63,195 nucleotides of DNA, from positions 1 through 63,195 of the forward strand of contig JAISHD010000006.1 in NCBI GenBank assembly GCA_031262705.1, in the 5' to 3' direction. This DNA comes from Methanocalculaceae archaeon. GTDB taxonomy: Archaea; Halobacteriota; Methanomicrobia; Methanomicrobiales; Methanocorpusculaceae. Every line of letters begins with the position of its first letter. The first letter of the stretch is position 1. Positions 1 to 63,195 of this stretch are shown here, one piece after another. Under the pieces are notes generated by a model, which saw only the letters and a list, made by a program, of their open reading frames with translations, searched no databases and was not told the origin of the DNA. The position numbers and the translations under genes were made by a program.

Positions 1-477
1 GAAGAGCAGTTTCGGTGCGTACCCGAACTCGCGGATGGCTGCCTCGATCCGCTCAGCAGCGGTGTCGGCGGTGATGTGGTGATCCGGGGTCGGCGGAATT
101 TCCCGGACTACCCCGTTGACCACTTCAACCGAGAGATACGCGGTGTAGTGTCCCATGCCGGTCATCATTACCGGTTCGCCTTTGCCGACGAGAGCGCCGG
201 TCACTTCCTGAAACGCTCTGCGTGCACCCGGCACCACCTGCGACTGATCCATGCCGAGCCATGCGGAGAGGTCTGCGTGGAACTCTGCGATGGGCGGGTT
301 TGCAACGTAGTCCAGACGGAACGGTTTGTGGCAGTGATCACAGACCGAGTAGCCGTCGCCCCAGGCAATTACTGCCTTCATTGCTTCCGGCGTCAGTCTG
401 CCTGCGGCCTGGATGGGATCGAGATTGATCGAGGACTCTTCCACGGTCCGCGTTTCAATTCCCGCAGCACATCTCAT
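1..477 (-). CDS. pscS: Sep-tRNA:Cys-tRNA synthase (SepCysS), 5' part only
   Basis: PLP enzyme that converts O-phosphoseryl-tRNA(Cys) to Cys-tRNA(Cys), the second step of tRNA-dependent cysteine synthesis in methanogens. My reverse-strand translation gives 159 N-terminal residues before the window edge. Family features seen: INLDPIQAAGRLTPEA near residues 17-32, WGDGYSVCDHC at 39-49 and GARRAF near 84. Cys46 and Cys49 form the CxxC that in the family takes part in persulfide sulfur relay. The ATG lies just past the stop of the small ORF upstream, so the two are probably cotranscribed. The PLP lysine lies outside the window. The neighbouring tRNA-Cys supports the call. Confidence 0.88.
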   Translation of the reverse strand, partial: MRCAAGIETRTVEESSINLDPIQAAGRLTPEAMKAVIAWGDGYSVCDHCHKPFRLDYVANPPIAEFHADLSAWLGMDQSQVVPGARRAFQEVTGALVGKGEPVMMTGMGHYTAYLSVEVVNGVVREIPPTPDHHITADTAAERIEAAIREFGYAPKLLF

Positions 478-479
478 CG

Positions 480-659
480 TCACAAGAGTTCCTCCTCAAG
501 GGTGGCAAGCTGTTTTCGTACCGCGTCAATCGATCGTCTGGCTGTTTCCTTCTCTTCATCGTTCAGCTGATGCAGAGGCGCTGTCCGGCGAAGTATGGTC
601 CGGATGTCGGTCAGGTGAAAGAGACCGGCAAATACTGCATCAATTGCTTTTTGTGACAT
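480..659 (-). CDS. Small helical protein encoded directly upstream of SepCysS
   Basis: About 59 residues, starting MSQKAIDAVF and ending TLEEELL, highly charged and predicted helical, with no family I can name. Its stop is 2 nt before the SepCysS ATG, so translational coupling is likely. In-frame ATGs further upstream (to 698) would add a 13-residue N-terminus containing CRIC; I prefer the internal ATG but the start is uncertain. Given its position it may be an accessory factor of Sep-tRNA to Cys-tRNA conversion. SepCysS in other lineages is known to carry N-terminal extensions or separate partner proteins, but equating this ORF with one of them is inference only. Confidence 0.6.
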   Translation of the reverse strand: MSQKAIDAVFAGLFHLTDIRTILRRTAPLHQLNDEEKETARRSIDAVRKQLATLEEELL

Positions 660-814
660 AGATATCATCATGCATATCCGGCATTTGCTAACCCGCATGG
701 ATACAGTGCGGCTGGTTTTATTTCATGTTAGAATTATGTATCTCCCAAAGAACGGGAAGACACGCTCATACTGAGCGTATGGCCGATAAGAAAATTTTTC
801 CCGTTGCGGGGAAG

Positions 815-886
815 AGCCAGGTGCCTGAATTGAACAGGCGTGGAACTGCTCTGCAGGCAGTCGCGTAGCCACTCCGCCAACCTGGC
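815..886 (-). tRNA. tRNA-Cys (anticodon GCA)
   Basis: The reverse strand folds as a cloverleaf: acceptor GCCAGGT pairs with ACCTGGC, the anticodon stem ACTGC/GCAGT encloses the 7-nt loop CTGCAGA with anticodon GCA, and the T stem GCCTG/CAGGC encloses TTCAATT. The discriminator base is U73, the expected identity element for tRNA-Cys. CCA is not encoded and no intron is seen. It lies about 150 bp upstream of the SepCysS operon on the same strand, so tRNA and the enzyme that acts on it may share a transcript. Confidence 0.95.
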
Positions 887-923
887 AGAAATCATCTCCT
901 TGCCGGAGATAGTTTCCTGAGAA

Positions 924-950
924 TTCACAATGTGAACTTCACAATGTGAA
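924..950. promoter_or_regulatory. Two tandem 13-bp palindromes (TTCACA-A-TGTGAA) upstream of tRNA-Cys
   Basis: Perfect palindromes occupy 924-936 and 938-950, with centres 14 bp apart. They fall where transcription of tRNA-Cys should start if the A/T-rich box at 971-985 is its TATA element. A third copy with a changed central base (TTCACA-G-TGTGAA) is at 1137-1149 before the divergent sulfhydrylase gene. Such placement is typical of archaeal repressor operators that block polymerase. The cognate regulator is not identified. Confidence 0.7.
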
Positions 951-970
951 TACAAGATTGTCTTCACTCC

Positions 971-985
971 TATTTATATTTATTT
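971..985 (-). promoter_or_regulatory. TATA-like box for tRNA-Cys/SepCysS transcription
   Basis: On the minus strand this reads AAATAAATATAAATA, the best TATA match in the divergent spacer. About 25-30 bp downstream falls near position 945, inside the paired palindromes. Confidence 0.5.
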
Positions 986-1136
986 GGAGTTCCGCCTTTT
1001 TCCGAAATGTTTGGCATGGTCCATGTACCAAATCCCGCAAAACCACGCGGACTCCCGTTGTTCATCATCACCATCCGCACCGGATGAACAGACCTGCGGC
1101 ATGAAAATCTATTTACCTGCAAAAGAAAAATGATTA

Positions 1137-1149
1137 TTCACAGTGTGAA
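1137..1149. promoter_or_regulatory. Third palindrome (TTCACA-G-TGTGAA) before the sulfhydrylase gene
   Basis: Same 13-bp palindrome as the pair near tRNA-Cys. It lies 24 bp before the ATG and about 25 bp after a weak TATA-like ATCTATTTACC (near 1107-1117), so it probably overlaps the transcription start. This links regulation of cysteine/homocysteine synthesis to the tRNA-Cys locus. Confidence 0.6.
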
Positions 1150-1173
1150 TATGACACGCAGGAGAATTTTTCC

Positions 1174-2448
1174 ATGACCAATACCTACAAAAAAGAAACG
1201 CTCGCCATACATGCCGGACAAAAACCGGATCCCGCAACCGGCGCCCGCGCCGAACCCATCTATATGACAACGGCCTACGTCTTCCGTGATGCAGCGCAGG
1301 CGGCGGGACGCTTCAGCCTCACTGAGGAGGGAAACATCTATACCCGCCTCACCAACCCGAACAACAGTTCGTTTGAGGAAAAAATTGCCGCACTCGAAGG
1401 AGGGACTGCGGCAATCAGCACCGCGTCCGGCATGGCTGCGATCAGCTACGCGGTTCTCGCTGTAACCCGCCCGGGGGATGAGATCGTCTCCGCCGACAAC
1501 CTCTACGGCGGAACCTATGAACTCTTTCACCACACACTGCCGAGTCTCGGACGAACCGTCCGGTTTGTCAGTTCCGGCAGCCTTGCGGAGCTGAAAGAGG
1601 CGATAACCGAAAAGACCCGTGCCGTATATTTTGAGTCCATCGGAAATCCGAAGCTTGACATCCCCGATTTTGCGGCGGTCGCAAAGATAGCTCATGACGC
1701 AGGAGTCCCTTTCATCGTTGACAACACCGTCGGCGTCGGCACGGTGCGGCCGATCGAACACGGCGCAGACATCGTTGTCATGTCTGCAACAAAGTATGTC
1801 AACGGCCACGGAACCGCACTTGCCGGCGTCATCGTTGAGAGCGGCAGATTCCCCTGGGACAACGGCAGGTTCCCCATGTTCACCGAGCCGGACCCGGCCT
1901 ACCACGGTCTTGTACACTACAAAGCCTTCGGCCCTGCCACCGTCTCAACCAGTATCCGCGTCTCCCTGATGCGGGACATCGGTGCAACCCTCAGTCCGTT
2001 CCATGCCTGGCTTTCCTCTATCGGTCTTGAAACCCTCTATCTCCGAGTGGGAAGGCATGCGGAGAATGCTCTTGCGGTTGCCGAGCATCTCAAAAACCAT
2101 CCCAAGGTTGCCTGGGTCAACTATCCGGGACTTGCCGATCACCCTTCGCATGCAAATGCCGTCAGGTACTTCGGAGGTTCCGGCGGTCCGCTGATCACCT
2201 TCGGGGTGAAGGGCGGATACGATGCAGCCGTCATCGTGCAGAACAGTGTAAAACTCTTCTCGCTTCTTGCAAACATCGGTGATGCAAAATCCCTCATCAT
2301 TCACCCGGCCTCAACCACCCACCAGCAGTTATCCGCCGAGGAACAGCGGGCAACCGGGGTAACCCCCGATACCATCCGGCTCTCCATCGGTCTTGAGAAT
2401 GCCGCAGACATCATCGCCGACCTTGATGCGGCGCTGGAAAAGATCTGA
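1174..2448 (+). CDS. metY: O-acetylhomoserine sulfhydrylase (MetY type PLP enzyme)
   Basis: 424-residue member of the Cys/Met metabolism PLP family; by length and N-terminus (TLAIHAGQKPDPATGARAEP) it belongs to the O-acetylhomoserine aminocarboxypropyltransferase branch, making homocysteine from an activated homoserine and sulfide. PLP-lysine context is VMSATKYVNGHG near residue 210; upstream is the usual IVDNTVGVGTVRPIEHGADI stretch. ATG chosen with GGAG about 10 nt upstream. It is divergent from tRNA-Cys and shares its palindrome. Cystathionine gamma-synthase/lyase activity cannot be excluded from sequence alone. Confidence 0.85.
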   Translation: MTNTYKKETLAIHAGQKPDPATGARAEPIYMTTAYVFRDAAQAAGRFSLTEEGNIYTRLTNPNNSSFEEKIAALEGGTAAISTASGMAAISYAVLAVTRPGDEIVSADNLYGGTYELFHHTLPSLGRTVRFVSSGSLAELKEAITEKTRAVYFESIGNPKLDIPDFAAVAKIAHDAGVPFIVDNTVGVGTVRPIEHGADIVVMSATKYVNGHGTALAGVIVESGRFPWDNGRFPMFTEPDPAYHGLVHYKAFGPATVSTSIRVSLMRDIGATLSPFHAWLSSIGLETLYLRVGRHAENALAVAEHLKNHPKVAWVNYPGLADHPSHANAVRYFGGSGGPLITFGVKGGYDAAVIVQNSVKLFSLLANIGDAKSLIIHPASTTHQQLSAEEQRATGVTPDTIRLSIGLENAADIIADLDAALEKI

Positions 2449-4643
2449 AAAAATATTTTTTTTATTTTTATCTGCGCAGCGTTCCAAGCACCGCCGCACC
2501 GCAGACGATCAGTCCCGCCCACCAGAAGACCGACGGGGACTCGGTTGGTGACGGCGGAACGGTTGTGGAGACCGTGGTCACCGGTGTGGTCTCTGTTGAT
2601 TCAGGTGTCGGTGTCTCCGTCGGCTTTGGTACCACGTCAAACGTTGCGGAAGAACTTGTGGAGACGGAGACACCCGAAATCTTCACGGTATAGGTGTCGG
2701 CGGAAAGTATCGATCCGTCCACGGAAAAACTCCAGGAGTTGTCGGGAGACCCTTTTACCACCGCAACCGATCCCGCGGTTCCGTATGATGATACAGGATC
2801 ATTTTTGCCGGAAGGAACAAAGGAGGCGGGTACAACCTCGACCAGCAGTTTGTCCTGCGGCGCAAGATTTGTTCTGCCGGACACGACAAACAATTCCCCG
2901 AGATACCGAGTGCCGACCGGCGTGATCTCAATGTACGGCGACTGCACGGTCAGGGTCAGCGTGGTGTAGAGATCATCGATGTAGGGGGAGGCAAGCATCT
3001 TTACCAGAGCGTTCGCTGCCTGAGGACCCTGCAGCCGGCCGGAGCCTTCCACCACAAACGAACGCTGGGTTCCGCCGCCCGGAGCTACCATCGCGAGGAC
3101 TGTTTTGCCGTCCTGATGGATCTCCTGCACGCCGAACCTGCCGTCGTTCATGGGGTGTTCAACCACTACGAAGTACTCGCCTGCGGACATGCTTTCCGGA
3201 ATTGCCATCCAGTAATCGTACCCGCCGTCGTTCACCGAAACAGTTCTGCGTTCATAGTAGTTTGAACCGAAGATGAAGATCGCAACCGTGGACGGGCTGC
3301 CGGTGACGGTTCCGGTGATGTGTACGGTGTCGCCTTTGGCTGCGGCAAACGATGATGTTGTGGTGCTGAGACCCGGCTGTTTCAGCTGCACGGGGTAGGT
3401 TGCATACTGGGTGCCGGAGAGGTGGGACTTGTCGTTCATCGTGCTGACCGCGTAGATGGTGTAGGCGCCCGCGTCAAGACCGGTTGAGCCGGTGTTCCAC
3501 CGGTACTCCCAGGTGTGATCGGATTTGACGGAGACTTTGGTGAGTTCGCCGGATGCACGTGTTGCAAGACTGACACCGTTGGAGTTCAGGTTCGGGCCGG
3601 TGAGGAAGAGGTAGGTGGTGTCGGAGTCGGTGTTGGTTCCGGAGAGCCGTATTTCTTCCCCGAGATAGTAGGTGTTCTTGGAGTCGGATGCGGTCATGCC
3701 CATGCCGCCAACAGTTATTCTGATGCTGACCCGGTCATAATCGCTTCCTTTTCCGGCTACTGTTCCGTAGTCAACGATGTCGTTTATCCGGATGGTGTAG
3801 GAACCTTCCTCGACCGGACGACCGCTTACGGGGCTGGTGGAGTACTGAACCACCCGTTTTCCGGAGGCGTCGGTGGTGACAACACCCCATGAGTTCGGAT
3901 CGCCTGCTGCACCGTCGGGAAGCAGGACGGATTTTTCACCGCCACCGATGCTGACCTTTGGATTTTCCGAGCCGCGGACAACACCGGGCTGGCCTGCGAT
4001 CAGCTGCGGGGCCGGGCTGCGGCCCGCGTCAAGAGTGATGAGGTAGGGGGTGTTCGGCAGACTGCTGACGGTTACGGTGAACGGATTGCTCCGGACAACG
4101 GTTTCACTGCCGGTTGTGAGCGAAATTCCGGTGCTGCTGCCGAGGTAGTAGGTGACGGTGTTGGATTTCTTTGCGTAGTTGGCAAAGACCTGCGGCGTTA
4201 TCCACTCGGCGCGGGAGGTGTAGGTTCCGCCGCGCAGGGCGGAGTCGGCAAGAGAGATGTCACGGGTTGTGACACGGACGGAGTTGATATCGATTGAGGA
4301 AAGGTCAGCGGATCCGAGCATGGTGGTCTGGCCGCCAACAGGTGTGGTTACGATGATCTGCGCTTTTGCGCCGATGCCGGACGGGCCTACCTTGGGAGAG
4401 TCGATGATGTAGTGGATGCTGCTGCTTTTGCTGACGGCTTTGCCGTCCACGGAGTCGGTGGAGCCTGCATACTCGGCACGGAGGATGAGATCAGGCTGCC
4501 AGATGTAGAGGTAGCTGCCGGTCCATTCACTGCCGTTATAGATCCGATAGGCACCGGTATAACCTCCAACAGAGATATCCAAGAGATTGATGACGCCGTT
4601 TGTATCCGCCTGAATGGTGTTGAGAGCAGTCGGGCTTGCCGAT

Positions 4644-4681
4644 CCGCTCATATAGGAGATGGCCGCTCATATAGGAGATGG
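4644..4681. repeat. 19-bp perfect tandem duplication causing a frameshift
   Basis: CCGCTCATATAGGAGATGG occurs twice in immediate succession (4644-4662 and 4663-4681). Nineteen is not a multiple of three, and loss of one copy joins the two halves of the surface-protein gene in frame. Confidence 0.95.
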
Positions 4682-5012
4682 AGGTCGCGGTACGGCCATC
4701 TTCGGTTATATTTATCCGGATTTTTTCATAGACGAAGGCGGTACTGCCGGGATACACGGTTCGGGCATCGCTGCTGGTAAGGGGATAGGAGTCGGCAGTC
4801 CCGCCGGAGAGGTATTGTGGAAGTGGAGCGGATGCGGGCTGTAGTTCTTCCTCCTGCGACTGAGAAGATGCTGCGCCAGCCTTTTCAAGAGCTTCACTCT
4901 GTACAGTCTGTATTTCGGGGATGAGATTTTTTATGTCATTTCCACTCTTCGGAAAAGAGAGTTTACTTGTGTCGGAGTACTGTTTCTGCTCCGGAGATTC
5001 TTGTCCGTCGGT

Positions 5013-5130
5013 CGTCTCTTCAGGTGACGGAACTGTTGTGGACACAGTTGCAGGCACGACAGTCGCTTCAGGTGACGGAACCGTTGTGGACGCAGTTGTA
5101 GGAACGACAGTCGCTTCAGGTGACGGAACT
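5013..5130. repeat. 48-bp tandem repeat encoding a Pro/Thr/Ser stalk
   Basis: About 2.5 copies of a 48-bp unit; TTCAGGTGACGG recurs at 5019, 5067 and 5115. Because 48 is a multiple of three, the repeat is translated in frame as TTVPSPEATVVPTTAS-like units, a probable O-glycosylated spacer of the surface protein. Confidence 0.9.
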
Positions 5131-5286
5131 GTTGTGTTCTTCACAGGGGGAAAAATCTCCGCCGTCCCGTCTTCATCAGCCGCAGCTCCCACAGCGAAAA
5201 GCAGCGCAAAAACGATCAGCACACACACATATTTTCTCAGGGACACATTTTCTCTCCGAAATTTACTAAAAAAATAGATGACAGGA

Positions 5287-5299
5287 GAGTATAAAATCC
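5287..5299 (-). promoter_or_regulatory. TATA box for the surface-protein gene
   Basis: On the minus strand it reads GGATTTTATACTC, a good archaeal TATA box about 45 bp before the GTG start at 5246. It supports the GTG over upstream in-frame ATGs, which would lie upstream of this element. Confidence 0.55.
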
Positions 5300-5313
5300 T
5301 GCGGGTGGGGGTA

Positions 5314-5775
5314 TTATTCTTCCTTTTTTGCAGAAATACCGGCAATAGAACAGCTTGCCCCGCACTGCTCCTTGACAACATCAGGAATCACACGATAGGC
5401 ATTTGCCAGAACCGATGAGTTCGCAAGAAGTCCGGCAACCAGCACCGCCTCTAAAATCTCCTCTTTCGGGATACCCATCTTCTTTGCCACCTGCATGTGA
5501 TACGCCGTACAGTGATCACAGCGGAGTGCAGCCCCCACTGCAAGGCTGATCAGCTCGATCACCCTTGGTTCCAGACTACTCATCTGATTCACCGCATTCT
5601 TGTAGAGAAGATGTGAGATCAGCGCCTCAGGACAGTCCTCAAGCTTTTTGTAAATTAACGGGGCTGTTCCGTACTCCTCCTCGACACGGGCCAGCCAGTC
5701 CGCCGCTGTTGCTTTCGCACCCTTCGTCTCAACCTCACGGATGGCCTCCTGAAAATCCAAATCAAACTCAACCAT
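5314..5775 (-). CDS. Carboxymuconolactone decarboxylase (AhpD-like) family protein
   Basis: 153 residues, all-helical CMD fold. The AhpD-type motif is RCDHCTAYH at about residues 86-94, i.e. a CxxC followed by a histidine, which in AhpD-like members acts as a thiol peroxidase or disulfide reductase site. It begins 3 nt after the end of mmp7 and is the last gene of the methanogenesis-marker operon, so a role in redox protection or thiol chemistry around MCR activation is plausible but inferred. The C-terminus has two further cysteines (EQCGASC). Confidence 0.8.
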   Translation of the reverse strand: MVEFDLDFQEAIREVETKGAKATAADWLARVEEEYGTAPLIYKKLEDCPEALISHLLYKNAVNQMSSLEPRVIELISLAVGAALRCDHCTAYHMQVAKKMGIPKEEILEAVLVAGLLANSSVLANAYRVIPDVVKEQCGASCSIAGISAKKEE

Positions 5776-5778
5776 TTT

Positions 5779-6717
5779 TCACACCACAATATTTGTCTCC
5801 GACAGCGGACGGATCCGAATCAGAATATAGTTGCGCATCCGGGACGGCAGAACATCCGCCACATCGCCAACCGTAATATCACCCTCAATCACCAGATCGC
5901 GGATGCGCTGTGCATACTCCTCATATGCGAGCTTTACCCGCAGACCGGTCAGCTGTACCGCAATCGGCGACGGCGAGTACACATACTCGATCTCCGGAAT
6001 CTCCTGCTTGATCATATCCTGAATCCGTGCGGGCGACACCGAGAGCGGATCATGTGACAGCTCTTTTCGTTTCTCGGAGATCACCCGTTCCACCTCCTCG
6101 ATCACCAGATCAAGCCGGTGAATATCCGCCTCCGTCTGCGTCCGGTGCATGAACCGGCCGAGACCGCCAACATATCCTGCCACCGGAGGATCGGTCTGCT
6201 TCCCCAGCTGCTCGCGTGACGGCCCGCCGGTCAGAATGATCGGTACCGTAACGCCGCGGCGGAGCTTTGGAAACTTCTTTTCAATACAGGTTGCAAAGTT
6301 GCCGAGCACATAGATTGCCATGTCGTGCTCATTGATCAAGTCGCGCTCCTCGTCATTGATCTGCGAGATGCGTTTGCCAAATCCTCTGGCCATACCGAGA
6401 ATGTTCGATTTCGAGCCGTGACTGCGCAGATACTCGGCAACATCGCAGGCGGAATGCGGCAGGTGATGAATCTCAAGACTCGGGATCACCACGGCAATCT
6501 CCGTTCCGACCAGCGGCGAGGTCTGTACCTCACCCGCAAGCGGGCGAGAGAACTCCTTCAGCCCTTCGATGTCTTCCTGCGGCATCAGCAACTGCAGTAC
6601 AACCTCATTTGCAATGTTGTGCCGCTGCACAATATAGCCGCCAAGATCCTCAATGTAGTCAACAACCTCATCGAGCCGATAGACTCCGCCTTTGTAGGTA
6701 ACCGGAACAAGAATCAT
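5779..6717 (-). CDS. mmp7: Methanogenesis marker protein 7 (Mmp7)
   Basis: 312 residues matching the methanogen-only Mmp7 family in order and style: MILVPVTYKGGVYRLDEVV at the N-terminus, an ALGNFATC-like segment (VLGNFATCIEKKFPKLR near 135-150) and PIILTGGP. In other methanogens Mmp7 co-purifies with the ATP-dependent activation complex of methyl-coenzyme M reductase together with Mmp3, Mmp17, McrC and AtwA. The ATG overlaps the mmp17 stop by 4 nt, indicating translational coupling. Family assignment is from memory of conserved cluster order plus sequence, not a search. Confidence 0.82.
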   Translation of the reverse strand: MILVPVTYKGGVYRLDEVVDYIEDLGGYIVQRHNIANEVVLQLLMPQEDIEGLKEFSRPLAGEVQTSPLVGTEIAVVIPSLEIHHLPHSACDVAEYLRSHGSKSNILGMARGFGKRISQINDEERDLINEHDMAIYVLGNFATCIEKKFPKLRRGVTVPIILTGGPSREQLGKQTDPPVAGYVGGLGRFMHRTQTEADIHRLDLVIEEVERVISEKRKELSHDPLSVSPARIQDMIKQEIPEIEYVYSPSPIAVQLTGLRVKLAYEEYAQRIRDLVIEGDITVGDVADVLPSRMRNYILIRIRPLSETNIVV

Positions 6718-7295
6718 CGCAACTCCTCCTCCATGAGAATGAACCGGTCAGCAATAATACGATCAACATCCTCAGCCGGAAGCGTGTTCTCGCTTGCCGC
6801 ATAGGAGAAGCGGTCGGAGCCGTAATTCTCGCGGCGGACCTTGAATCCTTCCGGGGCAATTACCTGAATCGCATAGATCAGATCCTTAAACAGCGATTCC
6901 GCCGGATCAATGACGTTCCAGTTTTCGAGATCCTTGGGAATGTCGACGTTGTTGATGAGAACCGTGAATCGATCGGGTTGGTCAACGTTGTCGTGGCCGA
7001 GCCGGTTCCACAGCATCTTCAGCATCGCAGCAAGATACGTCTCGTCACCGACTGCAATCGTTGCCTTGCCGTCCTGCACCAGCACATTACCAACGTCTGA
7101 TACCCGGATAGCCGCACGCGGAGGACGGATCAGACCGGTTGCTACAAACAGCGGATACTCGGGGTCAATGTAGAGGTGCAGACCCCTGACAATTGAGAGC
7201 AGGTTGTGATCCTGCAGAACGGTTGTTGCGATTTTATTGTAGTTATCGGCACCATCCTCCGTGGACTCAACCGCGAAGTAGTCTAAACCTGCCAT
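6714..7295 (-). CDS. mmp17: Methanogenesis marker protein 17 (Mmp17)
   Basis: 193 residues, no membrane segment. Starts MAGLDYFAVESTEDGADNYN and sits between mmp15 and mmp7 as in other methanogens. Mmp17 is a component of the MCR activation complex. Conserved-looking features include DVGNVLVQDGKATIAVGDETY and EGFKVRRENYGSDRFSYAAS. It overlaps mmp7 by 4 nt and directly abuts mmp15, so all three are cotranslated. No cofactor motif is obvious. Confidence 0.8.
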   Translation of the reverse strand: MAGLDYFAVESTEDGADNYNKIATTVLQDHNLLSIVRGLHLYIDPEYPLFVATGLIRPPRAAIRVSDVGNVLVQDGKATIAVGDETYLAAMLKMLWNRLGHDNVDQPDRFTVLINNVDIPKDLENWNVIDPAESLFKDLIYAIQVIAPEGFKVRRENYGSDRFSYAASENTLPAEDVDRIIADRFILMEEELR

Positions 7296-8549
7296 CTACG
7301 CCTCCTTTTTCTTGTCAATGAAACCGGAGGCTAAAAGTGCCCCTCCGGTTGCGCCGATGTACTGCGAGTGGTGCGGAACAACGACTTCGGTGTTGAGCAT
7401 GCGGCCCATAGCGCGGACGAGTCCCTGAATCAGGGACGAGCCGCCGACCATGATGACCGGCTCTTTGATGTCAACCTCCTGAAGCTGCTGTTCGTACACC
7501 TGCTGGGCAACGCTGTGACAGGCTGCCGCCGCCACATCTTCGCGTTTGTATCCTGCAGCAAGGGCGTTCACCAGCGACTGGGTACCGAACACGATACAAT
7601 AGCTGTTCATCGGTACATCCTCTCCGCCCTCGCTTTTCATGGAAAGAGCACCAAGCTCGGTGATGTCAACGTCGAGACGCTTTGCGGTCATTTCAAGGAA
7701 TCTGCCGGACGCTCCGGCACAGATGCCGCCCATCGTAAACGATCCCGGAATGCCGTCGTTGACACTGATGGCTTTGTTGTCCATACCGCCGATGTCAATT
7801 ACGGTTGCAAAACCTTTCTGGGCATTTGCAAGATAAACCGCTCCTTTGGAGTTGACTGTCAGCTCTTCCTGCACAAGGTCGGCATTCATGTGTTTGCCGA
7901 CAAGGAATCTTCCGTATCCGGTTGTTGCGGTTGCCTCAATATCAGACATCTTGAGTCCTGACTCTTCAAGTGCCAGAGCGATGACTTCGTCGGCACTCTT
8001 GAGAACCTCAGTCGTCGGTCGCCAGCCGGTGCCGATGATCTCGTTATCCTGCATGATGATGCACTTCGTGGTTGATGAACCGGAGTCCACACCCATGGTG
8101 GTACCGACCTGTACCTCGCGTGCCATGAGGCTGCGTCTGCGGGCAATGGTGGTCAGAGCTTCGAGTCTCGTGAGAAGCGTCGACGCGCCGGTTCGCTCGT
8201 TGAAGGAGTAGGACACCACCGGAATACGGGAGTTCTCCACGATGTAGCGGCGGAGTTCGTTTCTGACAATTGCTGCTTCCGCGCAGCGGAAGCAGCTTGC
8301 AATGAAGATGCCGTCCGCTTCGATGCGGCCTTCGACAATGGCCTGTGCACGGGAGATGGCAAGTTTCAGATCAGGACTTTTGACCGGCAGACCAAAGTCC
8401 TTGTAAGCGCATTTGACGTCCTTTAATGCGACATCGGGATAGAACATCTTGCTGCCGACGGTCTCGGCAGCAGTGGTGATCTCATTCTGGATTCCGCTGT
8501 ACTCTGCACCACAGGTGATCTGGGCGATTCTGACAGGCTGTTCGCTCAT
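7296..8549 (-). CDS. mmp15: Methanogenesis marker protein 15 (Mmp15), BadF/HgdC-type activator ATPase
   Basis: 417 residues. The C-terminal two thirds is an ASKHA-fold ATPase like activators of 2-hydroxyacyl-CoA dehydratase and benzoyl-CoA reductase: phosphate-1 loop [12 protein letters not shown] near residue 155, second phosphate loop [12 protein letters not shown] near 247, and [13 protein letters not shown] near 272, whose cysteine corresponds to a cluster ligand bridging two subunits in the homologues. A methanogen-specific N-terminal part includes ASCFRCAEA. By analogy it may use ATP to drive low-potential electron transfer, fitting the need to reduce F430 Ni in MCR; that link is inference. 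Confidence 0.85.
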
Positions 8550-8992
8550 TGTTGTACCTCCAGATTTTTCAGGAACTCTTTAATTGCGGCAACAAACGTG
8601 ACTCCTTCCTCCTTTGAGGCCGGATAGCGGAGTTCAAGTCGCGGGATTTCCTTTTCGCGGAGCATGAAGGCAAGAAGTTCGTTGGTTCGTGCACAGCCCA
8701 TGCAGCCGAAGGCGAGATCGGGCTCATCGATGATGATCGCGGCTTCCGCCTCCTCAACCAGCGGGCCGTAGAGGGACATGCGTCCCCGGATGCCGGACGG
8801 CACTTCGACGGCGGCCCATTTGAGACCTTTCTGCGGATCATCGGGGGTCATCTGAATCGGGGGCGAGTCAAAGCCCGGAGTCTGAATGTGTTCGCGAATT
8901 GAGATTGCCGATCCGAGCGGCTGATGGCCGAAGCGTGCCACGAGATCGGATAAGATGAGGCTGGTTGCCGGATAGATGAATACTTTTGCCAT
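8546..8992 (-). CDS. mmp5: Methanogenesis marker protein 5 (Mmp5)
   Basis: 148 residues starting [20 protein letters not shown]. It has a cysteine motif [13 protein letters not shown] (about residues 94-106) that could ligate a metal cluster or form a disulfide. The stop overlaps the mmp15 start (ATGA) and the start lies 5 nt after mmp6, within the conserved order mmp3-mmp6-mmp5-mmp15-mmp17-mmp7. Function is unknown; restriction to methanogens and position suggest a role in MCR maturation or activation. Confidence 0.8.
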
Positions 8993-8997
8993 GGTGT

Positions 8998-9456
8998 TTA
9001 CTCCTCCTTCATAAGGGATTCCAGAATGTCGATGTCAAGAGCTTTCGGCATCGACATCTCCTGACCGGCTGCTGCTTTGAGTTCTTCGGGGGTCATACGA
9101 TCGGTCTCCTGCAGGCCGTATGCGATGTAGCGCACAAGACCCATTTCATATTCATGACCGAGATAGCCGGGACGTGCGCCGCCGAGGTCGGCACGGCACC
9201 TGCGTGCGTCACCCGGCGGGAAACCGCGGTCCTTGACGTAGATACGGTAGGGATCCAGCTTTCGCAGGTGGGCGATGATCCGTTCCACGTCCTCCGGGCT
9301 GCCGGTGATCTGGCAACCGAAACAGGTCTCCTTGATCATGACGCCCTGGGCAATTTCATAGGCTGCGGTTGCAATGTCCTGCGGGGTTGTGTCGGGCGAG
9401 TCAACGAAGACGTACTTGGTAATGGTTCCCACATACTGGGGCACATAGGGTTTCAC
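8998..9456 (-). CDS. mmp6: Methanogenesis marker protein 6 (Mmp6)
   Basis: 152 residues, soluble. Distinctive segments are IKETCFGCQITGSPEDV near residues 46-62, a CxxC that resembles the one in Mmp5, and FPPGDARRCRADLGGARPG near 85-103. Overlaps the end of mmp3 by 4 nt. Biochemical function is unknown; the conserved cysteine pair and operon context suggest a metal or redox role in MCR activation. Confidence 0.8.
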   Translation of the reverse strand: MKPYVPQYVGTITKYVFVDSPDTTPQDIATAAYEIAQGVMIKETCFGCQITGSPEDVERIIAHLRKLDPYRIYVKDRGFPPGDARRCRADLGGARPGYLGHEYEMGLVRYIAYGLQETDRMTPEELKAAAGQEMSMPKALDIDILESLMKEE

Positions 9457-11018
9457 GGCTTCACCTCACGGATAAAAACAGTTGAGCCATCTTTAATAAG
9501 GGGAAGCTTGTCGATGTCAAGAACCGTTCCGACCACGTTGGTTCCCTCGAACGGTTCCCCGGTCGGTCCATACTCTTTGTTTGCGACACTGCGCACACCG
9601 GTCATGCCTCGTGCTTTTCTGGCGTCATTGGTGATCGCAAGAGAGTAGGGGGGAACAGGTTGCTTGGGAACGTTCTCCGGAATGATGTTGACGTTTGAGG
9701 CGAACTTCGGTTTGAAGAGGTACATCTCGTTGTCGATGTTGTAGAAGAACGGCATGCTGCCGATGGCATATATTTTGAGGCTGGTGACGCGGCGGAAGAG
9801 ATCAACCGTCCGAGGGGCATGCTCGTAGTCCAGCGTGATGTCAATGACATCTTTGAGAGCAACGGTTGAGAGAGCAACCTTTCCCTCTTTGAGGATTTCA
9901 AGGGTTGTTGCCGGCTTCTGGTCGATGACTATCCGTCCATCAACGTCGCGGTTGTCGGCAAGCACGCGAAGTCCCCGTGCTTTAGCACGGGCGACGGCCT
10001 CTCCCAGCGGGAGGCCGCGAAGGTCAAGCTGTTTTGGGACGACTTTGACGGACAGTTTTGTTCCGGCACCGGCAAACCGGGCGAGTTCAATGCCGCGGAA
10101 AACCGTTCCGGTACGGGTATGGTACTGGTTGCTTGGGACGTCTTTGGTGTAGATGTAGATGGCGCCCGAGCTTTTTCCCGAGGTTCGCACAGTGACAGTT
10201 CCTTCCCGTCTGGGTTTTTGCAGCTCCATAGGGACGGTGAGTTTTCCTTCGGCATGATCGCGGATGTAAGTGGACGCTGTCCGATCAATCAGGTACTCGG
10301 AGTTGCGCAGTGCAAACAGGAGATGTTCAACCGATCTGGTGCAGGATGTATCAATCTCGGTGTGATCCTCCTTGTAGCCTTCTGCGTTGATGTGGATCTC
10401 GGAAAATATCTGCATGCCGTCTTCAACTGCGAGGGAGAGATCGGTGGTTACAGTAGCGTTGGTTGTATCGACCGAGGAGAAGACGTGTTCAATTCTGGTG
10501 ATGCGGTCGCCGTTTCTCCACCGGTTCATGATGCCGAGACCGGAGATGACGGTGCCGAGAATTGCCCCTCCGGCTGCTGCCCCGTGGTCTCCCATGTGCT
10601 GGAGACGAGAGAACATGAGGTAGGAGGTATCGGAGTCGTAGCCGCCGCAGCCGAGGCAGAGTACGCCGCGGTCATAGCGGTAGGATTGGTGATCGGGGAT
10701 GAAGTCTGCCCTGAAGGGGCCGAAGGCAACGGCGTATTTGTCTTCCCAGTGAACCCGGAGGTTTGTGCTGGAAACGTCCCCGGTTGGTACCGGCATGAAG
10801 ACGCTCGGCAGGAGTTCGACGACGATGTCGCCCGCGGTTGTTGCAAACCGGAGCTGGGATGTATCGCGCGACACATCCGCATCCTCTGACGCGGCGACTC
10901 CGGGGCTGAGGACGGCAACACTGTATCCTGCCGGGTGTTCCGGTAGGAGGGTGGCTAGTGTGGTTCCTTTGGGGACAACTTTCGTTTCCCCGTTGAGGAA
11001 TATCTGCATGTTTGTCAC
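9453..11018 (-). CDS. mmp3: Methanogenesis marker protein 3 (Mmp3, UPF0288)
   Basis: 521 residues, the expected size for the family. The N-terminus resembles a ubiquitin-like/ThiS-type beta-grasp (MQIFLNGETKVVPKGTTLA); the middle has VLCLGCGGYDSDTSYLMFSR near 130-150, a CxxC-G motif; the C-terminus ends in KLPLIKDGSTVFIREVKP. Mmp3 is found with AtwA, McrC, Mmp7 and Mmp17 in purified MCR-activation fractions. It follows atwA by 21 nt in the operon. Confidence 0.82.
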   Translation of the reverse strand: MTNMQIFLNGETKVVPKGTTLATLLPEHPAGYSVAVLSPGVAASEDADVSRDTSQLRFATTAGDIVVELLPSVFMPVPTGDVSSTNLRVHWEDKYAVAFGPFRADFIPDHQSYRYDRGVLCLGCGGYDSDTSYLMFSRLQHMGDHGAAAGGAILGTVISGLGIMNRWRNGDRITRIEHVFSSVDTTNATVTTDLSLAVEDGMQIFSEIHINAEGYKEDHTEIDTSCTRSVEHLLFALRNSEYLIDRTASTYIRDHAEGKLTVPMELQKPRREGTVTVRTSGKSSGAIYIYTKDVPSNQYHTRTGTVFRGIELARFAGAGTKLSVKVVPKQLDLRGLPLGEAVARAKARGLRVLADNRDVDGRIVIDQKPATTLEILKEGKVALSTVALKDVIDITLDYEHAPRTVDLFRRVTSLKIYAIGSMPFFYNIDNEMYLFKPKFASNVNIIPENVPKQPVPPYSLAITNDARKARGMTGVRSVANKEYGPTGEPFEGTNVVGTVLDIDKLPLIKDGSTVFIREVKP

Positions 11019-11039
11019 GATAACTCTCTTTTTCAGATT

Positions 11040-12839
11040 TTACATCTCGAACATTTCATCAGTGCTGGTGTGAAGTGTTCCGGCGTTCTGCTCCGGAACA
11101 TCTTCACCTTTGGGATCGGCCTGGGTTGGCACGGATTTGGGGGCGTTGTCCATGGCGCGGTCCCGTTCAGTTGCGACTGCACGCGCCATGATGTCCTTCT
11201 CAGCGTCGGTCAGGGCGGCGAGTACTTCATGGGTGGGGCCTATCTTGATGATCTTTCCGCCGCGCATGAACATGCAGCGGTCGCAGACGTCGCGGACGAA
11301 CTCCATGTCGTGTGAGACGATGACAAAGGTTTCATCCATTTCTTCACGGGCGTGGATGATGGAGTGTTTGACGTCCACTTTGGTGATGGGGTCCATGGTT
11401 CCGGTGGGTTCGTCAAGGAGGATGATGCGGGGTTCGCGGATGAGGACCTGAGCAAGGGCAACGCGGTGCTTTTCTCCTTCGGAGAGGCTTGCCGGATAGC
11501 GGTGAAGAACGTCTTTTGCTTTCTTTTCGGTGAATCCTGCCATCTGAAGGGTGATCATTGCTTTGCGGGTGGCAAGTTCTTTGGGGAACTCAAGGCCGAT
11601 GGCATCAGTTAAGTTGTCGATGATGGTACGGTGGGGATAGAGATCGTACTCCTGGTGCAACAGGCCGATGTATTTTTTGGCCCGGCCGCGGTAGAGGTAG
11701 CCGGGTTTGGTCATGTCGATCCACTCGTCCCCGATGCGGACCTCCAGTTTTCCGGCGGTTGGTTCGTAGAGTCCGGCAATCATCTTGGACAGTGTGGTTT
11801 TTCCTCCGCCGGAAACACCGATGATGCCGAAGATTTCCCGTTCGTTTATGTCGAAGCTGATTTTGTCGACTGCGTTGATGACACCCCGGTCAACGGCGAT
11901 GAATTTTTTGGAGAGGTTCTCGGCGCGGACGATGGGGCTGCCGATCTCCTGATCGGTGTAAACCAGATCGTCATGGTAGTCTTCCATGAATGCAGATATG
12001 ATCTCTTCGGGTGTACCGATTCTGGTGATCCTTCCATCGTCAAGAAGTACTGCACGGTCGGCGACGTCTTCTAAGACCTGCGAGAAGTGGGAAGTGATCA
12101 GCATTCCCATGCCGTTTTCCTGTGATGCTTCTTTGAGAAGATCATGAACAATTTTGGCGGTCTTGGGATCAAGAGTGCCGGTGGGTTCGTCGGCAAAGAG
12201 GAACATGGGATCGCGAGCGAGCTGGCGGGCGAGGACGACACGCTGTTTTTCTCCGCCGGAGAGATCGCGGGCGATATGCATCATGCGGTGGGTAAGACGT
12301 ACTTCGTCGAGCAGGTCGGCGGCACGGCCAATGGCTTTTTCGGACGGGTAGTCGATGTCATCCAAGGCCCGGAGCACGTTTTCAATGACGCGATCGTCGC
12401 CGTAGAGAGCGAATGTCCGCTGAAACATGATGGCGGTTCTTGCCATGATGCGGGTTTTGAGTGTTTCGTTTTCCGGTGCCCAGAAGTCAATGTCGCGGAT
12501 CTGGAGTTTTCCTCCACAGTTACTGCAGGCAGAACCGGCACGGCTTGGGAGTTCAACTCTGCCGCAGTCAGGGCAGACGGCGACATGATAGATGACCTGT
12601 CCTGAGGTGGGAGGGTGATCGATGCCGCGGACGAGGTGGATCAGAACGGTTTTTCCGCACCCGGATCGTCCGATGATGCCGACGATCTCTCCTTCCGTTA
12701 TCTCGAGGTTGATATTGTCCAAAACCCGTACCATCTCCTGTGCTGTCGCACACTGGGCATTGTTGGAAGGACCGTCGGACGGGCCATATGCAGGAAAATC
12801 CATGCAGAGGTCCTTAATGGTGATAAACGGTGTCGTCAT
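11040..12839 (-). CDS. atwA: MCR activation component A2, twin ABC ATPase (AtwA)
   Basis: 599 residues with two ATP-binding-cassette halves. Half 1: Walker A GRSGCGKT near 58-65, a zinc-ribbon insertion [10 protein letters not shown]...ACSNCGG, signature LSGGEKQR and Walker [10 protein letters not shown]. Half 2: Walker A GVSGGGKT, signature LSEGEKHR, Walker B ILLDEPTG. The zinc ribbon and paired cassettes are typical of component A2, which supplies ATP for reductive activation of methyl-coenzyme M reductase. It is the first gene of the operon; a GAGGAT ribosome site lies 9 nt before ATG. Confidence 0.9.
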
Positions 12840-13132
12840 TCAAACATCCTCTATAATGCTAATTGTATGTGCTCTGAGGTGTTATTAGTGTTTAGAAGAA
12901 TGCATTCCGGGGGTTTTCCGGAAGCTGCCGAGGATGCGTGATGGATGGACATGAGATGAAAAGACCGCCACTTATCCTCCTGCATTTTCAGAAAAAAGAT
13001 TCCGGAAAGATTCAACGAAATATTTTTGTCACTTCAGAGTTTTCCGTGATGGTATCCAAAAAAGAAAAAATCTCCGCAGCAGCACTCTGCCGGTGTTCCT
13101 CTGCAGAGGAACACCAGTGTCACAGGGAGTGG
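12840..13132. other. Intergenic region: promoter area of the atwA operon
   Basis: 293 bp without a gene. The atwA-proximal part is A/T-rich and should hold the operon promoter, though no single TATA box stands out. Its distal end carries the perfect palindrome at 13092-13115. Nothing else recognisable. Confidence 0.5.
13092..13115. repeat. 24-bp perfect palindrome
   Basis: The half-site GGTGTTCCTCTG is followed at once by its reverse complement, giving a 24-bp inverted repeat with no spacer. It lies 18 bp beyond the stop of the decayed gene at 13133-13391, upstream of the atwA promoter region. It may be a cruciform or terminator hairpin, or a dimeric regulator site. Confidence 0.8.
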
Positions 13133-13391
13133 TTACCCGTGGTAGAGGCGGATACTGCGGATGACCCGGTCTTCTTCGATGTCCCAGCGGTCTTCGCATT
13201 CTTCGTCAAAAAAGAACCGGTGACCCACCCTGTCCCATCCCCCCATACGAATCCACATACACCTCGCCGCCGGGAGATCGTGAACGTGGCCCCATCGGTC
13301 TCGATACCATAGTGTACAGACACTCCTCCACCATAAGCTCCACGGAGGTCGAGGTTGCCACGCAGTTCTTGATACTTGCAGTATCGGACAT
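13133..13391 (-). pseudogene. Decayed small gene with several frameshifts
   Basis: Reading the minus strand across frames reconstructs a plausible protein of about 85 residues: MSDTASIKNCVATSTSVELM in one frame, VSVHYGIETDGATFTISRR in the next, GEVYVDSYGG back in the first, then VGHRFFFDEECEDRWDIEED and VIRSIRLYHG in the third, ending TAA at 13133. Breaks fall in short G- or GGC-rich runs (near 13320, 13270 and 13250). Acidic aromatic C-terminus; family not recognised. Three frameshifts make decay likelier than a single read error. Confidence 0.55.
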
Positions 13392-13460
13392 CATGAACAA
13401 GCCTTCCCGGATATCCATCCCTCAGCCCCCCGCAAACGTCGCTGACAACAAAAAAAAGGA

Positions 13461-15386
13461 TTAGACCAGCCGGTAAGTCTCAAGATTCTGAGGTGCCACC
13501 GTCTGAATATGGAATTTCTTGTAGATCGAGCTTGCCAGATCGATCGTCTTTGACTCCTCGCCGTGGATCGTAAACACCCGCTCCGGCTTCGGCTGGAGAT
13601 ACTGCACATAGTTCATCAGCTGGCGGCGGTCTGCATGTCCGGAGAAACCTTCCACCGTCTGCACCTCCATATTGATGATGATGCTGCCCTTCTTCCCGAC
13701 CGGCACTTCGCGCCATCCCTTCTGAATACGGCGGCCGTACGTTCCTTCCGCCTGATATCCGACAAAGATCAGCATGTTCTTCTTCGACTCCGCAAGGTTT
13801 CCGAGATATTCAATAACCGGCCCGCCGTTCAGCATACCGCTCGTTGAAATAATCACGCATGGATCCTCTGAGAAGATAATCTGTTGGCGCTTCTCTTGTG
13901 AATCCACCTGTTCAAAGCATTCTGCAAGGAACGGGTTGTAATTGTCACGGAAGATCAGATTCCGGAGATCATTGTTCAGATACTCAGGATATGCCGTATG
14001 CAGAGCAGTTGCCTCCTTAATCATCCCGTCAAGATAGATTTTGCACTTTGGAACCCGCTGATTCCGGAATCCTTCCTCAAGGGCAAGCATCAGCTCGTGC
14101 GACCTTCCGACCGCAAACGCCGGAACCAGAACTTTTCCGCCGCGCTCCAGCGTCGTGTTGATAACCTCATAGAGATGATCCTCGGCATCCTTTCTTGATG
14201 GGGAGAAGTCCTCGGAACCTCCGTAAGTACTCTCCATCACCAGCGCCTCAAGACGCGGAAACTGTGAGACCGCAGGATTGAACAGCCGGCTCTTGCTGTA
14301 GAAGAAATCACCGGTGAATGCAATGTTGTAGAGACCGTTTCCTACATTGAAATGGGCAATGGCCGAACCAAGAATGTGGCCTGCATTGTGCAGCGTCAGC
14401 TTCAGATCAGGTGCAATATCCGTCACATCTCCATAGCCGAGGGCAATCGTGTGCTTGACAAACTCGCGAATTTCGTTTGAAGAGTACGGCGGGACCTTGT
14501 CCTCCTTGTTGTTCACATCAAGATAGTCCAGTTGGAGCATGGCGGCGGTGTCTCGGGTTGCGGGTGTTGTGTACACCGGGCCGTCGTAACCGTAACGGTA
14601 CAGCAGCGGGATGTATGCGGAATGATCCAGATGGGCGTGAGTTAAGACAACAGCATCAAGGGATGTGAACGGAAAAATCTCCGGAACATTCAGGAACGGT
14701 GAAGACGAGCTGCCGGTAGCGCCCGGCGACTCGCCGCAGTCGATTAAGACCTTGCTTTCCGGTGTGGAGAGCAGGAATGCTGCCCGGCCCACCTGACGGC
14801 AGCACCCGAGCGTGGTAAGACGGAGCCACTGTTCCTTGTCGCGTCCCGAGTACATCGAGTCACGGTGAATACGGCGTCCGCACTTGCGCAGGAACTCTTT
14901 TCGTTCATCCCGGGTTTCACGCAGGAACTGGCGCACCTGCTTGATCGTCACCGAGGGAATCGGCGGCGTCCGCACACCCTTCGGTGTCCAGCCCACTTTC
15001 ATCGTAATGTCGCGGAGCGTTGATCCGTTCTTGCCGATGACAACCCCCGGCTTCTCCGCTTCAATCAGGACCTCGCCCGTATCAGTATCGAAGAAAATAT
15101 CCGTAATCCCCGCACTCTCCGGAACAACGCTCTTGATCATATCGTACGCCTGTTCCGTATCGCCGAGAATGTTCGGCCGCACCACAATCCTCTTGCGCAG
15201 ATCGCGGGCAAGAGTACGGATCAGATCCTGCTCCTCGGCAAACCGTTTCGGATCATCGGTATAGATTACCATCTCCGGGCCTTCATATTCAACATCGGTT
15301 ACGGTAACTCCGCGGGGGACCTTCCGATTAATAGTATCTTTCAGTTCTTTGAGTCTGTCTTCAACCTGCATAGAAATCGTTTCCAA
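13461..15386 (-). CDS. fttA: Archaeal transcription termination ribonuclease aCPSF1/FttA
   Basis: 641 residues: N-terminal KH domains (about 1-180, with PGVVIGKNGSTLRDITMKVG), then a metallo-beta-lactamase fold with the metal motif LTHAHLDHSAY near 250, and a beta-CASP domain ending in the usual QTVEGFSGHADRRQLMNYV near 590. It is the archaeal CPSF73 homologue that cleaves nascent RNA at U-rich sites and terminates transcription. It follows psmB by 14 nt, a linkage common in euryarchaea. Confidence 0.93.
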   Translation of the reverse strand: METISMQVEDRLKELKDTINRKVPRGVTVTDVEYEGPEMVIYTDDPKRFAEEQDLIRTLARDLRKRIVVRPNILGDTEQAYDMIKSVVPESAGITDIFFDTDTGEVLIEAEKPGVVIGKNGSTLRDITMKVGWTPKGVRTPPIPSVTIKQVRQFLRETRDERKEFLRKCGRRIHRDSMYSGRDKEQWLRLTTLGCCRQVGRAAFLLSTPESKVLIDCGESPGATGSSSSPFLNVPEIFPFTSLDAVVLTHAHLDHSAYIPLLYRYGYDGPVYTTPATRDTAAMLQLDYLDVNNKEDKVPPYSSNEIREFVKHTIALGYGDVTDIAPDLKLTLHNAGHILGSAIAHFNVGNGLYNIAFTGDFFYSKSRLFNPAVSQFPRLEALVMESTYGGSEDFSPSRKDAEDHLYEVINTTLERGGKVLVPAFAVGRSHELMLALEEGFRNQRVPKCKIYLDGMIKEATALHTAYPEYLNNDLRNLIFRDNYNPFLAECFEQVDSQEKRQQIIFSEDPCVIISTSGMLNGGPVIEYLGNLAESKKNMLIFVGYQAEGTYGRRIQKGWREVPVGKKGSIIINMEVQTVEGFSGHADRRQLMNYVQYLQPKPERVFTIHGEESKTIDLASSIYKKFHIQTVAPQNLETYRLV

Positions 15387-15400
15387 AAAAGTATAAAAAA

Positions 15401-16048
15401 TCAGAGTGAGGCAGAGGATGCCGGAAGTATCTCTGCTATTTCTGCCTCCGGGACGTACTCGAATTTGTCCCGGGTTATGACCACGACGTTGTATCCCTCG
15501 CCGGATGCTGCGTCGCGCCGCATTGCTGCGCGAAGCGCCCGGACCGCAATATCAACGGCTTCAGCTTCGTTCATGTCCGGCTTGAATCTGTCCTCAAGAA
15601 CACCGTAGGCGGTGAGGGAACCGGAACCAGTCGAGACAAAGTCCTCTTCAAGCGTTGCACCGCCTGCTGCATCTACTGAATAGATGGACGGGCCGTTTGT
15701 ATCAACGCCTCCGACAAGGAGCTGAACGTAGTAGGGGGAGAACCGATTCTGGTTCAGATAGTTGGACAGAATGGTTGCTGCCGCACCGACACTGATCTCC
15801 TTTCCACGGCGGATCTGGTAGAGGTTGCACTCAACGTTGATGATTCTGACCAGCTGCTGGGCATCGCCGACTCCGCCGGCAATGGTCATGCCGATATGAT
15901 CCGTGATGCTGTGTACTTTCTTTGCCTTTTTGCTGGCGATGAGGGTGCCCATCGTGGCACGCCGTTCGGTCGCAAGGACAACACCGCCCTGGAAAACGAT
16001 ACCGACAGTGGTAGTTCCCGTTTTAACGTCCTGATATTCCTGTGACAT
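15401..16048 (-). CDS. psmB: Proteasome beta subunit
   Basis: N-terminal-nucleophile hydrolase of the 20S core. The preferred ATG (16048, MSQEYQDVKTG) follows a GAGGT ribosome site and yields an 11-residue propeptide, with cleavage at Gly-Thr exposing the catalytic Thr of TTTVGIV. Lys of ATERRATMG...KKAKK and the SGSG/ASGEGY segments are as expected. An in-frame GTG at 16069 would add 7 residues. Upstream sits an unusual repeat-containing ORF that overlaps its start. Confidence 0.93.
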   Translation of the reverse strand: MSQEYQDVKTGTTTVGIVFQGGVVLATERRATMGTLIASKKAKKVHSITDHIGMTIAGGVGDAQQLVRIINVECNLYQIRRGKEISVGAAATILSNYLNQNRFSPYYVQLLVGGVDTNGPSIYSVDAAGGATLEEDFVSTGSGSLTAYGVLEDRFKPDMNEAEAVDIAVRALRAAMRRDAASGEGYNVVVITRDKFEYVPEAEIAEILPASSASL

Positions 16049-16322
16049 GGAGACCTCGTACGTGGACACCTGTTCTGCTGTCCCCCTGCGGGGCTGCTAT
16101 TTTACAGGTAACGCTTGAGAGTTTGTGAGTAAAGTCGCAAGGCACAGCCCTGCTCCGCTCCTCCCCAAAGGAGTCACAGTCGCAAGGAAATGTCTTGTTC
16201 TGCTTCTCCCTGATGGAACCACAGTTGCAAGGATGTATCTTGTTCTGCTTCACCTTTTCAGGGAATCGCAGTCGCACGGCAAAACTGTGAACCGCTCCCC
16301 CATTCCGGAGTCGCGACCGCAT
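16023..16322 (-). CDS. Possible Cys-rich repeat protein overlapping the psmB start
   Basis: A 99-residue open frame covers the repeat array and overlaps psmB by 26 nt. It contains three similar units, EKVKQNKIHPCNCGS, REKQNKTFPCDCDS and EERSRAVPCDFTH, with CxC pairs. Its ATG at 16322 is about 31 bp from the centre of a TATA-like TTAATATAATAG (minus strand), the distance expected for leaderless archaeal transcripts. It could equally be an untranslated leader whose repeats fold as hairpins. Coding status is uncertain. Confidence 0.35.
   Translation of the reverse strand: MRSRLRNGGAVHSFAVRLRFPEKVKQNKIHPCNCGSIREKQNKTFPCDCDSFGEERSRAVPCDFTHKLSSVTCKIAAPQGDSRTGVHVRGLHVTGISGR
16134..16316. repeat. 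Four degenerate 45-47 bp tandem repeats upstream of psmB
   Basis: Units begin at 16134, 16179, 16224 and 16271 (plus strand), each starting GTCGCA or GTTGCA with a central TTCTGCTTCTCC-like segment. Lengths are 45, 45, 47 and 46. On the transcribed minus strand several units offer a short hairpin of the CTCC...GGAG kind followed by AGCAGAACAAG. They are too degenerate, and lack spacers, to be a CRISPR array. Confidence 0.75.
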
Positions 16323-16346
16323 GCATATCTGCCGCGGCGAAAAGCG

Positions 16347-16360
16347 CTATTATATTAATG
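16347..16360 (-). promoter_or_regulatory. TATA-like element upstream of the psmB repeat region
   Basis: Minus strand reads ATTAATATAATAGC. It is the strongest TATA candidate in this spacer and implies that the repeat array is transcribed as part of the psmB-fttA message. Confidence 0.45.
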
Positions 16361-16461
16361 TGCGCAGGATGAGATAAAGTTGCCGACCGCGATACATGAA
16401 AAAATGAAGAACAGGTAAAAACAGAGGATTACTCCCCGCTGATATCCTGCTCATCTGTTCT

Positions 16462-17721
16462 CTACTGGGGCAGAATGAGTTTCAGTTTGAGGATCTGGCG
16501 TCCACGCATTTTCGTGACGACGATGGTAATAATGTACTGCTCGGCAATAGTGATCGACTCTCCGAGCCTGGGGATGTGGCCGAGCCGTGAGAAGACGAGG
16601 CCGCCAATGGTTTCATAGTTGCCCGGGTCTTCGGGCAGACTGATCTCGAAGTGTTCGTTGAGCAGGGTAACACGTGCCTGAGCATCCACCATATAGAGGC
16701 CCTCCCCGATCTCAATGATGTCGGCAACCTCGTCGGTATCCGACTCATCCATGATGTCGCCTACCAGCTCTTCGAGGATGTCCTCAAACGTCACCACACC
16801 GGAAAATCCACCAAACTCATCCAGAACAATTGCCATGTGCATACGGCGCAGCTGCAGTTCGCGCAGAAGATCATCGATCTTCTTGGACTCCGGCACGCAG
16901 TACACATCAAACATCAGCGTCTTTACAAATGCACGGTGGTTTCCTGCGGTGTAGGCATTAAACAGGTCTTTGATGTTCAGCGTTCCGACAATGTTTTCGG
17001 TATGCTCATGGTACACCGGCACCCGCGAGTATCCGGTGTCGCGGAAGTGGACAACCGCATCCTCAAGCGAGGAGATATCCTCAATTACCGCAACATCCGG
17101 ACGGGGCGTCATGATCTCTTTTGCGGTGGTATCATTGAACCGGAGAACGGAGTAGATCATCTCCTTTTCGTCCTCTTCAATAGCCCCTTCCATCTCGCCG
17201 ACATCGATCCACTCGCGAATCTCCTCTTCCGTTACAGCAGGAACATCTGCCGTACCATTTTTGCCGGCACGCCGGAGACGGTCGTACACCCAGAAGAAAG
17301 GGGAAAGCACGAGTGTCATATAATAGATAGGCGTTGCAACAAACAGCGCAACCGCCTCGGTTCTGCGGGTTGCAAACGTCTTCGGCCCGATCTCACCGAA
17401 TATTAACAGGAGCAGTGTTACCACACCCGTAGCGATGGCAACTCCCGCATCACCGAAGATGCTAAACGCAACCGCCGTTGCGATTGCCGAAGCTCCGACG
17501 TTTACGATGTTGTTGCCGATAAGGATCGTAATCAGAAAATGGTCAGGGTTGCTCTTCAGTTTTTCAAGGCGTTTTCCGGCAGCTCCTCTCTCCTCGGAAA
17601 GAATACGAACCTTCGCACGGGTGATCCCGACAAGCGCAACCTCGGAAGCCGAGAAAAACGCGGAGAAGATCAGCAGGATCACAAAAATAACAATATTCGA
17701 GTATTCTATCATATATTCCAC
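16462..17721 (-). CDS. CNNM/CorC-type membrane protein with paired CBS domains
   Basis: 419 residues. N-terminal DUF21 membrane domain with about four helices (NIVIFVILLIFSAFFSASEV at the start; GNNIVNVGASAIATAVAFS), a CBS pair (from about 190, MTPRPDVAVIEDI and VPESKKIDDLLREL) and a C-terminal CorC/HlyC domain (MVDAQARVTLLNEHFEISLP). Family members export Mg2+ or Co2+ or respond to adenosine nucleotides through the CBS pair. It appears monocistronic. Substrate cannot be told from sequence. Confidence 0.85.
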   Translation of the reverse strand: MEYMIEYSNIVIFVILLIFSAFFSASEVALVGITRAKVRILSEERGAAGKRLEKLKSNPDHFLITILIGNNIVNVGASAIATAVAFSIFGDAGVAIATGVVTLLLLIFGEIGPKTFATRRTEAVALFVATPIYYMTLVLSPFFWVYDRLRRAGKNGTADVPAVTEEEIREWIDVGEMEGAIEEDEKEMIYSVLRFNDTTAKEIMTPRPDVAVIEDISSLEDAVVHFRDTGYSRVPVYHEHTENIVGTLNIKDLFNAYTAGNHRAFVKTLMFDVYCVPESKKIDDLLRELQLRRMHMAIVLDEFGGFSGVVTFEDILEELVGDIMDESDTDEVADIIEIGEGLYMVDAQARVTLLNEHFEISLPEDPGNYETIGGLVFSRLGHIPRLGESITIAEQYIITIVVTKMRGRQILKLKLILPQ

Positions 17722-17772
17722 GCCGCAGGTGCGGCAGATCTATTCCGGTGTCCTGAACCCGTGATCATCGTC

Positions 17773-17816
17773 ATGTGCAAATCTCTTTCTTACTATGTGC
17801 AAATCTCTTTCTTACT
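17773..17816. repeat. 22-bp perfect tandem duplication (intergenic)
   Basis: A 22-bp unit starting ATGTGCAAATCTC occurs at 17773-17794 and again at 17795-17816, between the TIM-barrel gene and the CBS membrane protein. It lies 50-95 bp upstream of the latter's start, so it may alter promoter spacing. Confidence 0.95.
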
Positions 17817-17832
17817 ATATGGATGATCGTCC

Positions 17833-18681
17833 TTAAATTGATCGGAGATCCGAAAACCATACAGCCTCGACAGCAAGTACAGATGTTTTTTCTGCATAGT
17901 CGGGATTCTTCCGGAAGTTGAGGTCTTCAAGTTCAAACGTCACCAGTCCCGCATATTTTGCTGCGGCAAGTTCTTTTTTGAGTCGCTCACCCGCGGAAGT
18001 TCCGGCGAGCGGAGTGTGCATCATCTTTTCGGTTCCAAGGCTCGCATGAATGTTGACCATTCGGTCTTTGCAGTCGCGGAGAAACGCGAACGGATCGTTT
18101 GGCAGTGCTGCCTGTGCATGCGCATAGTCCCAGGTAAAAGAAAGCCATGCGTACTCATCCAGAACTCCGCGTACCGAATCAGGCGTTACCAGCTGGGCGT
18201 TTATTGCGGGAGGCATGTTTTCGATTGCAACGGTAACATCTGTACCGAATGCACATCTGGAGACAGTGTCCAGATAGGTGGAGAGACGCGCACGATCCAG
18301 CGGACCGACCGGACGTTTTGCCGTCCGTTTCCCCGGATGGATAGTGACCACACCACCGCCGAGCTGATCCAGCATCTCAATGGTTTTACAGGTATACTCA
18401 GCCGAAAGTTTGGCGACACCGGGATTAAACGAACAGGGATTGAGATCAAAAATCGGCGCATGCATAGCGATGGGTGCAAGGCGCGGGTACTGGTTCATCA
18501 GATCGCGCAGCACCGAAGAGTCTGCGCCCTGCATCCAGAACTCTGGTGTTTCCATCCAGAACTCGATATGATCCAGTCCCGCGGAGTCCATCGCAGAGAA
18601 TATTTCTGCGGGTTGATACTCGTGGAAGAACATACTGGATGCGCCAAGCCGGATCATGGTGATCAGATAGGTTTCTTTCAT
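17833..18681 (-). CDS. TIM-barrel protein of the sugar phosphate isomerase/AP endonuclease 2 family
   Basis: 282 residues (274 if started at the second ATG, 18657, MIRLGASSMFF). Barrel features include the strand end EFWMET, the metal-ligand type segments TIHPGKR, VAIENMP, FTWDYAHAQ and VNIHASLG, and EDLNFR. This matches the xylose isomerase-like superfamily containing endonuclease IV and sugar epimerases. Archaeal members are mostly uncharacterised. It diverges from xseA with only about 40 bp between them, so promoters overlap. Confidence 0.75.
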   Translation of the reverse strand: MKETYLITMIRLGASSMFFHEYQPAEIFSAMDSAGLDHIEFWMETPEFWMQGADSSVLRDLMNQYPRLAPIAMHAPIFDLNPCSFNPGVAKLSAEYTCKTIEMLDQLGGGVVTIHPGKRTAKRPVGPLDRARLSTYLDTVSRCAFGTDVTVAIENMPPAINAQLVTPDSVRGVLDEYAWLSFTWDYAHAQAALPNDPFAFLRDCKDRMVNIHASLGTEKMMHTPLAGTSAGERLKKELAAAKYAGLVTFELEDLNFRKNPDYAEKTSVLAVEAVWFSDLRSI

Positions 18682-18723
18682 CCTAATACCAACCTATGGG
18701 TAATGGCAGGAAAGGGGCAGCAG

Positions 18724-20115
18724 ATGCAGTTGACATTTGGTGATGCAGAACCTGATGAGGGGACCCCACACATCATCGCGCCGATTCTGGAGAACTCGAC
18801 GCTTGCGGCAGGTGAGCCGCAGGCATCGAATGAACCTGCAGTTCTGAGTGTGTCTGATCTTGCGGAGCGGATACGCGATGCTATTGATACACCCCTTCTT
18901 ACCAATGTCTGTGTGCAGGGAGAGATCACCGGATACCGTCCGCACTCTTCAGGACATATGTACTTCTCACTGTCCGAACACGGCGACGACAAAGCGACGA
19001 TGCCCTGTGTTATGTGGAAGTACGCGGCAAAGACGGTGGCGTTTCCGGTGAAGGACGGAGTGCTGGTCCGGGCAACCGGTTATGTGGACTTTTATCCACC
19101 GTACGGGAAGATGCAGTTCGTGATTAAGAAGCTTGAGCCCGCTCTATTTGGAAAAACCGGGCTGTATCTTCAGAAGGAGGAGTGGAAAAAGCAGCTGACC
19201 GCAGAGGGCGTGATCCCGCGTGCGGAGTGCGACCGCCGTTCGCCGCCGGTGTTTCCTTCCTGCGTCGGAGTGGTGACGTCACGGACAGGTTCGGTTCTGC
19301 AGGACATCCGCAGTGTTATCACGCGCCGGTATCCGCTGCCGGTTCTGCTTGCGCACACGGCGGTGCAGGGCGATGGTGCGCACATCCAGATTGCTGCGGC
19401 GATCCGGTCTTTGCAGGGAAAAGCGGACGTGATCATTGTTGCCCGGGGCGGCGGAAGTTTTGAAGATCTGTTCGAGTTTAATCATCCGGACGTGGTGCGG
19501 GCAATTGCCGCGTCCGCCGTCCCAGTAATCAGCGCAGTGGGCCATGAGACGGATACGACGCTTGCTGATTATGCTGCCGACCGCCGCGTGCCGACCCCGT
19601 CGGCTGCGGCGGAGACGGTCGTGCCCGACCGATCGGTTCTTCTGCAGCAGCTTGAAGAGATGCGCAGAACTATCCGCGACAATGTTGCGGGACGGTTCAC
19701 GGCAGAGCGAAGTACGCTTGCGGAACTCGCCGAGCGGGTTGAGCCCTCAAGACTTTCGCGGAAGCTGGATCAGATGCACCAGCAGACGGCGGACTTTGCC
19801 GAGCGGATCACGTCTGCTTTCCTTCGAAGAGTTTCATCCGAACGCGAGCTGTGCAGAACACTCGGTGAGACGGTTGCCAAGTCGGTACGGACACGTATTG
19901 CAACCGCCCGGCTGGAGCTTCTTGCCCAGAAAGAGATCATCCTCGGCAGAGATCCGTATAAACCGCTTGAACTCGGTTATGCCCTTGTCTGGAAGGAAGG
20001 GACAGTGATCCGTTCGGCAAAAAATATCAGTACAGGCGACAGTCTGTCCCTCCGACTTTCGGACGGAGAGGCGGTCGCAGTCGTGGAGAACGTTACTTAT
20101 GACAGAGATACCTGA
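18724..20115 (+). CDS. xseA: Exonuclease VII large subunit
   Basis: About 463 residues with an N-terminal OB fold (LSVSDLAERIRDAIDTP; VQGEITGYRPHSSGHMYFSL), the catalytic domain (VGVVTSRTGSVLQDI; VIIVARGGGSFEDLFEFN; VISAVGHETDTTLADYAADR) and a coiled-coil C-terminus. Start placed at 18724 (MQLTFGDAE) after AAAGGGG; an in-frame ATG at 18703 would add 7 residues. The open frame extends far upstream but that part is antisense to the TIM-barrel gene. With xseB it forms the ssDNA exonuclease common in bacteria and scattered in archaea. Confidence 0.92.
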   Translation: MQLTFGDAEPDEGTPHIIAPILENSTLAAGEPQASNEPAVLSVSDLAERIRDAIDTPLLTNVCVQGEITGYRPHSSGHMYFSLSEHGDDKATMPCVMWKYAAKTVAFPVKDGVLVRATGYVDFYPPYGKMQFVIKKLEPALFGKTGLYLQKEEWKKQLTAEGVIPRAECDRRSPPVFPSCVGVVTSRTGSVLQDIRSVITRRYPLPVLLAHTAVQGDGAHIQIAAAIRSLQGKADVIIVARGGGSFEDLFEFNHPDVVRAIAASAVPVISAVGHETDTTLADYAADRRVPTPSAAAETVVPDRSVLLQQLEEMRRTIRDNVAGRFTAERSTLAELAERVEPSRLSRKLDQMHQQTADFAERITSAFLRRVSSERELCRTLGETVAKSVRTRIATARLELLAQKEIILGRDPYKPLELGYALVWKEGTVIRSAKNISTGDSLSLRLSDGEAVAVVENVTYDRDT

Positions 20116-20299
20116 AGATCAGACGTATGAATCGATGATCGCCGAGTTGAAGGCGATTGCAAAGCAGCTTGATGACCCTGAGACACCGATTGAGGAGGCG
20201 ATGCGCCTGCATCAGCGGGGACTTACACTGATCCGCATCTGCGAGGAGTTTTTGCAGAAGGCGGAGCTGACGATTACGGAAGTTCAGCCCGAAGAGTAA
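20099..20299 (+). CDS. xseB: Exonuclease VII small subunit
   Basis: 66 residues. Typical motifs are YESMIAELKAIAKQLDDPE and PIEEAMRLHQRGLTLIRICEE, the helical hairpin that binds the XseA coiled coil. Overlaps xseA by 17 nt and its 3' end overlaps the convergent DUF371 gene by 26 nt. Confidence 0.93.
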   Translation: MTEIPEDQTYESMIAELKAIAKQLDDPETPIEEAMRLHQRGLTLIRICEEFLQKAELTITEVQPEE

Positions 20300-20699
20300 C
20301 GCTCATCTCTTCTTCGTTCTGCAGCTTTTCGATCAGCTCGCGCGGGAGCTGACATGCGGTGTGGTCGCTGTAAACAGCAATGGTGCGGGGGCAGAGGAAG
20401 GTACTGCGCCGCCAGACGAGATCGGTTTCGTGCGTGAGCGTGATACCGGAGCATCCCTCGGACCGGACGGTTGCGGTGATGCCGCCGCAGGAAAGAGTGG
20501 TCGTGAGGACGGTTCCGTCACGGGAAAGGGCGTCACGAAATGCAGGGGAAAGATCAGCGGCACCGCGGTCTGCGCCGACCGCGATGATGCAGTCCTCGTT
20601 GGGAGAGAGATCGGTTTCTTTGGTGATCTCAAAGGTACTTTTGTGCAGTGCCCGGACATTTTTGTGGCCGCGACAGTGGATGGTTTCGGTGATCTCCAT
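20274..20699 (-). CDS. DUF371 family protein
   Basis: About 141 residues from the preferred ATG (MEITETIHCRGHKNVRALH), as DUF371 proteins usually begin; an upstream ATG at 20732 would add 11. The family is archaeal, of unknown function, with a conserved N-terminal GHxNV...H motif and ITKETDLSPNEDCIIAVGAD. It converges on xseB, with overlapping ends. Confidence 0.8.
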   Translation of the reverse strand: MEITETIHCRGHKNVRALHKSTFEITKETDLSPNEDCIIAVGADRGAADLSPAFRDALSRDGTVLTTTLSCGGITATVRSEGCSGITLTHETDLVWRRSTFLCPRTIAVYSDHTACQLPRELIEKLQNEEEMSVTLRAELP

Positions 20700-20786
20700 T
20701 GCTTTTGCTATGATCTGGTTGTGCGGGGACAAATAGATTGTCCCAGCGTTTCGGTCAGCAGTAGCTTAACTATCTCAAAAGGCAAC

Positions 20787-21380
20787 ATGATTAGCATAAT
20801 GGATACCGATATGATAATTCTTGACTGTCCTGTCTGTGGTGAGGAGACGGATTTTGAAATCCTCAAAGAGCCGCCGGAGGCAGTCGTGCGCTGTACTGAA
20901 TGCGGCCACACCATGCGGGTCACGCTGAAAGAACCGAAAATCTTCACCATCAAAACCATAGTCAGCTACGGCACCGAGTCCCATACCGGAACCATCGAGC
21001 TTATGGAAGGAGATATCTGCTCTGTCGGGGACTTCCTGGTAGCAGAGGTCGGCGACGAATCCTACAGTGTTGAGGTCATGTCCATTGAGCGTGACAATGC
21101 CCGCAGAACCAAACTTCCGGTTGAGAAGATTGAGGTTCTCTGGACGCGTCTTGTGGACAAAGTCATCATCCGCGCTTCCTTAAACAAAGGCGCGATTACC
21201 ATCCCGCTCTACGAACAGGTGCCGGGAGACAAAGTCTACACCGTCGATCACATCACTTCTGTCGGCGGAAAACAGTTCCGGATTACCCGCATCAAACTTC
21301 GGAAAGGAAACATCATCCAGCGAAAAGATAAGACCGCACAGGCACATGAGATCAAACGCATCTACGGTGAGCGATCATAA
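20787..21380 (+). CDS. Archaeal zinc-finger protein of the HVO_0476 type
   Basis: 197 residues or slightly fewer, since in-frame ATGs lie at 20787, 20799 and 20811. N-terminal zinc ribbon LDCPVCGEETDF...VVRCTECGHTM (two CxxC pairs), then a beta-rich domain with VGDFLVAEVGDESYSVEVMS and VHITSVGGKQ-like strands. The family is euryarchaeal and of unknown function, possibly RNA- or DNA-binding. The open frame continues upstream to 20361, but that part is antisense to the DUF371 gene. Confidence 0.78.
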   Translation: MISIMDTDMIILDCPVCGEETDFEILKEPPEAVVRCTECGHTMRVTLKEPKIFTIKTIVSYGTESHTGTIELMEGDICSVGDFLVAEVGDESYSVEVMSIERDNARRTKLPVEKIEVLWTRLVDKVIIRASLNKGAITIPLYEQVPGDKVYTVDHITSVGGKQFRITRIKLRKGNIIQRKDKTAQAHEIKRIYGERS

Positions 21381-21455
21381 CATCACCAAAAATTTTTTCG
21401 AAAATATTTTTTCGCGGAAAAAAATTTCCGGAATTTTTTTTTGAAAAATAAAAAA
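21381..21455. terminator. A/T-rich convergent terminator region
   Basis: Runs of A and T (AAAAATTTTTTCG, TATTTTTTCG, AATTTTTTTTTG) separate two convergent genes. On either strand they give U-rich 3' ends of the kind recognised by archaeal RNA polymerase and FttA. Confidence 0.6.
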
Positions 21456-21902
21456 TCAGATCCGCATCTCTGCCGCACGCACCAGAACAAGACCTGATGC
21501 AAGAATTTTTTCGACTGCCGCTTCCAGAGAAATATTGGTATTGGAAACGTACACCACCAGCGTCGGTGTGGTTGTGCTCCGCGAAGCGTAGGCGTACTCA
21601 ATGTTCAGGCCTGCTGCACCGAACTTTGATGCAACATCATAGAGACCGCCCGGGACATCCGACATCTTCACTGCAACGACATCCGTAAACTTCAGCAGAT
21701 AATTCTTTTTCTCAAACGCCGCAAACACTGCATCAGGTTTGTCCACGACCGCCCGCACCACACCAAAGTTGTTCGCCTCCGCAATGCAGAATGCCGAGAT
21801 GTTTACCTCATTGTCCAAAAAGATCTTTGCGATCTCTGCCAGTGTTCCGGGTGTGTTGGGGGCAAAGATCGAGAGCTGTTTGATACGATATTCACTGGTC
21901 AT
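21456..21902 (-). CDS. Tandem ACT-domain protein, copy 2
   Basis: 148 residues: two ACT modules (YRIKQLSIFAPNTPGTLAEI at the start; FTDVVAVKMSDVPGGLYDVA at the middle), the second ending in ILASGLVLVRAAEMRI. ACT domains bind amino acids and signal to enzymes or transcription. It is a paralogue of the 22184-22621 gene and comes last in the ligase/ACT cluster, separated by a 281-bp spacer, so it may have its own promoter. No catalytic domain. Confidence 0.85.
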   Translation of the reverse strand: MTSEYRIKQLSIFAPNTPGTLAEIAKIFLDNEVNISAFCIAEANNFGVVRAVVDKPDAVFAAFEKKNYLLKFTDVVAVKMSDVPGGLYDVASKFGAAGLNIEYAYASRSTTTPTLVVYVSNTNISLEAAVEKILASGLVLVRAAEMRI

Positions 21903-22183
21903 GACGAAATCCTCTTACTGTCTATCTCCCACGGGAAAGTGTATTAAGTTTTTGATGATGAACACTGTGATGCCGGGAAAAGACTTCTGCCTCTATTTTT
22001 CAAAAAAACCAACTAAAATTTTCGTGAACCTCCGTGTACTCTGTGAATCCCGAGAAACAGAGAGCAAGACGGAAGGGCTTGCGATTCGGGTTACGCCAAA
22101 CAAAATCACATCCGCCTGTAGTATCCGGAAAAGATCACCATGAACTGTCTTCGGACAGCAAAGTACTTACAAAAAAAAAGAAA
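21903..22183. other. Spacer between the two ACT genes
   Basis: 281 bp, A/T-rich, no convincing ORF or RNA. It likely carries the 3' end of the upstream operon and a promoter for the second ACT gene. Confidence 0.4.
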
Positions 22184-22621
22184 TTAAAAATTATAATCCG
22201 TCGCCGGAACAAGTTCAAGACCCGCGGCAAGAATCTTCTCCACCGCATCCTCGGGACTTGACACCTTCACAATCAGCGTGCCGAACGTTCCCGTGCGGAA
22301 CGCATACGCGTACTCAATGTTGATACCGATACTGCCCAGAAGATTTGCCACATGGTACAGACCACCCGGAACATCATTCATCTTGATGCCCAGAACATCG
22401 GTGTACTGCAGTGCATAATTCTGTTTCGAAAACGCATCGAATGCAAGCTCCGGCTTATCCACAATCGCCCGCACCACACCGAAACTGTTTGCCTCGGCAA
22501 TACTGAACGCATGGATATTGACTTTGCTCTCCTCGAACACTTTTGCAACTGCTGCAAGTCGTCCGGATTTATTTTCCGAAAATATCGAAAGTTGTTTGAT
22601 GAAATACTTGTTTCGCGTCAT
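22184..22621 (-). CDS. Tandem ACT-domain protein, copy 1
   Basis: 145 residues. First ACT unit FIKQLSIFSENKSGRLAAVA, second TDVLGIKMNDVPGGLYHVAN. The ATG directly abuts the stop of the downstream-facing ligase gene (23923-22622), so it is translated in the same operon. It is close in length and motif order to copy 2. It likely senses an aromatic or branched amino acid linked to aryl-CoA metabolism; the ligand is unknown. Confidence 0.85.
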   Translation of the reverse strand: MTRNKYFIKQLSIFSENKSGRLAAVAKVFEESKVNIHAFSIAEANSFGVVRAIVDKPELAFDAFSKQNYALQYTDVLGIKMNDVPGGLYHVANLLGSIGINIEYAYAFRTGTFGTLIVKVSSPEDAVEKILAAGLELVPATDYNF

Positions 22622-23923
22622 TTAAAACACCCGGTGATCCATAACACGTTTTGCTTTCCCCTCAAAACGCGGGAGGGAGTTCGGCGGGCACAGCTCAACC
22701 TTCGCAGACACATTCAGCGCATCGCGCAGTGTCCGCTCCACCCGGGACTGCAGACCGATCAGACCATTGATGCTGTCCGTCATCGCATCCGGCTTTAACT
22801 CTACCTTCACCAGCATATCATCCAGCGGGCCAGTGCGGGTAATCTCCAGCATAAAGTGGCTCGTCAGTTCCGGCACGCGGAGAAGCGCGTGCTCCACCGC
22901 CGACGGGAACACATTGATACCGCGGATAACCAGCATGTCATCAACCCTTCCCTGCAGACGATCAATACGCGGAGACGTTCTGCCGCAGGGACAGTCTCCC
23001 TCAAGAATTGAGGTAATGTCACCGATACGGTAACGAATCATCGGAATAGCCTCTTTCTTCAGAATCGTCATCGTCAGCTCACCCTTCTCTCCCGGAGGAA
23101 GCACCTCACCGGTTTCGGGATCCAGAATCTCTGTATAGGCAATATCGCCGCAGATGTGCATACCGTTCAGCTCACCGCAGTCGGTAAACATCGGCCCCGA
23201 AATCTCAGACGTTCCGAAGATGTTGTGGGCGACAACCCCGGACTGCTCATGGATGTACTGCCGCATAGACTCGGACCACGGCTCGGCACCAAGAATTGCA
23301 GTCCTGAGCTTCGTATCCTTCGCAATATCAACATCCATCTTCTTCGCCACATCAATTAAGTGGATGAAGTAGGAAGGAGTACAGGCAACCGCCGTTGTCT
23401 CCAGATCCAAAATCAGCTCAATCTGCCGCTCGGAGTTTCCGGTGGATGCCGGAATCACCGTTGTGCCCATCTTTTCACCACCGTAGTGCAGACCAAGCCC
23501 CCCAGTAAACAGACCGTATCCATAGGCAACCTGCAGCACATCGCCGCGGCCGAGACCGCAGGACACAAGGGATCGTGCCACCGCCTCTGCCCATAGTTCC
23601 ACATCATTTTTCGTGTAGGCAACCACCGTTGGTTTGCCGGTCGTCCCCGAGGAGACATGATAACGGACGAGATCCTCCTTTGGACAGCAGACAAGTTTGT
23701 CCGGATAATTGTTGCGAAGATCCGTCTTCTTCATCGTCGGAAGCTTTGCAATATCTGCAATGGATTTAATGTCGGATGGAAGAACACCTGCCGCCTTCAT
23801 CTTGTCGTGATAGAAGACAGAGTTTGCATAGAGACGTTCGACAAGGACTTTCATCTCCTGGTACTGCAGTTTTTCCAACTCTGCTCTGGGAAGCGTTTCA
23901 ATTTTTTCGTTATAGTATGCCAT
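22622..23923 (-). CDS. paaK: Phenylacetate-CoA ligase-type enzyme, copy B
   Basis: 433 residues, ANL adenylate-forming family. AMP-binding P loop SSGTTGKPTVVAYT near 92-105, ATP motif VAHNIFGTSEISGP, YRIGDITSI, and C-terminal KGKAKRV-like RFEGKAKRVMDHRVF with the catalytic lysine. Such enzymes activate arylacetates. In methanogens, aryl-CoA made this way feeds reductive carboxylation by indolepyruvate oxidoreductase to make aromatic amino acids from scavenged arylacetates. Substrate not determinable here. It is 2 nt after copy A. Confidence 0.87.
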   Translation of the reverse strand: MAYYNEKIETLPRAELEKLQYQEMKVLVERLYANSVFYHDKMKAAGVLPSDIKSIADIAKLPTMKKTDLRNNYPDKLVCCPKEDLVRYHVSSGTTGKPTVVAYTKNDVELWAEAVARSLVSCGLGRGDVLQVAYGYGLFTGGLGLHYGGEKMGTTVIPASTGNSERQIELILDLETTAVACTPSYFIHLIDVAKKMDVDIAKDTKLRTAILGAEPWSESMRQYIHEQSGVVAHNIFGTSEISGPMFTDCGELNGMHICGDIAYTEILDPETGEVLPPGEKGELTMTILKKEAIPMIRYRIGDITSILEGDCPCGRTSPRIDRLQGRVDDMLVIRGINVFPSAVEHALLRVPELTSHFMLEITRTGPLDDMLVKVELKPDAMTDSINGLIGLQSRVERTLRDALNVSAKVELCPPNSLPRFEGKAKRVMDHRVF

Positions 23924-23925
23924 AG

Positions 23926-25212
23926 TTAGATTGTCCTCCGGTCCACAACCCGCTTTGCCTTGCCCTCGAACCGGGGAAGGGATCCTGGTTCGACGAGCTG
24001 GACATTGGCGCGAAGAGTAAGGGTTTCATGCAACGCTTTACCGATTTTGTTCTGGAGTCTGGCGAGATCGCTCAGCTCGCCGCTGAAGAGATGTTTGTTG
24101 ATCTCAACATCAATTGTCATCTCATCCAGATGATTCACGCGGTCAATGTACACCATAAACTGGTCGCCAACCTCAGGAATATTCTTGAGCACATGCTCAA
24201 TCTGGGACGGGAACACGTTAATGCCGCGCACGGTCAGCATATCATCGCTTCTGCCGAACAGCCGTGCAATCTTCTGACCACGACCACAGGGACAGTCATC
24301 CTCCATCAGCATCGTAATGTCACCCGTACGGTACCGGAGAAGCGGCATTGCTTCTTTGACGAGCGGCGTTACCACCATCTCACCCTTCTCGCCTGCCGGC
24401 AGAACCTCACCGGTCTTCGGGTCAATGATCTCCACAATGTAGCAGTCGTGCCAGATGTGCAGACCATCCTGCTCGGGACACTCAAACGCAACTCCCGGAC
24501 CGAACAGCTCGCTCATGCCGTAGCTGTCGTAGGCTTTGATGTTGAGACGGTTTTCGAGATCGCGGCGCATGTTCTCTGACCATGCCTCAGCACCGAATAC
24601 CCCGATTCGGAGTGAATCAAGGTTTGCGTGCATGTCCTCGGCAACCTCGGTGAGATGCATTGCGTAACTTGGTGTGCAGTGAATCGCGTTTACCCCGAAA
24701 TCCTGAATCATCTCAATCTGCCGCTTGGTATTGCCGACACCCGCCGGAACAACGGCACAGCCGATCCTTTCCGCACCGTAATGGAAGCCGAGACCCCCGG
24801 TAAACAGCGAATAGTTGGAGGCGTTCTGGAACATATCGCCTTCGCGGAGTCCGACCATCGTCAGGTTACGGGCAATTAATTCCGACCAGCTGTTCAGATC
24901 ATTTTTGGTATAGGCGACGACCGTCGGTTTGCCGGTTGTGCCTGACGTTGTGTGAATCCGGTTGATCCGGCTCATCGGAACCGCGAGGAACCCAAATGGA
25001 TATCCGCCGCGAAGATCGGCTTTCTTGGTAAAAGGGATCTTTGACAGGTCGTCGAGTGTTTTGATGTCTTCCGGGCGAATGCCTGCCTCGGCAAACATCT
25101 TCTGATAGAAACCGATATTCTGCGTTCGTGCAACAGTTTCCTTCAGCCGCTTCAGCTGAAGTTCCTGCAGCTCTTTTCCACGCAGGGTCTCCATTTTTTC
25201 ATTCCAAAACAT
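23926..25212 (-). CDS. paaK: Phenylacetate-CoA ligase-type enzyme, copy A
   Basis: 428 residues, same architecture as copy B: N-terminal FWNEKMETLRGKELQELQ, P loop TSGTTGKPTVVAYT, AYDSYGMSELFGPG, YRTGDITML, and RFEGKAKRVVDRR at the end. First gene of the operon paaK-paaK-ACT. The two ligases diverge through their whole length, so they probably differ in substrate preference and are not a recent duplicate. A structured leader lies upstream. Confidence 0.87.
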   Translation of the reverse strand: MFWNEKMETLRGKELQELQLKRLKETVARTQNIGFYQKMFAEAGIRPEDIKTLDDLSKIPFTKKADLRGGYPFGFLAVPMSRINRIHTTSGTTGKPTVVAYTKNDLNSWSELIARNLTMVGLREGDMFQNASNYSLFTGGLGFHYGAERIGCAVVPAGVGNTKRQIEMIQDFGVNAIHCTPSYAMHLTEVAEDMHANLDSLRIGVFGAEAWSENMRRDLENRLNIKAYDSYGMSELFGPGVAFECPEQDGLHIWHDCYIVEIIDPKTGEVLPAGEKGEMVVTPLVKEAMPLLRYRTGDITMLMEDDCPCGRGQKIARLFGRSDDMLTVRGINVFPSQIEHVLKNIPEVGDQFMVYIDRVNHLDEMTIDVEINKHLFSGELSDLARLQNKIGKALHETLTLRANVQLVEPGSLPRFEGKAKRVVDRRTI

Positions 25213-25243
25213 AAGGCAGTCCTTACAAATCCTGTGCAGTCAG

Positions 25244-25283
25244 GCCCTGTGAGACTCCGTGACACAGCATGTCATGCCAGGGC
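25244..25283 (-). promoter_or_regulatory. Stem-loop in the leader of the ligase/ACT operon
   Basis: GCCCTG at 25244-25249 pairs with CAGGGC at 25278-25283, enclosing a second stem TGACA/TGTCA (25260-25264 with 25270-25274). It sits about 30-70 nt before the first ATG, inside the probable 5' leader. It could act in attenuation or mRNA stability; ligand or mechanism unknown. Confidence 0.4.
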
Positions 25284-25355
25284 TTAGCATCCTATCATGT
25301 ATGTTTTCCGTAAACATAAGGATTATCATAAGCCGGCAGGGCACTTTGATCGATT

Positions 25356-25586
25356 GTGACGAATTCTGAAAGTAAGGTTATTAGGATATACGGGCAATAT
25401 GGTTGTATGGATAAAACAGGTCTTGCAACCCTGCTGGTTGGTATCGTTCTTTTAATCGTCGGTGCTGTTCTGATGTGGTACTGGCTGCCCCAGTTTATTC
25501 AGGTGCTGCTCGGCGGCATCGGAATTATTCTTGCGGTTGCCGGTCTTTGCAGTATTGTTCTCGGCTATCTGATGATCAAAGAATAA
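25356..25586 (+). CDS. Small two-helix membrane protein
   Basis: 76 residues, or 59 if translation starts at the ATG at 25407 (MDKTGLATLL). Two hydrophobic segments, LLVGIVLLIVGAVLMWYWLP and VLLGGIGIILAVAGLCSIVL, separated by a short polar turn. No family recognised. Twelve bp separate it from the ogg gene, so they may be cotranscribed. Confidence 0.6.
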   Translation: MTNSESKVIRIYGQYGCMDKTGLATLLVGIVLLIVGAVLMWYWLPQFIQVLLGGIGIILAVAGLCSIVLGYLMIKE

Positions 25587-25598
25587 TCCCCTTTTTTT

Positions 25599-26405
25599 AT
25601 GCAGACGTTTCCGATTGATGATCTCTGGTTTAACCTTGGGTTAAGCGTTTCCTGTGGGCAGGCATTCCGATGGAGAAAATACGGAAACGTCTGGTATGCT
25701 CCTTCACCCTATGGAGAACCTGTGGTTTGGAAGGTACGGCAGACCGCTGGTGCTATCAAGTACGAAGGAATGAGTGAGACAGATCTCATCCGCTACTTTT
25801 CTCTGGATCATGATCTTGCAGACATTCTTTTCCGCATCGACCGTGACCCGCTGATTCATGATGCGATCATTCGGTGCCGGGGGCTGCGGATTATGCGTCA
25901 GGATCCGTGGGAGTGTCTCGTCTCCTACATCTGTTCCAGCTGTGCCAACATTCCGGGTATTCAGATGCGGATAGAAAATATCGCGGAAAAGTACGGCACA
26001 AAAATTCCCTGCGACAATAAAATATTTTATTCGTTCCCTCTGCCCGAGACTATCGCCGCAGCTCCGGTCTGTGACATTCGATCCTGCAAGGTCGGATACC
26101 GCGACGCCTACATATGCGGTGCGGCAGCGATGGCGGCGAAGAATCCCGGGTGGCAGGATGCGGTGCGCAGCCTTCCCTATCCGGAGGCACAGAAAAAACT
26201 CTGCGAGCTAAACGGTGTCGGGCCGAAGGTCGCGGACTGCGTGCTGCTGTTTGCATTTGAAAAATTTGAGGCGGTACCGATCGATGTATGGATAGAACGA
26301 ATTCTGCGTACCAAATATGTCGGCGGGGAAAAGAAACTCGCCTATGCAAAAGCAGGGGCATATGCCCGTGAACACTTCGGAAAGTTTGCCGGATATGCCC
26401 AGTAG
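25599..26405 (+). CDS. ogg: 8-oxoguanine DNA glycosylase, C-terminus lost to a stop codon
   Basis: 268 residues. N-terminal OGG_N fold (FNLGLSVSCGQAFRWRKYGN), helix-hairpin-helix LCELNGVGPKVADCVLLFAF with the catalytic Lys, and the catalytic Asp in VPIDVWIERIL. Removes 8-oxoG and cleaves the strand. The frame ends GYAQ-TAG, but YLFASREIISRKGE continues for 14 codons to TAA at 26450, just where homologues read on (human OGG1 GWAQAVLFSADL). The lost Phe matches the residue that stacks on 8-oxoG, so activity may be impaired. No clear ribosome site precedes the ATG. Confidence 0.85.
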   Translation: MQTFPIDDLWFNLGLSVSCGQAFRWRKYGNVWYAPSPYGEPVVWKVRQTAGAIKYEGMSETDLIRYFSLDHDLADILFRIDRDPLIHDAIIRCRGLRIMRQDPWECLVSYICSSCANIPGIQMRIENIAEKYGTKIPCDNKIFYSFPLPETIAAAPVCDIRSCKVGYRDAYICGAAAMAAKNPGWQDAVRSLPYPEAQKKLCELNGVGPKVADCVLLFAFEKFEAVPIDVWIERILRTKYVGGEKKLAYAKAGAYAREHFGKFAGYAQ

Positions 26406-26450
26406 TATCTGTTTGCGTCCCGCGAGATCATCAGCAGAAAAGGGGAGTAA

Positions 26451-26674
26451 CTGTTATCGGGGATAGATATAGAATATGAATACCGGTTCCGCATGAATCT
26501 TTTGTTTTCAAATACTCAGCCGGTACGTGAGGAGAAAACCGGGACACAGCTTTGATCCTGAATATAGCCTGTCTGATTATTTGAAAAATGTAATTTTTCC
26601 CGCAATCCCAAGCGGTATGCATTTTCACTCCACGCGGTGCGGAAGTTATATGCAGTCGGCACCAACAAAACGCT
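26451..26674. other. Intergenic region before the TfoX-like gene
   Basis: 224 bp. A TATA-like AAGTTATATGC near 26641-26651 lies about 30 bp before the next ATG, suggesting a leaderless transcript. No gene seen. Confidence 0.4.
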
Positions 26675-26992
26675 ATGACCTCAACAGAAGAGTTTGTCCG
26701 CTATGTTTGTGATATGATTGATGGAGCAGGCAGTATCCGGTACCGGAAACTGTTCGGCGAGTACGGGATTTACTGTGACGGTGTGTACTGCGCCTGCATC
26801 TGTGACAACATGTTGTTAGTAAAAATTACTGAAGGCGGAAAACAGCTGTTGCCGGATGCTGAGACTGCGTATCCCTATGAAGGATCCAGAACCAGATGTT
26901 TTCTCATCACCGAGTTCAATGATCAAAAACTTCTGGAACGCCTCATCCGTACAACCTGTGGAGAGCTGCAAAAAACAAAATCCAGAAAATAA
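26675..26992 (+). CDS. TfoX/Sxy N-terminal domain protein
   Basis: 105 residues: TSTEEFVRYVCDMIDGAGSI, YRKLFGEYGIYCDGVYCACI, LLVKITEGGKQLLP and YPYEGSRTRCFLI, matching the TfoX N-terminal domain, which stands alone in many archaea. In bacteria TfoX/Sxy regulates competence; a role in this archaeon is unknown. Apparently monocistronic with a TATA box about 30 bp upstream. Confidence 0.8.
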   Translation: MTSTEEFVRYVCDMIDGAGSIRYRKLFGEYGIYCDGVYCACICDNMLLVKITEGGKQLLPDAETAYPYEGSRTRCFLITEFNDQKLLERLIRTTCGELQKTKSRK

Positions 26993-27333
26993 TCCAGTGA
27001 TATCAGAAAGTCTGTCCGACAGAAAAAACGAATCTGTTGGCCAATTCGTCCGACTGAAACATGACGCCCCATCATGTTTGATGCTGGGAGTTACGCACTT
27101 GCATACTCACCAATTCGTGGAAATACATGTATCCCCTGTCAGGCAGACTTTTTTCTGTCACCGGAGAGTAAACGAAAAATACCGAAATACATTTGTTTTT
27201 CTCCGTAATACCTCTTCATTAAGAATAATTCATTCCTCCCTCGCAATAGCAAATGACTATATTTTGACTATGCAAATTATATTTATTGACTATCAATATA
27301 ATTATATCTATCCATTGGAAAACTTGTAATCTA
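26993..27333. other. Intergenic region, low G+C
   Basis: 341 bp, more A/T-rich than its surroundings, especially 27170-27330. TATA-like ATAATTATATCT near 27297-27308 lies about 30 bp before the ATG of the RHH gene. No ORF or RNA identified. Confidence 0.4.
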
Positions 27334-27766
27334 ATGGCGGGCAGTACCCGGAAGCATCCCCCGGATCAGATAAACTTGCGGCTCGGTGCCGATTTCATTC
27401 AGAAGTTCAATGAGTACATGAGAGAGCGGTCAGAGACAAAGATCCAGTTTATCCGTTCTGCTCTGGAGTACTGGATGTTCTGTGGATGGAGACAAGGAGA
27501 AAATTGGGGAAAAGCTTCAGCTGGCAGAACAGGTTATTGTACTTCAGCGGGAGAGAATTGACGAACTCCGCACATTTCAGGAAAGATGTATCGCATATCA
27601 GCGTGAGATCATCCAAGAAAAAGACAAAAGAATTCGATATCTCACTGAGCAGCTGAGAAAAAATCTCAAAACAGACACTTATTACTCAGACGGCCTGCTT
27701 GAGGAGCCTGCCATTGCCGAATCGGAGCCTTCATACCACAACCCGGACACTACCACGGAAAAATAA
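27334..27766 (+). pseudogene. Ribbon-helix-helix DNA-binding protein with coiled coil, frameshifted
   Basis: Frame 1 from ATG 27334 encodes an RHH-type DNA-binding domain (DQINLRLGADFIQKFNEYMR, KIQFIRSALEYWM). After about codon 47 the sensible reading switches +1 to GDKEKIGEKLQLAEQVIVLQ and on through a long coiled coil (RERIDELRTFQERCIAYQRE) ending NPDTTTEK at 27766. Frame 1 itself ends at 27561 with an unlikely tail. A single-base indel between about 27465 and 27485, or two overlapping genes (GTG start at 27482), could explain this. Likely a small transcription factor, perhaps self-regulating. Confidence 0.6.
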
Positions 27767-27796
27767 TTTTTTCAAAAAAAATATTGTAACTTCTTT
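27767..27796. terminator. T/A-rich convergent terminator
   Basis: ATTTTTTCAAAAAAAATATTG separates the RHH gene from the convergent srp54 gene and provides U-rich 3' ends on both strands. Confidence 0.5.
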
Positions 27797-29143
27797 TTAC
27801 ATCGGACCCATGCCGCCAAGATCGCCGCCCCCCTTGCTCATCTGCTTCATCATCTTGTTCATCGCCATCCGGTTTCCGCGGAATCCTTTCAGCGTCTTCT
27901 GCATCATCTTGTAATATTTAATAAGCTCGCGGACCTCATCAACCGTGGCTCCGGATCCTTTCGCAACCCGCGTCATCCGTGATGTATTGATCAGAGACGG
28001 TTCGTCCAGCTCCTGCGGCGTCATCGAGTCCATGATGATCCGGAACTTCTTCATTCGATCCGCAGTTCCGTCAAGAGCCTCGGACGGAACATTCATTCCG
28101 CCGAGCGGCAGCATCGAGAGCACCTGTTTTAACGGTCCCATCTTCTGCACCGCTTCAAGCTGCTTGTACATATCGTTCAGTGTGAACTTACCGCGCAGCA
28201 TCGCATTTACGTCCACATCCTCCGGCTTGATGGCCTCTTCGGCCTTCTCGACAAGCGCCTTCAGATCGCCCATGCCAAGCAGACGGGAGATGAAACCGTT
28301 CGCATCGAACCGCTCCAGATCCTCTATCGTCTCACCGTTACCGATGAACACAATTCCAGACTCCGTCTCGGATACTGCGGACATCGCACCTCCGCCTTTC
28401 GCCGTTCCATCCATCTTGGTAACGATCACACCGTCGATGCCGATGGCTTCATGGAACCGCTTCGCCTGATCGCGTGCCGCCTGACCCAGTGCTGCATCAA
28501 TCACCAGCCAGCGGTGATCCGGCTTGAGCAGATCATTGATCTGCATAATCTCCTCGATCAGATCATCCTCCAGCGCGTGGCGGCCCGCCGTATCCACAAT
28601 GACAACTTCCACATCCTTCAGCGCCGCAAGACCGTCGCGGGTGATCTTCACCGCATCTTTTTCCTTGGGATCACCATAGCAGGGAACATTGATCTTTCTG
28701 CACAGCGTCTCCAGCTGTGCATAGGCGCCCGGCCGGAAGTTGTCGGCACCGATTGCTCCGACCCTCAGACCCTTGCGCTGGAAGTAGCGGCACAGTTTCC
28801 CGGTCGTTGTCGTCTTACCAGATCCTTGAAGACCCGCCATCAGAATCTTCTGGGGACGCAGACTAAACTCTGCCTCTTTGCCGACGAGTTTCACCAGCTC
28901 CTGATACACAATCCGCAGCACATGCTCGCGGACGTTCATTCCTTTGGGAAGATCCTCATCCAGAGCCCGCGACTTGATCGACTGTGACAGCTGCATCACG
29001 AGCTTCACGTTCACATCCGCCGATAACAGCGCCCGTTGGAGGTCGCGAACCAGTTCGTCCACCGCAGCACGGTCGATGACCGTCTTTCCGGCGAGCTTCT
29101 TCATCGCGTCTTTCAGCGAGTTGGAAAGATTATCGAGTCCCAT
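27797..29143 (-). CDS. srp54: Signal recognition particle GTPase SRP54
   Basis: 448 residues: N domain (1-100), GTPase G domain with P loop [26 protein letters not shown] and [11 protein letters not shown], and a methionine-rich M domain ([13 protein letters not shown]) ending in a glycine-rich tail. Binds 7S RNA and signal sequences and docks with FtsY. Its ATG shares one base with the ftsY stop. Confidence 0.96.
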
Positions 29144-30291
29144 TATTCCTCATCTCCGAAGATTTCATCGATAATCAATGCAGGGGTGAAAGGCTTCATG
29201 TCCGAGTACTCCTGACCGACACCGAGGAACACCAGCGGTTTGCCGATGGTATAGGCTATAGAAATTGCTGCGCCGCCTTTCGGGTCCATGTCCACTTTGG
29301 TCAGAATAACACCATTGGTGGAAACGGTTTTTTCGAACTCTTCAGCACGAATCACCGCATCGTTTCCGGCAACCGCCTCGTCCACATAGAAGACGAGGTC
29401 GGGTTTCATCACCCGTTTGATCTTCTCCAGCTGGTTCATCAGGTTGACGCGGTTGTGGAATCGTCCCGCAGAGTCGGCTAACACGACATCAATGTTGTGG
29501 GCTTTGGCGTACTCCACCGTATCATAGAGCACGGCGGACGGGTCTGCTCCCTCCTGATGAGCAATAAGTTTGATCCCGAGCCGGTCACAGTGCACACGAA
29601 TCTGTTCAATCGCTCCGGCACGGAACGTATCACCTGCACCGACAACAACAGACAGCCCCTGACTACGGAGATAATATGCTATTTTTGCAACAGAAGTGGT
29701 CTTGCCGGTACCGTTTACGCCGGTGAAGAGAATCTTCACCGGCTTATCGTGTGCCTTGATGTACGCGACCAGATCAAATCCGTCACCAAGCACCTCCTCA
29801 ATTGCGTGCTTCAGTGCGTTGGTCACGACCTCTTCGGGTGATTCACGGATTTTCCGGTGAGTTCCGACCAGTTCTTTTTTCATGTGATCGGTAATCGCCT
29901 CTGCAACCGGAAACGCAACGTCGGACTCAAGAAGCACCATCTGCAGTTCGAACAGTGTTTCGTCAATGTCTTTTTCCGAGAGAACAAACTCCCGCTCAAC
30001 AACCAGTGTCTTTAACTTGCCGAAAAACCCGGATTTTTTCGCGTCAGTCCCCCCAGGTTTTTCTGCGGGAAGAGAAACTGCAGTCCCAACCATAGAAGAA
30101 GGAACGGAAGCAGGAGTTGGCACTGCAGCTTCCGTTTCCGGCACCCCGACCGGTTCAGGGGCATCGGGGACGGCAGGGGCTTCGAGCAGGGGCACGTCAG
30201 CCTCGACCTCAGTTGTCACCGAGGCGGACTCCACACTCTTGCCCAGTTTTTGGGTAATACCGCCGAGTTTTTTCTTCAGCCCTTCAAACAT
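29143..30291 (-). CDS. ftsY: Signal recognition particle receptor FtsY
   Basis: 382 residues. Acidic, Pro/Val-rich N-terminal linker (about 20-90) followed by the NG domain: P loop [37 protein letters not shown] and the C-terminal [11 protein letters not shown]. Receptor for SRP at the membrane. A TATA-like box (minus strand AATTTATACTC) about 30 bp upstream implies a promoter within the spacer behind pfdA. Confidence 0.95.
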
Positions 30292-30471
30292 TATTTATTC
30301 ATTCCCCCTGAGAGTATAAATTGCCTCTGCTCTTTACCTCAAGACCGGCAAATCCCTGATTTTACCCGACATTTTGGAGAGAACCATGTACAACAAAGTC
30401 CAGCCTCCATAGGCTGCTCACGGATAAAAGTACAACGCCAAAATTTTGCAAAACAAAAGAGAAAGAAAATA

Positions 30472-30921
30472 TCAGCGGATCTGCTGCTGTGCAGAAGCAT
30501 AAATCTCCTGCATGCGCTGCTCTACCGCTGCCATCTGACTCTGCAGCTTTCCAAGAGACTCGGAGAGCCGTTTGCCGGATGCATCCATCTCGGTGATCCG
30601 GTCGCGCAGGAAAGAGACTGCCTCTTCGGTTGATTTCTCAACCGTAACCCCTGCGCCAATCCCGACAAGCATCTTCTTCGTATCCGCAACCGTTGCACGA
30701 ACCGACACACCGCCGCCGAGACTTAAGAGAGTGGAAACCTCTCCGTCTGCGGATGCCAGAACCTCCAGTGCCTCAATAGAGGCAAGAGACTCGGCACGTG
30801 CTGATTCGATAAACCGCAACTGCTGGGACAGAAGTTCAAACTGCTGGGAATACTCTGCGGCATAGGAACGGAGGGTCTGTACCTCCTGCTCCAGAGTTGC
30901 CTGATTTGCATTACTCGCCAT
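30472..30921 (-). CDS. pfdA: Prefoldin alpha subunit
   Basis: 149 residues: long N-terminal coiled-coil helix (LEQEVQTLRSYAAEYSQQFE), the two beta-hairpins around STLLSLGGGVSVRATV and VGIGAGVTVEKS, and the C-terminal coiled coil ending YASAQQQIR. Forms the hexameric jellyfish chaperone with the beta subunit. Overlaps the eL20 gene by 11 nt. Confidence 0.93.
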   Translation of the reverse strand: MASNANQATLEQEVQTLRSYAAEYSQQFELLSQQLRFIESARAESLASIEALEVLASADGEVSTLLSLGGGVSVRATVADTKKMLVGIGAGVTVEKSTEEAVSFLRDRITEMDASGKRLSESLGKLQSQMAAVEQRMQEIYASAQQQIR

Positions 30922-31096
30922 TGATAGCCTTTACAGAATCAACAGTAATATATTTGCGCTCAAGCCGGTGCTTGCTGCCAATCGTTGCAAGAGTAAACTC
31001 TCCTGCAAGACGCTCGCTTGGTGCATCGACTGTCTTTGTATAGGGCTTCATCAGTCCATCGTTTTTGAACGTGCCCTTAACCTCGAATTTCGGCAT
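30911..31096 (-). CDS. rpl18a: Ribosomal protein eL20 (LX/L18Ae)
   Basis: 61 residues, MPKFEVKGTFKNDGLMKPYT through AINGE; archaeal-type short L18Ae. Its usual neighbours aIF6, eL31 and pfdA are all present in the canonical order. Confidence 0.92.
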   Translation of the reverse strand: MPKFEVKGTFKNDGLMKPYTKTVDAPSERLAGEFTLATIGSKHRLERKYITVDSVKAINGE

Positions 31097-31107
31097 ATTT
31101 TTTCACC

Positions 31108-31776
31108 TCACAGAAATCCAAATACATCTTCAATTCTACCGAGTTCAAAACCCGTGGTAGCGTTTCCTGCCAGATAACCCTTGCTGTTCACGAGCAAACC
31201 GGTTCCGATCAGCCCTGAACCCATGTTCACGGATCCGGTACCGACGGAAACGTCCGCTGTCGGAAGACTGTTCTCGAGATGATCCAGTTCGCCGGGGGTA
31301 CTTCGGGCTGGCAGCAGAACACCTGCGTTCGTGCAGGCACCTGCCATACCAACCGTTCCGACACCGCCGAATGACATCGGGATCGTCTCGACTTTCAGGA
31401 ACTCAGCCACCATCCTGCGCATCGCAGACGACATGTCTGGATGCACAACCGCGAATGAATCATTGGTAAGAATAACGTTCCCTGCCGCATTCATTTCTTC
31501 CCCAAGGAGCAGGACGTCGCCGTACTCCTGCAGAAGCTCAAGTTCTGAATCGTGAATGAGACCGGAAACAACAAATCCGCGGGAATTTCCGGTAAAAAGG
31601 AGACCGATCACGGACGACCCCTGAATAAAGGTAGGAATAACCTCTACTTCAAGAGCTTCCGCTATTTTTGTTCTGAACTCCTCCGGAGAGTCGATCGGAA
31701 CAAATGCGATGTCTTCAAAGACGCGGGCAAAGACGCCGATGTTCGGGTCGCCATTCAGTGACAGGGTGTGGTCCAT
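31108..31776 (-). CDS. eif6: Translation initiation factor aIF6
   Basis: 222 residues with five pseudo-repeats of the pentein-like fold; recognisable segments are SLNGDPNIGVFARVFED, GNSRGFVVSGLIHDSELE and GTGLLVNSKGYLAGNATTG. Binds the 50S subunit and prevents premature joining. Start codon directly follows the eL31 stop (TAAATG-type junction reversed), indicating coupling. Confidence 0.95.
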   Translation of the reverse strand: MDHTLSLNGDPNIGVFARVFEDIAFVPIDSPEEFRTKIAEALEVEVIPTFIQGSSVIGLLFTGNSRGFVVSGLIHDSELELLQEYGDVLLLGEEMNAAGNVILTNDSFAVVHPDMSSAMRRMVAEFLKVETIPMSFGGVGTVGMAGACTNAGVLLPARSTPGELDHLENSLPTADVSVGTGSVNMGSGLIGTGLLVNSKGYLAGNATTGFELGRIEDVFGFL

Positions 31777-32040
31777 TTATTCCTCAGCAAGTTCTGCCTG
31801 GACTTGTCCGTCTTCGAACTTCATTGCACGAACACGAATGCGTCTTGGCGGTTTCTGGGATCCGCGTGCCCAGACTGCTTCGTTAATGCTCTTGTCGAGC
31901 TTAACGTCATCACTTTTCATGTGATGCTCAAGGTAGCCGCGGATGTCTTTGATTGCAGCGTTTGCACGCTTGTAGCATGGAACGCGCTTGACATCACGGA
32001 GCGGAATAACATATACCTGTTCCTTTTGTGCTTCTACCAT
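31777..32040 (-). CDS. rpl31e: Ribosomal protein eL31
   Basis: 87 residues: [20 protein letters not shown] and [20 protein letters not shown] are diagnostic. Lies between eL39 and aIF6. Confidence 0.95.
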
Positions 32041-32045
32041 TTTTC

Positions 32046-32198
32046 TTACACCTTCAGAGTGCTGCGTCTCCAGTTACGTCTGCACGGGTGAGACACAAAG
32101 TTACGCTTGGTTTTGATCATGACCCAGGCTGGAACGCGACGGTTCTGCTGGGTTGCCTTTGCAAGACGAATCTTACGAGCTTTAGTAAGTTTGCTCAT
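32046..32198 (-). CDS. rpl39e: Ribosomal protein eL39
   Basis: 50 residues read from the minus strand: [48 protein letters not shown]. Very basic, without acidic residues, typical eL39. It fits exactly between the PP-loop gene and eL31. Confidence 0.95.
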
Positions 32199-32200
32199 GG

Positions 32201-32794
32201 TTAATCACCATTCTTTTTTCGAATGATCAAAGACTGTTCATGGTTTTTCGGGAAGAACGGCACATAGTCAATCCCCCGCCGAACCATTTCGGCTCTGATC
32301 TCACTTTCGAAATCACCGTTTGGAATCGTTCCTGTTTCGCCGTAGGCGATCTCAAAGAACCGTTCACATAACCGGATGATTTCTTTTTTTCCGATGCCGA
32401 GCAGAGGCCGCACATAGCTGACCCCGTACTTCATCTCAAGGCTCTGTACTTCGGGACTTGTCCGCATCGGGACCCGGTCATCACGACGGGTTCCGTCGGC
32501 GACCACCTCATATTCCTGCGCAAGTGCACAGAGAGACCGTCGGTGGATTTCATTGATAGCATCTGCGGGATGCCCGTCGTCAACAATTCTGTTGACAACC
32601 TCATCAAGGAAACCTGGCGCAAAGACATGTTTCTTCCAAGGGAAACCGGTTGCCTTTGCCGCCGCCTCAATTGAAGGAACTGTGTGGTCTGGATTAAACA
32701 CGAATGTTATCAGCTCCACCTCATAGTCCCGCGCAAGCAGAACTGCGGCAAGCGTACTGTCCTTGCCGCCGCTGTAGAGCACACCCGCTTTCAT
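32201..32794 (-). CDS. PP-loop ATPase (adenine nucleotide alpha hydrolase type)
   Basis: 197 residues. PP-loop pyrophosphatase motif [15 protein letters not shown] at residues 6-20, [19 protein letters not shown] and [11 protein letters not shown] downstream, as in ATP-dependent enzymes that adenylate a tRNA or other substrate. It is embedded between eL39 and PDCD5 in a ribosomal operon, with 4-nt overlap on one side, a position I recall as conserved in euryarchaea. A tRNA- or ribosome-modifying role is inferred; substrate unknown. Confidence 0.78.
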
Positions 32795-33123
32795 CCAACC
32801 CTGCGGATATTGAATTCCTTTTTCTGCGGTACAATCTGCGAGAGCAGCTGCTTGAGTTGGTCATCAGTGATTTTCTGACGCAGGCGTCCCGACTGGGCGA
32901 GAGCGACAATCTGCTGCTCGACTGCGGCGGCAAACTCAGGCTTGGTCAGCTTGATAGTGTTCAGCCGCTCGCGGGCTTCAGGTTCCATTGCCTGCATGAG
33001 AACAGACTGAATCTGTGCCTGCATCTGCTGCTGGCGCTGAGCCTGTTCCTGTTCGGCCATCTGCTGCTGCTGGAGCTGCATCATGCGTTGCCGGCGGATT
33101 TCTGCGAGTTCATCGTCTCCCAT
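32791..33123 (-). CDS. PDCD5-family DNA-binding protein
   Basis: 110 residues: N-terminal helix with a Gln-rich run (about 16-40), then the three-helix core MEPEARERLNTIKLTKPEFA, AQSGRLRQKITDDQLKQLL and KKEFNIRR. Homologues bind DNA or RNA and possibly chaperones. Overlaps the PP-loop gene by 4 nt. Confidence 0.9.
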   Translation of the reverse strand: MGDDELAEIRRQRMMQLQQQQMAEQEQAQRQQQMQAQIQSVLMQAMEPEARERLNTIKLTKPEFAAAVEQQIVALAQSGRLRQKITDDQLKQLLSQIVPQKKEFNIRRVG

Positions 33124-33156
33124 TTCTGGTCACCATTCTGTTTTGTCAGATATTCG

Positions 33157-33606
33157 TTAGTACTTTGCAAGGCCCGGAGTTTCCTTGACCGCGTCTTCCT
33201 TTAAGGAGTGGGCGATGTTGTCAAGGAACTTGCGGCCTTTTGCGGACACGTTGCGGCCGCCGGTAATTTTTTCGATGTAGCCGGCTGCTTCAAGCTGCTG
33301 CATGACTTTTCTTGCAATGCTGCCGCTTCCCTTTCTGAAGTGGGAAGGCTTGGAGCCGCGATCCTGCCTACCGCCGTAAACCGAGCGCATACGCTCGACT
33401 CCGATCGGGCCGTCAACATAGATACGACGCAGCACTGCTGCGGAACGGATGTACCACCAGTCTGGATTCTCCGGCGGCATCTGCTTGTGTACTCCTGTTT
33501 TTACATACTCGGACCACTCGGGTGCCTTGATTTCGGACTCGTTCTTGAGTTCCTCAGCAACCTTTGCGATGAGTGCATTGGCAGGGATGTCAAATACTGT
33601 AGTCAT
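33157..33606 (-). CDS. rps19e: Ribosomal protein eS19
   Basis: 149 residues from the ATG at 33606 ([15 protein letters not shown]), chosen because GAGGA lies 8 nt upstream; the frame stays open upstream. Diagnostic segments are [36 protein letters not shown] and [15 protein letters not shown]. Confidence 0.94.
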
Positions 33607-33733
33607 AGACTTTTCCTCACTGTAAGCCCGTACCTTTCGGCACGATTTGGTTGCATGAGAGACTCTCTGCAACACATGACATTAACAGTCTGTATCAATT
33701 GGTGCCCGGACAATAAATAAGTTCGTGAAAAAA

Positions 33734-33828
33734 GGTTTTGTTCTAAAAGTCTGAAAAGCTTCAGGCTGTATAAGAAAAAAATTCCGCATAAGAAAGACTT
33801 TGGCACCGGTTTTACTTAGGGCAAAGTC
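33734..33828. repeat. Degenerate direct repeat, copy A
   Basis: Starts GGTTTTGTTCTAAAAGTCTG and includes GAAAAGCTTCAGG; the same order of blocks recurs at 34261-34351. It lies between eS19 and yhbY. Confidence 0.65.
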
Positions 33829-33847
33829 TGAAATGCGTTTGGGAAAA

Positions 33848-34198
33848 TTATTTTTTCTCGAGATAAAATGATTTTATTCTGTCGCGTGCCGACTGCTTTT
33901 TGGCAGAGTTCTTTCCTTTCACCGGTACTGATGCAGGAAGTTTGCCCCGATTCTTTGATCCGAGAACAACCATTCTGCCGCGTGAGTCCAGCACCTCTGC
34001 CGACGTTTTCTGGGCAAGCTCAAGAATTTCTTCTTCATCAAGATCACAGCTCTGCAGCCATTTGATCTTGATAACTTTTCTTGCCTCGAGCTGGCGGCGT
34101 GTTTCCTCCACCAGATCCTCGGTGCAGCCGTTTTTTCCAACCCAGATCGTGGGCTTTAATGTTTGAATATAAGATTCCGTATCGGATGATTTGGGCAC
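33848..34198 (-). CDS. YhbY/CRS1-type RNA-binding protein
   Basis: 116 residues. CRM domain with TIWVGKNGCTEDLVEETRRQ (a GKxG loop) and KVIKIKWLQ, and a basic C-terminal tail (KGKNSAKKQSARDRIKSFYL). Archaeal members are ribosome-assembly-associated RNA binders. It is normally next to RNase P component 4 and eS19; here it is separated from rnp4 by an insertion of about 3.3 kb. Confidence 0.88.
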   Translation of the reverse strand: MPKSSDTESYIQTLKPTIWVGKNGCTEDLVEETRRQLEARKVIKIKWLQSCDLDEEEILELAQKTSAEVLDSRGRMVVLGSKNRGKLPASVPVKGKNSAKKQSARDRIKSFYLEKK

Positions 34199-34584
34199 GT
34201 GTGGTATCCCCTCGTGCCGTATATATTAGACAGTTGTGGGGATAAGAGTTCCCCTCAAAAAGACTTTGTTCCAAAAGTCAGAAAAGCTTCAGGTTGCAGG
34301 AACAGAAATTTTCCGAATAAAAATACGTTGACGTTGGTTTTGCTTGGAGTGGCCAGAGAATACAGAGATTTCTGTGTGATCCCTGATTCCTTCGTGTAAA
34401 ACCAAACTCAGAGACTCGCGAACATCTAAATTAGAATGCAACCATTATTTATGAATAAGTTTTGATTTTTGGAGCAAAACTCCGCAACAATTTTAGAAAA
34501 ACGAGGGAGAGATGCAATAGGCGACAGAGTTCAGTACAGCATCACTGCCGTAGATATAAAATGAGCAAAAAAAATGTGTTTTGT
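34199..34584. other. Intergenic region with second copy of a direct repeat
   Basis: 386 bp without a gene. Includes a TATA-like ATATATTAG near 34220 for yhbY, repeat copy B at 34261-34351, and an A/T-rich remainder. Confidence 0.5.
34261..34351. repeat. Degenerate direct repeat, copy B
   Basis: Begins AGACTTTGTTCCAAAAGTCA, includes GAAAAGCTTCAGG and ends TTGACGTTGGTTTTGCTTGG. Same orientation as copy A and about 530 bp away, flanking yhbY. Confidence 0.65.
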
Positions 34585-35025
34585 TCAGTTGAACTGCAGG
34601 CGTGAGTAATCAATGACAGTTGTTGTTCCATCGTCAAAGATCGCTTCCACTACCACAAACCGGGAACCGACAACCCCTAACGCAATCCCATTGAACATAA
34701 TCTGCTGTCTAGAAGTAATACTATACTGATAATTGGCAGCAGACGTTGTCTCGGGAGCCCCATCAATGTAGACATGAAGACCTGTTACGCGTGGTGCATC
34801 CTCACCGCCGATAATGGAAACAACCACATCATTGCCGGAGAGATGGACAGTAACATCTACATTTCCGTACGAGGTATCTACAATTTCACCCATAGCAAAG
34901 ATGCCAACAATCACCAGTCCGATCACAATACCGATGACAAGAAGTATACCGATCAGCGAGGAAAATCCGCTTGAAGCGGATTTTTTGCCCAGAAATGCCT
35001 GAGGAAAAATTATTGTATCATTCAT
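34585..35025 (-). CDS. Archaeal type IV pilin-like protein
   Basis: 146 residues from ATG 35025 (MNDTIIFPQAFLGKK), selected because GGTGAGGG lies about 9 nt upstream. A short basic leader (GKKSASSG) precedes a single hydrophobic helix FSSLIGILLVIGIVIGLVIV, followed by a beta-rich domain (VDVTVHLSGNDVVVSIIGGE). This is the class III signal/pilin layout. It overlaps the Cache gene by 8 nt, so both are cotranslated. Confidence 0.72.
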   Translation of the reverse strand: MNDTIIFPQAFLGKKSASSGFSSLIGILLVIGIVIGLVIVGIFAMGEIVDTSYGNVDVTVHLSGNDVVVSIIGGEDAPRVTGLHVYIDGAPETTSAANYQYSITSRQQIMFNGIALGVVGSRFVVVEAIFDDGTTTVIDYSRLQFN

Positions 35026-36730
35026 GATGTCCCTCACCTTCAATCACAACAAACGAATCTAAGGGAGTACTGCTCACTACACACCATTCGTCGTCCACAG
35101 GCTGAACGTACACCAGAATCATGGTATACGCTCCGGTTGTGCTGTCAGCGGTCTCGGTCAGTACATAGCCTCCTCCCTGTTTTGCAACCATTACGATCTC
35201 ACGAATAACCGAGGTGCCGTGCGGGTCAGTAAGGTAGAAAATGTCCTTTCCGACCATTTGCGGATTGGTTTCATCAGCAAGCAGGATGCCGTTATAATCC
35301 ACTGCAAAGATATGATCCTCTCCTGAGGTCAGTTCGTCGGACGGATCCATTATCATGGCAAGAGCTGCCTCTTTACCGTACGTTGCAATGTAGTCCTGGA
35401 CTGCCTGTACGGTGCGAACCAGAGTATATCTGTCCCTGATATCATACGTAACGGTGTGGTTGAGTATCGGCATCTGTGCACCAACACACCAGTTCTCATC
35501 TATTGGAAGCACGTAGGCAACACCAAAGACGGCCTGATAATCCAAGTACGGCACTGCATCATAGTAATGAACATATCCGCCACCCTGCAGACATCGGTTG
35601 ATCATATTCTGTATTATCGTGAGACCCCACACTCCTTTGTGGTTAATTCTGTTCTCACCGACGAGATATTCTCTTGATGGCATGGAAAGAACCGTACCGT
35701 CCATGGTATAGGCAAATATCTCATAGTTCTCATCCGTGAACAGACCGTTCGGATTGCTCATGGCGGAAAGTGTTGCTATCTGACCGTTCCGTTTTGCATA
35801 GGCGGCCATCTGCTGAACGTCAGAGATCATCTTATCCACATTCGGGTTCGGCGGGAAGGTGATATCTACCGGATCTCTTGGATAGTCGGCAAGCACCAGT
35901 CTGAGATCCTGACCACCAAACGACAGGGTTTTCCAGATGACAGTTTTGTTGACACGGTCGCTGCCGCCCAACGGATAGAACTGATAGACTGCTGTTCCCT
36001 CCGGTTCTGCAAACACCCTGCCAAGGCCGTAATGCAGCTCAACCTGCTGCTGGTACCTGGGATTAATGTAATAATTTGTGCCGATATATGAGGAATCCGG
36101 GTGGTAAAGAACATCTCCGTTATTGTTTCCGACCCACAATTCGTAGGTGGTATTCTTGTAAAATGGTGTTCCTGGCGTTTCATTTATTAGAACATTGGGA
36201 GTCTGAGTAACACACAGGTAACCGTTGTAGGTTCCGTCTCTGGAGTACACTGGTACAATGAGACAGAGCACCATTCCGTACGTGTTGGAGTACACCGGAC
36301 CCATCAGCAGAATGTCATTCTCCGCAAACGACTCTTCAGTAATGCTTTTGAATTCGGGAGATGCCAAAAGCATTGGCTGATTAAACATCGGATAGGTAAC
36401 AGTAGTACCGTTTGCATCAACCCACGCAACACCTGTCGATTCAGGGAATATTTTATAGAGTTCATGCAGCATATTTTTTGCACTGTTGTCCTGTGGAGTT
36501 AATGAGGAGAGATTTTTTGCTGCAGACTGCACTTCGAAACCAAATGCAGTCAACGATACGTTCACGGAGTGATAGAGGTCTTCAGACATTGCCACGAAGT
36601 CATCCGAGACGGTGACATTCTGAGAAGAGGGGGGAGGGGACGAATGTACATGTACAACGGATACCGCAACCGCAACAACACAGATAACAGCAATAATGAG
36701 GACAAGACCGAGAAGAAGACGTGTGTCCAT
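35018..36730 (-). CDS. Membrane-anchored extracellular Cache-domain sensor protein
   Basis: 570 residues: N-terminal anchor LLLGLVLIIAVICVVAVAVS, then an all-extracellular part with successive Cache/PDC-like units (GVAWVDANGTTVTYPMFNQP; FAYTMDGTVLSMPSREYLVG; FAVDYNGILLADETNPQMVG), each with the FxxDxxG-type strand-turn. No kinase, HAMP or methyl-accepting domain follows, so it binds ligand without a built-in cytoplasmic output. Coupled to the pilin-like gene. Ligand and partner unknown. Confidence 0.75.
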   Translation of the reverse strand: MDTRLLLGLVLIIAVICVVAVAVSVVHVHSSPPPSSQNVTVSDDFVAMSEDLYHSVNVSLTAFGFEVQSAAKNLSSLTPQDNSAKNMLHELYKIFPESTGVAWVDANGTTVTYPMFNQPMLLASPEFKSITEESFAENDILLMGPVYSNTYGMVLCLIVPVYSRDGTYNGYLCVTQTPNVLINETPGTPFYKNTTYELWVGNNNGDVLYHPDSSYIGTNYYINPRYQQQVELHYGLGRVFAEPEGTAVYQFYPLGGSDRVNKTVIWKTLSFGGQDLRLVLADYPRDPVDITFPPNPNVDKMISDVQQMAAYAKRNGQIATLSAMSNPNGLFTDENYEIFAYTMDGTVLSMPSREYLVGENRINHKGVWGLTIIQNMINRCLQGGGYVHYYDAVPYLDYQAVFGVAYVLPIDENWCVGAQMPILNHTVTYDIRDRYTLVRTVQAVQDYIATYGKEAALAMIMDPSDELTSGEDHIFAVDYNGILLADETNPQMVGKDIFYLTDPHGTSVIREIVMVAKQGGGYVLTETADSTTGAYTMILVYVQPVDDEWCVVSSTPLDSFVVIEGEGHHE

Positions 36731-36854
36731 AACTTAATCTTCGTATCTATAGGAGTGCTGGTATAATGAATATTGCTGACAAAATATATCTTACATTTGT
36801 ACCCCATAGAGCATACAATACGAGTCAGGGCACAGGTGCACCTTCCCTGAACAA
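36731..36854. other. Upstream spacer of the Cache gene
   Basis: 124 bp, with TATA-like ATAATGAATATTG near 36761 on the minus strand. Possible promoter; nothing else seen. Confidence 0.3.
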
Positions 36855-37078
36855 CCGCCGGGGACAAAGAGATCTGCGTTTGCCACATACATTGCCGCAA
36901 ACAGATCTGATTCAAAGGCCGCTTTGGATCGGATCCGAACGTTGTGAACCACCATCGCCAAAATACCGGCAGTTTTTCCCGTTCAGTCACAGAGACATTC
37001 TTTGTTGTTCGTAATGAGAGCAACAACTCTCCGCTAATTTTCCTTGCGATCTCTAAGGAAATTGCGATGAGAGTTATG
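36855..37078 (-). pseudogene. Relic of purN (internal fragment)
   Basis: Nucleotide blocks match the intact purN about 1.3 kb away in the same order: CATTGCCGCAAACAGATCTG against CATTGCCGCAAGCAGGTCTG, ATTCAAAGG, CCGGCAGTTTTTCCCG, GTAATGAGAGCAACAA. On translation ISGELLLSLRTTKNVSVTER lines up with purN INGECVVLITDNKDAYAIER, i.e. about codons 17-90. Frames are broken. A diverged, non-functional duplicate. Confidence 0.75.
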
Positions 37079-37079
37079 T

Positions 37080-37525
37080 CAGTACATCTGTTCTTCCTTG
37101 TACTCTCCGGATACCTGAATCGTCTTATTGGGTGCCGGAAATTCAGAATCTCGCCGTCGATTATTGAGTTCACAGGACCTATCAGAATAGTCTGATTGTT
37201 TTGTTCGAAGAAGGCCTGATCGAACTCTCAGAAGTCTGTTGAGTTTTTTACCTCCTTCAGACTGAATGTGGGAATGGAATCGTATATTTCACCATTCGGA
37301 CCTATGCGGGAAATTCCAACAGATCTCGGAAATGTCTTATACAGATTCCAAAGAACATCATCGATCGCAGAAATATTATCCGCAGGAATTCCGGAAAGGA
37401 GGAAGGCAGCATGAGACAGCTCTGCGTCAACCACACTGCATTGAGAAGAAAAGGTTTCAGCATTATTCTCAGTCAGTACATCGAGACAATCAGCTTCATG
37501 TGAGAAAGATAGGCAGAAAATAAAT
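37080..37525 (-). pseudogene. Relic of a second Cache-domain sensor gene (5' part)
   Basis: Minus-strand frame reads VFIFCLSFSHEADCLDVLTE, then SVVDAELSHAAFLLSGIPAD and LYKTFPRSVGISRIGPNGEI, stop, then FFEQNNQTILIGPVNSIIDG. This parallels the intact Cache protein (LYKIFPESTGVAWVDANGTT and SFAENDILLMGPVYSNTYG). Stops and frameshifts interrupt it, and it runs directly into the purN relic. It starts right after the rnp4 stop. Confidence 0.7.
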
Positions 37526-37531
37526 ACAGAG

Positions 37532-37834
37532 TCAATGAAGAGGATAACGGGTCACTGCTCCGCAGACCTTGCAGGTGGAGATGACCTTCCCGTGTTGAAT
37601 GCGAACGCGGTGGTTTTTTCCCGGAACAAAGTATGCGTGGCAGACCGGGCAGAAGGATCGGCGGTACGATCTGGGCATTCGCAGCCGCCTGCGCATCGCA
37701 ATCTCGCGGGAGAGTGCCACATACCGGTTGGCAAGGACTGGATCCGCCCGGTTCTTATACGCCTGATCGAAGAGAATCTCAATTCGATCAAGTGCGATCT
37801 CTTTTGCGGTAGGACTCTTTCTGTGCTGCGCCAT
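37532..37834 (-). CDS. rnp4: Ribonuclease P protein component 4 (Rpp21 type)
   Basis: 100 residues: helical N-terminus (IALDRIEILFDQAYKNRADP) and zinc ribbon FCPVCHAYFVPGKNHRVR...STCKVCGAVTRYP with two CxxC pairs. Binds RNase P RNA with Rpp29 to process tRNA 5' ends. It begins 4 nt after purN. In related genomes it adjoins yhbY, from which it is separated here. Confidence 0.93.
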   Translation of the reverse strand: MAQHRKSPTAKEIALDRIEILFDQAYKNRADPVLANRYVALSREIAMRRRLRMPRSYRRSFCPVCHAYFVPGKNHRVRIQHGKVISTCKVCGAVTRYPLH

Positions 37835-37838
37835 GTAC

Positions 37839-38453
37839 TCAGGGTGTCTCCGACAGAATCTTCACATGACGTCCGGACACTACCAGCCGGTCGGCACAGA
37901 ACAACGCAACCGCTTCGGGGAATGCAATGTGTTCCTGTGCAAGAATCCGTTCGTCGAGCGCTTCCTCATCGTCATCATCCAACACCGGAACCGCCTTCTG
38001 CAGGATGATCGGTCCTGAGTCCAGTCCCTCGTCCACGAAATGTACTGTGCATCCTGCAATCTTGACCCCGTACTCCAGAGCCTGCCGCTGACCATGCAGA
38101 CCGGGGAATGCCGGAAGCAGTGCAGGGTGAATGTTGATCATCATCCCGAAAAACGCCCGGATAATTTCTGTTCCAATAATGCGCATATATCCGGCACAGA
38201 CAAACAGATCCGCATTTGCAGCATGCATTGCCGCAAGCAGGTCTGATTCAAAGGAAGATTTGGCCGGATAGTCTCGGTAGTTGACTACTACCACCGGAAC
38301 ATCGGCAGCTTTTGCCCGCTCAATTGCATAGGCATCCTTGTTGTCCGTAATGAGAACAACACATTCTCCGTTAATCTCCCCTCGGGAAAGGGCATCAAGT
38401 ATCGCCTGAAAGTTTGAGCCGCGTCCCGAAGCAAGTACCGCAATCCGCTTCAT
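37839..38453 (-). CDS. purN: Phosphoribosylglycinamide formyltransferase
   Basis: 204 residues: N-terminal IAVLASGRGSNFQAI, catalytic NIHPALLPAFPGLHG with the Asn-His pair and GCTVHFVDEGLDSGPIILQK with the catalytic Asp. Transfers formyl to GAR in purine synthesis. Upstream of rnp4 in the same operon; a damaged partial copy lies 0.8-1.6 kb downstream. Confidence 0.94.
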   Translation of the reverse strand: MKRIAVLASGRGSNFQAILDALSRGEINGECVVLITDNKDAYAIERAKAADVPVVVVNYRDYPAKSSFESDLLAAMHAANADLFVCAGYMRIIGTEIIRAFFGMMINIHPALLPAFPGLHGQRQALEYGVKIAGCTVHFVDEGLDSGPIILQKAVPVLDDDDEEALDERILAQEHIAFPEAVALFCADRLVVSGRHVKILSETP

Positions 38454-38514
38454 GTTACAGGTATATTGGACGCAGACGGATTATTATATTTCCCAAGATC
38501 GTTACTTCTCATCC

Positions 38515-38615
38515 GGAGCTGACGCTCCCTTCGGTCGCTATACAGCCTTCAGCCTCCAACCTCAGAGAAACATACAATTTCAGTGGACTTGCCGCTTTGC
38601 GGCTGCGAAAAGCAG
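38515..38615. other. Intergenic stretch with three short hairpins
   Basis: Within the 260-bp spacer between purN and the EamA transporter: GGAGC-TGAC-GCTCC (38515-38528), GCCGC-TTT-GCGGC (38591-38603) and CTGC-GAAAA-GCAG (38603-38615). Together they could be a structured 5' leader of purN, a terminator for the transporter, or a small RNA. No family recognised. Confidence 0.35.
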
Positions 38616-38713
38616 AAGTTGATGCTGTGGTGTGGAGTGCAGCAAGCCCCAGAGGAACGGCAGTCACCGCACACGGCGCAGAGCGGCTCAATTCTGGTAG
38701 CAATTGTGGGGAG

Positions 38714-39649
38714 CTATTTTCCCGGCACCGCAGATGCCTTGCCGGACACAGCCTCCGCCCCAAGATAGGGATAGGCGATACCGAAGAAGATCAGGGCAAT
38801 ACCAACCCACTGTACCCAGGAGACCGCTTCGGAAAGAATGATCACCGCACAGATGATCGAGGCGGGAAGTTCAGAAGAACTGAGAATCGTCGCAGCTCCG
38901 GTTGAGATACGCGGCGTTCCGATCGAAAACAGAAACATCGGAAGAGCACAGCCGAACAGACCAAGAATAATACCATAAACCCAGATGCCGGAGAACGCCG
39001 TACCGCTCACAATATATGCAGGCGACATGATGCAAAGCAGCAGGGCAAGCGAGCAGGACATGATCACAAAGCTCCGGGTCAGTGGATGCATTTCCGGCTC
39101 TGTATGGCCAAGCAGGAACATGTAGAGAGCATAAAACAGAGCCGACAGCATGCCGAAGGCCACACCTTCGACAGTCAGCAGAATACTGCTGCCCACAAGG
39201 CCTGCGGCAAGAACCGTTCCGGCGATCAGGATCACAACCGCAGTCATCGTACGTCGCGACGGCATCCGCCAATCCATCAGAGCCTGAATGATCACGCCGA
39301 TCCATGTAAACTGGAACAGCAGAATAACCGAGACCGATGCCGGAACACTCTGCAGGGAAAAACAGTAGCAGACGCTCACCAGCGCAATCGCGGCCCCGGT
39401 TGCAAACAACCGCAGCACCCGCCTTATCGTCCACGGTACGGAGGAATCAGGCCGATGCAGAGATCCTTTGAGAAATCCTGCACCGACCAGAACCAGCAGA
39501 ATCAGCCAGGCGTAAAAGTACTGGCTCATCACCACATCGTTTGCCGAAAATCCTGCTTCATAGGCTATCTTAATCGTTGGTGATGATGGACCATAGCAGC
39601 ATCCGCCAAGAAAAACCAGCAAGGGAAACAGGAGCCAGCGGCCGTTCAT
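38714..39649 (-). CDS. EamA/DMT superfamily transporter
   Basis: 311 residues with about ten hydrophobic helices in two EamA repeats (LLFPLLVFLGGCCYGPSSPT at the start, GAATILSSSELPASIICAVI in the second). Such proteins export amino acids or other metabolites. Follows the site-2 protease gene by 50 bp on the same strand. Substrate unknown. Confidence 0.83.
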   Translation of the reverse strand: MNGRWLLFPLLVFLGGCCYGPSSPTIKIAYEAGFSANDVVMSQYFYAWLILLVLVGAGFLKGSLHRPDSSVPWTIRRVLRLFATGAAIALVSVCYCFSLQSVPASVSVILLFQFTWIGVIIQALMDWRMPSRRTMTAVVILIAGTVLAAGLVGSSILLTVEGVAFGMLSALFYALYMFLLGHTEPEMHPLTRSFVIMSCSLALLLCIMSPAYIVSGTAFSGIWVYGIILGLFGCALPMFLFSIGTPRISTGAATILSSSELPASIICAVIILSEAVSWVQWVGIALIFFGIAYPYLGAEAVSGKASAVPGK

Positions 39650-39699
39650 AAAATTATACTCTTATGAGGTTTTTATCCTCATAAGCACTCTCCTTTCAT

Positions 39700-41031
39700 T
39701 CAGCGGAAAAAGTACGGCATGATAATAGGAATGATGATCACGACAATCAGGAGATTGGTAATCATGCTGCACAGGGGCTGGGCATACTGTTCCTTGCCGC
39801 GTTTGGTAAGGAAACTCTTCACGCCTTCGCGCAGCATCTGGCCGCCGTCCAGCGGACCGAGCGGCAGGACATTGAACGTACCCAGCAGGATGTTTACCCA
39901 GGCACACCAGTAGAGCACATGAACAACCTCCCAGAATCCCTCGAACGGTGCGGACAGGAATGCCGGATCAGGTGTGTCCGTTACCAGTATGGCAAAGGAG
40001 CTGCTTCCCGTGATGGAGGAGAACGGCAGAACGAGGAAGTTCAGTGCAGACACAAGCATGTCTGCAGGTGTCGTCGGGTGTGTCCATGCATGCAGGGTAT
40101 CAGTTATCGCCTGTGGATTGCCATACAGAACACCCATGAATCCGGAACCGGCATCTCCGACCACAGAACTGGCAGCTTCAGGGGGGATTGCCGTGAGCGT
40201 TATGTCATACATCTGCTGCGCACCTTTGTACTCACCGAGTACCTGAATTGTCTGGCCTGGCACCGTTGAGGAAAGAATCGCGGACATATCCGTACTGTTC
40301 GCAACCGGAACACCGTCAATTGCAAGAATCACTGTCCCTGGCTGCATGCCCGCAAGGTCTGCCGGGTATCCCTCATAGATTCCCTGCACAAACGGTACTG
40401 TTCCCGGAACAACCATGCCGAGCAGCAGCACAAGCGCAACAATGCATATCGCGCCTACCATCATATTGTTGGTGATGCCCGCACCAAACATGCGGAGTTT
40501 TGTTGCAAGCGGGGACTTTTCGATCTCCTCTTCGTCCGGTTCAACGAATGCACCGATAGGGATCACCAGTGCAAGGATTCCGGTGTACTTCACGCGGATA
40601 TTTTCCACCCGGGAAAGAAGTCCATGCCCAAACTCATGAATGACCACAGCGAACACCAACGCAAACCAGACTGCAAAGGTGGAAGGAACGAAGTCATTCA
40701 CGCCCGGGATCAGAAGTAAATTTTGTGGCTGAATAATCGGCGATGGATCGGGCTGAATCAGCATCGTCAGATATGCGGTGAGAATGATCATCGCCGTCAT
40801 CAGAATACCACAGACCGCAACGACCACAACCCCAAGTGTTCCGTACACCAGAAAGGTTCTGCGGAAGCGTGCCAGTACATCAAAGATACCGGTCCGGGAC
40901 GTCCGGATCATCAGGCATGGCCCCATAAAAGCAAAAATCTCGGGATGGAAGTTGCGTTTTTTAATTGTCCAGCATACGCCCGCGTACACAAGTACGCAAA
41001 TGATCACCGGGACTATCCATCCGAACTCCAT
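39700..41031 (-). CDS. Site-2 protease (M50) with PDZ domain
   Basis: 443 residues, multi-pass. Zinc motif VVIHEFGHGLLSR near residue 133, second metal/catalytic motif PLGPLDGGQMLREG near 395, and between them a PDZ-like insert GYPADLAGMQPGTVILAIDG. Intramembrane protease that cleaves membrane-bound regulators or signal-peptide remnants. The substrate is unknown. Confidence 0.88.
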   Translation of the reverse strand: MEFGWIVPVIICVLVYAGVCWTIKKRNFHPEIFAFMGPCLMIRTSRTGIFDVLARFRRTFLVYGTLGVVVVAVCGILMTAMIILTAYLTMLIQPDPSPIIQPQNLLLIPGVNDFVPSTFAVWFALVFAVVIHEFGHGLLSRVENIRVKYTGILALVIPIGAFVEPDEEEIEKSPLATKLRMFGAGITNNMMVGAICIVALVLLLGMVVPGTVPFVQGIYEGYPADLAGMQPGTVILAIDGVPVANSTDMSAILSSTVPGQTIQVLGEYKGAQQMYDITLTAIPPEAASSVVGDAGSGFMGVLYGNPQAITDTLHAWTHPTTPADMLVSALNFLVLPFSSITGSSSFAILVTDTPDPAFLSAPFEGFWEVVHVLYWCAWVNILLGTFNVLPLGPLDGGQMLREGVKSFLTKRGKEQYAQPLCSMITNLLIVVIIIPIIMPYFFR

Positions 41032-41123
41032 TGTTCTGTATTGTTCTGCGGTGAAAGGCTAAAAAGTTGATCGTAGAGGGAAGGTCAGGACGGTGATGTC
41101 AGGAAAAAATCCGGCAGCACATG

Positions 41124-41787
41124 TCAGAAAAAATCCGCGAGACTCTGTTGGGAAATGCGGGCAATGATCTCATCCACCGTCTTCCATGTCCGGCGGGCAC
41201 ACGACGGCGGGCATCCGTGTTCGTGGATATATCCCTCAAGAAACCGGATCGTCACCGGGTCTGACGGATACCCGCTGCCGAGGTTTCCAAATTCTTTGGA
41301 AAGTTCATCAACCAGCCGGTCGCGGGTAACTTTTGCCACGATGCTGGCCGCCCCCACAATCAGAAATTTGTCGTCTGCTCTATGCTCGGAGATCATCTGA
41401 AGCCCCGGCATGCCGGACAGATCACGCACACTGAATCCGAACCGTGCGGCATTCACATCGCAGGCATCCACATATGCCGTGTCGGGCGGGCACAAGGGAC
41501 CGGATCACCGCGGCATGACAGGACGCGGTAAATGCATTCATCGTTCCCGGCCGTGCATCGATCTCCTCTGGAGTCTTCACCACGACCGCGGTCTTCCATC
41601 GCTTGGTGATCTCTCCGTACAACTCCTCGCGCCGGTGCGGTGTCAACTGTTTTGAGTCACGGAGACCAAGACCCTCCAACTCTGCTGCGTCTGCAACCAG
41701 CACTCCGGCTGTCACCACCGGCCCGAGAACCGAACCTTTGCCCGCCTCATCAACCCCGCAGATGCTCATCTGATCAGTATCTATCAC
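41124..41787 (-). pseudogene. rnhB: Ribonuclease HII, frameshifted in the middle
   Basis: Frame 1: ICGVDEAGKGSVLGPVVTAG with catalytic DE, LRDSKQLTPHRREELY, up to AVIRSLV. The frame then shifts to CPPDTAYVDACDVNAARFGF and continues with the catalytic-Asp-bearing remainder to ISQQSLADFF. All active-site residues exist, in two frames. One extra base (in CTTGTGCCCGCC on the minus strand, near 41490-41500) accounts for the shift. Removes RNA from RNA/DNA hybrids; probably inactive unless this is a sequencing error or recoded. Confidence 0.85.
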
Positions 41788-41828
41788 AGGGAATAGGTAT
41801 AATACCCCACGATCCCAAACGATTCAGT

Positions 41829-42485
41829 ATGTATCTCATCATCGTAGGTCTTGGCGGCATCGGCAGAAGCCTTGCCGGCATCGCCTCCGAGAACGGTCAC
41901 AGTGTGGTTGTCATCGACCGCGACGAGGAGCGGTGTGCAGAAATTCTTACACAGTATGATCTCCTTGCGATCGCCGGAAACGCCACCGACAAAGCGGTGC
42001 TTGAGGACGCAGGAGTTGATCGGGCCGATGCCCTTGTTGCGACAACGAGTGATGATGCCCTTAACCTGATGGCATGCTGGCTTGCAAAGCGCTACAATGT
42101 ACGGACTCTTGTCTCCATCGTCAATCAGAAAGAACATTCGGAGCTGTTCAAAGAGGTCGGGGTTCGGATCAGCGAAAATCCGGACGAGATCGTTGCCCGC
42201 AGCCTGTATGTCTGGTCAGAAAATCCCGACACCCAGTTGCTCGCATCCATTGAAGGCGGGAGTATCTTCGAGATCAAAGTCAGCGAAGGAGCACAGGGTG
42301 TCAGTAAAACGGTGCGTGAAGTTTCTGATGTCAAAGATATGCTTTACATCGCCATCCGAAGAAACGGAAAGCTCATCATCCCTTCAGGAAACGTCACCTT
42401 CCAGCCTGATGATGTTATCACGGTTTTCACCAAGAAGGAAGCGGAAGGCAGGTCTGTTGAGTATATGGACAGCCTCTTCCACTAA
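41829..42485 (+). CDS. trkA: TrkA/KtrA-type K+ channel regulatory protein
   Basis: 218 residues. N-terminal Rossmann RCK-N domain with GLGGIGRSLAGIASENGHSV and VVVIDRDEERC, then RCK-C domain GSIFEIKVSEGAQGVSKTVR to the end. Binds nucleotides and gates a membrane K+ transporter, which is not encoded here. Divergent from rnhB with about 40 bp between starts, where a TATA-like AATAGGTATAATA occurs. Confidence 0.88.
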   Translation: MYLIIVGLGGIGRSLAGIASENGHSVVVIDRDEERCAEILTQYDLLAIAGNATDKAVLEDAGVDRADALVATTSDDALNLMACWLAKRYNVRTLVSIVNQKEHSELFKEVGVRISENPDEIVARSLYVWSENPDTQLLASIEGGSIFEIKVSEGAQGVSKTVREVSDVKDMLYIAIRRNGKLIIPSGNVTFQPDDVITVFTKKEAEGRSVEYMDSLFH

Positions 42486-42545
42486 CGAAAAATACTTTTT
42501 TTGAATTACTAAAAAAACAGGTGTCAGGGAGTAATCCGGAAAGGA

Positions 42546-43643
42546 TTATCCGAGTTCATCCCAGTCGTTTTCATTCCGGCGACGGATAACCATAATCGCA
42601 CCGATGATCACGATTACTGCGACAACACCGATAACAATGTACATTGCATACGGTCCTATCGCAGCAAGGGGAGACTTCTGTGCTTCTTCCCAGAGTGTAT
42701 TAGACGTCTCAAGTGTGCTGACCGAGCTGTTCAGTGCTTCAATAGACTGGGTCCGGGTGGTTGTGGCGGATACGGAACTGGTTGATGCATCGTATGCAGC
42801 TTTTGCAGTGTTGTACACGTTCTGTGCAGTCTGTTTGGAGTTGGACAGAAGAATTACCCTGTTATCGGTACTCCAGCCACCTTTTGCGTTCAGATTTGCA
42901 ATATTCTGCTCAATTGCATCAAGGTTGCTCTTGGTCTTCACCAGAGCAGCATTGACCATCTCTTTTGCTGCATCTCCCAGAGCTGCACTTGCCGAGATAA
43001 TTTCCTTTGAAGCAGTGGCAACATCGGTTCTGTGATCATCAGCAGCCTTCAGGTCATTTCTTGCCGTTTCCAGTTTGAAAATTGCTGCAGCGACATCCAC
43101 TCCCTGTTTAGAAAGCTCGGTGATCTGGGAATCCAGCTCATCGATTGCTTTTCCGACTTCATCAATCTGTTTCGGAACATCATCCGGATTATAGACCATC
43201 TGCTTCTTCGACGAGTAGGTTGAGATAACACTCTCGGAACTACTGACTTCTTCAACCGTTATGACAGTAATCTCTGATCCTGCCGTGTTGTCCGGGACTT
43301 TTCCATCCAGATAGATGGTCAAAACAGTGTCCTGCGGCAGTTTTGTGAGGGGATAACCATCAATGTATCGTTTGCCTGCAGGGAACTCTGTAATCGGTGT
43401 ACCGTCGGTTGATGCGAGGGATCCGGTCCAGACTGCGGAGGTCAGATCCGTGTACATATTAATACGGTAAACAGTACTGTCCTGCAGAATTTTGATGGTC
43501 ATCGTTGCCGAGACCGAGTCTCCGGGCATCAGATTTCCCGACGGATTGATGTTTGTCTCAGAGTTGCTGTTCCAAGCACTTGCAGTACCGACAAATGCTG
43601 CACAAAGCAGAAGAGCAATCAAAAAATATGTGGTTTTCTTCAT
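42546..43643 (-). CDS. Secreted coiled-coil membrane protein in a CetZ operon
   Basis: 365 residues: signal peptide KKTTYFLIALLLCAAFVGTA, a beta-rich ectodomain (about 25-150, PGDSVSATMTIKILQDSTVY), a long helical coiled-coil part (about 155-320, with QIDEVGKAIDELDSQITELS) and a C-terminal membrane helix YAMYIVIGVVAVIVIIGAIM followed by a short basic/acidic tail. No family recognised. Starts 8 nt after the tubulin-like gene's stop, so the pair is almost certainly cotranscribed. Confidence 0.7.
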   Translation of the reverse strand: MKKTTYFLIALLLCAAFVGTASAWNSNSETNINPSGNLMPGDSVSATMTIKILQDSTVYRINMYTDLTSAVWTGSLASTDGTPITEFPAGKRYIDGYPLTKLPQDTVLTIYLDGKVPDNTAGSEITVITVEEVSSSESVISTYSSKKQMVYNPDDVPKQIDEVGKAIDELDSQITELSKQGVDVAAAIFKLETARNDLKAADDHRTDVATASKEIISASAALGDAAKEMVNAALVKTKSNLDAIEQNIANLNAKGGWSTDNRVILLSNSKQTAQNVYNTAKAAYDASTSSVSATTTRTQSIEALNSSVSTLETSNTLWEEAQKSPLAAIGPYAMYIVIGVVAVIVIIGAIMVIRRRNENDWDELG

Positions 43644-43651
43644 ATACTACC

Positions 43652-44860
43652 TCACTCAAACAGTGGGTCGACTCCATCCTCGAACATTGCAGTATGCGAC
43701 CGCTCACGGGACTTCACAACCTCTTCCTTTGCCTCTTTTGCAAGCTCCATTAGCTCGCGGATACGCGGGGCGTCACCGATCGTTGCAAGCAGAACAACTG
43801 CTGCAACATATCCGCTGTCCACCGGATAGTCACCACCACGGACCTCAACGCCTGCGATGTTTTCTTCAACCCAGCTCTTGGACTTCTCAACACCTTTCCG
43901 GTCAAGTTCGCTCGGCGGGCCTGCAACCAGTACAAGAGCACGCTCTGCAGTTGAGTAATCACAGGGAAGTGTCAGGCGGCCAAGCATTGAACGGCGAACC
44001 AGACCGATGATCTTTGCGGACTTGTCCTCGCCGGATGCAATGTCCACATGCGGCTCGGCCTTCTTTTCTTTCTTGCCGAGGATCCCGGAGAGGAGACCGC
44101 TATTGCTGTCCTTCTTTGAGGACGACTTGCCACCGCTTTTTGTCATCGGGATCGCCTCGCTGATGGCGTAACCGACTGAGGAGATTCCTCCACCGCGGAG
44201 TGTGTTGATGATTTCACTGGAATCGACAACCATCTCACCAACACCATACTTGCTGACCTCGCCTGCATGGAACAGAACACCGAACCGACGGACAATTTCC
44301 TCATTGAGGCGCTCGTATGCGCTCTTCACACTTTCGCCGTCGTTCTTCCAAGCACTGTTGTCGAACACGATAACATTGTCCGCTTCGTTGACCAGCGTTG
44401 AAAGACTGCGTGCTGCATTTAAAGAATAGAGACGTCCTTCCTCGGGAGCAGGAATGACACCGACCGCGTACACCGGCTCGCGGTAAATACGTTTTAAATG
44501 ACGGCAAAGAACCGGTGAACCGCCGGATCCTGTTCCGCCGCCAAGACCTGCACATACAACGAATGCGTCGATGTCGTGCGTGCCGCGGCGGTCGATTGCA
44601 CTAATAATAGTGTCAATCTCATCTGCTGCTACTTTTGCACCAGTCACGTTGTCGGTACCGACACCGTGGCCTTTAACCATTGTCTGACCGATCAGGAGAC
44701 GATCTTCCATGGGAATGTTCTTAATTCCCATCAGATCGGTCCGGGCCGTATTGATAACAATACCGCGGAAACTCGTAGATCCTAACTTTCTGTCCTGTGC
44801 AAGGAACATATCCACAAGTTTGCCTCCTGCCTGTCCGAATCCTATAAAAAATACCCGCAT
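43652..44860 (-). CDS. CetZ/FtsZ-like tubulin superfamily GTPase
   Basis: 402 residues. N-terminal nucleotide-binding FFIGFGQAGGKLVD, tubulin signature AGLGGGTGSGGSP near 105-117, and VIPAPEEGRLYSLNAARSL and DNVIVFDNSAWK typical of the archaeal non-FtsZ branch (CetZ-like, which controls cell shape). A 40-residue Lys/Ser-rich insertion (near 260-290, SGGKSSSKKDSNSGLLSG) interrupts the C-terminal domain. Promoter in the divergent spacer with the flavoprotein gene. Confidence 0.8.
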   Translation of the reverse strand: MRVFFIGFGQAGGKLVDMFLAQDRKLGSTSFRGIVINTARTDLMGIKNIPMEDRLLIGQTMVKGHGVGTDNVTGAKVAADEIDTIISAIDRRGTHDIDAFVVCAGLGGGTGSGGSPVLCRHLKRIYREPVYAVGVIPAPEEGRLYSLNAARSLSTLVNEADNVIVFDNSAWKNDGESVKSAYERLNEEIVRRFGVLFHAGEVSKYGVGEMVVDSSEIINTLRGGGISSVGYAISEAIPMTKSGGKSSSKKDSNSGLLSGILGKKEKKAEPHVDIASGEDKSAKIIGLVRRSMLGRLTLPCDYSTAERALVLVAGPPSELDRKGVEKSKSWVEENIAGVEVRGGDYPVDSGYVAAVVLLATIGDAPRIRELMELAKEAKEEVVKSRERSHTAMFEDGVDPLFE

Positions 44861-44981
44861 TTACACTGACACCTTTTTGTTGAGTGTATGTATATCATTT
44901 CTTGGATATATATGACTGCATTAATTATACGGCTACGTTGGTCAAAAACTTTCTTATGATGCAGGTGTACTAAATAGTGTA

Positions 44982-46229
44982 ATGAAGATCGGTATTCTCG
45001 GTGCAGGCCTGACGGGACTTGCCGCTGCACAACGTCTGGCAAAGGCAGGAGAGGTCGTTGTATTTGAGAAGAGTGCAGTCGCCGGAGGATGTCTTTCCTC
45101 CAAACAGTACGGAACCTATACACTGGAAACCCTGTACCACCACTGCTTCTCCGGAGATACCGAACTCTTTTCCCTTCTGGAAAACCTCTGCCTCAAAGAG
45201 GATCTGATCTGGCTGAAAGGATCGACCGGCTACTATATGAACGGAGTGCTGCATCCGCTTACCACACCGGTAGAGATTCTCCGTTATCCCTGCCTCAGTT
45301 TTTTGCAGAAGGCACGACTTGGCATGTTCGTCTTAAGTTCCCGCAGGATAGATATGGCGGCGCTTGACAACGTCACCGCAAAAGAGTATCTCTACGAAAA
45401 AGTCGGTGAAGATATCTATGACGCCTTTTTCGCTCCGCTTCTTGCAAGCAAGTTCGGCAAGGTGAAGGATGAAGTATCCGCGGCCTGGCTGATGAGCAGA
45501 ATTGCGATCAGATCTGACCGCGGAGCGGAAGGCGAGCGGCTCGGGTACCTGAAAGGCGGCTGGCACCGGCTGATCGACGCCATGGTGCAGCAGCTTGAAG
45601 CAGCCAATGTGGATTTTCGGTTTTCCACACAGGTTGATGCACTCCGGCTTTCGGACGGAAAATGGAACATTAACGAGGAGGAGTTTGACGCAGTTGTATC
45701 CACCCTTCCGCCGCAGGTGACGAATTCACTGATGGATGAGGCAACCGCAGAACAGTTCTCCCTGCCCGAACTTTCCTATCAGGGGGCTGCCTGCATGACG
45801 CTGGGGCTCGCCCGCGATCCAGCGGCAGGAATTTACTGGACCAACATGGGCGATCCTGCACCCTACGGAGCGGTGGTTGTTCACACAAACTTTGTCCCCT
45901 ACGACTGGTACGGCGAGCATGTGGTGTATCTTGCCTCGTACTTCAAGGACACACCGGCAGCCGACCTCAAAGAGAGGATGATCGACGACTTCTGCAGCAG
46001 GTTTGGAATCGGAAAAGAGATAATTCATCACGCCGACCTGTACATCGATAAATTCGCGGGTCCCGTATATGTGACCGGCTACCGGAACACTATCCCAAAT
46101 ACCGATGCCGGACACAACCTGTTCATCGCCGGCATGTACTCGGAGGAGAACTGTCCGGAACGGAGCATGGAAGGCTCTATTCGTGCAGGACACCGCGCAG
46201 CTGCCCTGCTTGAGGAGAAACTTTCGTGA
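44982..46229 (+). CDS. FAD-dependent oxidoreductase (amine oxidase/protoporphyrinogen oxidase-like)
   Basis: 415 residues with the dinucleotide-binding GAGLTGLAAAQRLAKAG and VVFEKS at the N-terminus and a second FAD segment NLFIAGMYSEENCPERSMEG near the C-terminus. Overall like NAD(P)-binding flavoproteins of the UDP-galactopyranose mutase and HemY class. It overlaps the following GT2 gene by 4 nt in a surface-glycan cluster, so an enzyme acting on a sugar nucleotide or polyprenyl intermediate is likely. Confidence 0.78.
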   Translation: MKIGILGAGLTGLAAAQRLAKAGEVVVFEKSAVAGGCLSSKQYGTYTLETLYHHCFSGDTELFSLLENLCLKEDLIWLKGSTGYYMNGVLHPLTTPVEILRYPCLSFLQKARLGMFVLSSRRIDMAALDNVTAKEYLYEKVGEDIYDAFFAPLLASKFGKVKDEVSAAWLMSRIAIRSDRGAEGERLGYLKGGWHRLIDAMVQQLEAANVDFRFSTQVDALRLSDGKWNINEEEFDAVVSTLPPQVTNSLMDEATAEQFSLPELSYQGAACMTLGLARDPAAGIYWTNMGDPAPYGAVVVHTNFVPYDWYGEHVVYLASYFKDTPAADLKERMIDDFCSRFGIGKEIIHHADLYIDKFAGPVYVTGYRNTIPNTDAGHNLFIAGMYSEENCPERSMEGSIRAGHRAAALLEEKLS

Positions 46230-46942
46230 ATCCCATACAAATCACCGTAGTGCTGCCGGTCTATAATGATGTGGAGGCACTGAAGTCTGCAATCCCGAAA
46301 TCCCTTGAGGCTTTGACAGAGTTCGGCAGAAGTTTTGAACTGATTGTTGCCGAAGACGGGAGCACTGACGGCAGTCGTGAGCTGGTGGAGGATTGGGAAC
46401 AGAAGGACCCGCGTGTACGGCTGCTGCACAGCGATGAACGGCAGGGACGAGGGCGTGCACTGAACCGTGCACTTGCAGAATCGCACGGCGTGATATTCTG
46501 CTATTATGATGTGGATCTTGCAACCGACATCAACTATCTGCCCGAACTTCTGACGAGAGTTGAAAGCGGGGCGGCGGTTGCAACAGGGTCGCGTCTGATG
46601 CCGGAGAGCAAAATTATCCGGAGCGGCGACCGGGAGTTTGCAAGTCGCGGCTACAATACGCTTGTAAGACTGTTTCTTGGCAGTAAACTCCGGGATCATC
46701 AGTGCGGGTTTAAGGCGTACCGGGCCGATTTGCTGCGCGAACTCGTCCCGAAGATTCATGCGCCGCACTGGTTCTGGGATACCGAGTCGGTGGTGCTTGC
46801 ACAGCGTGCAGGACTCCGGGTTGATGAATTTCCGGTTGTCTGGACTCAGGGACCGGGGACGACGGTCCGGTTCAAGGATGTGTACGGGATGGGAATGGAT
46901 ATTCTGAAAATGTGGTGGCGGCTGCATGTGGAAAAAAATTAG
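46226..46942 (+). CDS. GT2 glycosyltransferase, dolichyl-phosphate type, copy 1
   Basis: 238 residues. GT-A fold: ITVVLPVYNDVEALKSAIPK, VAEDGSTDGSRELVEDW, metal motif YYDVDLATD, RSGDREFASRGYNT and LRDHQCGFKAYRADLL, and the acceptor-side WFWDTESVVLA. Matches polyprenyl-phosphate hexosyltransferases that make lipid-linked sugars for surface glycosylation. Starts on the overlapping ATGA-like junction of the preceding gene. Confidence 0.85.
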   Translation: MNPIQITVVLPVYNDVEALKSAIPKSLEALTEFGRSFELIVAEDGSTDGSRELVEDWEQKDPRVRLLHSDERQGRGRALNRALAESHGVIFCYYDVDLATDINYLPELLTRVESGAAVATGSRLMPESKIIRSGDREFASRGYNTLVRLFLGSKLRDHQCGFKAYRADLLRELVPKIHAPHWFWDTESVVLAQRAGLRVDEFPVVWTQGPGTTVRFKDVYGMGMDILKMWWRLHVEKN

Positions 46943-47906
46943 TGCTGTTCTGTTTCCAAGTCTCATCGCTGCTGGCCTGATTGTGTTCATGCTCGTGAGA
47001 GTCTGGGATGATCTGCTGGTTGCGGTTCAGCATCTGGTTCCGCTCTATCTCATCGCAGCGATTCTGATCTGTCTTGCCGCATGGTATCTGCGCGGATGGC
47101 GGCACCAGTACATTATAGAGAGGCTGGGAACCAAAATTGGTCTTAACTTTTCCACGGCCTGTATCTATGTTTCACAGACAGCAAACCTTGTCATTCCCGC
47201 ACGTCTTGGTGACTTTGTCCGGCTGTTTATTCTGAAACACGAGAAGGGAACACCCTATACGAACGGGTTCACCTCAGTTGTTGCAGAACGCGTGTATGAT
47301 GTCGTCATCATCGCGGTTCTCGGGCTTCTTGCACTGCCGATGCTGGTCAGCCTTGCTCCTTCATGGTTCGTCTGGATGATCGTCTTTGTTCTGGGTGCGG
47401 GGGCAGTCTTTTTCCTGTTGCTTCTTCTCTCACGCAGGCTGCATGCAGAGAATAAAATCTTCAAAAAAATTCTGGAGGTTTTGGGTCAGCTCCGGCAGGT
47501 CTCCTCAACACCGGGATCGCTTGCGGCTCTGTCGATATCGTCCGCGGTCATCTGGATGATGGATGTGACCATCTGTTATCTTGTCTCGCTGATGTTCGGG
47601 GTTACGATTCCGTTTATGCTGGTGCTGCTTGCAATTGTGATCGGCAACCTCGTCAAAGCCGTCCCGATTACTCCCGGAGGAATCGGGACGTACGAGCTGG
47701 CGCTTGCGATCACGTTTGAGATCGGCGGCGTGCCCGCGGCGACGGCGACCCTGATTGCGGTGGTGGATCATCTGATCAAGAACCTTGTTACGCTTGCCGG
47801 AGGAGTTGTGTCCCTCTACTACTTCGGTGACTGGGCGGTGTCGCTGCTGAAGCGGCTGTTCCGTGAGGATGCAAAGAAGCTGAAGGAGGAGCATGGTTCC
47901 TCCTGA
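46926..47906 (+). CDS. LPG synthase-like flippase-type membrane protein (UPF0104)
   Basis: 326 residues, about eight helices. Features of the UPF0104/AglD-associated family: ARLGDFVRLFILKHEKG near 95 and PITPGGIGTYELALAITFE near 245. Often encoded with GT2 enzymes in archaea and thought to move or modify polyprenyl lipids. Overlaps the GT2 gene by 17 nt. Confidence 0.8.
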   Translation: MWKKISAVLFPSLIAAGLIVFMLVRVWDDLLVAVQHLVPLYLIAAILICLAAWYLRGWRHQYIIERLGTKIGLNFSTACIYVSQTANLVIPARLGDFVRLFILKHEKGTPYTNGFTSVVAERVYDVVIIAVLGLLALPMLVSLAPSWFVWMIVFVLGAGAVFFLLLLLSRRLHAENKIFKKILEVLGQLRQVSSTPGSLAALSISSAVIWMMDVTICYLVSLMFGVTIPFMLVLLAIVIGNLVKAVPITPGGIGTYELALAITFEIGGVPAATATLIAVVDHLIKNLVTLAGGVVSLYYFGDWAVSLLKRLFREDAKKLKEEHGSS

Positions 47907-49899
47907 AGCACAGATACTGACGGTCATTCTCTGGCTGATAGTAGTGAAATTCTGCCAGATGGCCGTCTATCCGTATCTGAAGCCGGCGATCGGCAACCTT
48001 TCGTATGGTCTTGCCTATCCCTTTTCCATTCTGGTGCTGACCTTTGTTACCTGGTATCTGGGTGTGGCCGGCCTTCCGGTACAGCTCGCACTCCTGCTGT
48101 TCGCGGCAGCAGGTGTATATGCCATTGTTTCAAAGCGGTATGACCGAACGGAGATCCGGCAGAACCTGAAGGGATCTGGTGTTCCTCGGCGCATTTCTCC
48201 TGATGCTCATCTCGCGCTTCCTGACACCGGGAATTATTCCGAGCGGCGAGAAGTTCATGGACGCAGCGTTCCTCGGAAGCATTATGCTGGACCCGGCGGT
48301 TACCCCGCTGGACCCCTGGTATGCGGGGGGCGAACTGTCCATCTACTATTATCTCGGTCACTGGATGTGCGGGGTGCTCGGCATTTTTGCAGGCGGTGCA
48401 CCGACGGTTGTGTTTAATCTGATGCTGCCGACCGTGTTTGCACTTGCGGCCATTTCGGCGTATGCAATCGGAGTTCTTCTTCTAAAGCGGCATTAGTGGA
48501 TTCCGATGCTGGTTCTGATCCTCCCCAATGCCGCCCTTATCTGGCACACGATTGCGGGCGGCGGATCGCTCGGCATCTGGTGGGCGTCAACACGGGTAAT
48601 TGAAAATACCATCAATGAGTACCCGCTGTTCTCGTTCCTCTGGGGAGACCCGCATGCCCATGTGCTCGGCTGCTTTAATCAGCTGTTCTTCCTGTGTCTG
48701 CTTGCGGTGATGCTGGTCAGATGGAAGCTGCTGCCGGCGGGAGGAAAGTATCTGCTTTGCGTGATTCTTGCGCTGTCGCTTGGGACGATGCCTGCAATGA
48801 ACTCGTGGGATGTGATGGTGTATGCCGGCGTGTATCTCGTTGTTGCCGCGGTGATCTGGCTGATGCACGGACACAGCCTCCGCGATGCGGTGCGGTGCCG
48901 CTTGCACTGGTGCCGGTTCTTTCGCTTGCGTCCTATGCGCCGTTCCTGTACACGATGCTGTCCGGCGGCGGGTCCAGTGTCCAGGGATTTTTCCTGGTGA
49001 CCACCCCCTCACCGATCAACGAGTTCCTCGGCGTGTATCTGTTCTTTGTCGCGGTGTTTGTCATCTACGGATTTTCGGTTCTGAAAAAATATCCGTGGCT
49101 GATTGCAGTGCCGGTGATCTTTGCGGTTGCCGGGTATGCGAGTGCGGGGGTTGCGCTGTTCTGTATTCTGCTGCTGGCCGGAAAACGCAGCACGGCACCG
49201 GAGGTGCTGTTCGGGATTCTCGGCATGGCGATTGTGTTCCTGATGGAGTTCATCTATCTGAAGGATTACATGGGCGATGTGAACTACCGGATGAACACGG
49301 TGTTCAAGTTCGGATTCTGCGCCTGGTTTATGCTCGGGACCTCGGTGCTTCTGATGATTGGCCGGTATGCGGAGAGCCGGTTTGCAGAGATTCCCAAAGG
49401 CCGGGCTGTTGCGGTTGCCGCGGTGATTTTTGTGGTGCTTGCGGCGCTGATAGGATTCTGCGGGATTCAGCTCGGGTATCCGGGAGGGACACTGGACGGC
49501 TCGGCATGGCTGGAGAGCCACCATCCGGCGGATGCGGCAGGCATTGCGTTTCTGACCGGCGCTGCCTCGCCCGGCGAGATCGTGGTGGAAGCGGCGGATG
49601 GATCGTACGCGTACAACGGCCGTGTCTTGGCGATGACCGGACTCCCGACGATTGTCGGCTGGGTCGGACATGAGTCGGGATGGCGGAGCGGCGTGGGTGA
49701 TGCGGGAACGCGGTGGAGTGATGTCCGGAACATCTATGAGGATCCGTCCCGGACCGTTTCCCTGATGGACAAATACGGCGCGAAATATCTGTTCGTAGGC
49801 GATGTGGAGCAGGAGTTGTACACCGTGAACCTGCCGGACGAGGGCCTCGCCGAGATCTTTGCTGCGGACGGCGTGAGTATTTATCAGCGCAGCAACTAA
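47893..49899 (+). pseudogene. DUF2298 membrane protein with three lesions
   Basis: Reassembled, about 666 residues of multi-pass membrane protein. Segment 1 runs from ATG 47893 to NLK. An extra G (GGG at 48171-48173) shifts the frame to LVFLGAFLLMLISRF, where GEKFMDAAFLGSIM and PWYAGGELSIYYYLGHWMCG are the family's typical motifs. A TAG at 48494-48496 interrupts it. A 5-bp duplication (TGCGG twice, 48887-48896) then shifts it to PLALVPVLSLASYAPF, which runs to 49899. DUF2298 proteins sit with glycosyltransferases and are probable membrane glycan enzymes. As read, non-functional. Confidence 0.85.
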
Positions 49900-49900
49900 C

Positions 49901-50644
49901 GTGTTAGAGAGAATGGATCATCCCGTACTTACCATTGTAATCCCGGTCTATAATGACGCGGCTGCCCTTCGGGCTGCGGTGCCCGCATCGGTGGAAGTAC
50001 TGGAGGGTCTTGGGCTGCCGTTTGAACTGATCCTCTGCGAGGATGCAAGTACCGACGGCAGCCGGGAAGCGGCAGTTGCGCTCGCCGCAGCGGACGACCG
50101 CATCCGGGTCAACCACAGCGATGTCCGGCGGGGAAAAGGCGGCGCTCTTTCCGATGCACTTGCGGCATCGCACGGAGATATCTTCTGTTTTTACGATGTG
50201 GATCTCTCGACGGATCTTGCGAATCTGCCAACACTTATTGATAAAATTCAGGCAGGTGCAGACATTGCTGTCGGATCCCGGTTCCTTGCGGAAAGTACGG
50301 TACTGCGTTCCGGGGAACGCGAGGCAACCAGTGTCGGGTTCAACCGGCTGGTGCGGCTGCTTCTTGCAAGCAGCATCCGCGATCATCAGTGCGGATTCAA
50401 GGCGTTCCGCCGCGAACGGCTTGTGAAACTGATGCCGTATGTGCAGGCGCGCGGGTGGACCTGGGACACCGAGGTTCTCGCACTTGCGCAAAGATGCGGC
50501 TATACTATTGAGGAGATTCCGATAACGTGGACGCAGGGCGAAAAGACGAATGTGCGAACCAGCGACATCTTTTCGATGGGCTGTTCAGTGCTGCAGCTTG
50601 CCTGGCGGATACGCATTGCGGGCCGGTATCCAAAGGACATCTGA
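49901..50644 (+). CDS. GT2 glycosyltransferase, dolichyl-phosphate type, copy 2
   Basis: 247 residues from a GTG (MLERMDHP), or 243 from the ATG at 49913. Same motif set as copy 1: LTIVIPVYNDAAALRAAVPA, CEDASTDGSREAA, FYDVDLSTDL, IRDHQCGFKAFRRERL, and WTWDTEVLALAQ. The paralogues flank the flippase and DUF2298 genes. Different acceptor or sugar specificity is likely but not determinable. Confidence 0.85.
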   Translation: MLERMDHPVLTIVIPVYNDAAALRAAVPASVEVLEGLGLPFELILCEDASTDGSREAAVALAAADDRIRVNHSDVRRGKGGALSDALAASHGDIFCFYDVDLSTDLANLPTLIDKIQAGADIAVGSRFLAESTVLRSGEREATSVGFNRLVRLLLASSIRDHQCGFKAFRRERLVKLMPYVQARGWTWDTEVLALAQRCGYTIEEIPITWTQGEKTNVRTSDIFSMGCSVLQLAWRIRIAGRYPKDI

Positions 50645-50689
50645 CTCCGTGTCCGGCGGAGATGTCCAAACCTTTATGCCGGACCCTCA

Positions 50690-50700
50690 CCCATATATAG
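50690..50700 (+). promoter_or_regulatory. TATA box of the eL8 operon
   Basis: CCATATATAG, preceded by a Pu-rich stretch, is the clearest promoter in the spacer. It predicts a start near 50722 and a leader of about 70 nt before eL8. Confidence 0.5.
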
Positions 50701-50794
50701 AGTTACGCCAGCAACGGTCTGTTACCTTACCAGTAGAGCCGCTGATGAGCGATGACGGATGGTCTTTGAACCGTCCCGAGTGAAGTGAGTCATT

Positions 50795-51163
50795 ATGGCA
50801 AAGATTTACCAGATGTTTGAAGTCCCTGAAGAACTTCAGAACAAAGCACTTGAAGCTCTTGAGCTTGCACGTGACACCGGAAAGATTAAGAAAGGCGCAA
50901 ACGAGGCAACCAAGGCCGTTGAGCGCGGAACCGCAGCTCTCGTCCTGATTGGTGCTGATGTTGCACCCGAAGAGATCGTCATGCATATTCCGGGACTTGC
51001 AGACGAAAAAGAGATTCCGTTCGTTTTTATCAACAAGCAGGCAGACATCGGTGCTGCATGCGGCCTTGACGTCGGCTGTACTGCTGTTGCAATTGTTAAA
51101 GTCGGCAAAGGCAAGGAAATCATCGAGGACCTTGCAGGCCAGATTAAGGCACTCAGAGGATAA
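50795..51163 (+). CDS. rpl7ae: Ribosomal protein eL8 (L7Ae), k-turn binding
   Basis: 122 residues: [60 protein letters not shown] are diagnostic. Besides the ribosome, archaeal L7Ae serves C/D and H/ACA guide RNPs and RNase P. First gene of the eL8-eS28-eL24-ndk operon. Confidence 0.96.
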
Positions 51164-51168
51164 ATACC

Positions 51169-51378
51169 ATGCCTGATGATGCAACGCCAGCAGAAGTCAT
51201 TGAGGTCATCGGCCTTACGGGTATGCACGGAGAAGCATCCCAGATCAAGTGCCGTGTCCTTGACGGCCCGAACAAGGGGAGGATTATCACCCGGAACACC
51301 TTCGGTCCGATCCGTGAGGGTGACATCCTGATGCTCCTTGAGACAGAACGTGAAGCAAAGAAGCTCTCAAGACGGTGA
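51169..51378 (+). CDS. rps28e: Ribosomal protein eS28
   Basis: 69 residues: [20 protein letters not shown] and [23 protein letters not shown] at 51169; 7 nt before eL24. Confidence 0.95.
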
Positions 51379-51385
51379 GTAAGAA

Positions 51386-51577
51386 ATGGTTGATATCTAT
51401 ACCTGCAGCTACTGCGGCAAACAGCTTGAGCCGGGAACCGGCAAACTGTTCGTCAGAAAGGACGGCGCAGTCTTCTACTTCTGCTCCTCCAAGTGTCAGA
51501 GCAACTACAAGCTCGGTCGTATCCCGCGCCGTGTTGCCTGGACAGCAGCCGGACGCAAGGCACGCGGCAAGGAGTAA
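51386..51577 (+). CDS. rpl24e: Ribosomal protein eL24
   Basis: 63 residues with the zinc finger [15 protein letters not shown]...[12 protein letters not shown] (CxxC and CxxxC) and a basic tail ending RGKE. Confidence 0.95.
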
Positions 51578-51581
51578 AACC

Positions 51582-52031
51582 ATGGAACGCACCTTTGTGA
51601 TGATCAAGCCGGACGGCGTCCAGCGTGGTCTGGTCGGTGAGATCCTTTCCCGCTTCGAGAAGAAGGGATTCAAGATCGTCGCTGCAAAGTTTGGCGTGCT
51701 TCCGGAAGCAATTGTGGACAAGCACTACGAGGAACACCTCGCAAAGCCGTTCTACCCGGGAATGAAGGCATACATTACCTCAGGTCCCGTGTTCCGCTTT
51801 GTTCTTGAGGGCGACAACGTTATTGCAACGGTTCGCAAGATGAACGGGGCAACCAACCCGGCAGAGGCAGCACCCGGCACAGTCCGCGGTGACTATGCTC
51901 TCTCAATCGGGAAGAATGTAATTCACGCATCCGATGCACCTGAGAGTGCAGCACGCGAGATTGACATTCACTTCACGGCAGCAGAGATCGTTTCGTACGA
52001 GAAAATCGACGAGACGCAGCTCTACGAGTAA
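51582..52031 (+). CDS. ndk: Nucleoside diphosphate kinase
   Basis: 149 residues from ATG 51582 ([16 protein letters not shown]). The catalytic His lies in [12 protein letters not shown], with the usual [18 protein letters not shown] before it. The frame stays open upstream, but the internal ATG fits the family's N-terminus and follows eL24 by 4 nt. Confidence 0.95.
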
Positions 52032-52219
52032 GTATCCGGATTGTATCCGGAGTAATTCTTTTTTTTGAAACTATCTGGTTCCGCAGATAGGGTGGCGGTG
52101 ATTTTTAACGGTGTCTGTGTTTCTCATTGCCTCCGAAAAATATCTCCAAGAACAAATGAAAACTTTCAGTCCTCTTGAAAGTCGCGCTGTATAACCCCTG
52201 TAAAAAAAGTTCCGGGGAA

Positions 52220-53437
52220 TTACTTCCTCAGATAATCATACGCCGACAGCAGTGCCTTTACGCCTTCGCCGACGGAGGATGCGATCTGCTTTGCGGCAAC
52301 CGACGTAGAGTCACCCGCAGCAAAAAATCCGGGGACAGCTGTCTTACAGTTGATATCCACCAGAATCTCCTTTTCCGTATTCATAGGAACAAATCCTTCA
52401 AACATTGCCGTGTTCGGGTCAAGGCCGACACCGAGGAACGCACCGTCAACATTCAGCTTCTTTTCGGGAGACGACTTGAGGATACTGCCGAGGAATCCTT
52501 TCTTCTGTTCCGGTTCTGCGTCAACCGGCATCATCTTGACATACTCAAGCATGGTGCCGCCGCCAAACTCGGTGATGGTGAATCCGGTGTGGAAGGTGAC
52601 GTTCTTCATCTCGGTCAGCCGCCCGATGAGAACCGCGTCCGCATCCAGCGGGGTTGCAGAGATCACATGTACCTGTGCTGCAATCCCTGCCATCTCAATT
52701 GCCATGTCCATCGCCGTATTGCCGCCGCCGAGAACTGCAACCGTCTTCCCCTTGTACATCGGGCCGTCGCAGGTGGTACAGACGGCAATACCTTTGCCCA
52801 AATACTCAGCTTCGCCCGGTGCTCCGGAAAGGCGCGGTGATCTGCCGGTTGCGGCGATAACCGCCTTTGCAGTGTACTCCTTCTCGGAAAGCATGGTGAT
52901 ACTGAATCTGCCGTCTTTGACGGTAATTGCCATCCCGACATCTTCAACGAGCACAGCTCCTGCGTCACGGGCATGCTGTGCAAACTTCTGCATCAGGTCA
53001 TCACCCGGAATATCAGGGATTCCCGGATAGTTCTCGACCGAACTGCTCTTGGTTGCCATGCCGCCGACCGCTCCCCCGATAACGAGGGTTTCAAGGCCCT
53101 TGCGTCCTGCGTACATTGCAGCTGAAAGTCCGGCAGCGCCGGAACCAATGATGATCAGTTCATGATCCTTGGGAATATTTTTCGTCTCGTCTGCAGGTGA
53201 GGGAGCGTCCAGCAGCATTGCAACCATCACGAGATCGTCACCGATAACGATCTGACCGTCAATGATCGTTACCGGGACACCACGCTGGCCGGTCAGATCG
53301 ATCATTTTGTTTGCGGCGGCTTCATCCTCGCCTACATCATAATTGGTGTAGGAAACATGCTGTTTGTCCAGAAATCCTTTGAGATTCCGGCAGTGCGGGC
53401 ATCCTGCCAGAGAGTACACAACTACTTCGTGAGCCAT
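52220..53437 (-). CDS. Glutaredoxin-thioredoxin reductase fusion
   Basis: 405 residues. Residues 1-80 are a glutaredoxin-like domain with Cys13-Pro-His-Cys16 and the cis-Pro segment RGVPVT. After a short linker (SPADETKNIPK) comes a flavin reductase: GSGAAGLSAAMYAGRKG for FAD, GGGNTAMDMAIEMAG for NAD(P)H and redox CTTC in AVCTTCDGPMY. A small insertion (EPEQKKGFLGSILKSSPEKK) is unusual. It may channel electrons from NAD(P)H or F420H2 through its own glutaredoxin domain; electron donor unknown. Confidence 0.85.
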   Translation of the reverse strand: MAHEVVVYSLAGCPHCRNLKGFLDKQHVSYTNYDVGEDEAAANKMIDLTGQRGVPVTIIDGQIVIGDDLVMVAMLLDAPSPADETKNIPKDHELIIIGSGAAGLSAAMYAGRKGLETLVIGGAVGGMATKSSSVENYPGIPDIPGDDLMQKFAQHARDAGAVLVEDVGMAITVKDGRFSITMLSEKEYTAKAVIAATGRSPRLSGAPGEAEYLGKGIAVCTTCDGPMYKGKTVAVLGGGNTAMDMAIEMAGIAAQVHVISATPLDADAVLIGRLTEMKNVTFHTGFTITEFGGGTMLEYVKMMPVDAEPEQKKGFLGSILKSSPEKKLNVDGAFLGVGLDPNTAMFEGFVPMNTEKEILVDINCKTAVPGFFAAGDSTSVAAKQIASSVGEGVKALLSAYDYLRK

Positions 53438-53497
53438 AGTACAGATCGTTTGATCGCTGATGATTAATAACCTCAGGTAGAGGTGAAAAAAGGGAGG

Positions 53498-54067
53498 TCA
53501 GTATTTTTTGATGCGGATCGATTCTGCCTGCGGGGATTCTTCCTCTTCCAGCGGTGTGAGATTCTCCACCTTTTTGATGCCGATTGCATGTACCATCAGA
53601 TCACCGAAGATGGAAAAACGGCGGACCACCATGCCCACGACCTCAACATTGTCGCCAACGGCAACATCCACTTCGAGTGGTACGGATTTTTTTGCGAAAA
53701 TTGCAGCAGAACCATCGAAGATAGTGAGTGCGGGACGACAGAGCCAGACACCTTTGACGGCCTGGACAACACCTTCCACACGGACAGGCTTTCCAAGCAC
53801 AGACAGCGTGATCTGTTTTACGCGAACACGTTTGGACTGCTCCTCATACTCGGGCAGGAGCTTGACGTACTGGGATCCGACACTGTAACTGTTGAAGATT
53901 GGAATGATCAGCAGGATAAGCGATAAAGGAATGCCCCAGAACAGATACATTATTTCAGTTGTTGCCAGATAGGATGCGGTAAACAGTACGAGGAAGAATG
54001 CCACTACGAGGATGTGCAGTGGGGAGATACCGATTGTTACGCCATGAATTTTCATAAGTTTGTACAA
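53498..54067 (-). CDS. Membrane-anchored OB-fold (NfeD-like) protein
   Basis: 189 residues, or 185 from the second ATG (MKIHGVTIGISP). Two helices (ILVVAFFLVLFTASYLATTE and MYLFWGIPLSLILLIIPIFN), then a soluble beta-barrel region (VRVEGVVQAVKGVWL; VGDNVEVVGMVVRRFSIFGD) resembling OB-fold modules. No clear family; a role in membrane protein quality control or ion sensing is possible. Confidence 0.55.
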   Translation of the reverse strand: MYKLMKIHGVTIGISPLHILVVAFFLVLFTASYLATTEIMYLFWGIPLSLILLIIPIFNSYSVGSQYVKLLPEYEEQSKRVRVKQITLSVLGKPVRVEGVVQAVKGVWLCRPALTIFDGSAAIFAKKSVPLEVDVAVGDNVEVVGMVVRRFSIFGDLMVHAIGIKKVENLTPLEEEESPQAESIRIKKY

Positions 54068-54209
54068 ACCCCCGGGATACCGGAACTCTTACTGTAAATG
54101 CATTCCGCCCCCATAAATACTTGTATGCTTTGATGTGATAAAAGAAAACAAAAAGAGGTGGATTGAGAAAGCGTATGGTTTAATCGCTTTTCAATCTCGT
54201 TCTGCTGTA

Positions 54210-55070
54210 TTACTTGACTTCGCAGATGTCACAGATCTCTTTCTTGAAGCAGAAGTTGTAGACAACTGCCATGAAGATAACTGCACCGACGATGTTTCCA
54301 AGCGTGGACCAGATGATGTTGTTCGTCCACATGGTTCCCCAGTTCAGGATCTCGGTGTTTGCCGTACCGTTCGCGATCGCGTTGGTGATGATACCTGCGG
54401 GGATGAAGTACATGTTTGCAACACAGTGTTCAAATCCGGAGGCAACGAAAGCCATGATCGGGAACCAGATTGCAACAATCTTGGAGATGACTTCATCTGC
54501 AGCAAGACCGAGGAACAGGGCAAGGCACACGAGCCAGTTACAAAGAATACCTTTGAAGAAGACCGAGACAATACCCATCGGGCCGAAGTAGGAGACCTTT
54601 GCAGTTGCAATTGCAATAGCACGAGTTCCAAATGCCGAAAGGGTGGCAACACCTGCTGCATCCCAGACTGTGTAGGGACCGTAGCTGACAAGGACTGCCA
54701 TGAAGAGCGATCCAACTAGGTTACCGATATAGACAACGATCCACAGATATATGAGACCCTTCAAACCGATATGACCGTGAAGGATTGACATCGGGGCGAA
54801 CATTGCATCACCGGTGAAAAGCTCTGCACCAGTGAGAACCACAAGAACTAAACCAATCGGGAACAGTGCTCCAAGAATAAACTGAGCAATACCTGCACCG
54901 AGAATATCTGCAACACCGGTCGAACCAACTGTTGCGAGCGCCGCACCCATTGCAATGTAGGCACCCGCAAGGAAGGCATGGACAAACATGCTGCCTGCAG
55001 GCAGGCCACACTTTGTCTTGCCTGCCTTTCCAATATTCACGCAAACCTGCGCCGGGCTGAATGTTACCAT
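54210..55070 (-). CDS. fdhC: Formate transporter FdhC
   Basis: 286 residues from the ATG at 55070 (MVTFSPAQVCVN); an upstream in-frame ATG would add 5. Formate/nitrite transporter fold with six helices: FVHAFLAGAYIAMGAALATV, LVVLTGAELFTGDAMFAPMS, FKGILCNWLVCLALFLG and GFEHCVANMYFIPAGI, including the FNT loop and central histidine. Imports formate for methanogenesis. Formate dehydrogenase genes are not adjacent. Confidence 0.93.
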   Translation of the reverse strand: MVTFSPAQVCVNIGKAGKTKCGLPAGSMFVHAFLAGAYIAMGAALATVGSTGVADILGAGIAQFILGALFPIGLVLVVLTGAELFTGDAMFAPMSILHGHIGLKGLIYLWIVVYIGNLVGSLFMAVLVSYGPYTVWDAAGVATLSAFGTRAIAIATAKVSYFGPMGIVSVFFKGILCNWLVCLALFLGLAADEVISKIVAIWFPIMAFVASGFEHCVANMYFIPAGIITNAIANGTANTEILNWGTMWTNNIIWSTLGNIVGAVIFMAVVYNFCFKKEICDICEVK

Positions 55071-55085
55071 GAATACACACCTCAC

Positions 55086-55458
55086 ATCCCTATCGCCGAG
55101 GCTGATAGAGTTGTGTTAATTGGGAATTGGAGGGAGGCATATTTATAACCCGACTATCGAATCCGATGATTCCTCGTCGTTATCAGGATTCTCTTTCCGG
55201 CAAGGTATATTAATGCAATTAACATTATGAATTGGTAAAATAATACATGGTTTTTTGAGTGACTCCAAATACTGCGCGGCATGTGAGGAAACAGGAATTG
55301 GGGCGCGTAACGATTATCTCCTATCTCAAATGGGAAAAGTATAGGGAAAATGTGTACCGGGGAGAAAGTTTTTGTATCAAAAAAGAGAGTATTTCCGATA
55401 TTTTGTAATTTGGCTGCCGCATGTCAGACACACGGATTTTTATCTATCCAGAACCGGA
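55086..55458. other. Intergenic region: fdhC promoter and argS 3' end
   Basis: 373 bp. Holds a good TATA box for fdhC (next entry); the remainder (55180-55440) is A/T-rich with no gene, RNA or repeat I could support. Confidence 0.5.
55139..55150 (-). promoter_or_regulatory. TATA box of fdhC
   Basis: Minus strand GGTTATAAATAT. Predicts a start near 55118 and a leader of about 50 nt before the ATG at 55070. Confidence 0.65.
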
Positions 55459-57135
55459 CTACATTGACTCCAGTGCTTCAATACCCAGTACATCAAGTGC
55501 TGCGGCAAGTGTGTTCCGGCTTGCATCAACCAGTGTAAGCCGGGCGTCACGGACGTATCCTTCGGCCTTCAGCACCGGTGCAAACCGGTAGAAGGAATTG
55601 AAGAGATCCGCAAGGTCACGGACATAGGTTGCAAGGAGGTGGGGACGCAGTTCTACGACGACCTTTTCAATCACATACGGGAACTGTGCGATGTGTTTTG
55701 CCAGAGCAGTTTCGTAAGGGTCGGAGAAACTGTAGTTCTCGGCAAAGCCGCCGTCGGCTTTTGCCTTCTCAAGGATGGAACAGGCCCGGGCGTGTGCATA
55801 CTGGATATAGGGTGCACTCTGCCGCTCAAAGTCAAGAGCTTCCTTCCAGTCAAAAACCGTTGATTTTTCTGCAGAGACTTTGACGATGTCATACCGCACC
55901 GCACCGACCGCGACCGCGGATGCAATCCGTTCGCGTTCAGCCTCACCAAGTTCAGGACGGCGGACGCTGACCTCTTCTAAGGCACGCTTCTTGGTCTCCG
56001 CCAGCAGTTCGTCTGCAGTGATGAAGACACCGCCGCGTGTGGTCATCGATCCTTCCGGCAGGGAGACGAACTCGAAGTGTACGATCTCCGGCGGACGTTC
56101 GCCTATCATGGCAAGCGTTGTCTGAAGCTGTGCGCCGATCAGTTTGTGATCGGCACCAAGGACATCGATGCTCCGGTCACACTGACTGTTTTTCCATAAA
56201 TGGAATGCGAGGTCGCGTGCCGCATAAACGGAGGTGCCGTTACTCCTGCGCAGTACATAGCGGTTGCCGAAGCCCTTGTCCGAGAGGTCAAGATACATCA
56301 TTTGCCCGTCATGCTGTGCTTCGGGAAGCGCTTCGACTCTTGCGAGAACCTTCTGCATGTCACCGTTCCAGAGGAAGGTGGTTTCACGGACGAACCGGTC
56401 GTGATGGACGTTCATCGCAGCAAGGGTTTCTTTGATGCCGTCAGCACAGATGTCCACAGAGTCGTGGAAGAGTCTGACGGTTTCCGGATCACCGGCCTCG
56501 ATCTTTTCCATCATTTCATCAAACTCAGGTTCGATCTCCGGTTTTTCCTTTGCGATTTTGTTTGCGTCGACATAGTGGCGCACGATAAACTCGTCGCCCT
56601 TTTCATTCGGCAGACGGTCATAGTGGAGATGTTTCACTCCCCAGGCAACGATTGCAATCTGGCGTCCCATGTCGTTTAGGTAGTACTGTGCTTCAACCGG
56701 GTATCCGGCTTTGCGGAATACCCGGACCAGTGTATCACCGATGACGGTGTTTCTGATGTGGCCGACGTGCAGCGGGCCGTTCGGGTTGGCACTGGTGTGT
56801 TCAAGGATGACCCGTTCGGTTCGTGCGGGAAGCTGGCCGTAGTCCGGGTGCCGGGCAGCACGAACGGAATCTGCAACGTATTCGCCGCTGAAGATGAAGT
56901 TGATGTAAGGACCAACTGCCGAAACATCAAGACCGGCGGCATCCGGATGTGCGATGATCTTTGCAACGATATCAGATGCGATCACGCCTGGATTTTTCCG
57001 TTCCTTTTTCGCCAGTGCGAAGGCAACCGTTGATGCAATGTCTGCATGGTCGCCGCCGTCTGTGAGCAGTACGTCGTCTTCTCCCGTGATGTCACGGAGA
57101 AGATGTTCTACTTTTTGAATATACTCCCGATACAT
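55459..57135 (-). CDS. argS: Arginyl-tRNA synthetase
   Basis: 558 residues. N-terminal additional domain, class I HIGH motif as HVGHIRN in NPNGPLHVGHIRNTVIGD near residue 118, and the anticodon-binding C-terminal domain (HIAQFPYVIEKVVVELRPHL; FNSFYRFAPVLKAEGY) with the usual C-terminal EALESM. A KMSKS motif is not seen, as in most ArgRS. Cotranscribed behind prf1 (5-nt gap). Confidence 0.95.
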   Translation of the reverse strand: MYREYIQKVEHLLRDITGEDDVLLTDGGDHADIASTVAFALAKKERKNPGVIASDIVAKIIAHPDAAGLDVSAVGPYINFIFSGEYVADSVRAARHPDYGQLPARTERVILEHTSANPNGPLHVGHIRNTVIGDTLVRVFRKAGYPVEAQYYLNDMGRQIAIVAWGVKHLHYDRLPNEKGDEFIVRHYVDANKIAKEKPEIEPEFDEMMEKIEAGDPETVRLFHDSVDICADGIKETLAAMNVHHDRFVRETTFLWNGDMQKVLARVEALPEAQHDGQMMYLDLSDKGFGNRYVLRRSNGTSVYAARDLAFHLWKNSQCDRSIDVLGADHKLIGAQLQTTLAMIGERPPEIVHFEFVSLPEGSMTTRGGVFITADELLAETKKRALEEVSVRRPELGEAERERIASAVAVGAVRYDIVKVSAEKSTVFDWKEALDFERQSAPYIQYAHARACSILEKAKADGGFAENYSFSDPYETALAKHIAQFPYVIEKVVVELRPHLLATYVRDLADLFNSFYRFAPVLKAEGYVRDARLTLVDASRNTLAAALDVLGIEALESM

Positions 57136-57140
57136 GATTA

Positions 57141-58427
57141 TTACATCCCCGTCGGATACCGCAGGACTGCGGCAATACCGCCGAACGCACTGAAGAGCAT
57201 GGAGCCCTCCTCAAAGTCATCGGAGATGATTTCGACGCGGGTGTTGGACATATCCGCACGGTTGGTCAGTTCTTCGATAATATCCGTTTCATCCGCGAGG
57301 TAGAGCGGAGACTGGCATTTCGGACAGTGACCAAGGGACAGATCCTTAAACTTCTTTCCTGCTTCGACCTGCATGGTCTTTACTTCCTGATAACCGCAGT
57401 TGCCGCATTCAATGGTCAGCCGGGCTTTGCGCAGCTTTTCCGAGAGAAGAAGGGTGTCAACGGCCCCTGCTTCAAGGTTTGCACGGACGCTTTCTTCCCC
57501 GTATGCAGCACATCCGTTTTCTTTGATGAGTTCCTTGAAGAACCGCATCATCTCCTTCTTTTCGTCCATGATGTCAACACCGCGAAGTGCATCCTGGGCA
57601 TTGTCCACCAGTTCACGGAGACCGAACTCGTTGGTGTAGGAAGCGTCAAAGAGGCCGATGATCCGTTTCTTTATTTCGTGATGGAGGAAGTCGCCTTCGG
57701 CGAACTCTTCTTTGGTCGGCATCGGACCGCCGATTAAGAGACCTTTGAACTTTTCAAAGAAGTTCGGTTCCGCCAAGAATGCTTCGGACGCGCGCTCACC
57801 GACTTTCTTGTAGAACTCATGGATTGCGATCAGCCGGAGACGCTCGAAACGGACACTCGACTGACCACCTTTCCGCTGTTTGCCGGGAACGGTTGAGGTT
57901 GTTCCGTTGATCGGTTCGATGTGTGTTCCGCGCAGGAAGCCCCAGTAGGCTTCACGGCGGTCGATGACCAGCAGACCGTAGACGAACTTGTCGTCAAGCA
58001 TTGCTTTGAGCGGTTCAAGTTCGAAGTTGGAACTGCACCGGTAGCTGTAGGTACGGATGGTTTCCGGCGGTTCGACAATGATGGATTCAAGATCGGTTTT
58101 GTCTCCGCCGACGTTGATTGCCCCGCAAAAGACCGCCATGCCGTTTTCCAGCGGTGTCTTGTAGTATTTGAGCCGTGCAAGAATAGAGGAGATCGCACTC
58201 TGCACGTTTGTCCGCGTCTGTTTGCTCTTGATGTTTGCGCATTGTCCGTACTCGTCGCGGAGCTGGGAGGTTACGTCATAGATCTGTTTGTCCGGCGGGA
58301 TATACAGTGAGATTAACTCAGTACCGGATCCCTCCTTTTCTTCCAGCTTTTCCAGCGCCTTTTTGAATTCATACCGCTTTCGCGCTTCGTCCTTTTCAAT
58401 TTGTGCCTGGGATATTTCCTCTGCCAT
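57141..58427 (-). CDS. prf1: Peptide chain release factor aRF1
   Basis: 428 residues. Domain 1 has the stop-codon decoding NIKSKQTR; domain 2 has the catalytic GGQ as RKGGQSSVRFERLR; domain 3 includes a zinc ribbon (ECGNCGYQE...GHCPKCQSP). Recognises all three stop codons. Intact, so general readthrough of the TAG codons noted in ogg and DUF2298 is not expected. Confidence 0.95.
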   Translation of the reverse strand: MAEEISQAQIEKDEARKRYEFKKALEKLEEKEGSGTELISLYIPPDKQIYDVTSQLRDEYGQCANIKSKQTRTNVQSAISSILARLKYYKTPLENGMAVFCGAINVGGDKTDLESIIVEPPETIRTYSYRCSSNFELEPLKAMLDDKFVYGLLVIDRREAYWGFLRGTHIEPINGTTSTVPGKQRKGGQSSVRFERLRLIAIHEFYKKVGERASEAFLAEPNFFEKFKGLLIGGPMPTKEEFAEGDFLHHEIKKRIIGLFDASYTNEFGLRELVDNAQDALRGVDIMDEKKEMMRFFKELIKENGCAAYGEESVRANLEAGAVDTLLLSEKLRKARLTIECGNCGYQEVKTMQVEAGKKFKDLSLGHCPKCQSPLYLADETDIIEELTNRADMSNTRVEIISDDFEEGSMLFSAFGGIAAVLRYPTGM

Positions 58428-58566
58428 TGTATATGCAAATCCTCAAAATCTTATTCGTTTATAGAATGTGGTGTACCATTGGTCGCGCAACCTGATTAAT
58501 GATGAGGTAGAGGTTGCCGATGCAAAAAGGAACACTCAAATTTGTATCACGCGTAAGATGTAAGTT
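58428..58566. other. Divergent promoter region of prf1 and the DASS transporter
   Basis: 139 bp between divergent genes with A/T-rich segments suitable for two promoters; no repeat or RNA seen. Confidence 0.4.
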
Positions 58567-60084
58567 ATGAACAAGAGTATTGGGTTAATACTTGGCATTG
58601 CGGCATTCATTGCCTTGTTGTTAATCCCGATAGATCCTGAGGTCCTTCCGACCGCAGCCCGATATGCTGCGGCCGTTACGGTGCTGATGGCTATTTTCTG
58701 GATCACCCAGCCGATTCCCATCGAAGCGACCGCCCTTATCCCGATTGTTGCGTTTCCGCTCCTTGGAATTCTCAGTCCTGCAGAGGCGTGCGCACCATAT
58801 GCAGACAAGGTTATATTCCTCTTCCTTGGCGGATTTATCATTGCGATGTCGATGCAGCGCTGGGGTCTTCACAAACGGATTGCGTTAAAGATTATCGAGT
58901 TTACGGGGACAAGTCCACGGCGTCTTATTCTCGGGTTTATGATCGCAACGGCGTTTTTGTCGATGTGGATGTCAAATACGGCGACTGCGATGATGATGGT
59001 GCCAATCGCGATTGCTATCATTGCGACGGTGCTCCCGACGAAGGTCTATAAGGACATGACGACGGAGCACAAGGCGTTTGCCGGGTGTATTGTTCTTGCG
59101 GTTGCGTATGCGGCAAGCATCGGCGGGATTGCGACACTTATCGGCACTCCTGCGAACGGTATTCTTGTTGCACAGGTGCAGACGATCTTCCCGGAAGCGC
59201 CTGCAATTGACTTTTTCACCTGGCTGAAGTTCGGTATTCCGCTGCTTCTGATCTTTATTCCGCTTGTATGGGTATGGCTGACCCGGGTTGCGTACCGCAA
59301 AATGCCGAAGACGCTTGATCATGCAAAGGAGGCTCTTGCGACCGAGGTTGCTGCGCTTGGTCCTATGTCTCGCGGTGAGAAGAATACGCTTGCAGTTTTC
59401 CTGCTGACGGCATTTATGTGGATTTTTGAGAAGAACAAGGATTTCGGGACGTTCACTCTTCCGGGTCTTGAGATGATCTTCCCGGGAATTGATGATTGTA
59501 CGGTTGCGATCTTTGGTGCTCTTCTGCTGTTTCTGCTTCCGGTCAACTGGAAGAAGCAGGAGTTTACGATGAACTGGCAGTGGGCTGTGCGGATTCCGTG
59601 GGGTATTCTGCTTCTGTTCGGCGGAGGTATGTGTTTGTCCGCTGCGTTCATCAAGAGCGGTCTTGCACAGTCGATTGTTGATTACTTTACCGTGCTGAAC
59701 GGTGTGCCGGTTATTCTGCTCGTGCTTATTATTGTGCTGGTGGTCTGTTTCCTGACGGAGGTTACATCGAATACGGCGATCGCGTCGGTGATGATGCCGA
59801 TTCTTGCGGTGACGGGGCTGTCGCTCGGTATTAATCCGTGGATTCTGATGATGACTGCTGCGGTGTGTTCGAGCTTTGCGTTTATGCTGCCGGTTGCAAC
59901 GCCGCCGAATGCTATTGCCTACAGTACGGAGTATGTTCAGATGAAGGATATGGTGAAGGCAGGATGGGCAATGAATCTGCTGGGCATCGCAGTGTTTATG
60001 ATTCTGCTGTACACGGTGGTGATGTGGGCGTTCGGCTTTACGATGGATCTGCCGGAGTGGGCGTTTACGACTACTATTAAATAA
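58567..60084 (+). CDS. DASS/SLC13 family Na+-coupled anion transporter
   Basis: 505 residues, about 11-12 helices. Both halves carry the diagnostic SNT Na+/substrate motifs: MSNTATAMMMVP near residue 137 and TSNTAIASVMMP near 400. Family members import dicarboxylates, citrate or sulfate. An inner loop (HAKEALATEVAALGPMSRGE) separates the halves. Substrate cannot be assigned; C4-dicarboxylate uptake as a carbon source is plausible. Confidence 0.9.
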   Translation: MNKSIGLILGIAAFIALLLIPIDPEVLPTAARYAAAVTVLMAIFWITQPIPIEATALIPIVAFPLLGILSPAEACAPYADKVIFLFLGGFIIAMSMQRWGLHKRIALKIIEFTGTSPRRLILGFMIATAFLSMWMSNTATAMMMVPIAIAIIATVLPTKVYKDMTTEHKAFAGCIVLAVAYAASIGGIATLIGTPANGILVAQVQTIFPEAPAIDFFTWLKFGIPLLLIFIPLVWVWLTRVAYRKMPKTLDHAKEALATEVAALGPMSRGEKNTLAVFLLTAFMWIFEKNKDFGTFTLPGLEMIFPGIDDCTVAIFGALLLFLLPVNWKKQEFTMNWQWAVRIPWGILLLFGGGMCLSAAFIKSGLAQSIVDYFTVLNGVPVILLVLIIVLVVCFLTEVTSNTAIASVMMPILAVTGLSLGINPWILMMTAAVCSSFAFMLPVATPPNAIAYSTEYVQMKDMVKAGWAMNLLGIAVFMILLYTVVMWAFGFTMDLPEWAFTTTIK

Positions 60085-60280
60085 AATTCTTTTTTTGTGT
60101 TGTTCCAAAAATCCGGCGGGACACGTTTTTTTCAGAGAATGAATGGGTGTGGTTTTGCTCCAGAAATAAACCATTTGCAAGAAGAGTCGTGGGAACAGAA
60201 ATCATTGTTGTATGGGGAAATTTTTTTGCACATACGGTAAGGGATGAGAGAGCAGTGCCTTTTTTTCCATAAGGTTGTTA
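60085..60280. other. Intergenic region after the DASS transporter
   Basis: Begins with a T run (ATTCTTTTTTTGTG) that can terminate the transporter transcript. The rest holds nothing recognisable until the inverted repeat before the FKBP gene. Confidence 0.4.
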
Positions 60281-60300
60281 ATGTATAGTGTCCTATACAT
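60281..60300. promoter_or_regulatory. Inverted repeat at the start of the FKBP gene
   Basis: ATGTATAG-TGTC-CTATACAT, perfect 8-bp arms, ending 5 bp before the preferred ATG (60306). Could be an operator or a translation-controlling hairpin; it covers the alternative upstream start at 60288. Confidence 0.5.
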
Positions 60301-60305
60301 CTTGC

Positions 60306-60956
60306 ATGAAATATCTTGCAGCGGTTCTTGCTGTTTTCTTGCTTGGCGGTCTCGTTTTTGCCGCAGGTTGTGTCGGCACGACTCCGTCGGGGCCGATACA
60401 GGCAGGTGACAATGTCACTGTTGAGTTTACGATGTACATCGGCGACACGGTGATGGTGACGTCGAATGAAACGAAGTATGATCAGATTTTGATGTCCGGG
60501 AAGATGCCAGTTCCGCTTATTCTGACCAAGGATCCGGTTATTACGGCAGGATCAGTCACGGACAATGACGATCTTACCATTCCTGCCAAAACCCACAAGA
60601 ATCCGTACTGGTTCCTGAAAGGAGAGTACAATGTTATTGCCGGAAACATTGTGGGCCTTGAGAAGGGTGATACGATCCGTATTCCTATCTATGCCGAGGG
60701 AACCGAAAAGACCGGATTCTGGACGAATGAGCAGTGTGAGGAACAGGGTCTTGACAAGCGTCTGGTAAAGGCGGGCGACCGGCTTACCTACACGAGAATG
60801 ATCGGCGACGCGACCAGTACCGGGGAAGGCGAGTATGATCAGAATAATCTTACGAATCAGCATTTCATGATTCATGAGATGCTGATTGTTGCCGTGACCG
60901 ATGAGGGTCTTACGTATCAGGAACTCTACGACACTGTTGAGATTACCATTGTATAG
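60306..60956 (+). CDS. FKBP-type lipoprotein
   Basis: 216 residues from ATG 60306 (MKYLAAVLAVFLLGGLVFAA); the lipobox FAAGC at residues 20-24 predicts a lipid-anchored extracellular protein. The mature part begins GDNVTVEFTMYIGDTVMVTS, then YNVIAGNIVGLEKGDTIRIP, the layout of slow-type FKBP peptidyl-prolyl isomerases with insert-in-flap. May assist folding of secreted proteins. Confidence 0.75.
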   Translation: MKYLAAVLAVFLLGGLVFAAGCVGTTPSGPIQAGDNVTVEFTMYIGDTVMVTSNETKYDQILMSGKMPVPLILTKDPVITAGSVTDNDDLTIPAKTHKNPYWFLKGEYNVIAGNIVGLEKGDTIRIPIYAEGTEKTGFWTNEQCEEQGLDKRLVKAGDRLTYTRMIGDATSTGEGEYDQNNLTNQHFMIHEMLIVAVTDEGLTYQELYDTVEITIV

Positions 60957-61262
60957 GGAACGAGTCGTGCGCGGGAGGGGATCTGCCTTGCCGCAACAGC
61001 TCTCTTTTTTACCGAATCTTTTTTTCCATAAAATCTTTGTGGAGTCAGGGATGGGGATTTCAGACATGGCCCGGTGAGTTTGAAGCGGGGATATCCTGCG
61101 TGAAACTCCAAAAATCAGTCCGATTTCCTGATTTCTGAGAGAGACATCTTTAAGAAACCCCAGGGGTAACTACCATAGCGTAATACGTGTGGTGTCACGA
61201 GTGTGTCGGACATTTGAGTATTCCTGTAAATTTCCTCCCCGTACAAAATAGGAGTGTGGTCT
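60957..61262. other. Intergenic region before the SSF transporter
   Basis: 306 bp. T-rich segment near 61002-61036 (CTCTTTTTT, TTTTTTTCC) for termination. AGGAG at 61248-61252 is the ribosome site of the next gene. No gene seen. Confidence 0.5.
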
Positions 61263-62945
61263 ATGGGCTTAGAACAAATAAGCGAGTTTTTCGTCAACAA
61301 TCTCGTTCTGCTGATTGTTGTGGTCTATATGGCGATGATGATCGCCATCGGATACTTCGTCCAGCGTAAGGGTGCGGATAAAAGCGCAGAAAATTACCTG
61401 ATCGCAAACAAGGGCGTAGGACCTCTTATGGTCGGCGGCACGGTTTTCTCTACCAACTGGTGCGGCGGGGTGCTGCTGGGAGCTGCCGGAACGGCATATA
61501 TGGGATATGTGGTGTCCACGATTGCTGATCCGTGGGCTACGTGTCTGACACTTGTGCTGATGGCGGTTTTCTTTTGTGCGATTCTGCGCAAGCTGAAGAT
61601 TGCATCTCTTTCGGAGATGTACCGGCTCCGGTTCGGTAAGCGGGGGGCGACGGTTGCGACGCTGATGTGTATTCCGTCGATGATTACCTGGACTGCGGCG
61701 AATATTGTTGCACTGACGACCATTTTTAAGCTCTTTTTGGATTTTGATCCGCTGATCTGTGCGATTATTGCCGGTCTGATTGTTGTGCTGTATACATATC
61801 TCGGAGGTATGCTTGCGGTTGTGTATACGGATAATATTCAGGCGGTGATGATTATGCTTGGTCTGATCATTCTGATTCCGACCGGTATTGCATTTGTCGG
61901 CGGGTTTGATGCACTGGCTGCGGCGACGCCGGAGAATTTCTGGAACCTTCTGCCAAACGATGGTGCGGGAGCGGTTTTGACGGGATTCACGGTGGATCCG
62001 CTCGGCATCTTCACGTGGCTTGCAGGTCTTTCGGGGATGGGATTTGGGTATCTTGCGTCGGTTGAGCTGACACAGCGGGTTTTGTGCGCCCGTGATACGA
62101 AGGCGGCCCGTCAGGGTCTGCTTCTCGGGTCGGGCATGTATGCAATCGCGGGATTTTTTTCGATGATGATTGCCCTGATTGCAATTGTGATGGTTTCACA
62201 GGGTGCAACAACGCCGTCCGGCGTTCCGATAGGTGAGCTGCTCGCGGAGGACGGAAACTATGTGCTGCTGGTTCTTGCGGAACGGTTGTTTGATCCGAGT
62301 GTGATGGGGGTTGTTGGTGTTGTGCTGATGGCGATTTTCATCGGGTCTCTGCTTGCGGCGATCATGTCAACGTCAAGTTCAACGATCTTTGCGGCGTCTG
62401 CGGCTCTTTCGACGCTGATGCTGCATGGTTCGCTGTCGAAGTACGCAACCACGTCTCTGCAGGTGCTGCGGCTGACGCGGATGCTTGTGCTGGTGATAGG
62501 CGTCTTCTGTGTGTTTTTCAGTTTTGTCATAGACAGTCTGTACTGGATGATGATCTTTTCGTTTACAATCCTGTTCAACTGCATGTTCTGGGCGCTGGTC
62601 GGCGGTCTGTTCTGGAAGCGGTGCAATGCGTCGTCGGCGATTGCTTCGGTTCTGGTGGGTTTTGCGGGGGTTGTCATCTGCATTATTGCCCAGTCGATCT
62701 ATTTCGGTCAGATTGCGATTGAGCCGCAGAATAATCTGTGGATTGGTATTCAGACGTTTGTTCCATGGGTGCTTGGCGGTGTTGCGATGCTGGTGACTGC
62801 GCTTCTGACGCAGAAATCGGATCCGCCGGTGGCGTTGTGCAATACGGACGGGGAGCTGGTGAAGTGGGAGGATCTGCCGCTTTCGGCGGATACTGTTGCG
62901 GTGCGCAGACACATTGAGGAGATGAAAGCACGGGAAGAAGAGTGA
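61263..62945 (+). CDS. Sodium:solute symporter (SSF) family protein
   Basis: 560 residues from ATG 61263 (MGLEQISEFFVNNL), chosen for the AGGAG site at a spacing of about 10. About 13 helices, with FSTNWCGGVLLGAAGTAYMG in the first part and LGGMLAVVYTDNIQAVMIML in the LeuT-like core. Imports a solute with Na+; substrate (for example proline, pantothenate or a sugar) not determinable. C-terminal tail is charged (RRHIEEMKAREEE). Confidence 0.88.
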   Translation: MGLEQISEFFVNNLVLLIVVVYMAMMIAIGYFVQRKGADKSAENYLIANKGVGPLMVGGTVFSTNWCGGVLLGAAGTAYMGYVVSTIADPWATCLTLVLMAVFFCAILRKLKIASLSEMYRLRFGKRGATVATLMCIPSMITWTAANIVALTTIFKLFLDFDPLICAIIAGLIVVLYTYLGGMLAVVYTDNIQAVMIMLGLIILIPTGIAFVGGFDALAAATPENFWNLLPNDGAGAVLTGFTVDPLGIFTWLAGLSGMGFGYLASVELTQRVLCARDTKAARQGLLLGSGMYAIAGFFSMMIALIAIVMVSQGATTPSGVPIGELLAEDGNYVLLVLAERLFDPSVMGVVGVVLMAIFIGSLLAAIMSTSSSTIFAASAALSTLMLHGSLSKYATTSLQVLRLTRMLVLVIGVFCVFFSFVIDSLYWMMIFSFTILFNCMFWALVGGLFWKRCNASSAIASVLVGFAGVVICIIAQSIYFGQIAIEPQNNLWIGIQTFVPWVLGGVAMLVTALLTQKSDPPVALCNTDGELVKWEDLPLSADTVAVRRHIEEMKAREEE

Positions 62946-63195
62946 GTTCTTTTTTTGGTTCTCTTTTTTTGGTGTTTTTGTACAGTGCAACGGGTGCTTG
63001 TGAAGTAATTGTTTGATTTCGTTTTTTGAATTAGCGTTTTCAGTTCCCCGGCCCAAGCGTTCCTGATGCGGCGGGAATATCGAATTCTCTTTTTCGTTCA
63101 CGTGTCTGTGAGATTGGTTTTACCGGATGTCTGAGTGCGGCGTACCGCCTCCGGCAATGGGGGACACCGATCCGATCGACAGTCATGAGTCATGA
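62946..63195. other. Terminal intergenic stretch
   Basis: 250 bp to the window edge. T-rich terminator-like tracts at 62948-62972 (CTTTTTTTGG, CTCTTTTTTTGG) follow the SSF gene. The remainder shows no gene that I can support within the window. Confidence 0.4.

Follow-up and report, generated by a model that had tools for sequence, protein, structure and literature searches.

Probable recent inactivation of a putative GT-C glycosyltransferase gene in a lineage of Methanocorpusculum

The DUF2298 gene and its operon

The window, i.e., the whole stretch of DNA analyzed here (63,195 nucleotides), belongs to a draft genome placed in Methanocorpusculum on the strength of its named relatives, among them M. 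parvum, M. petauri and Ca. M. faecipullorum. The draft comprises 1.34 Mb in 84 contigs and is 78.9% complete, with a reported contamination of 0.79%. An operon with a disrupted DUF2298 gene lies between the genes for CetZ and ribosomal protein L7Ae, with the following features.

43652 to 44860, minus strand: CetZ (tubulin-like), intact; flanks the operon as a conserved boundary
44982 to 46229, plus strand: flavin amine-oxidase family gene, first in the operon, intact; omega 0.26
46226 to 46942, plus strand: GT2 glycosyltransferase, intact
46926 to 47906, plus strand: flippase-like membrane protein (PF03706 / TIGR00374), intact; omega 0.41
47893 to 49899, plus strand: DUF2298 gene (PF10060 / TIGR03662, Chlor_Arch_YYY), disrupted; intact 667-aa orthologs in relatives
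between 48170 and 48171, plus strand: lesion 1, 2-bp deletion (AT) with frameshift, from the alignment with four relatives
48494 to 48496, plus strand: lesion 2, C to T change turning CAG (Gln) into a TAG stop; CAG in 4/4 relatives
48886 to 48890, plus strand: lesion 3, 5-bp tandem duplication (TGCGG/GCGGT) with frameshift, from the alignment with relatives
49901 to 50644, plus strand: second GT2, intact, paralogue of the first; present only in the clade of the near relatives
50795 to 51163, plus strand: ribosomal protein L7Ae gene (rpl7Ae, named from sequence), the other operon boundary

The order CetZ, amine oxidase, GT2, flippase-like gene and DUF2298 was observed in operon-bearing genomes with a readable flank, and the same order was found in G025, from a sister genus; in this survey, G009 and G006 were interrupted by contig ends or rearranged. 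A 165-aa open reading frame (ORF) at 50687 to 51184 on the minus strand was rejected as a gene, since its odd omega indicates that it is merely the antisense of the L7Ae gene.

The region from 47893 to 49899 was found to encode one DUF2298 protein read in three pieces. These pieces scored 120.9, 105.8 and 68.7 bits against PF10060 (cutoff, 27.8), and the intact M. petauri ortholog scored 565.7 bits against TIGR03662 (cutoff, 300.25), which places the gene in the DUF2298 / Chlor_Arch_YYY family by the curated cutoffs. The YYYLG motif was invariant in 20 orthologs and occurs as IYYYLGHWM in the second piece of the window gene, matching the YYYxG pattern; E120 and D141 (M. petauri numbering) were also invariant among the orthologs, and either may be a candidate for the catalytic acidic residue that GT-C enzymes, which use a lipid-phosphate sugar donor, carry in their first outer loop. 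Searching the organism's own genome returned this sole DUF2298 locus, with matches at 48149 to 48868, where one TGA and one TAG are included, and at 48889 to 49335. DUF2298 matches were obtained in 53 of the 61 genomes searched; the copy of G031 is divided across contig ends, and that of the draft genome G022 shows an apparent frameshift near residue 75. A DUF2298-like match with four in-frame stop codons was also seen in a Methanogenium cariaci draft (L098, 3001 to 4947), and the Haloferax volcanii genome contains a PF10060 match as well. Our search of the literature on DUF2298 function gave nothing useful.

We compared the gene at the nucleotide level with those of the four nearest Methanocorpusculum genomes, which show 93, 92, 91 and 80% nucleotide identity and in all of which the gene is uninterrupted (668 codons including the stop). 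Exactly three disabling differences were observed in the window. The number of lesions given in the earlier note was thus borne out, but the kind of the first one was not: where an extra G had been read at 48171, the alignment shows the loss of 2 bp, which shifts the frame in the same direction (relatives, CTGAAATGGGATCTG; window, CTGAAGGGATCTG). The TAG that the note had reported was confirmed, as was its 5-bp tandem duplication. Since the two indels sum to +3, which is the net length change across the gene, the original frame is restored after 48890. Read from its start codon, the gene gives about 93 native residues and then a foreign tail that ends at residue 174; the first break precedes the YYYLG motif, the central DPHAH motif and the C-terminal part. 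A frame that is open in close relatives is thus disrupted in the window, as expected of a pseudogene. Decoding of the TAG as pyrrolysine was rejected, given that no PylC-like match was found in the 79%-complete genome and that the four close relatives have CAG. Ancient-DNA damage was rejected as the source of the lesions, an excess of C to T changes being absent.

Selection and lesion background

Codon models were fitted to five genomes with our own script, using a nucleotide-based codon alignment for DUF2298. The omega of DUF2298 was 0.0857 on the window branch versus 0.0854 on the other branches, and this branch test of five genomes gave no sign of relaxed selection on the window branch. Indeed, omega = 1 was rejected there (2dlnL, 44). 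The upper 95% bound on omega was about 0.175 (by interpolation), so that at most about 10% of the branch can have passed without constraint; DUF2298, if dead, thus died recently. Loss of function early on the window branch, with drift ever since, would fit the lesion count and the raised rates at which, as described below, two neighbors (the flippase-like and amine oxidase genes) evolve. However, the rejection of omega = 1 and the exclusion, at 95%, of a neutral fraction above about 10% rule out such old neutral decay, and we give this explanation almost no credence.

When missense and lesion counts were considered jointly, under assumed indel rates, the best fit was obtained with 5 to 7% of the branch being neutral, with moderate tension. 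Three lesions without extra missense changes require a short neutral period and some luck. A mixture of strains, each with one inactivating mutation and joined by the assembly into one sequence, could in principle account for multiple lesions in the absence of the missense changes that neutral decay brings; however, the reported contamination is low, and we consider such a mixture very unlikely.

The earlier note had suggested looking for relaxed selection in the neighboring glycosyltransferases. Both GT2 genes evolve at the lineage-wide rate, but other neighbors were faster on the window branch: compared with a lineage mean of 0.137, omega was 0.41 for the flippase-like gene (P = 0.01) and 0.26 for the amine oxidase gene (P = 0.047). 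This mean, taken across 36 genes, compares with 0.078 for G008 and 0.088 for G004, hinting at weaker selection in the lineage. The strongest shift in the window was seen in a very conserved 563-aa gene (61254 to 62945, plus strand), with an omega of 0.71 on the window branch versus 0.012 elsewhere.

The lesion background was estimated by comparing about 345 kb of the genome, window included, with the proteins of the single-contig genome G015. The lesion list behind this rate was compiled by hand, and paralogue and start-site artifacts, which recur identically in G004, G008 and G005, were removed. In this sample, about 11 of 189 genes carried 16 lesions. The rate elsewhere in the 189 comparable genes was 0.068 per kb, from which 0.14 lesions are expected in DUF2298, with a probability of 4e-4 for three or more; we observed three lesions of different kinds inside 720 bp. 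Moreover, the lesions were clumped by gene, two genes having three or more (P = 2e-4 under an even spread). The tested tRNA-synthetase genes of this genome were open, as were its translation-GTPase genes save for one weak match in two pieces.

A second multiply broken locus (L103, contig C4, 10930 to 13963) pairs a ZnuB-like permease gene, interrupted by a stop and two apparent frameshifts, with an adjacent ZnuA-family gene in which 19 bp are perfectly duplicated in tandem. A UbiB-like kinase gene (L117, contig C18, 18056 to 19697) carries two frameshifts, near 18445 and 18914. These multiply hit genes, of which ZnuA was named by Pfam and the ZnuB-like and UbiB-like genes from sequence, look accessory. 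A SufC-like ATPase gene (L107, contig C8, 12038 to 12763) has an in-frame stop 22 residues before its end. Within the window, rnhB, encoding RNase HII (41124 to 41787, minus strand), is split by a 4-bp tandem insertion at about 41483 to 41490; each of the 12 near-complete congeners has the gene with an open frame, and a second copy was not found in the genome of the window organism. It is speculation that losing RNase HII could in turn increase the rate of indels. A 160-aa ORF (27286 to 27763, plus strand), conserved in G004, G008 and G005, has an additional T at 27478 in the window and an omega of 0.68 on the window branch. Finally, a surface-type protein that M. petauri encodes in a single 1032-aa ORF is interrupted in the window (2468 to 5381, minus strand) by a 19-bp stretch that is perfectly duplicated in tandem at about 4644 to 4681. 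This is probably the broken surface protein that the earlier note had set in parallel with the DUF2298 lesions; the split itself was recovered, but nothing ties the protein to the operon.

Some of these observations would be consistent with an assembly or sequencing artifact, the gene being intact in the organism and the draft consensus being in error for at least one of the three lesions. DUF2298 appears fully constrained, lesions aside, and genes on the same contig, among them the near-universal rnhB, are split by short tandem insertions. About 11 of the 189 sampled genes carry lesions, whereas the corresponding regions of G004, G008 and G005 showed no breaks peculiar to one genome. The abundance of short tandem duplications (4, 5, 19 and 19 bp) might also reflect how this genome was assembled. 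However, window-specific indels were not more common than in G008 or G005 (17 versus 20 and 17), there was no C to T excess, and the lesions were clumped per gene instead of being evenly spread. Furthermore, short-read consensus errors seldom take the form of a 5-bp duplication or of a 2-bp deletion outside a repeat. We infer that the lesions are probably biological rather than assembly errors, an artifact being the less likely but serious alternative.

Operon loss in other Methanocorpusculum genomes

Orthologs of DUF2298 and of the flippase-like protein co-occur or are both missing throughout the genus; neither occurs in seven congeners, of which two have a completeness of 90% or more. In four of these seven (G002, G007, G010 and G019), which form one clade in the CetZ tree, CetZ lies about 370 bp from rpl7Ae, corresponding to a clean deletion of the operon. 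G016 (L071, 9200 to 11000) retains a decayed remnant of the whole operon: the amine oxidase gene has stops, a frameshift and a large deletion, the GT2 and flippase genes are reduced to scraps, and DUF2298 is represented by its first 175 residues only, in two frames with stops. CetZ (94%) and rnhB, adjoining this remnant, are intact. In G013 (61% complete), which stands beside G005 in the CetZ tree, different DNA was found where the operon was expected. The operon has thus been lost at least twice and probably three times, the window aside.

These losses show that the operon is dispensable, and they raise the prior probability that the lesions in the window are biological. Inactivation of DUF2298 in the window would represent the first discernible step in the loss of an operon already gone from other congeners. 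The earlier note had proposed that the surface-glycan pathway may have been abandoned. This is unproven from DUF2298 alone, but it is plausible for the window lineage because of the operon losses elsewhere in the genus. More tentatively, the surface-sugar operon may have been lost independently three or more times in Methanocorpusculum, with the window at the first stage of such a loss and perhaps with repeated selection against the surface structure.

Predicted fold, proposed function and known systems

A search of the PDB by sequence with the intact DUF2298 ortholog returned no match. The M. petauri ortholog, whose structure was predicted with confidence (pLDDT, 88.4), had as its credible top matches in the PDB only GT-C enzymes (Stt3, AftA and PglB), with ALG3 and PMT ranking lower. 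E values ranged from 4.7e-6 to 1e-3, at 10 to 14% identity and moderate TM-scores of about 0.26 to 0.49, consistent with a multihelix GT-C membrane fold in the predicted model. The DUF2298 gene product thus probably attaches sugars to cell-surface molecules.

Together with the neighborhood, this predicted fold suggests that the operon is a "charge, flip, transfer" module. The GT2 enzymes would charge polyprenyl phosphate with sugar, the flippase-like protein would help to move the lipid-linked sugar to the outer side of the membrane, and the DUF2298 protein would pass the sugar to a surface acceptor. Truncated after about 93 native residues, without YYYLG and most membrane helices, DUF2298 would fail in this final transfer, while the remaining operon genes would stay readable despite the break.

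The three hits had been taken in the earlier note as an argument for true loss of function. They do exceed the genome background, but the number of lesions cannot by itself establish true loss, because DUF2298 shows no relaxed selection and other genes, including rnhB, carry lesions too. We nevertheless favor, as the probable explanation, that the gene, of the GT-C glycosyltransferase type, was truly inactivated in this lineage of Methanocorpusculum, and only very recently. In favor of it are the three lesions versus 0.14 expected, their clumping, the operon losses in congeners, the open tRNA-synthetase genes, the co-occurrence of DUF2298 with the flippase ortholog and the matches to GT-C folds. 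Counting against it are the lack of excess amino acid changes and the lesions in rnhB and in the SufC-like gene.

Finding a pseudogene in a draft genome is nothing unusual; the value of this case lies in finding the same operon intact, freshly hit, decayed and cleanly deleted across one genus. Such a series of states across species forms a natural series for studying the role of this putative surface modification and the reasons why some methanogens drop it. In addition, the predicted GT-C-like fold suggests a concrete, testable function for a family labeled only as DUF2298.

Among known proteins, those of PF10060 / TIGR03662 resemble the window gene in sequence, length and YYYLG motif, but the window copy has three lesions whereas the four nearest relatives have intact full-length copies. 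By predicted fold, the GT-C enzymes Stt3, PglB, AftA and ALG3 are closest to the intact DUF2298 ortholog, which differs from them in its low sequence identity and in having no PDB match by sequence. Pseudogene-rich genomes are found in ciliate endosymbionts such as Methanocorpusculum sp. MCE (reviewed in PMC12662959), which has many disrupted genes, as in the window lineage. In Haloferax, AglD, AglR and AglS provide for polyprenyl phosphate charging, flipping and transfer outside in S-layer N-glycosylation (PMC3871713). The window operon, with its GT2 and flippase-like families, would follow the same logic as this Haloferax volcanii system, to which it is likened by its proposed function; unlike AglD/AglR/AglS, it includes an amine oxidase family gene.
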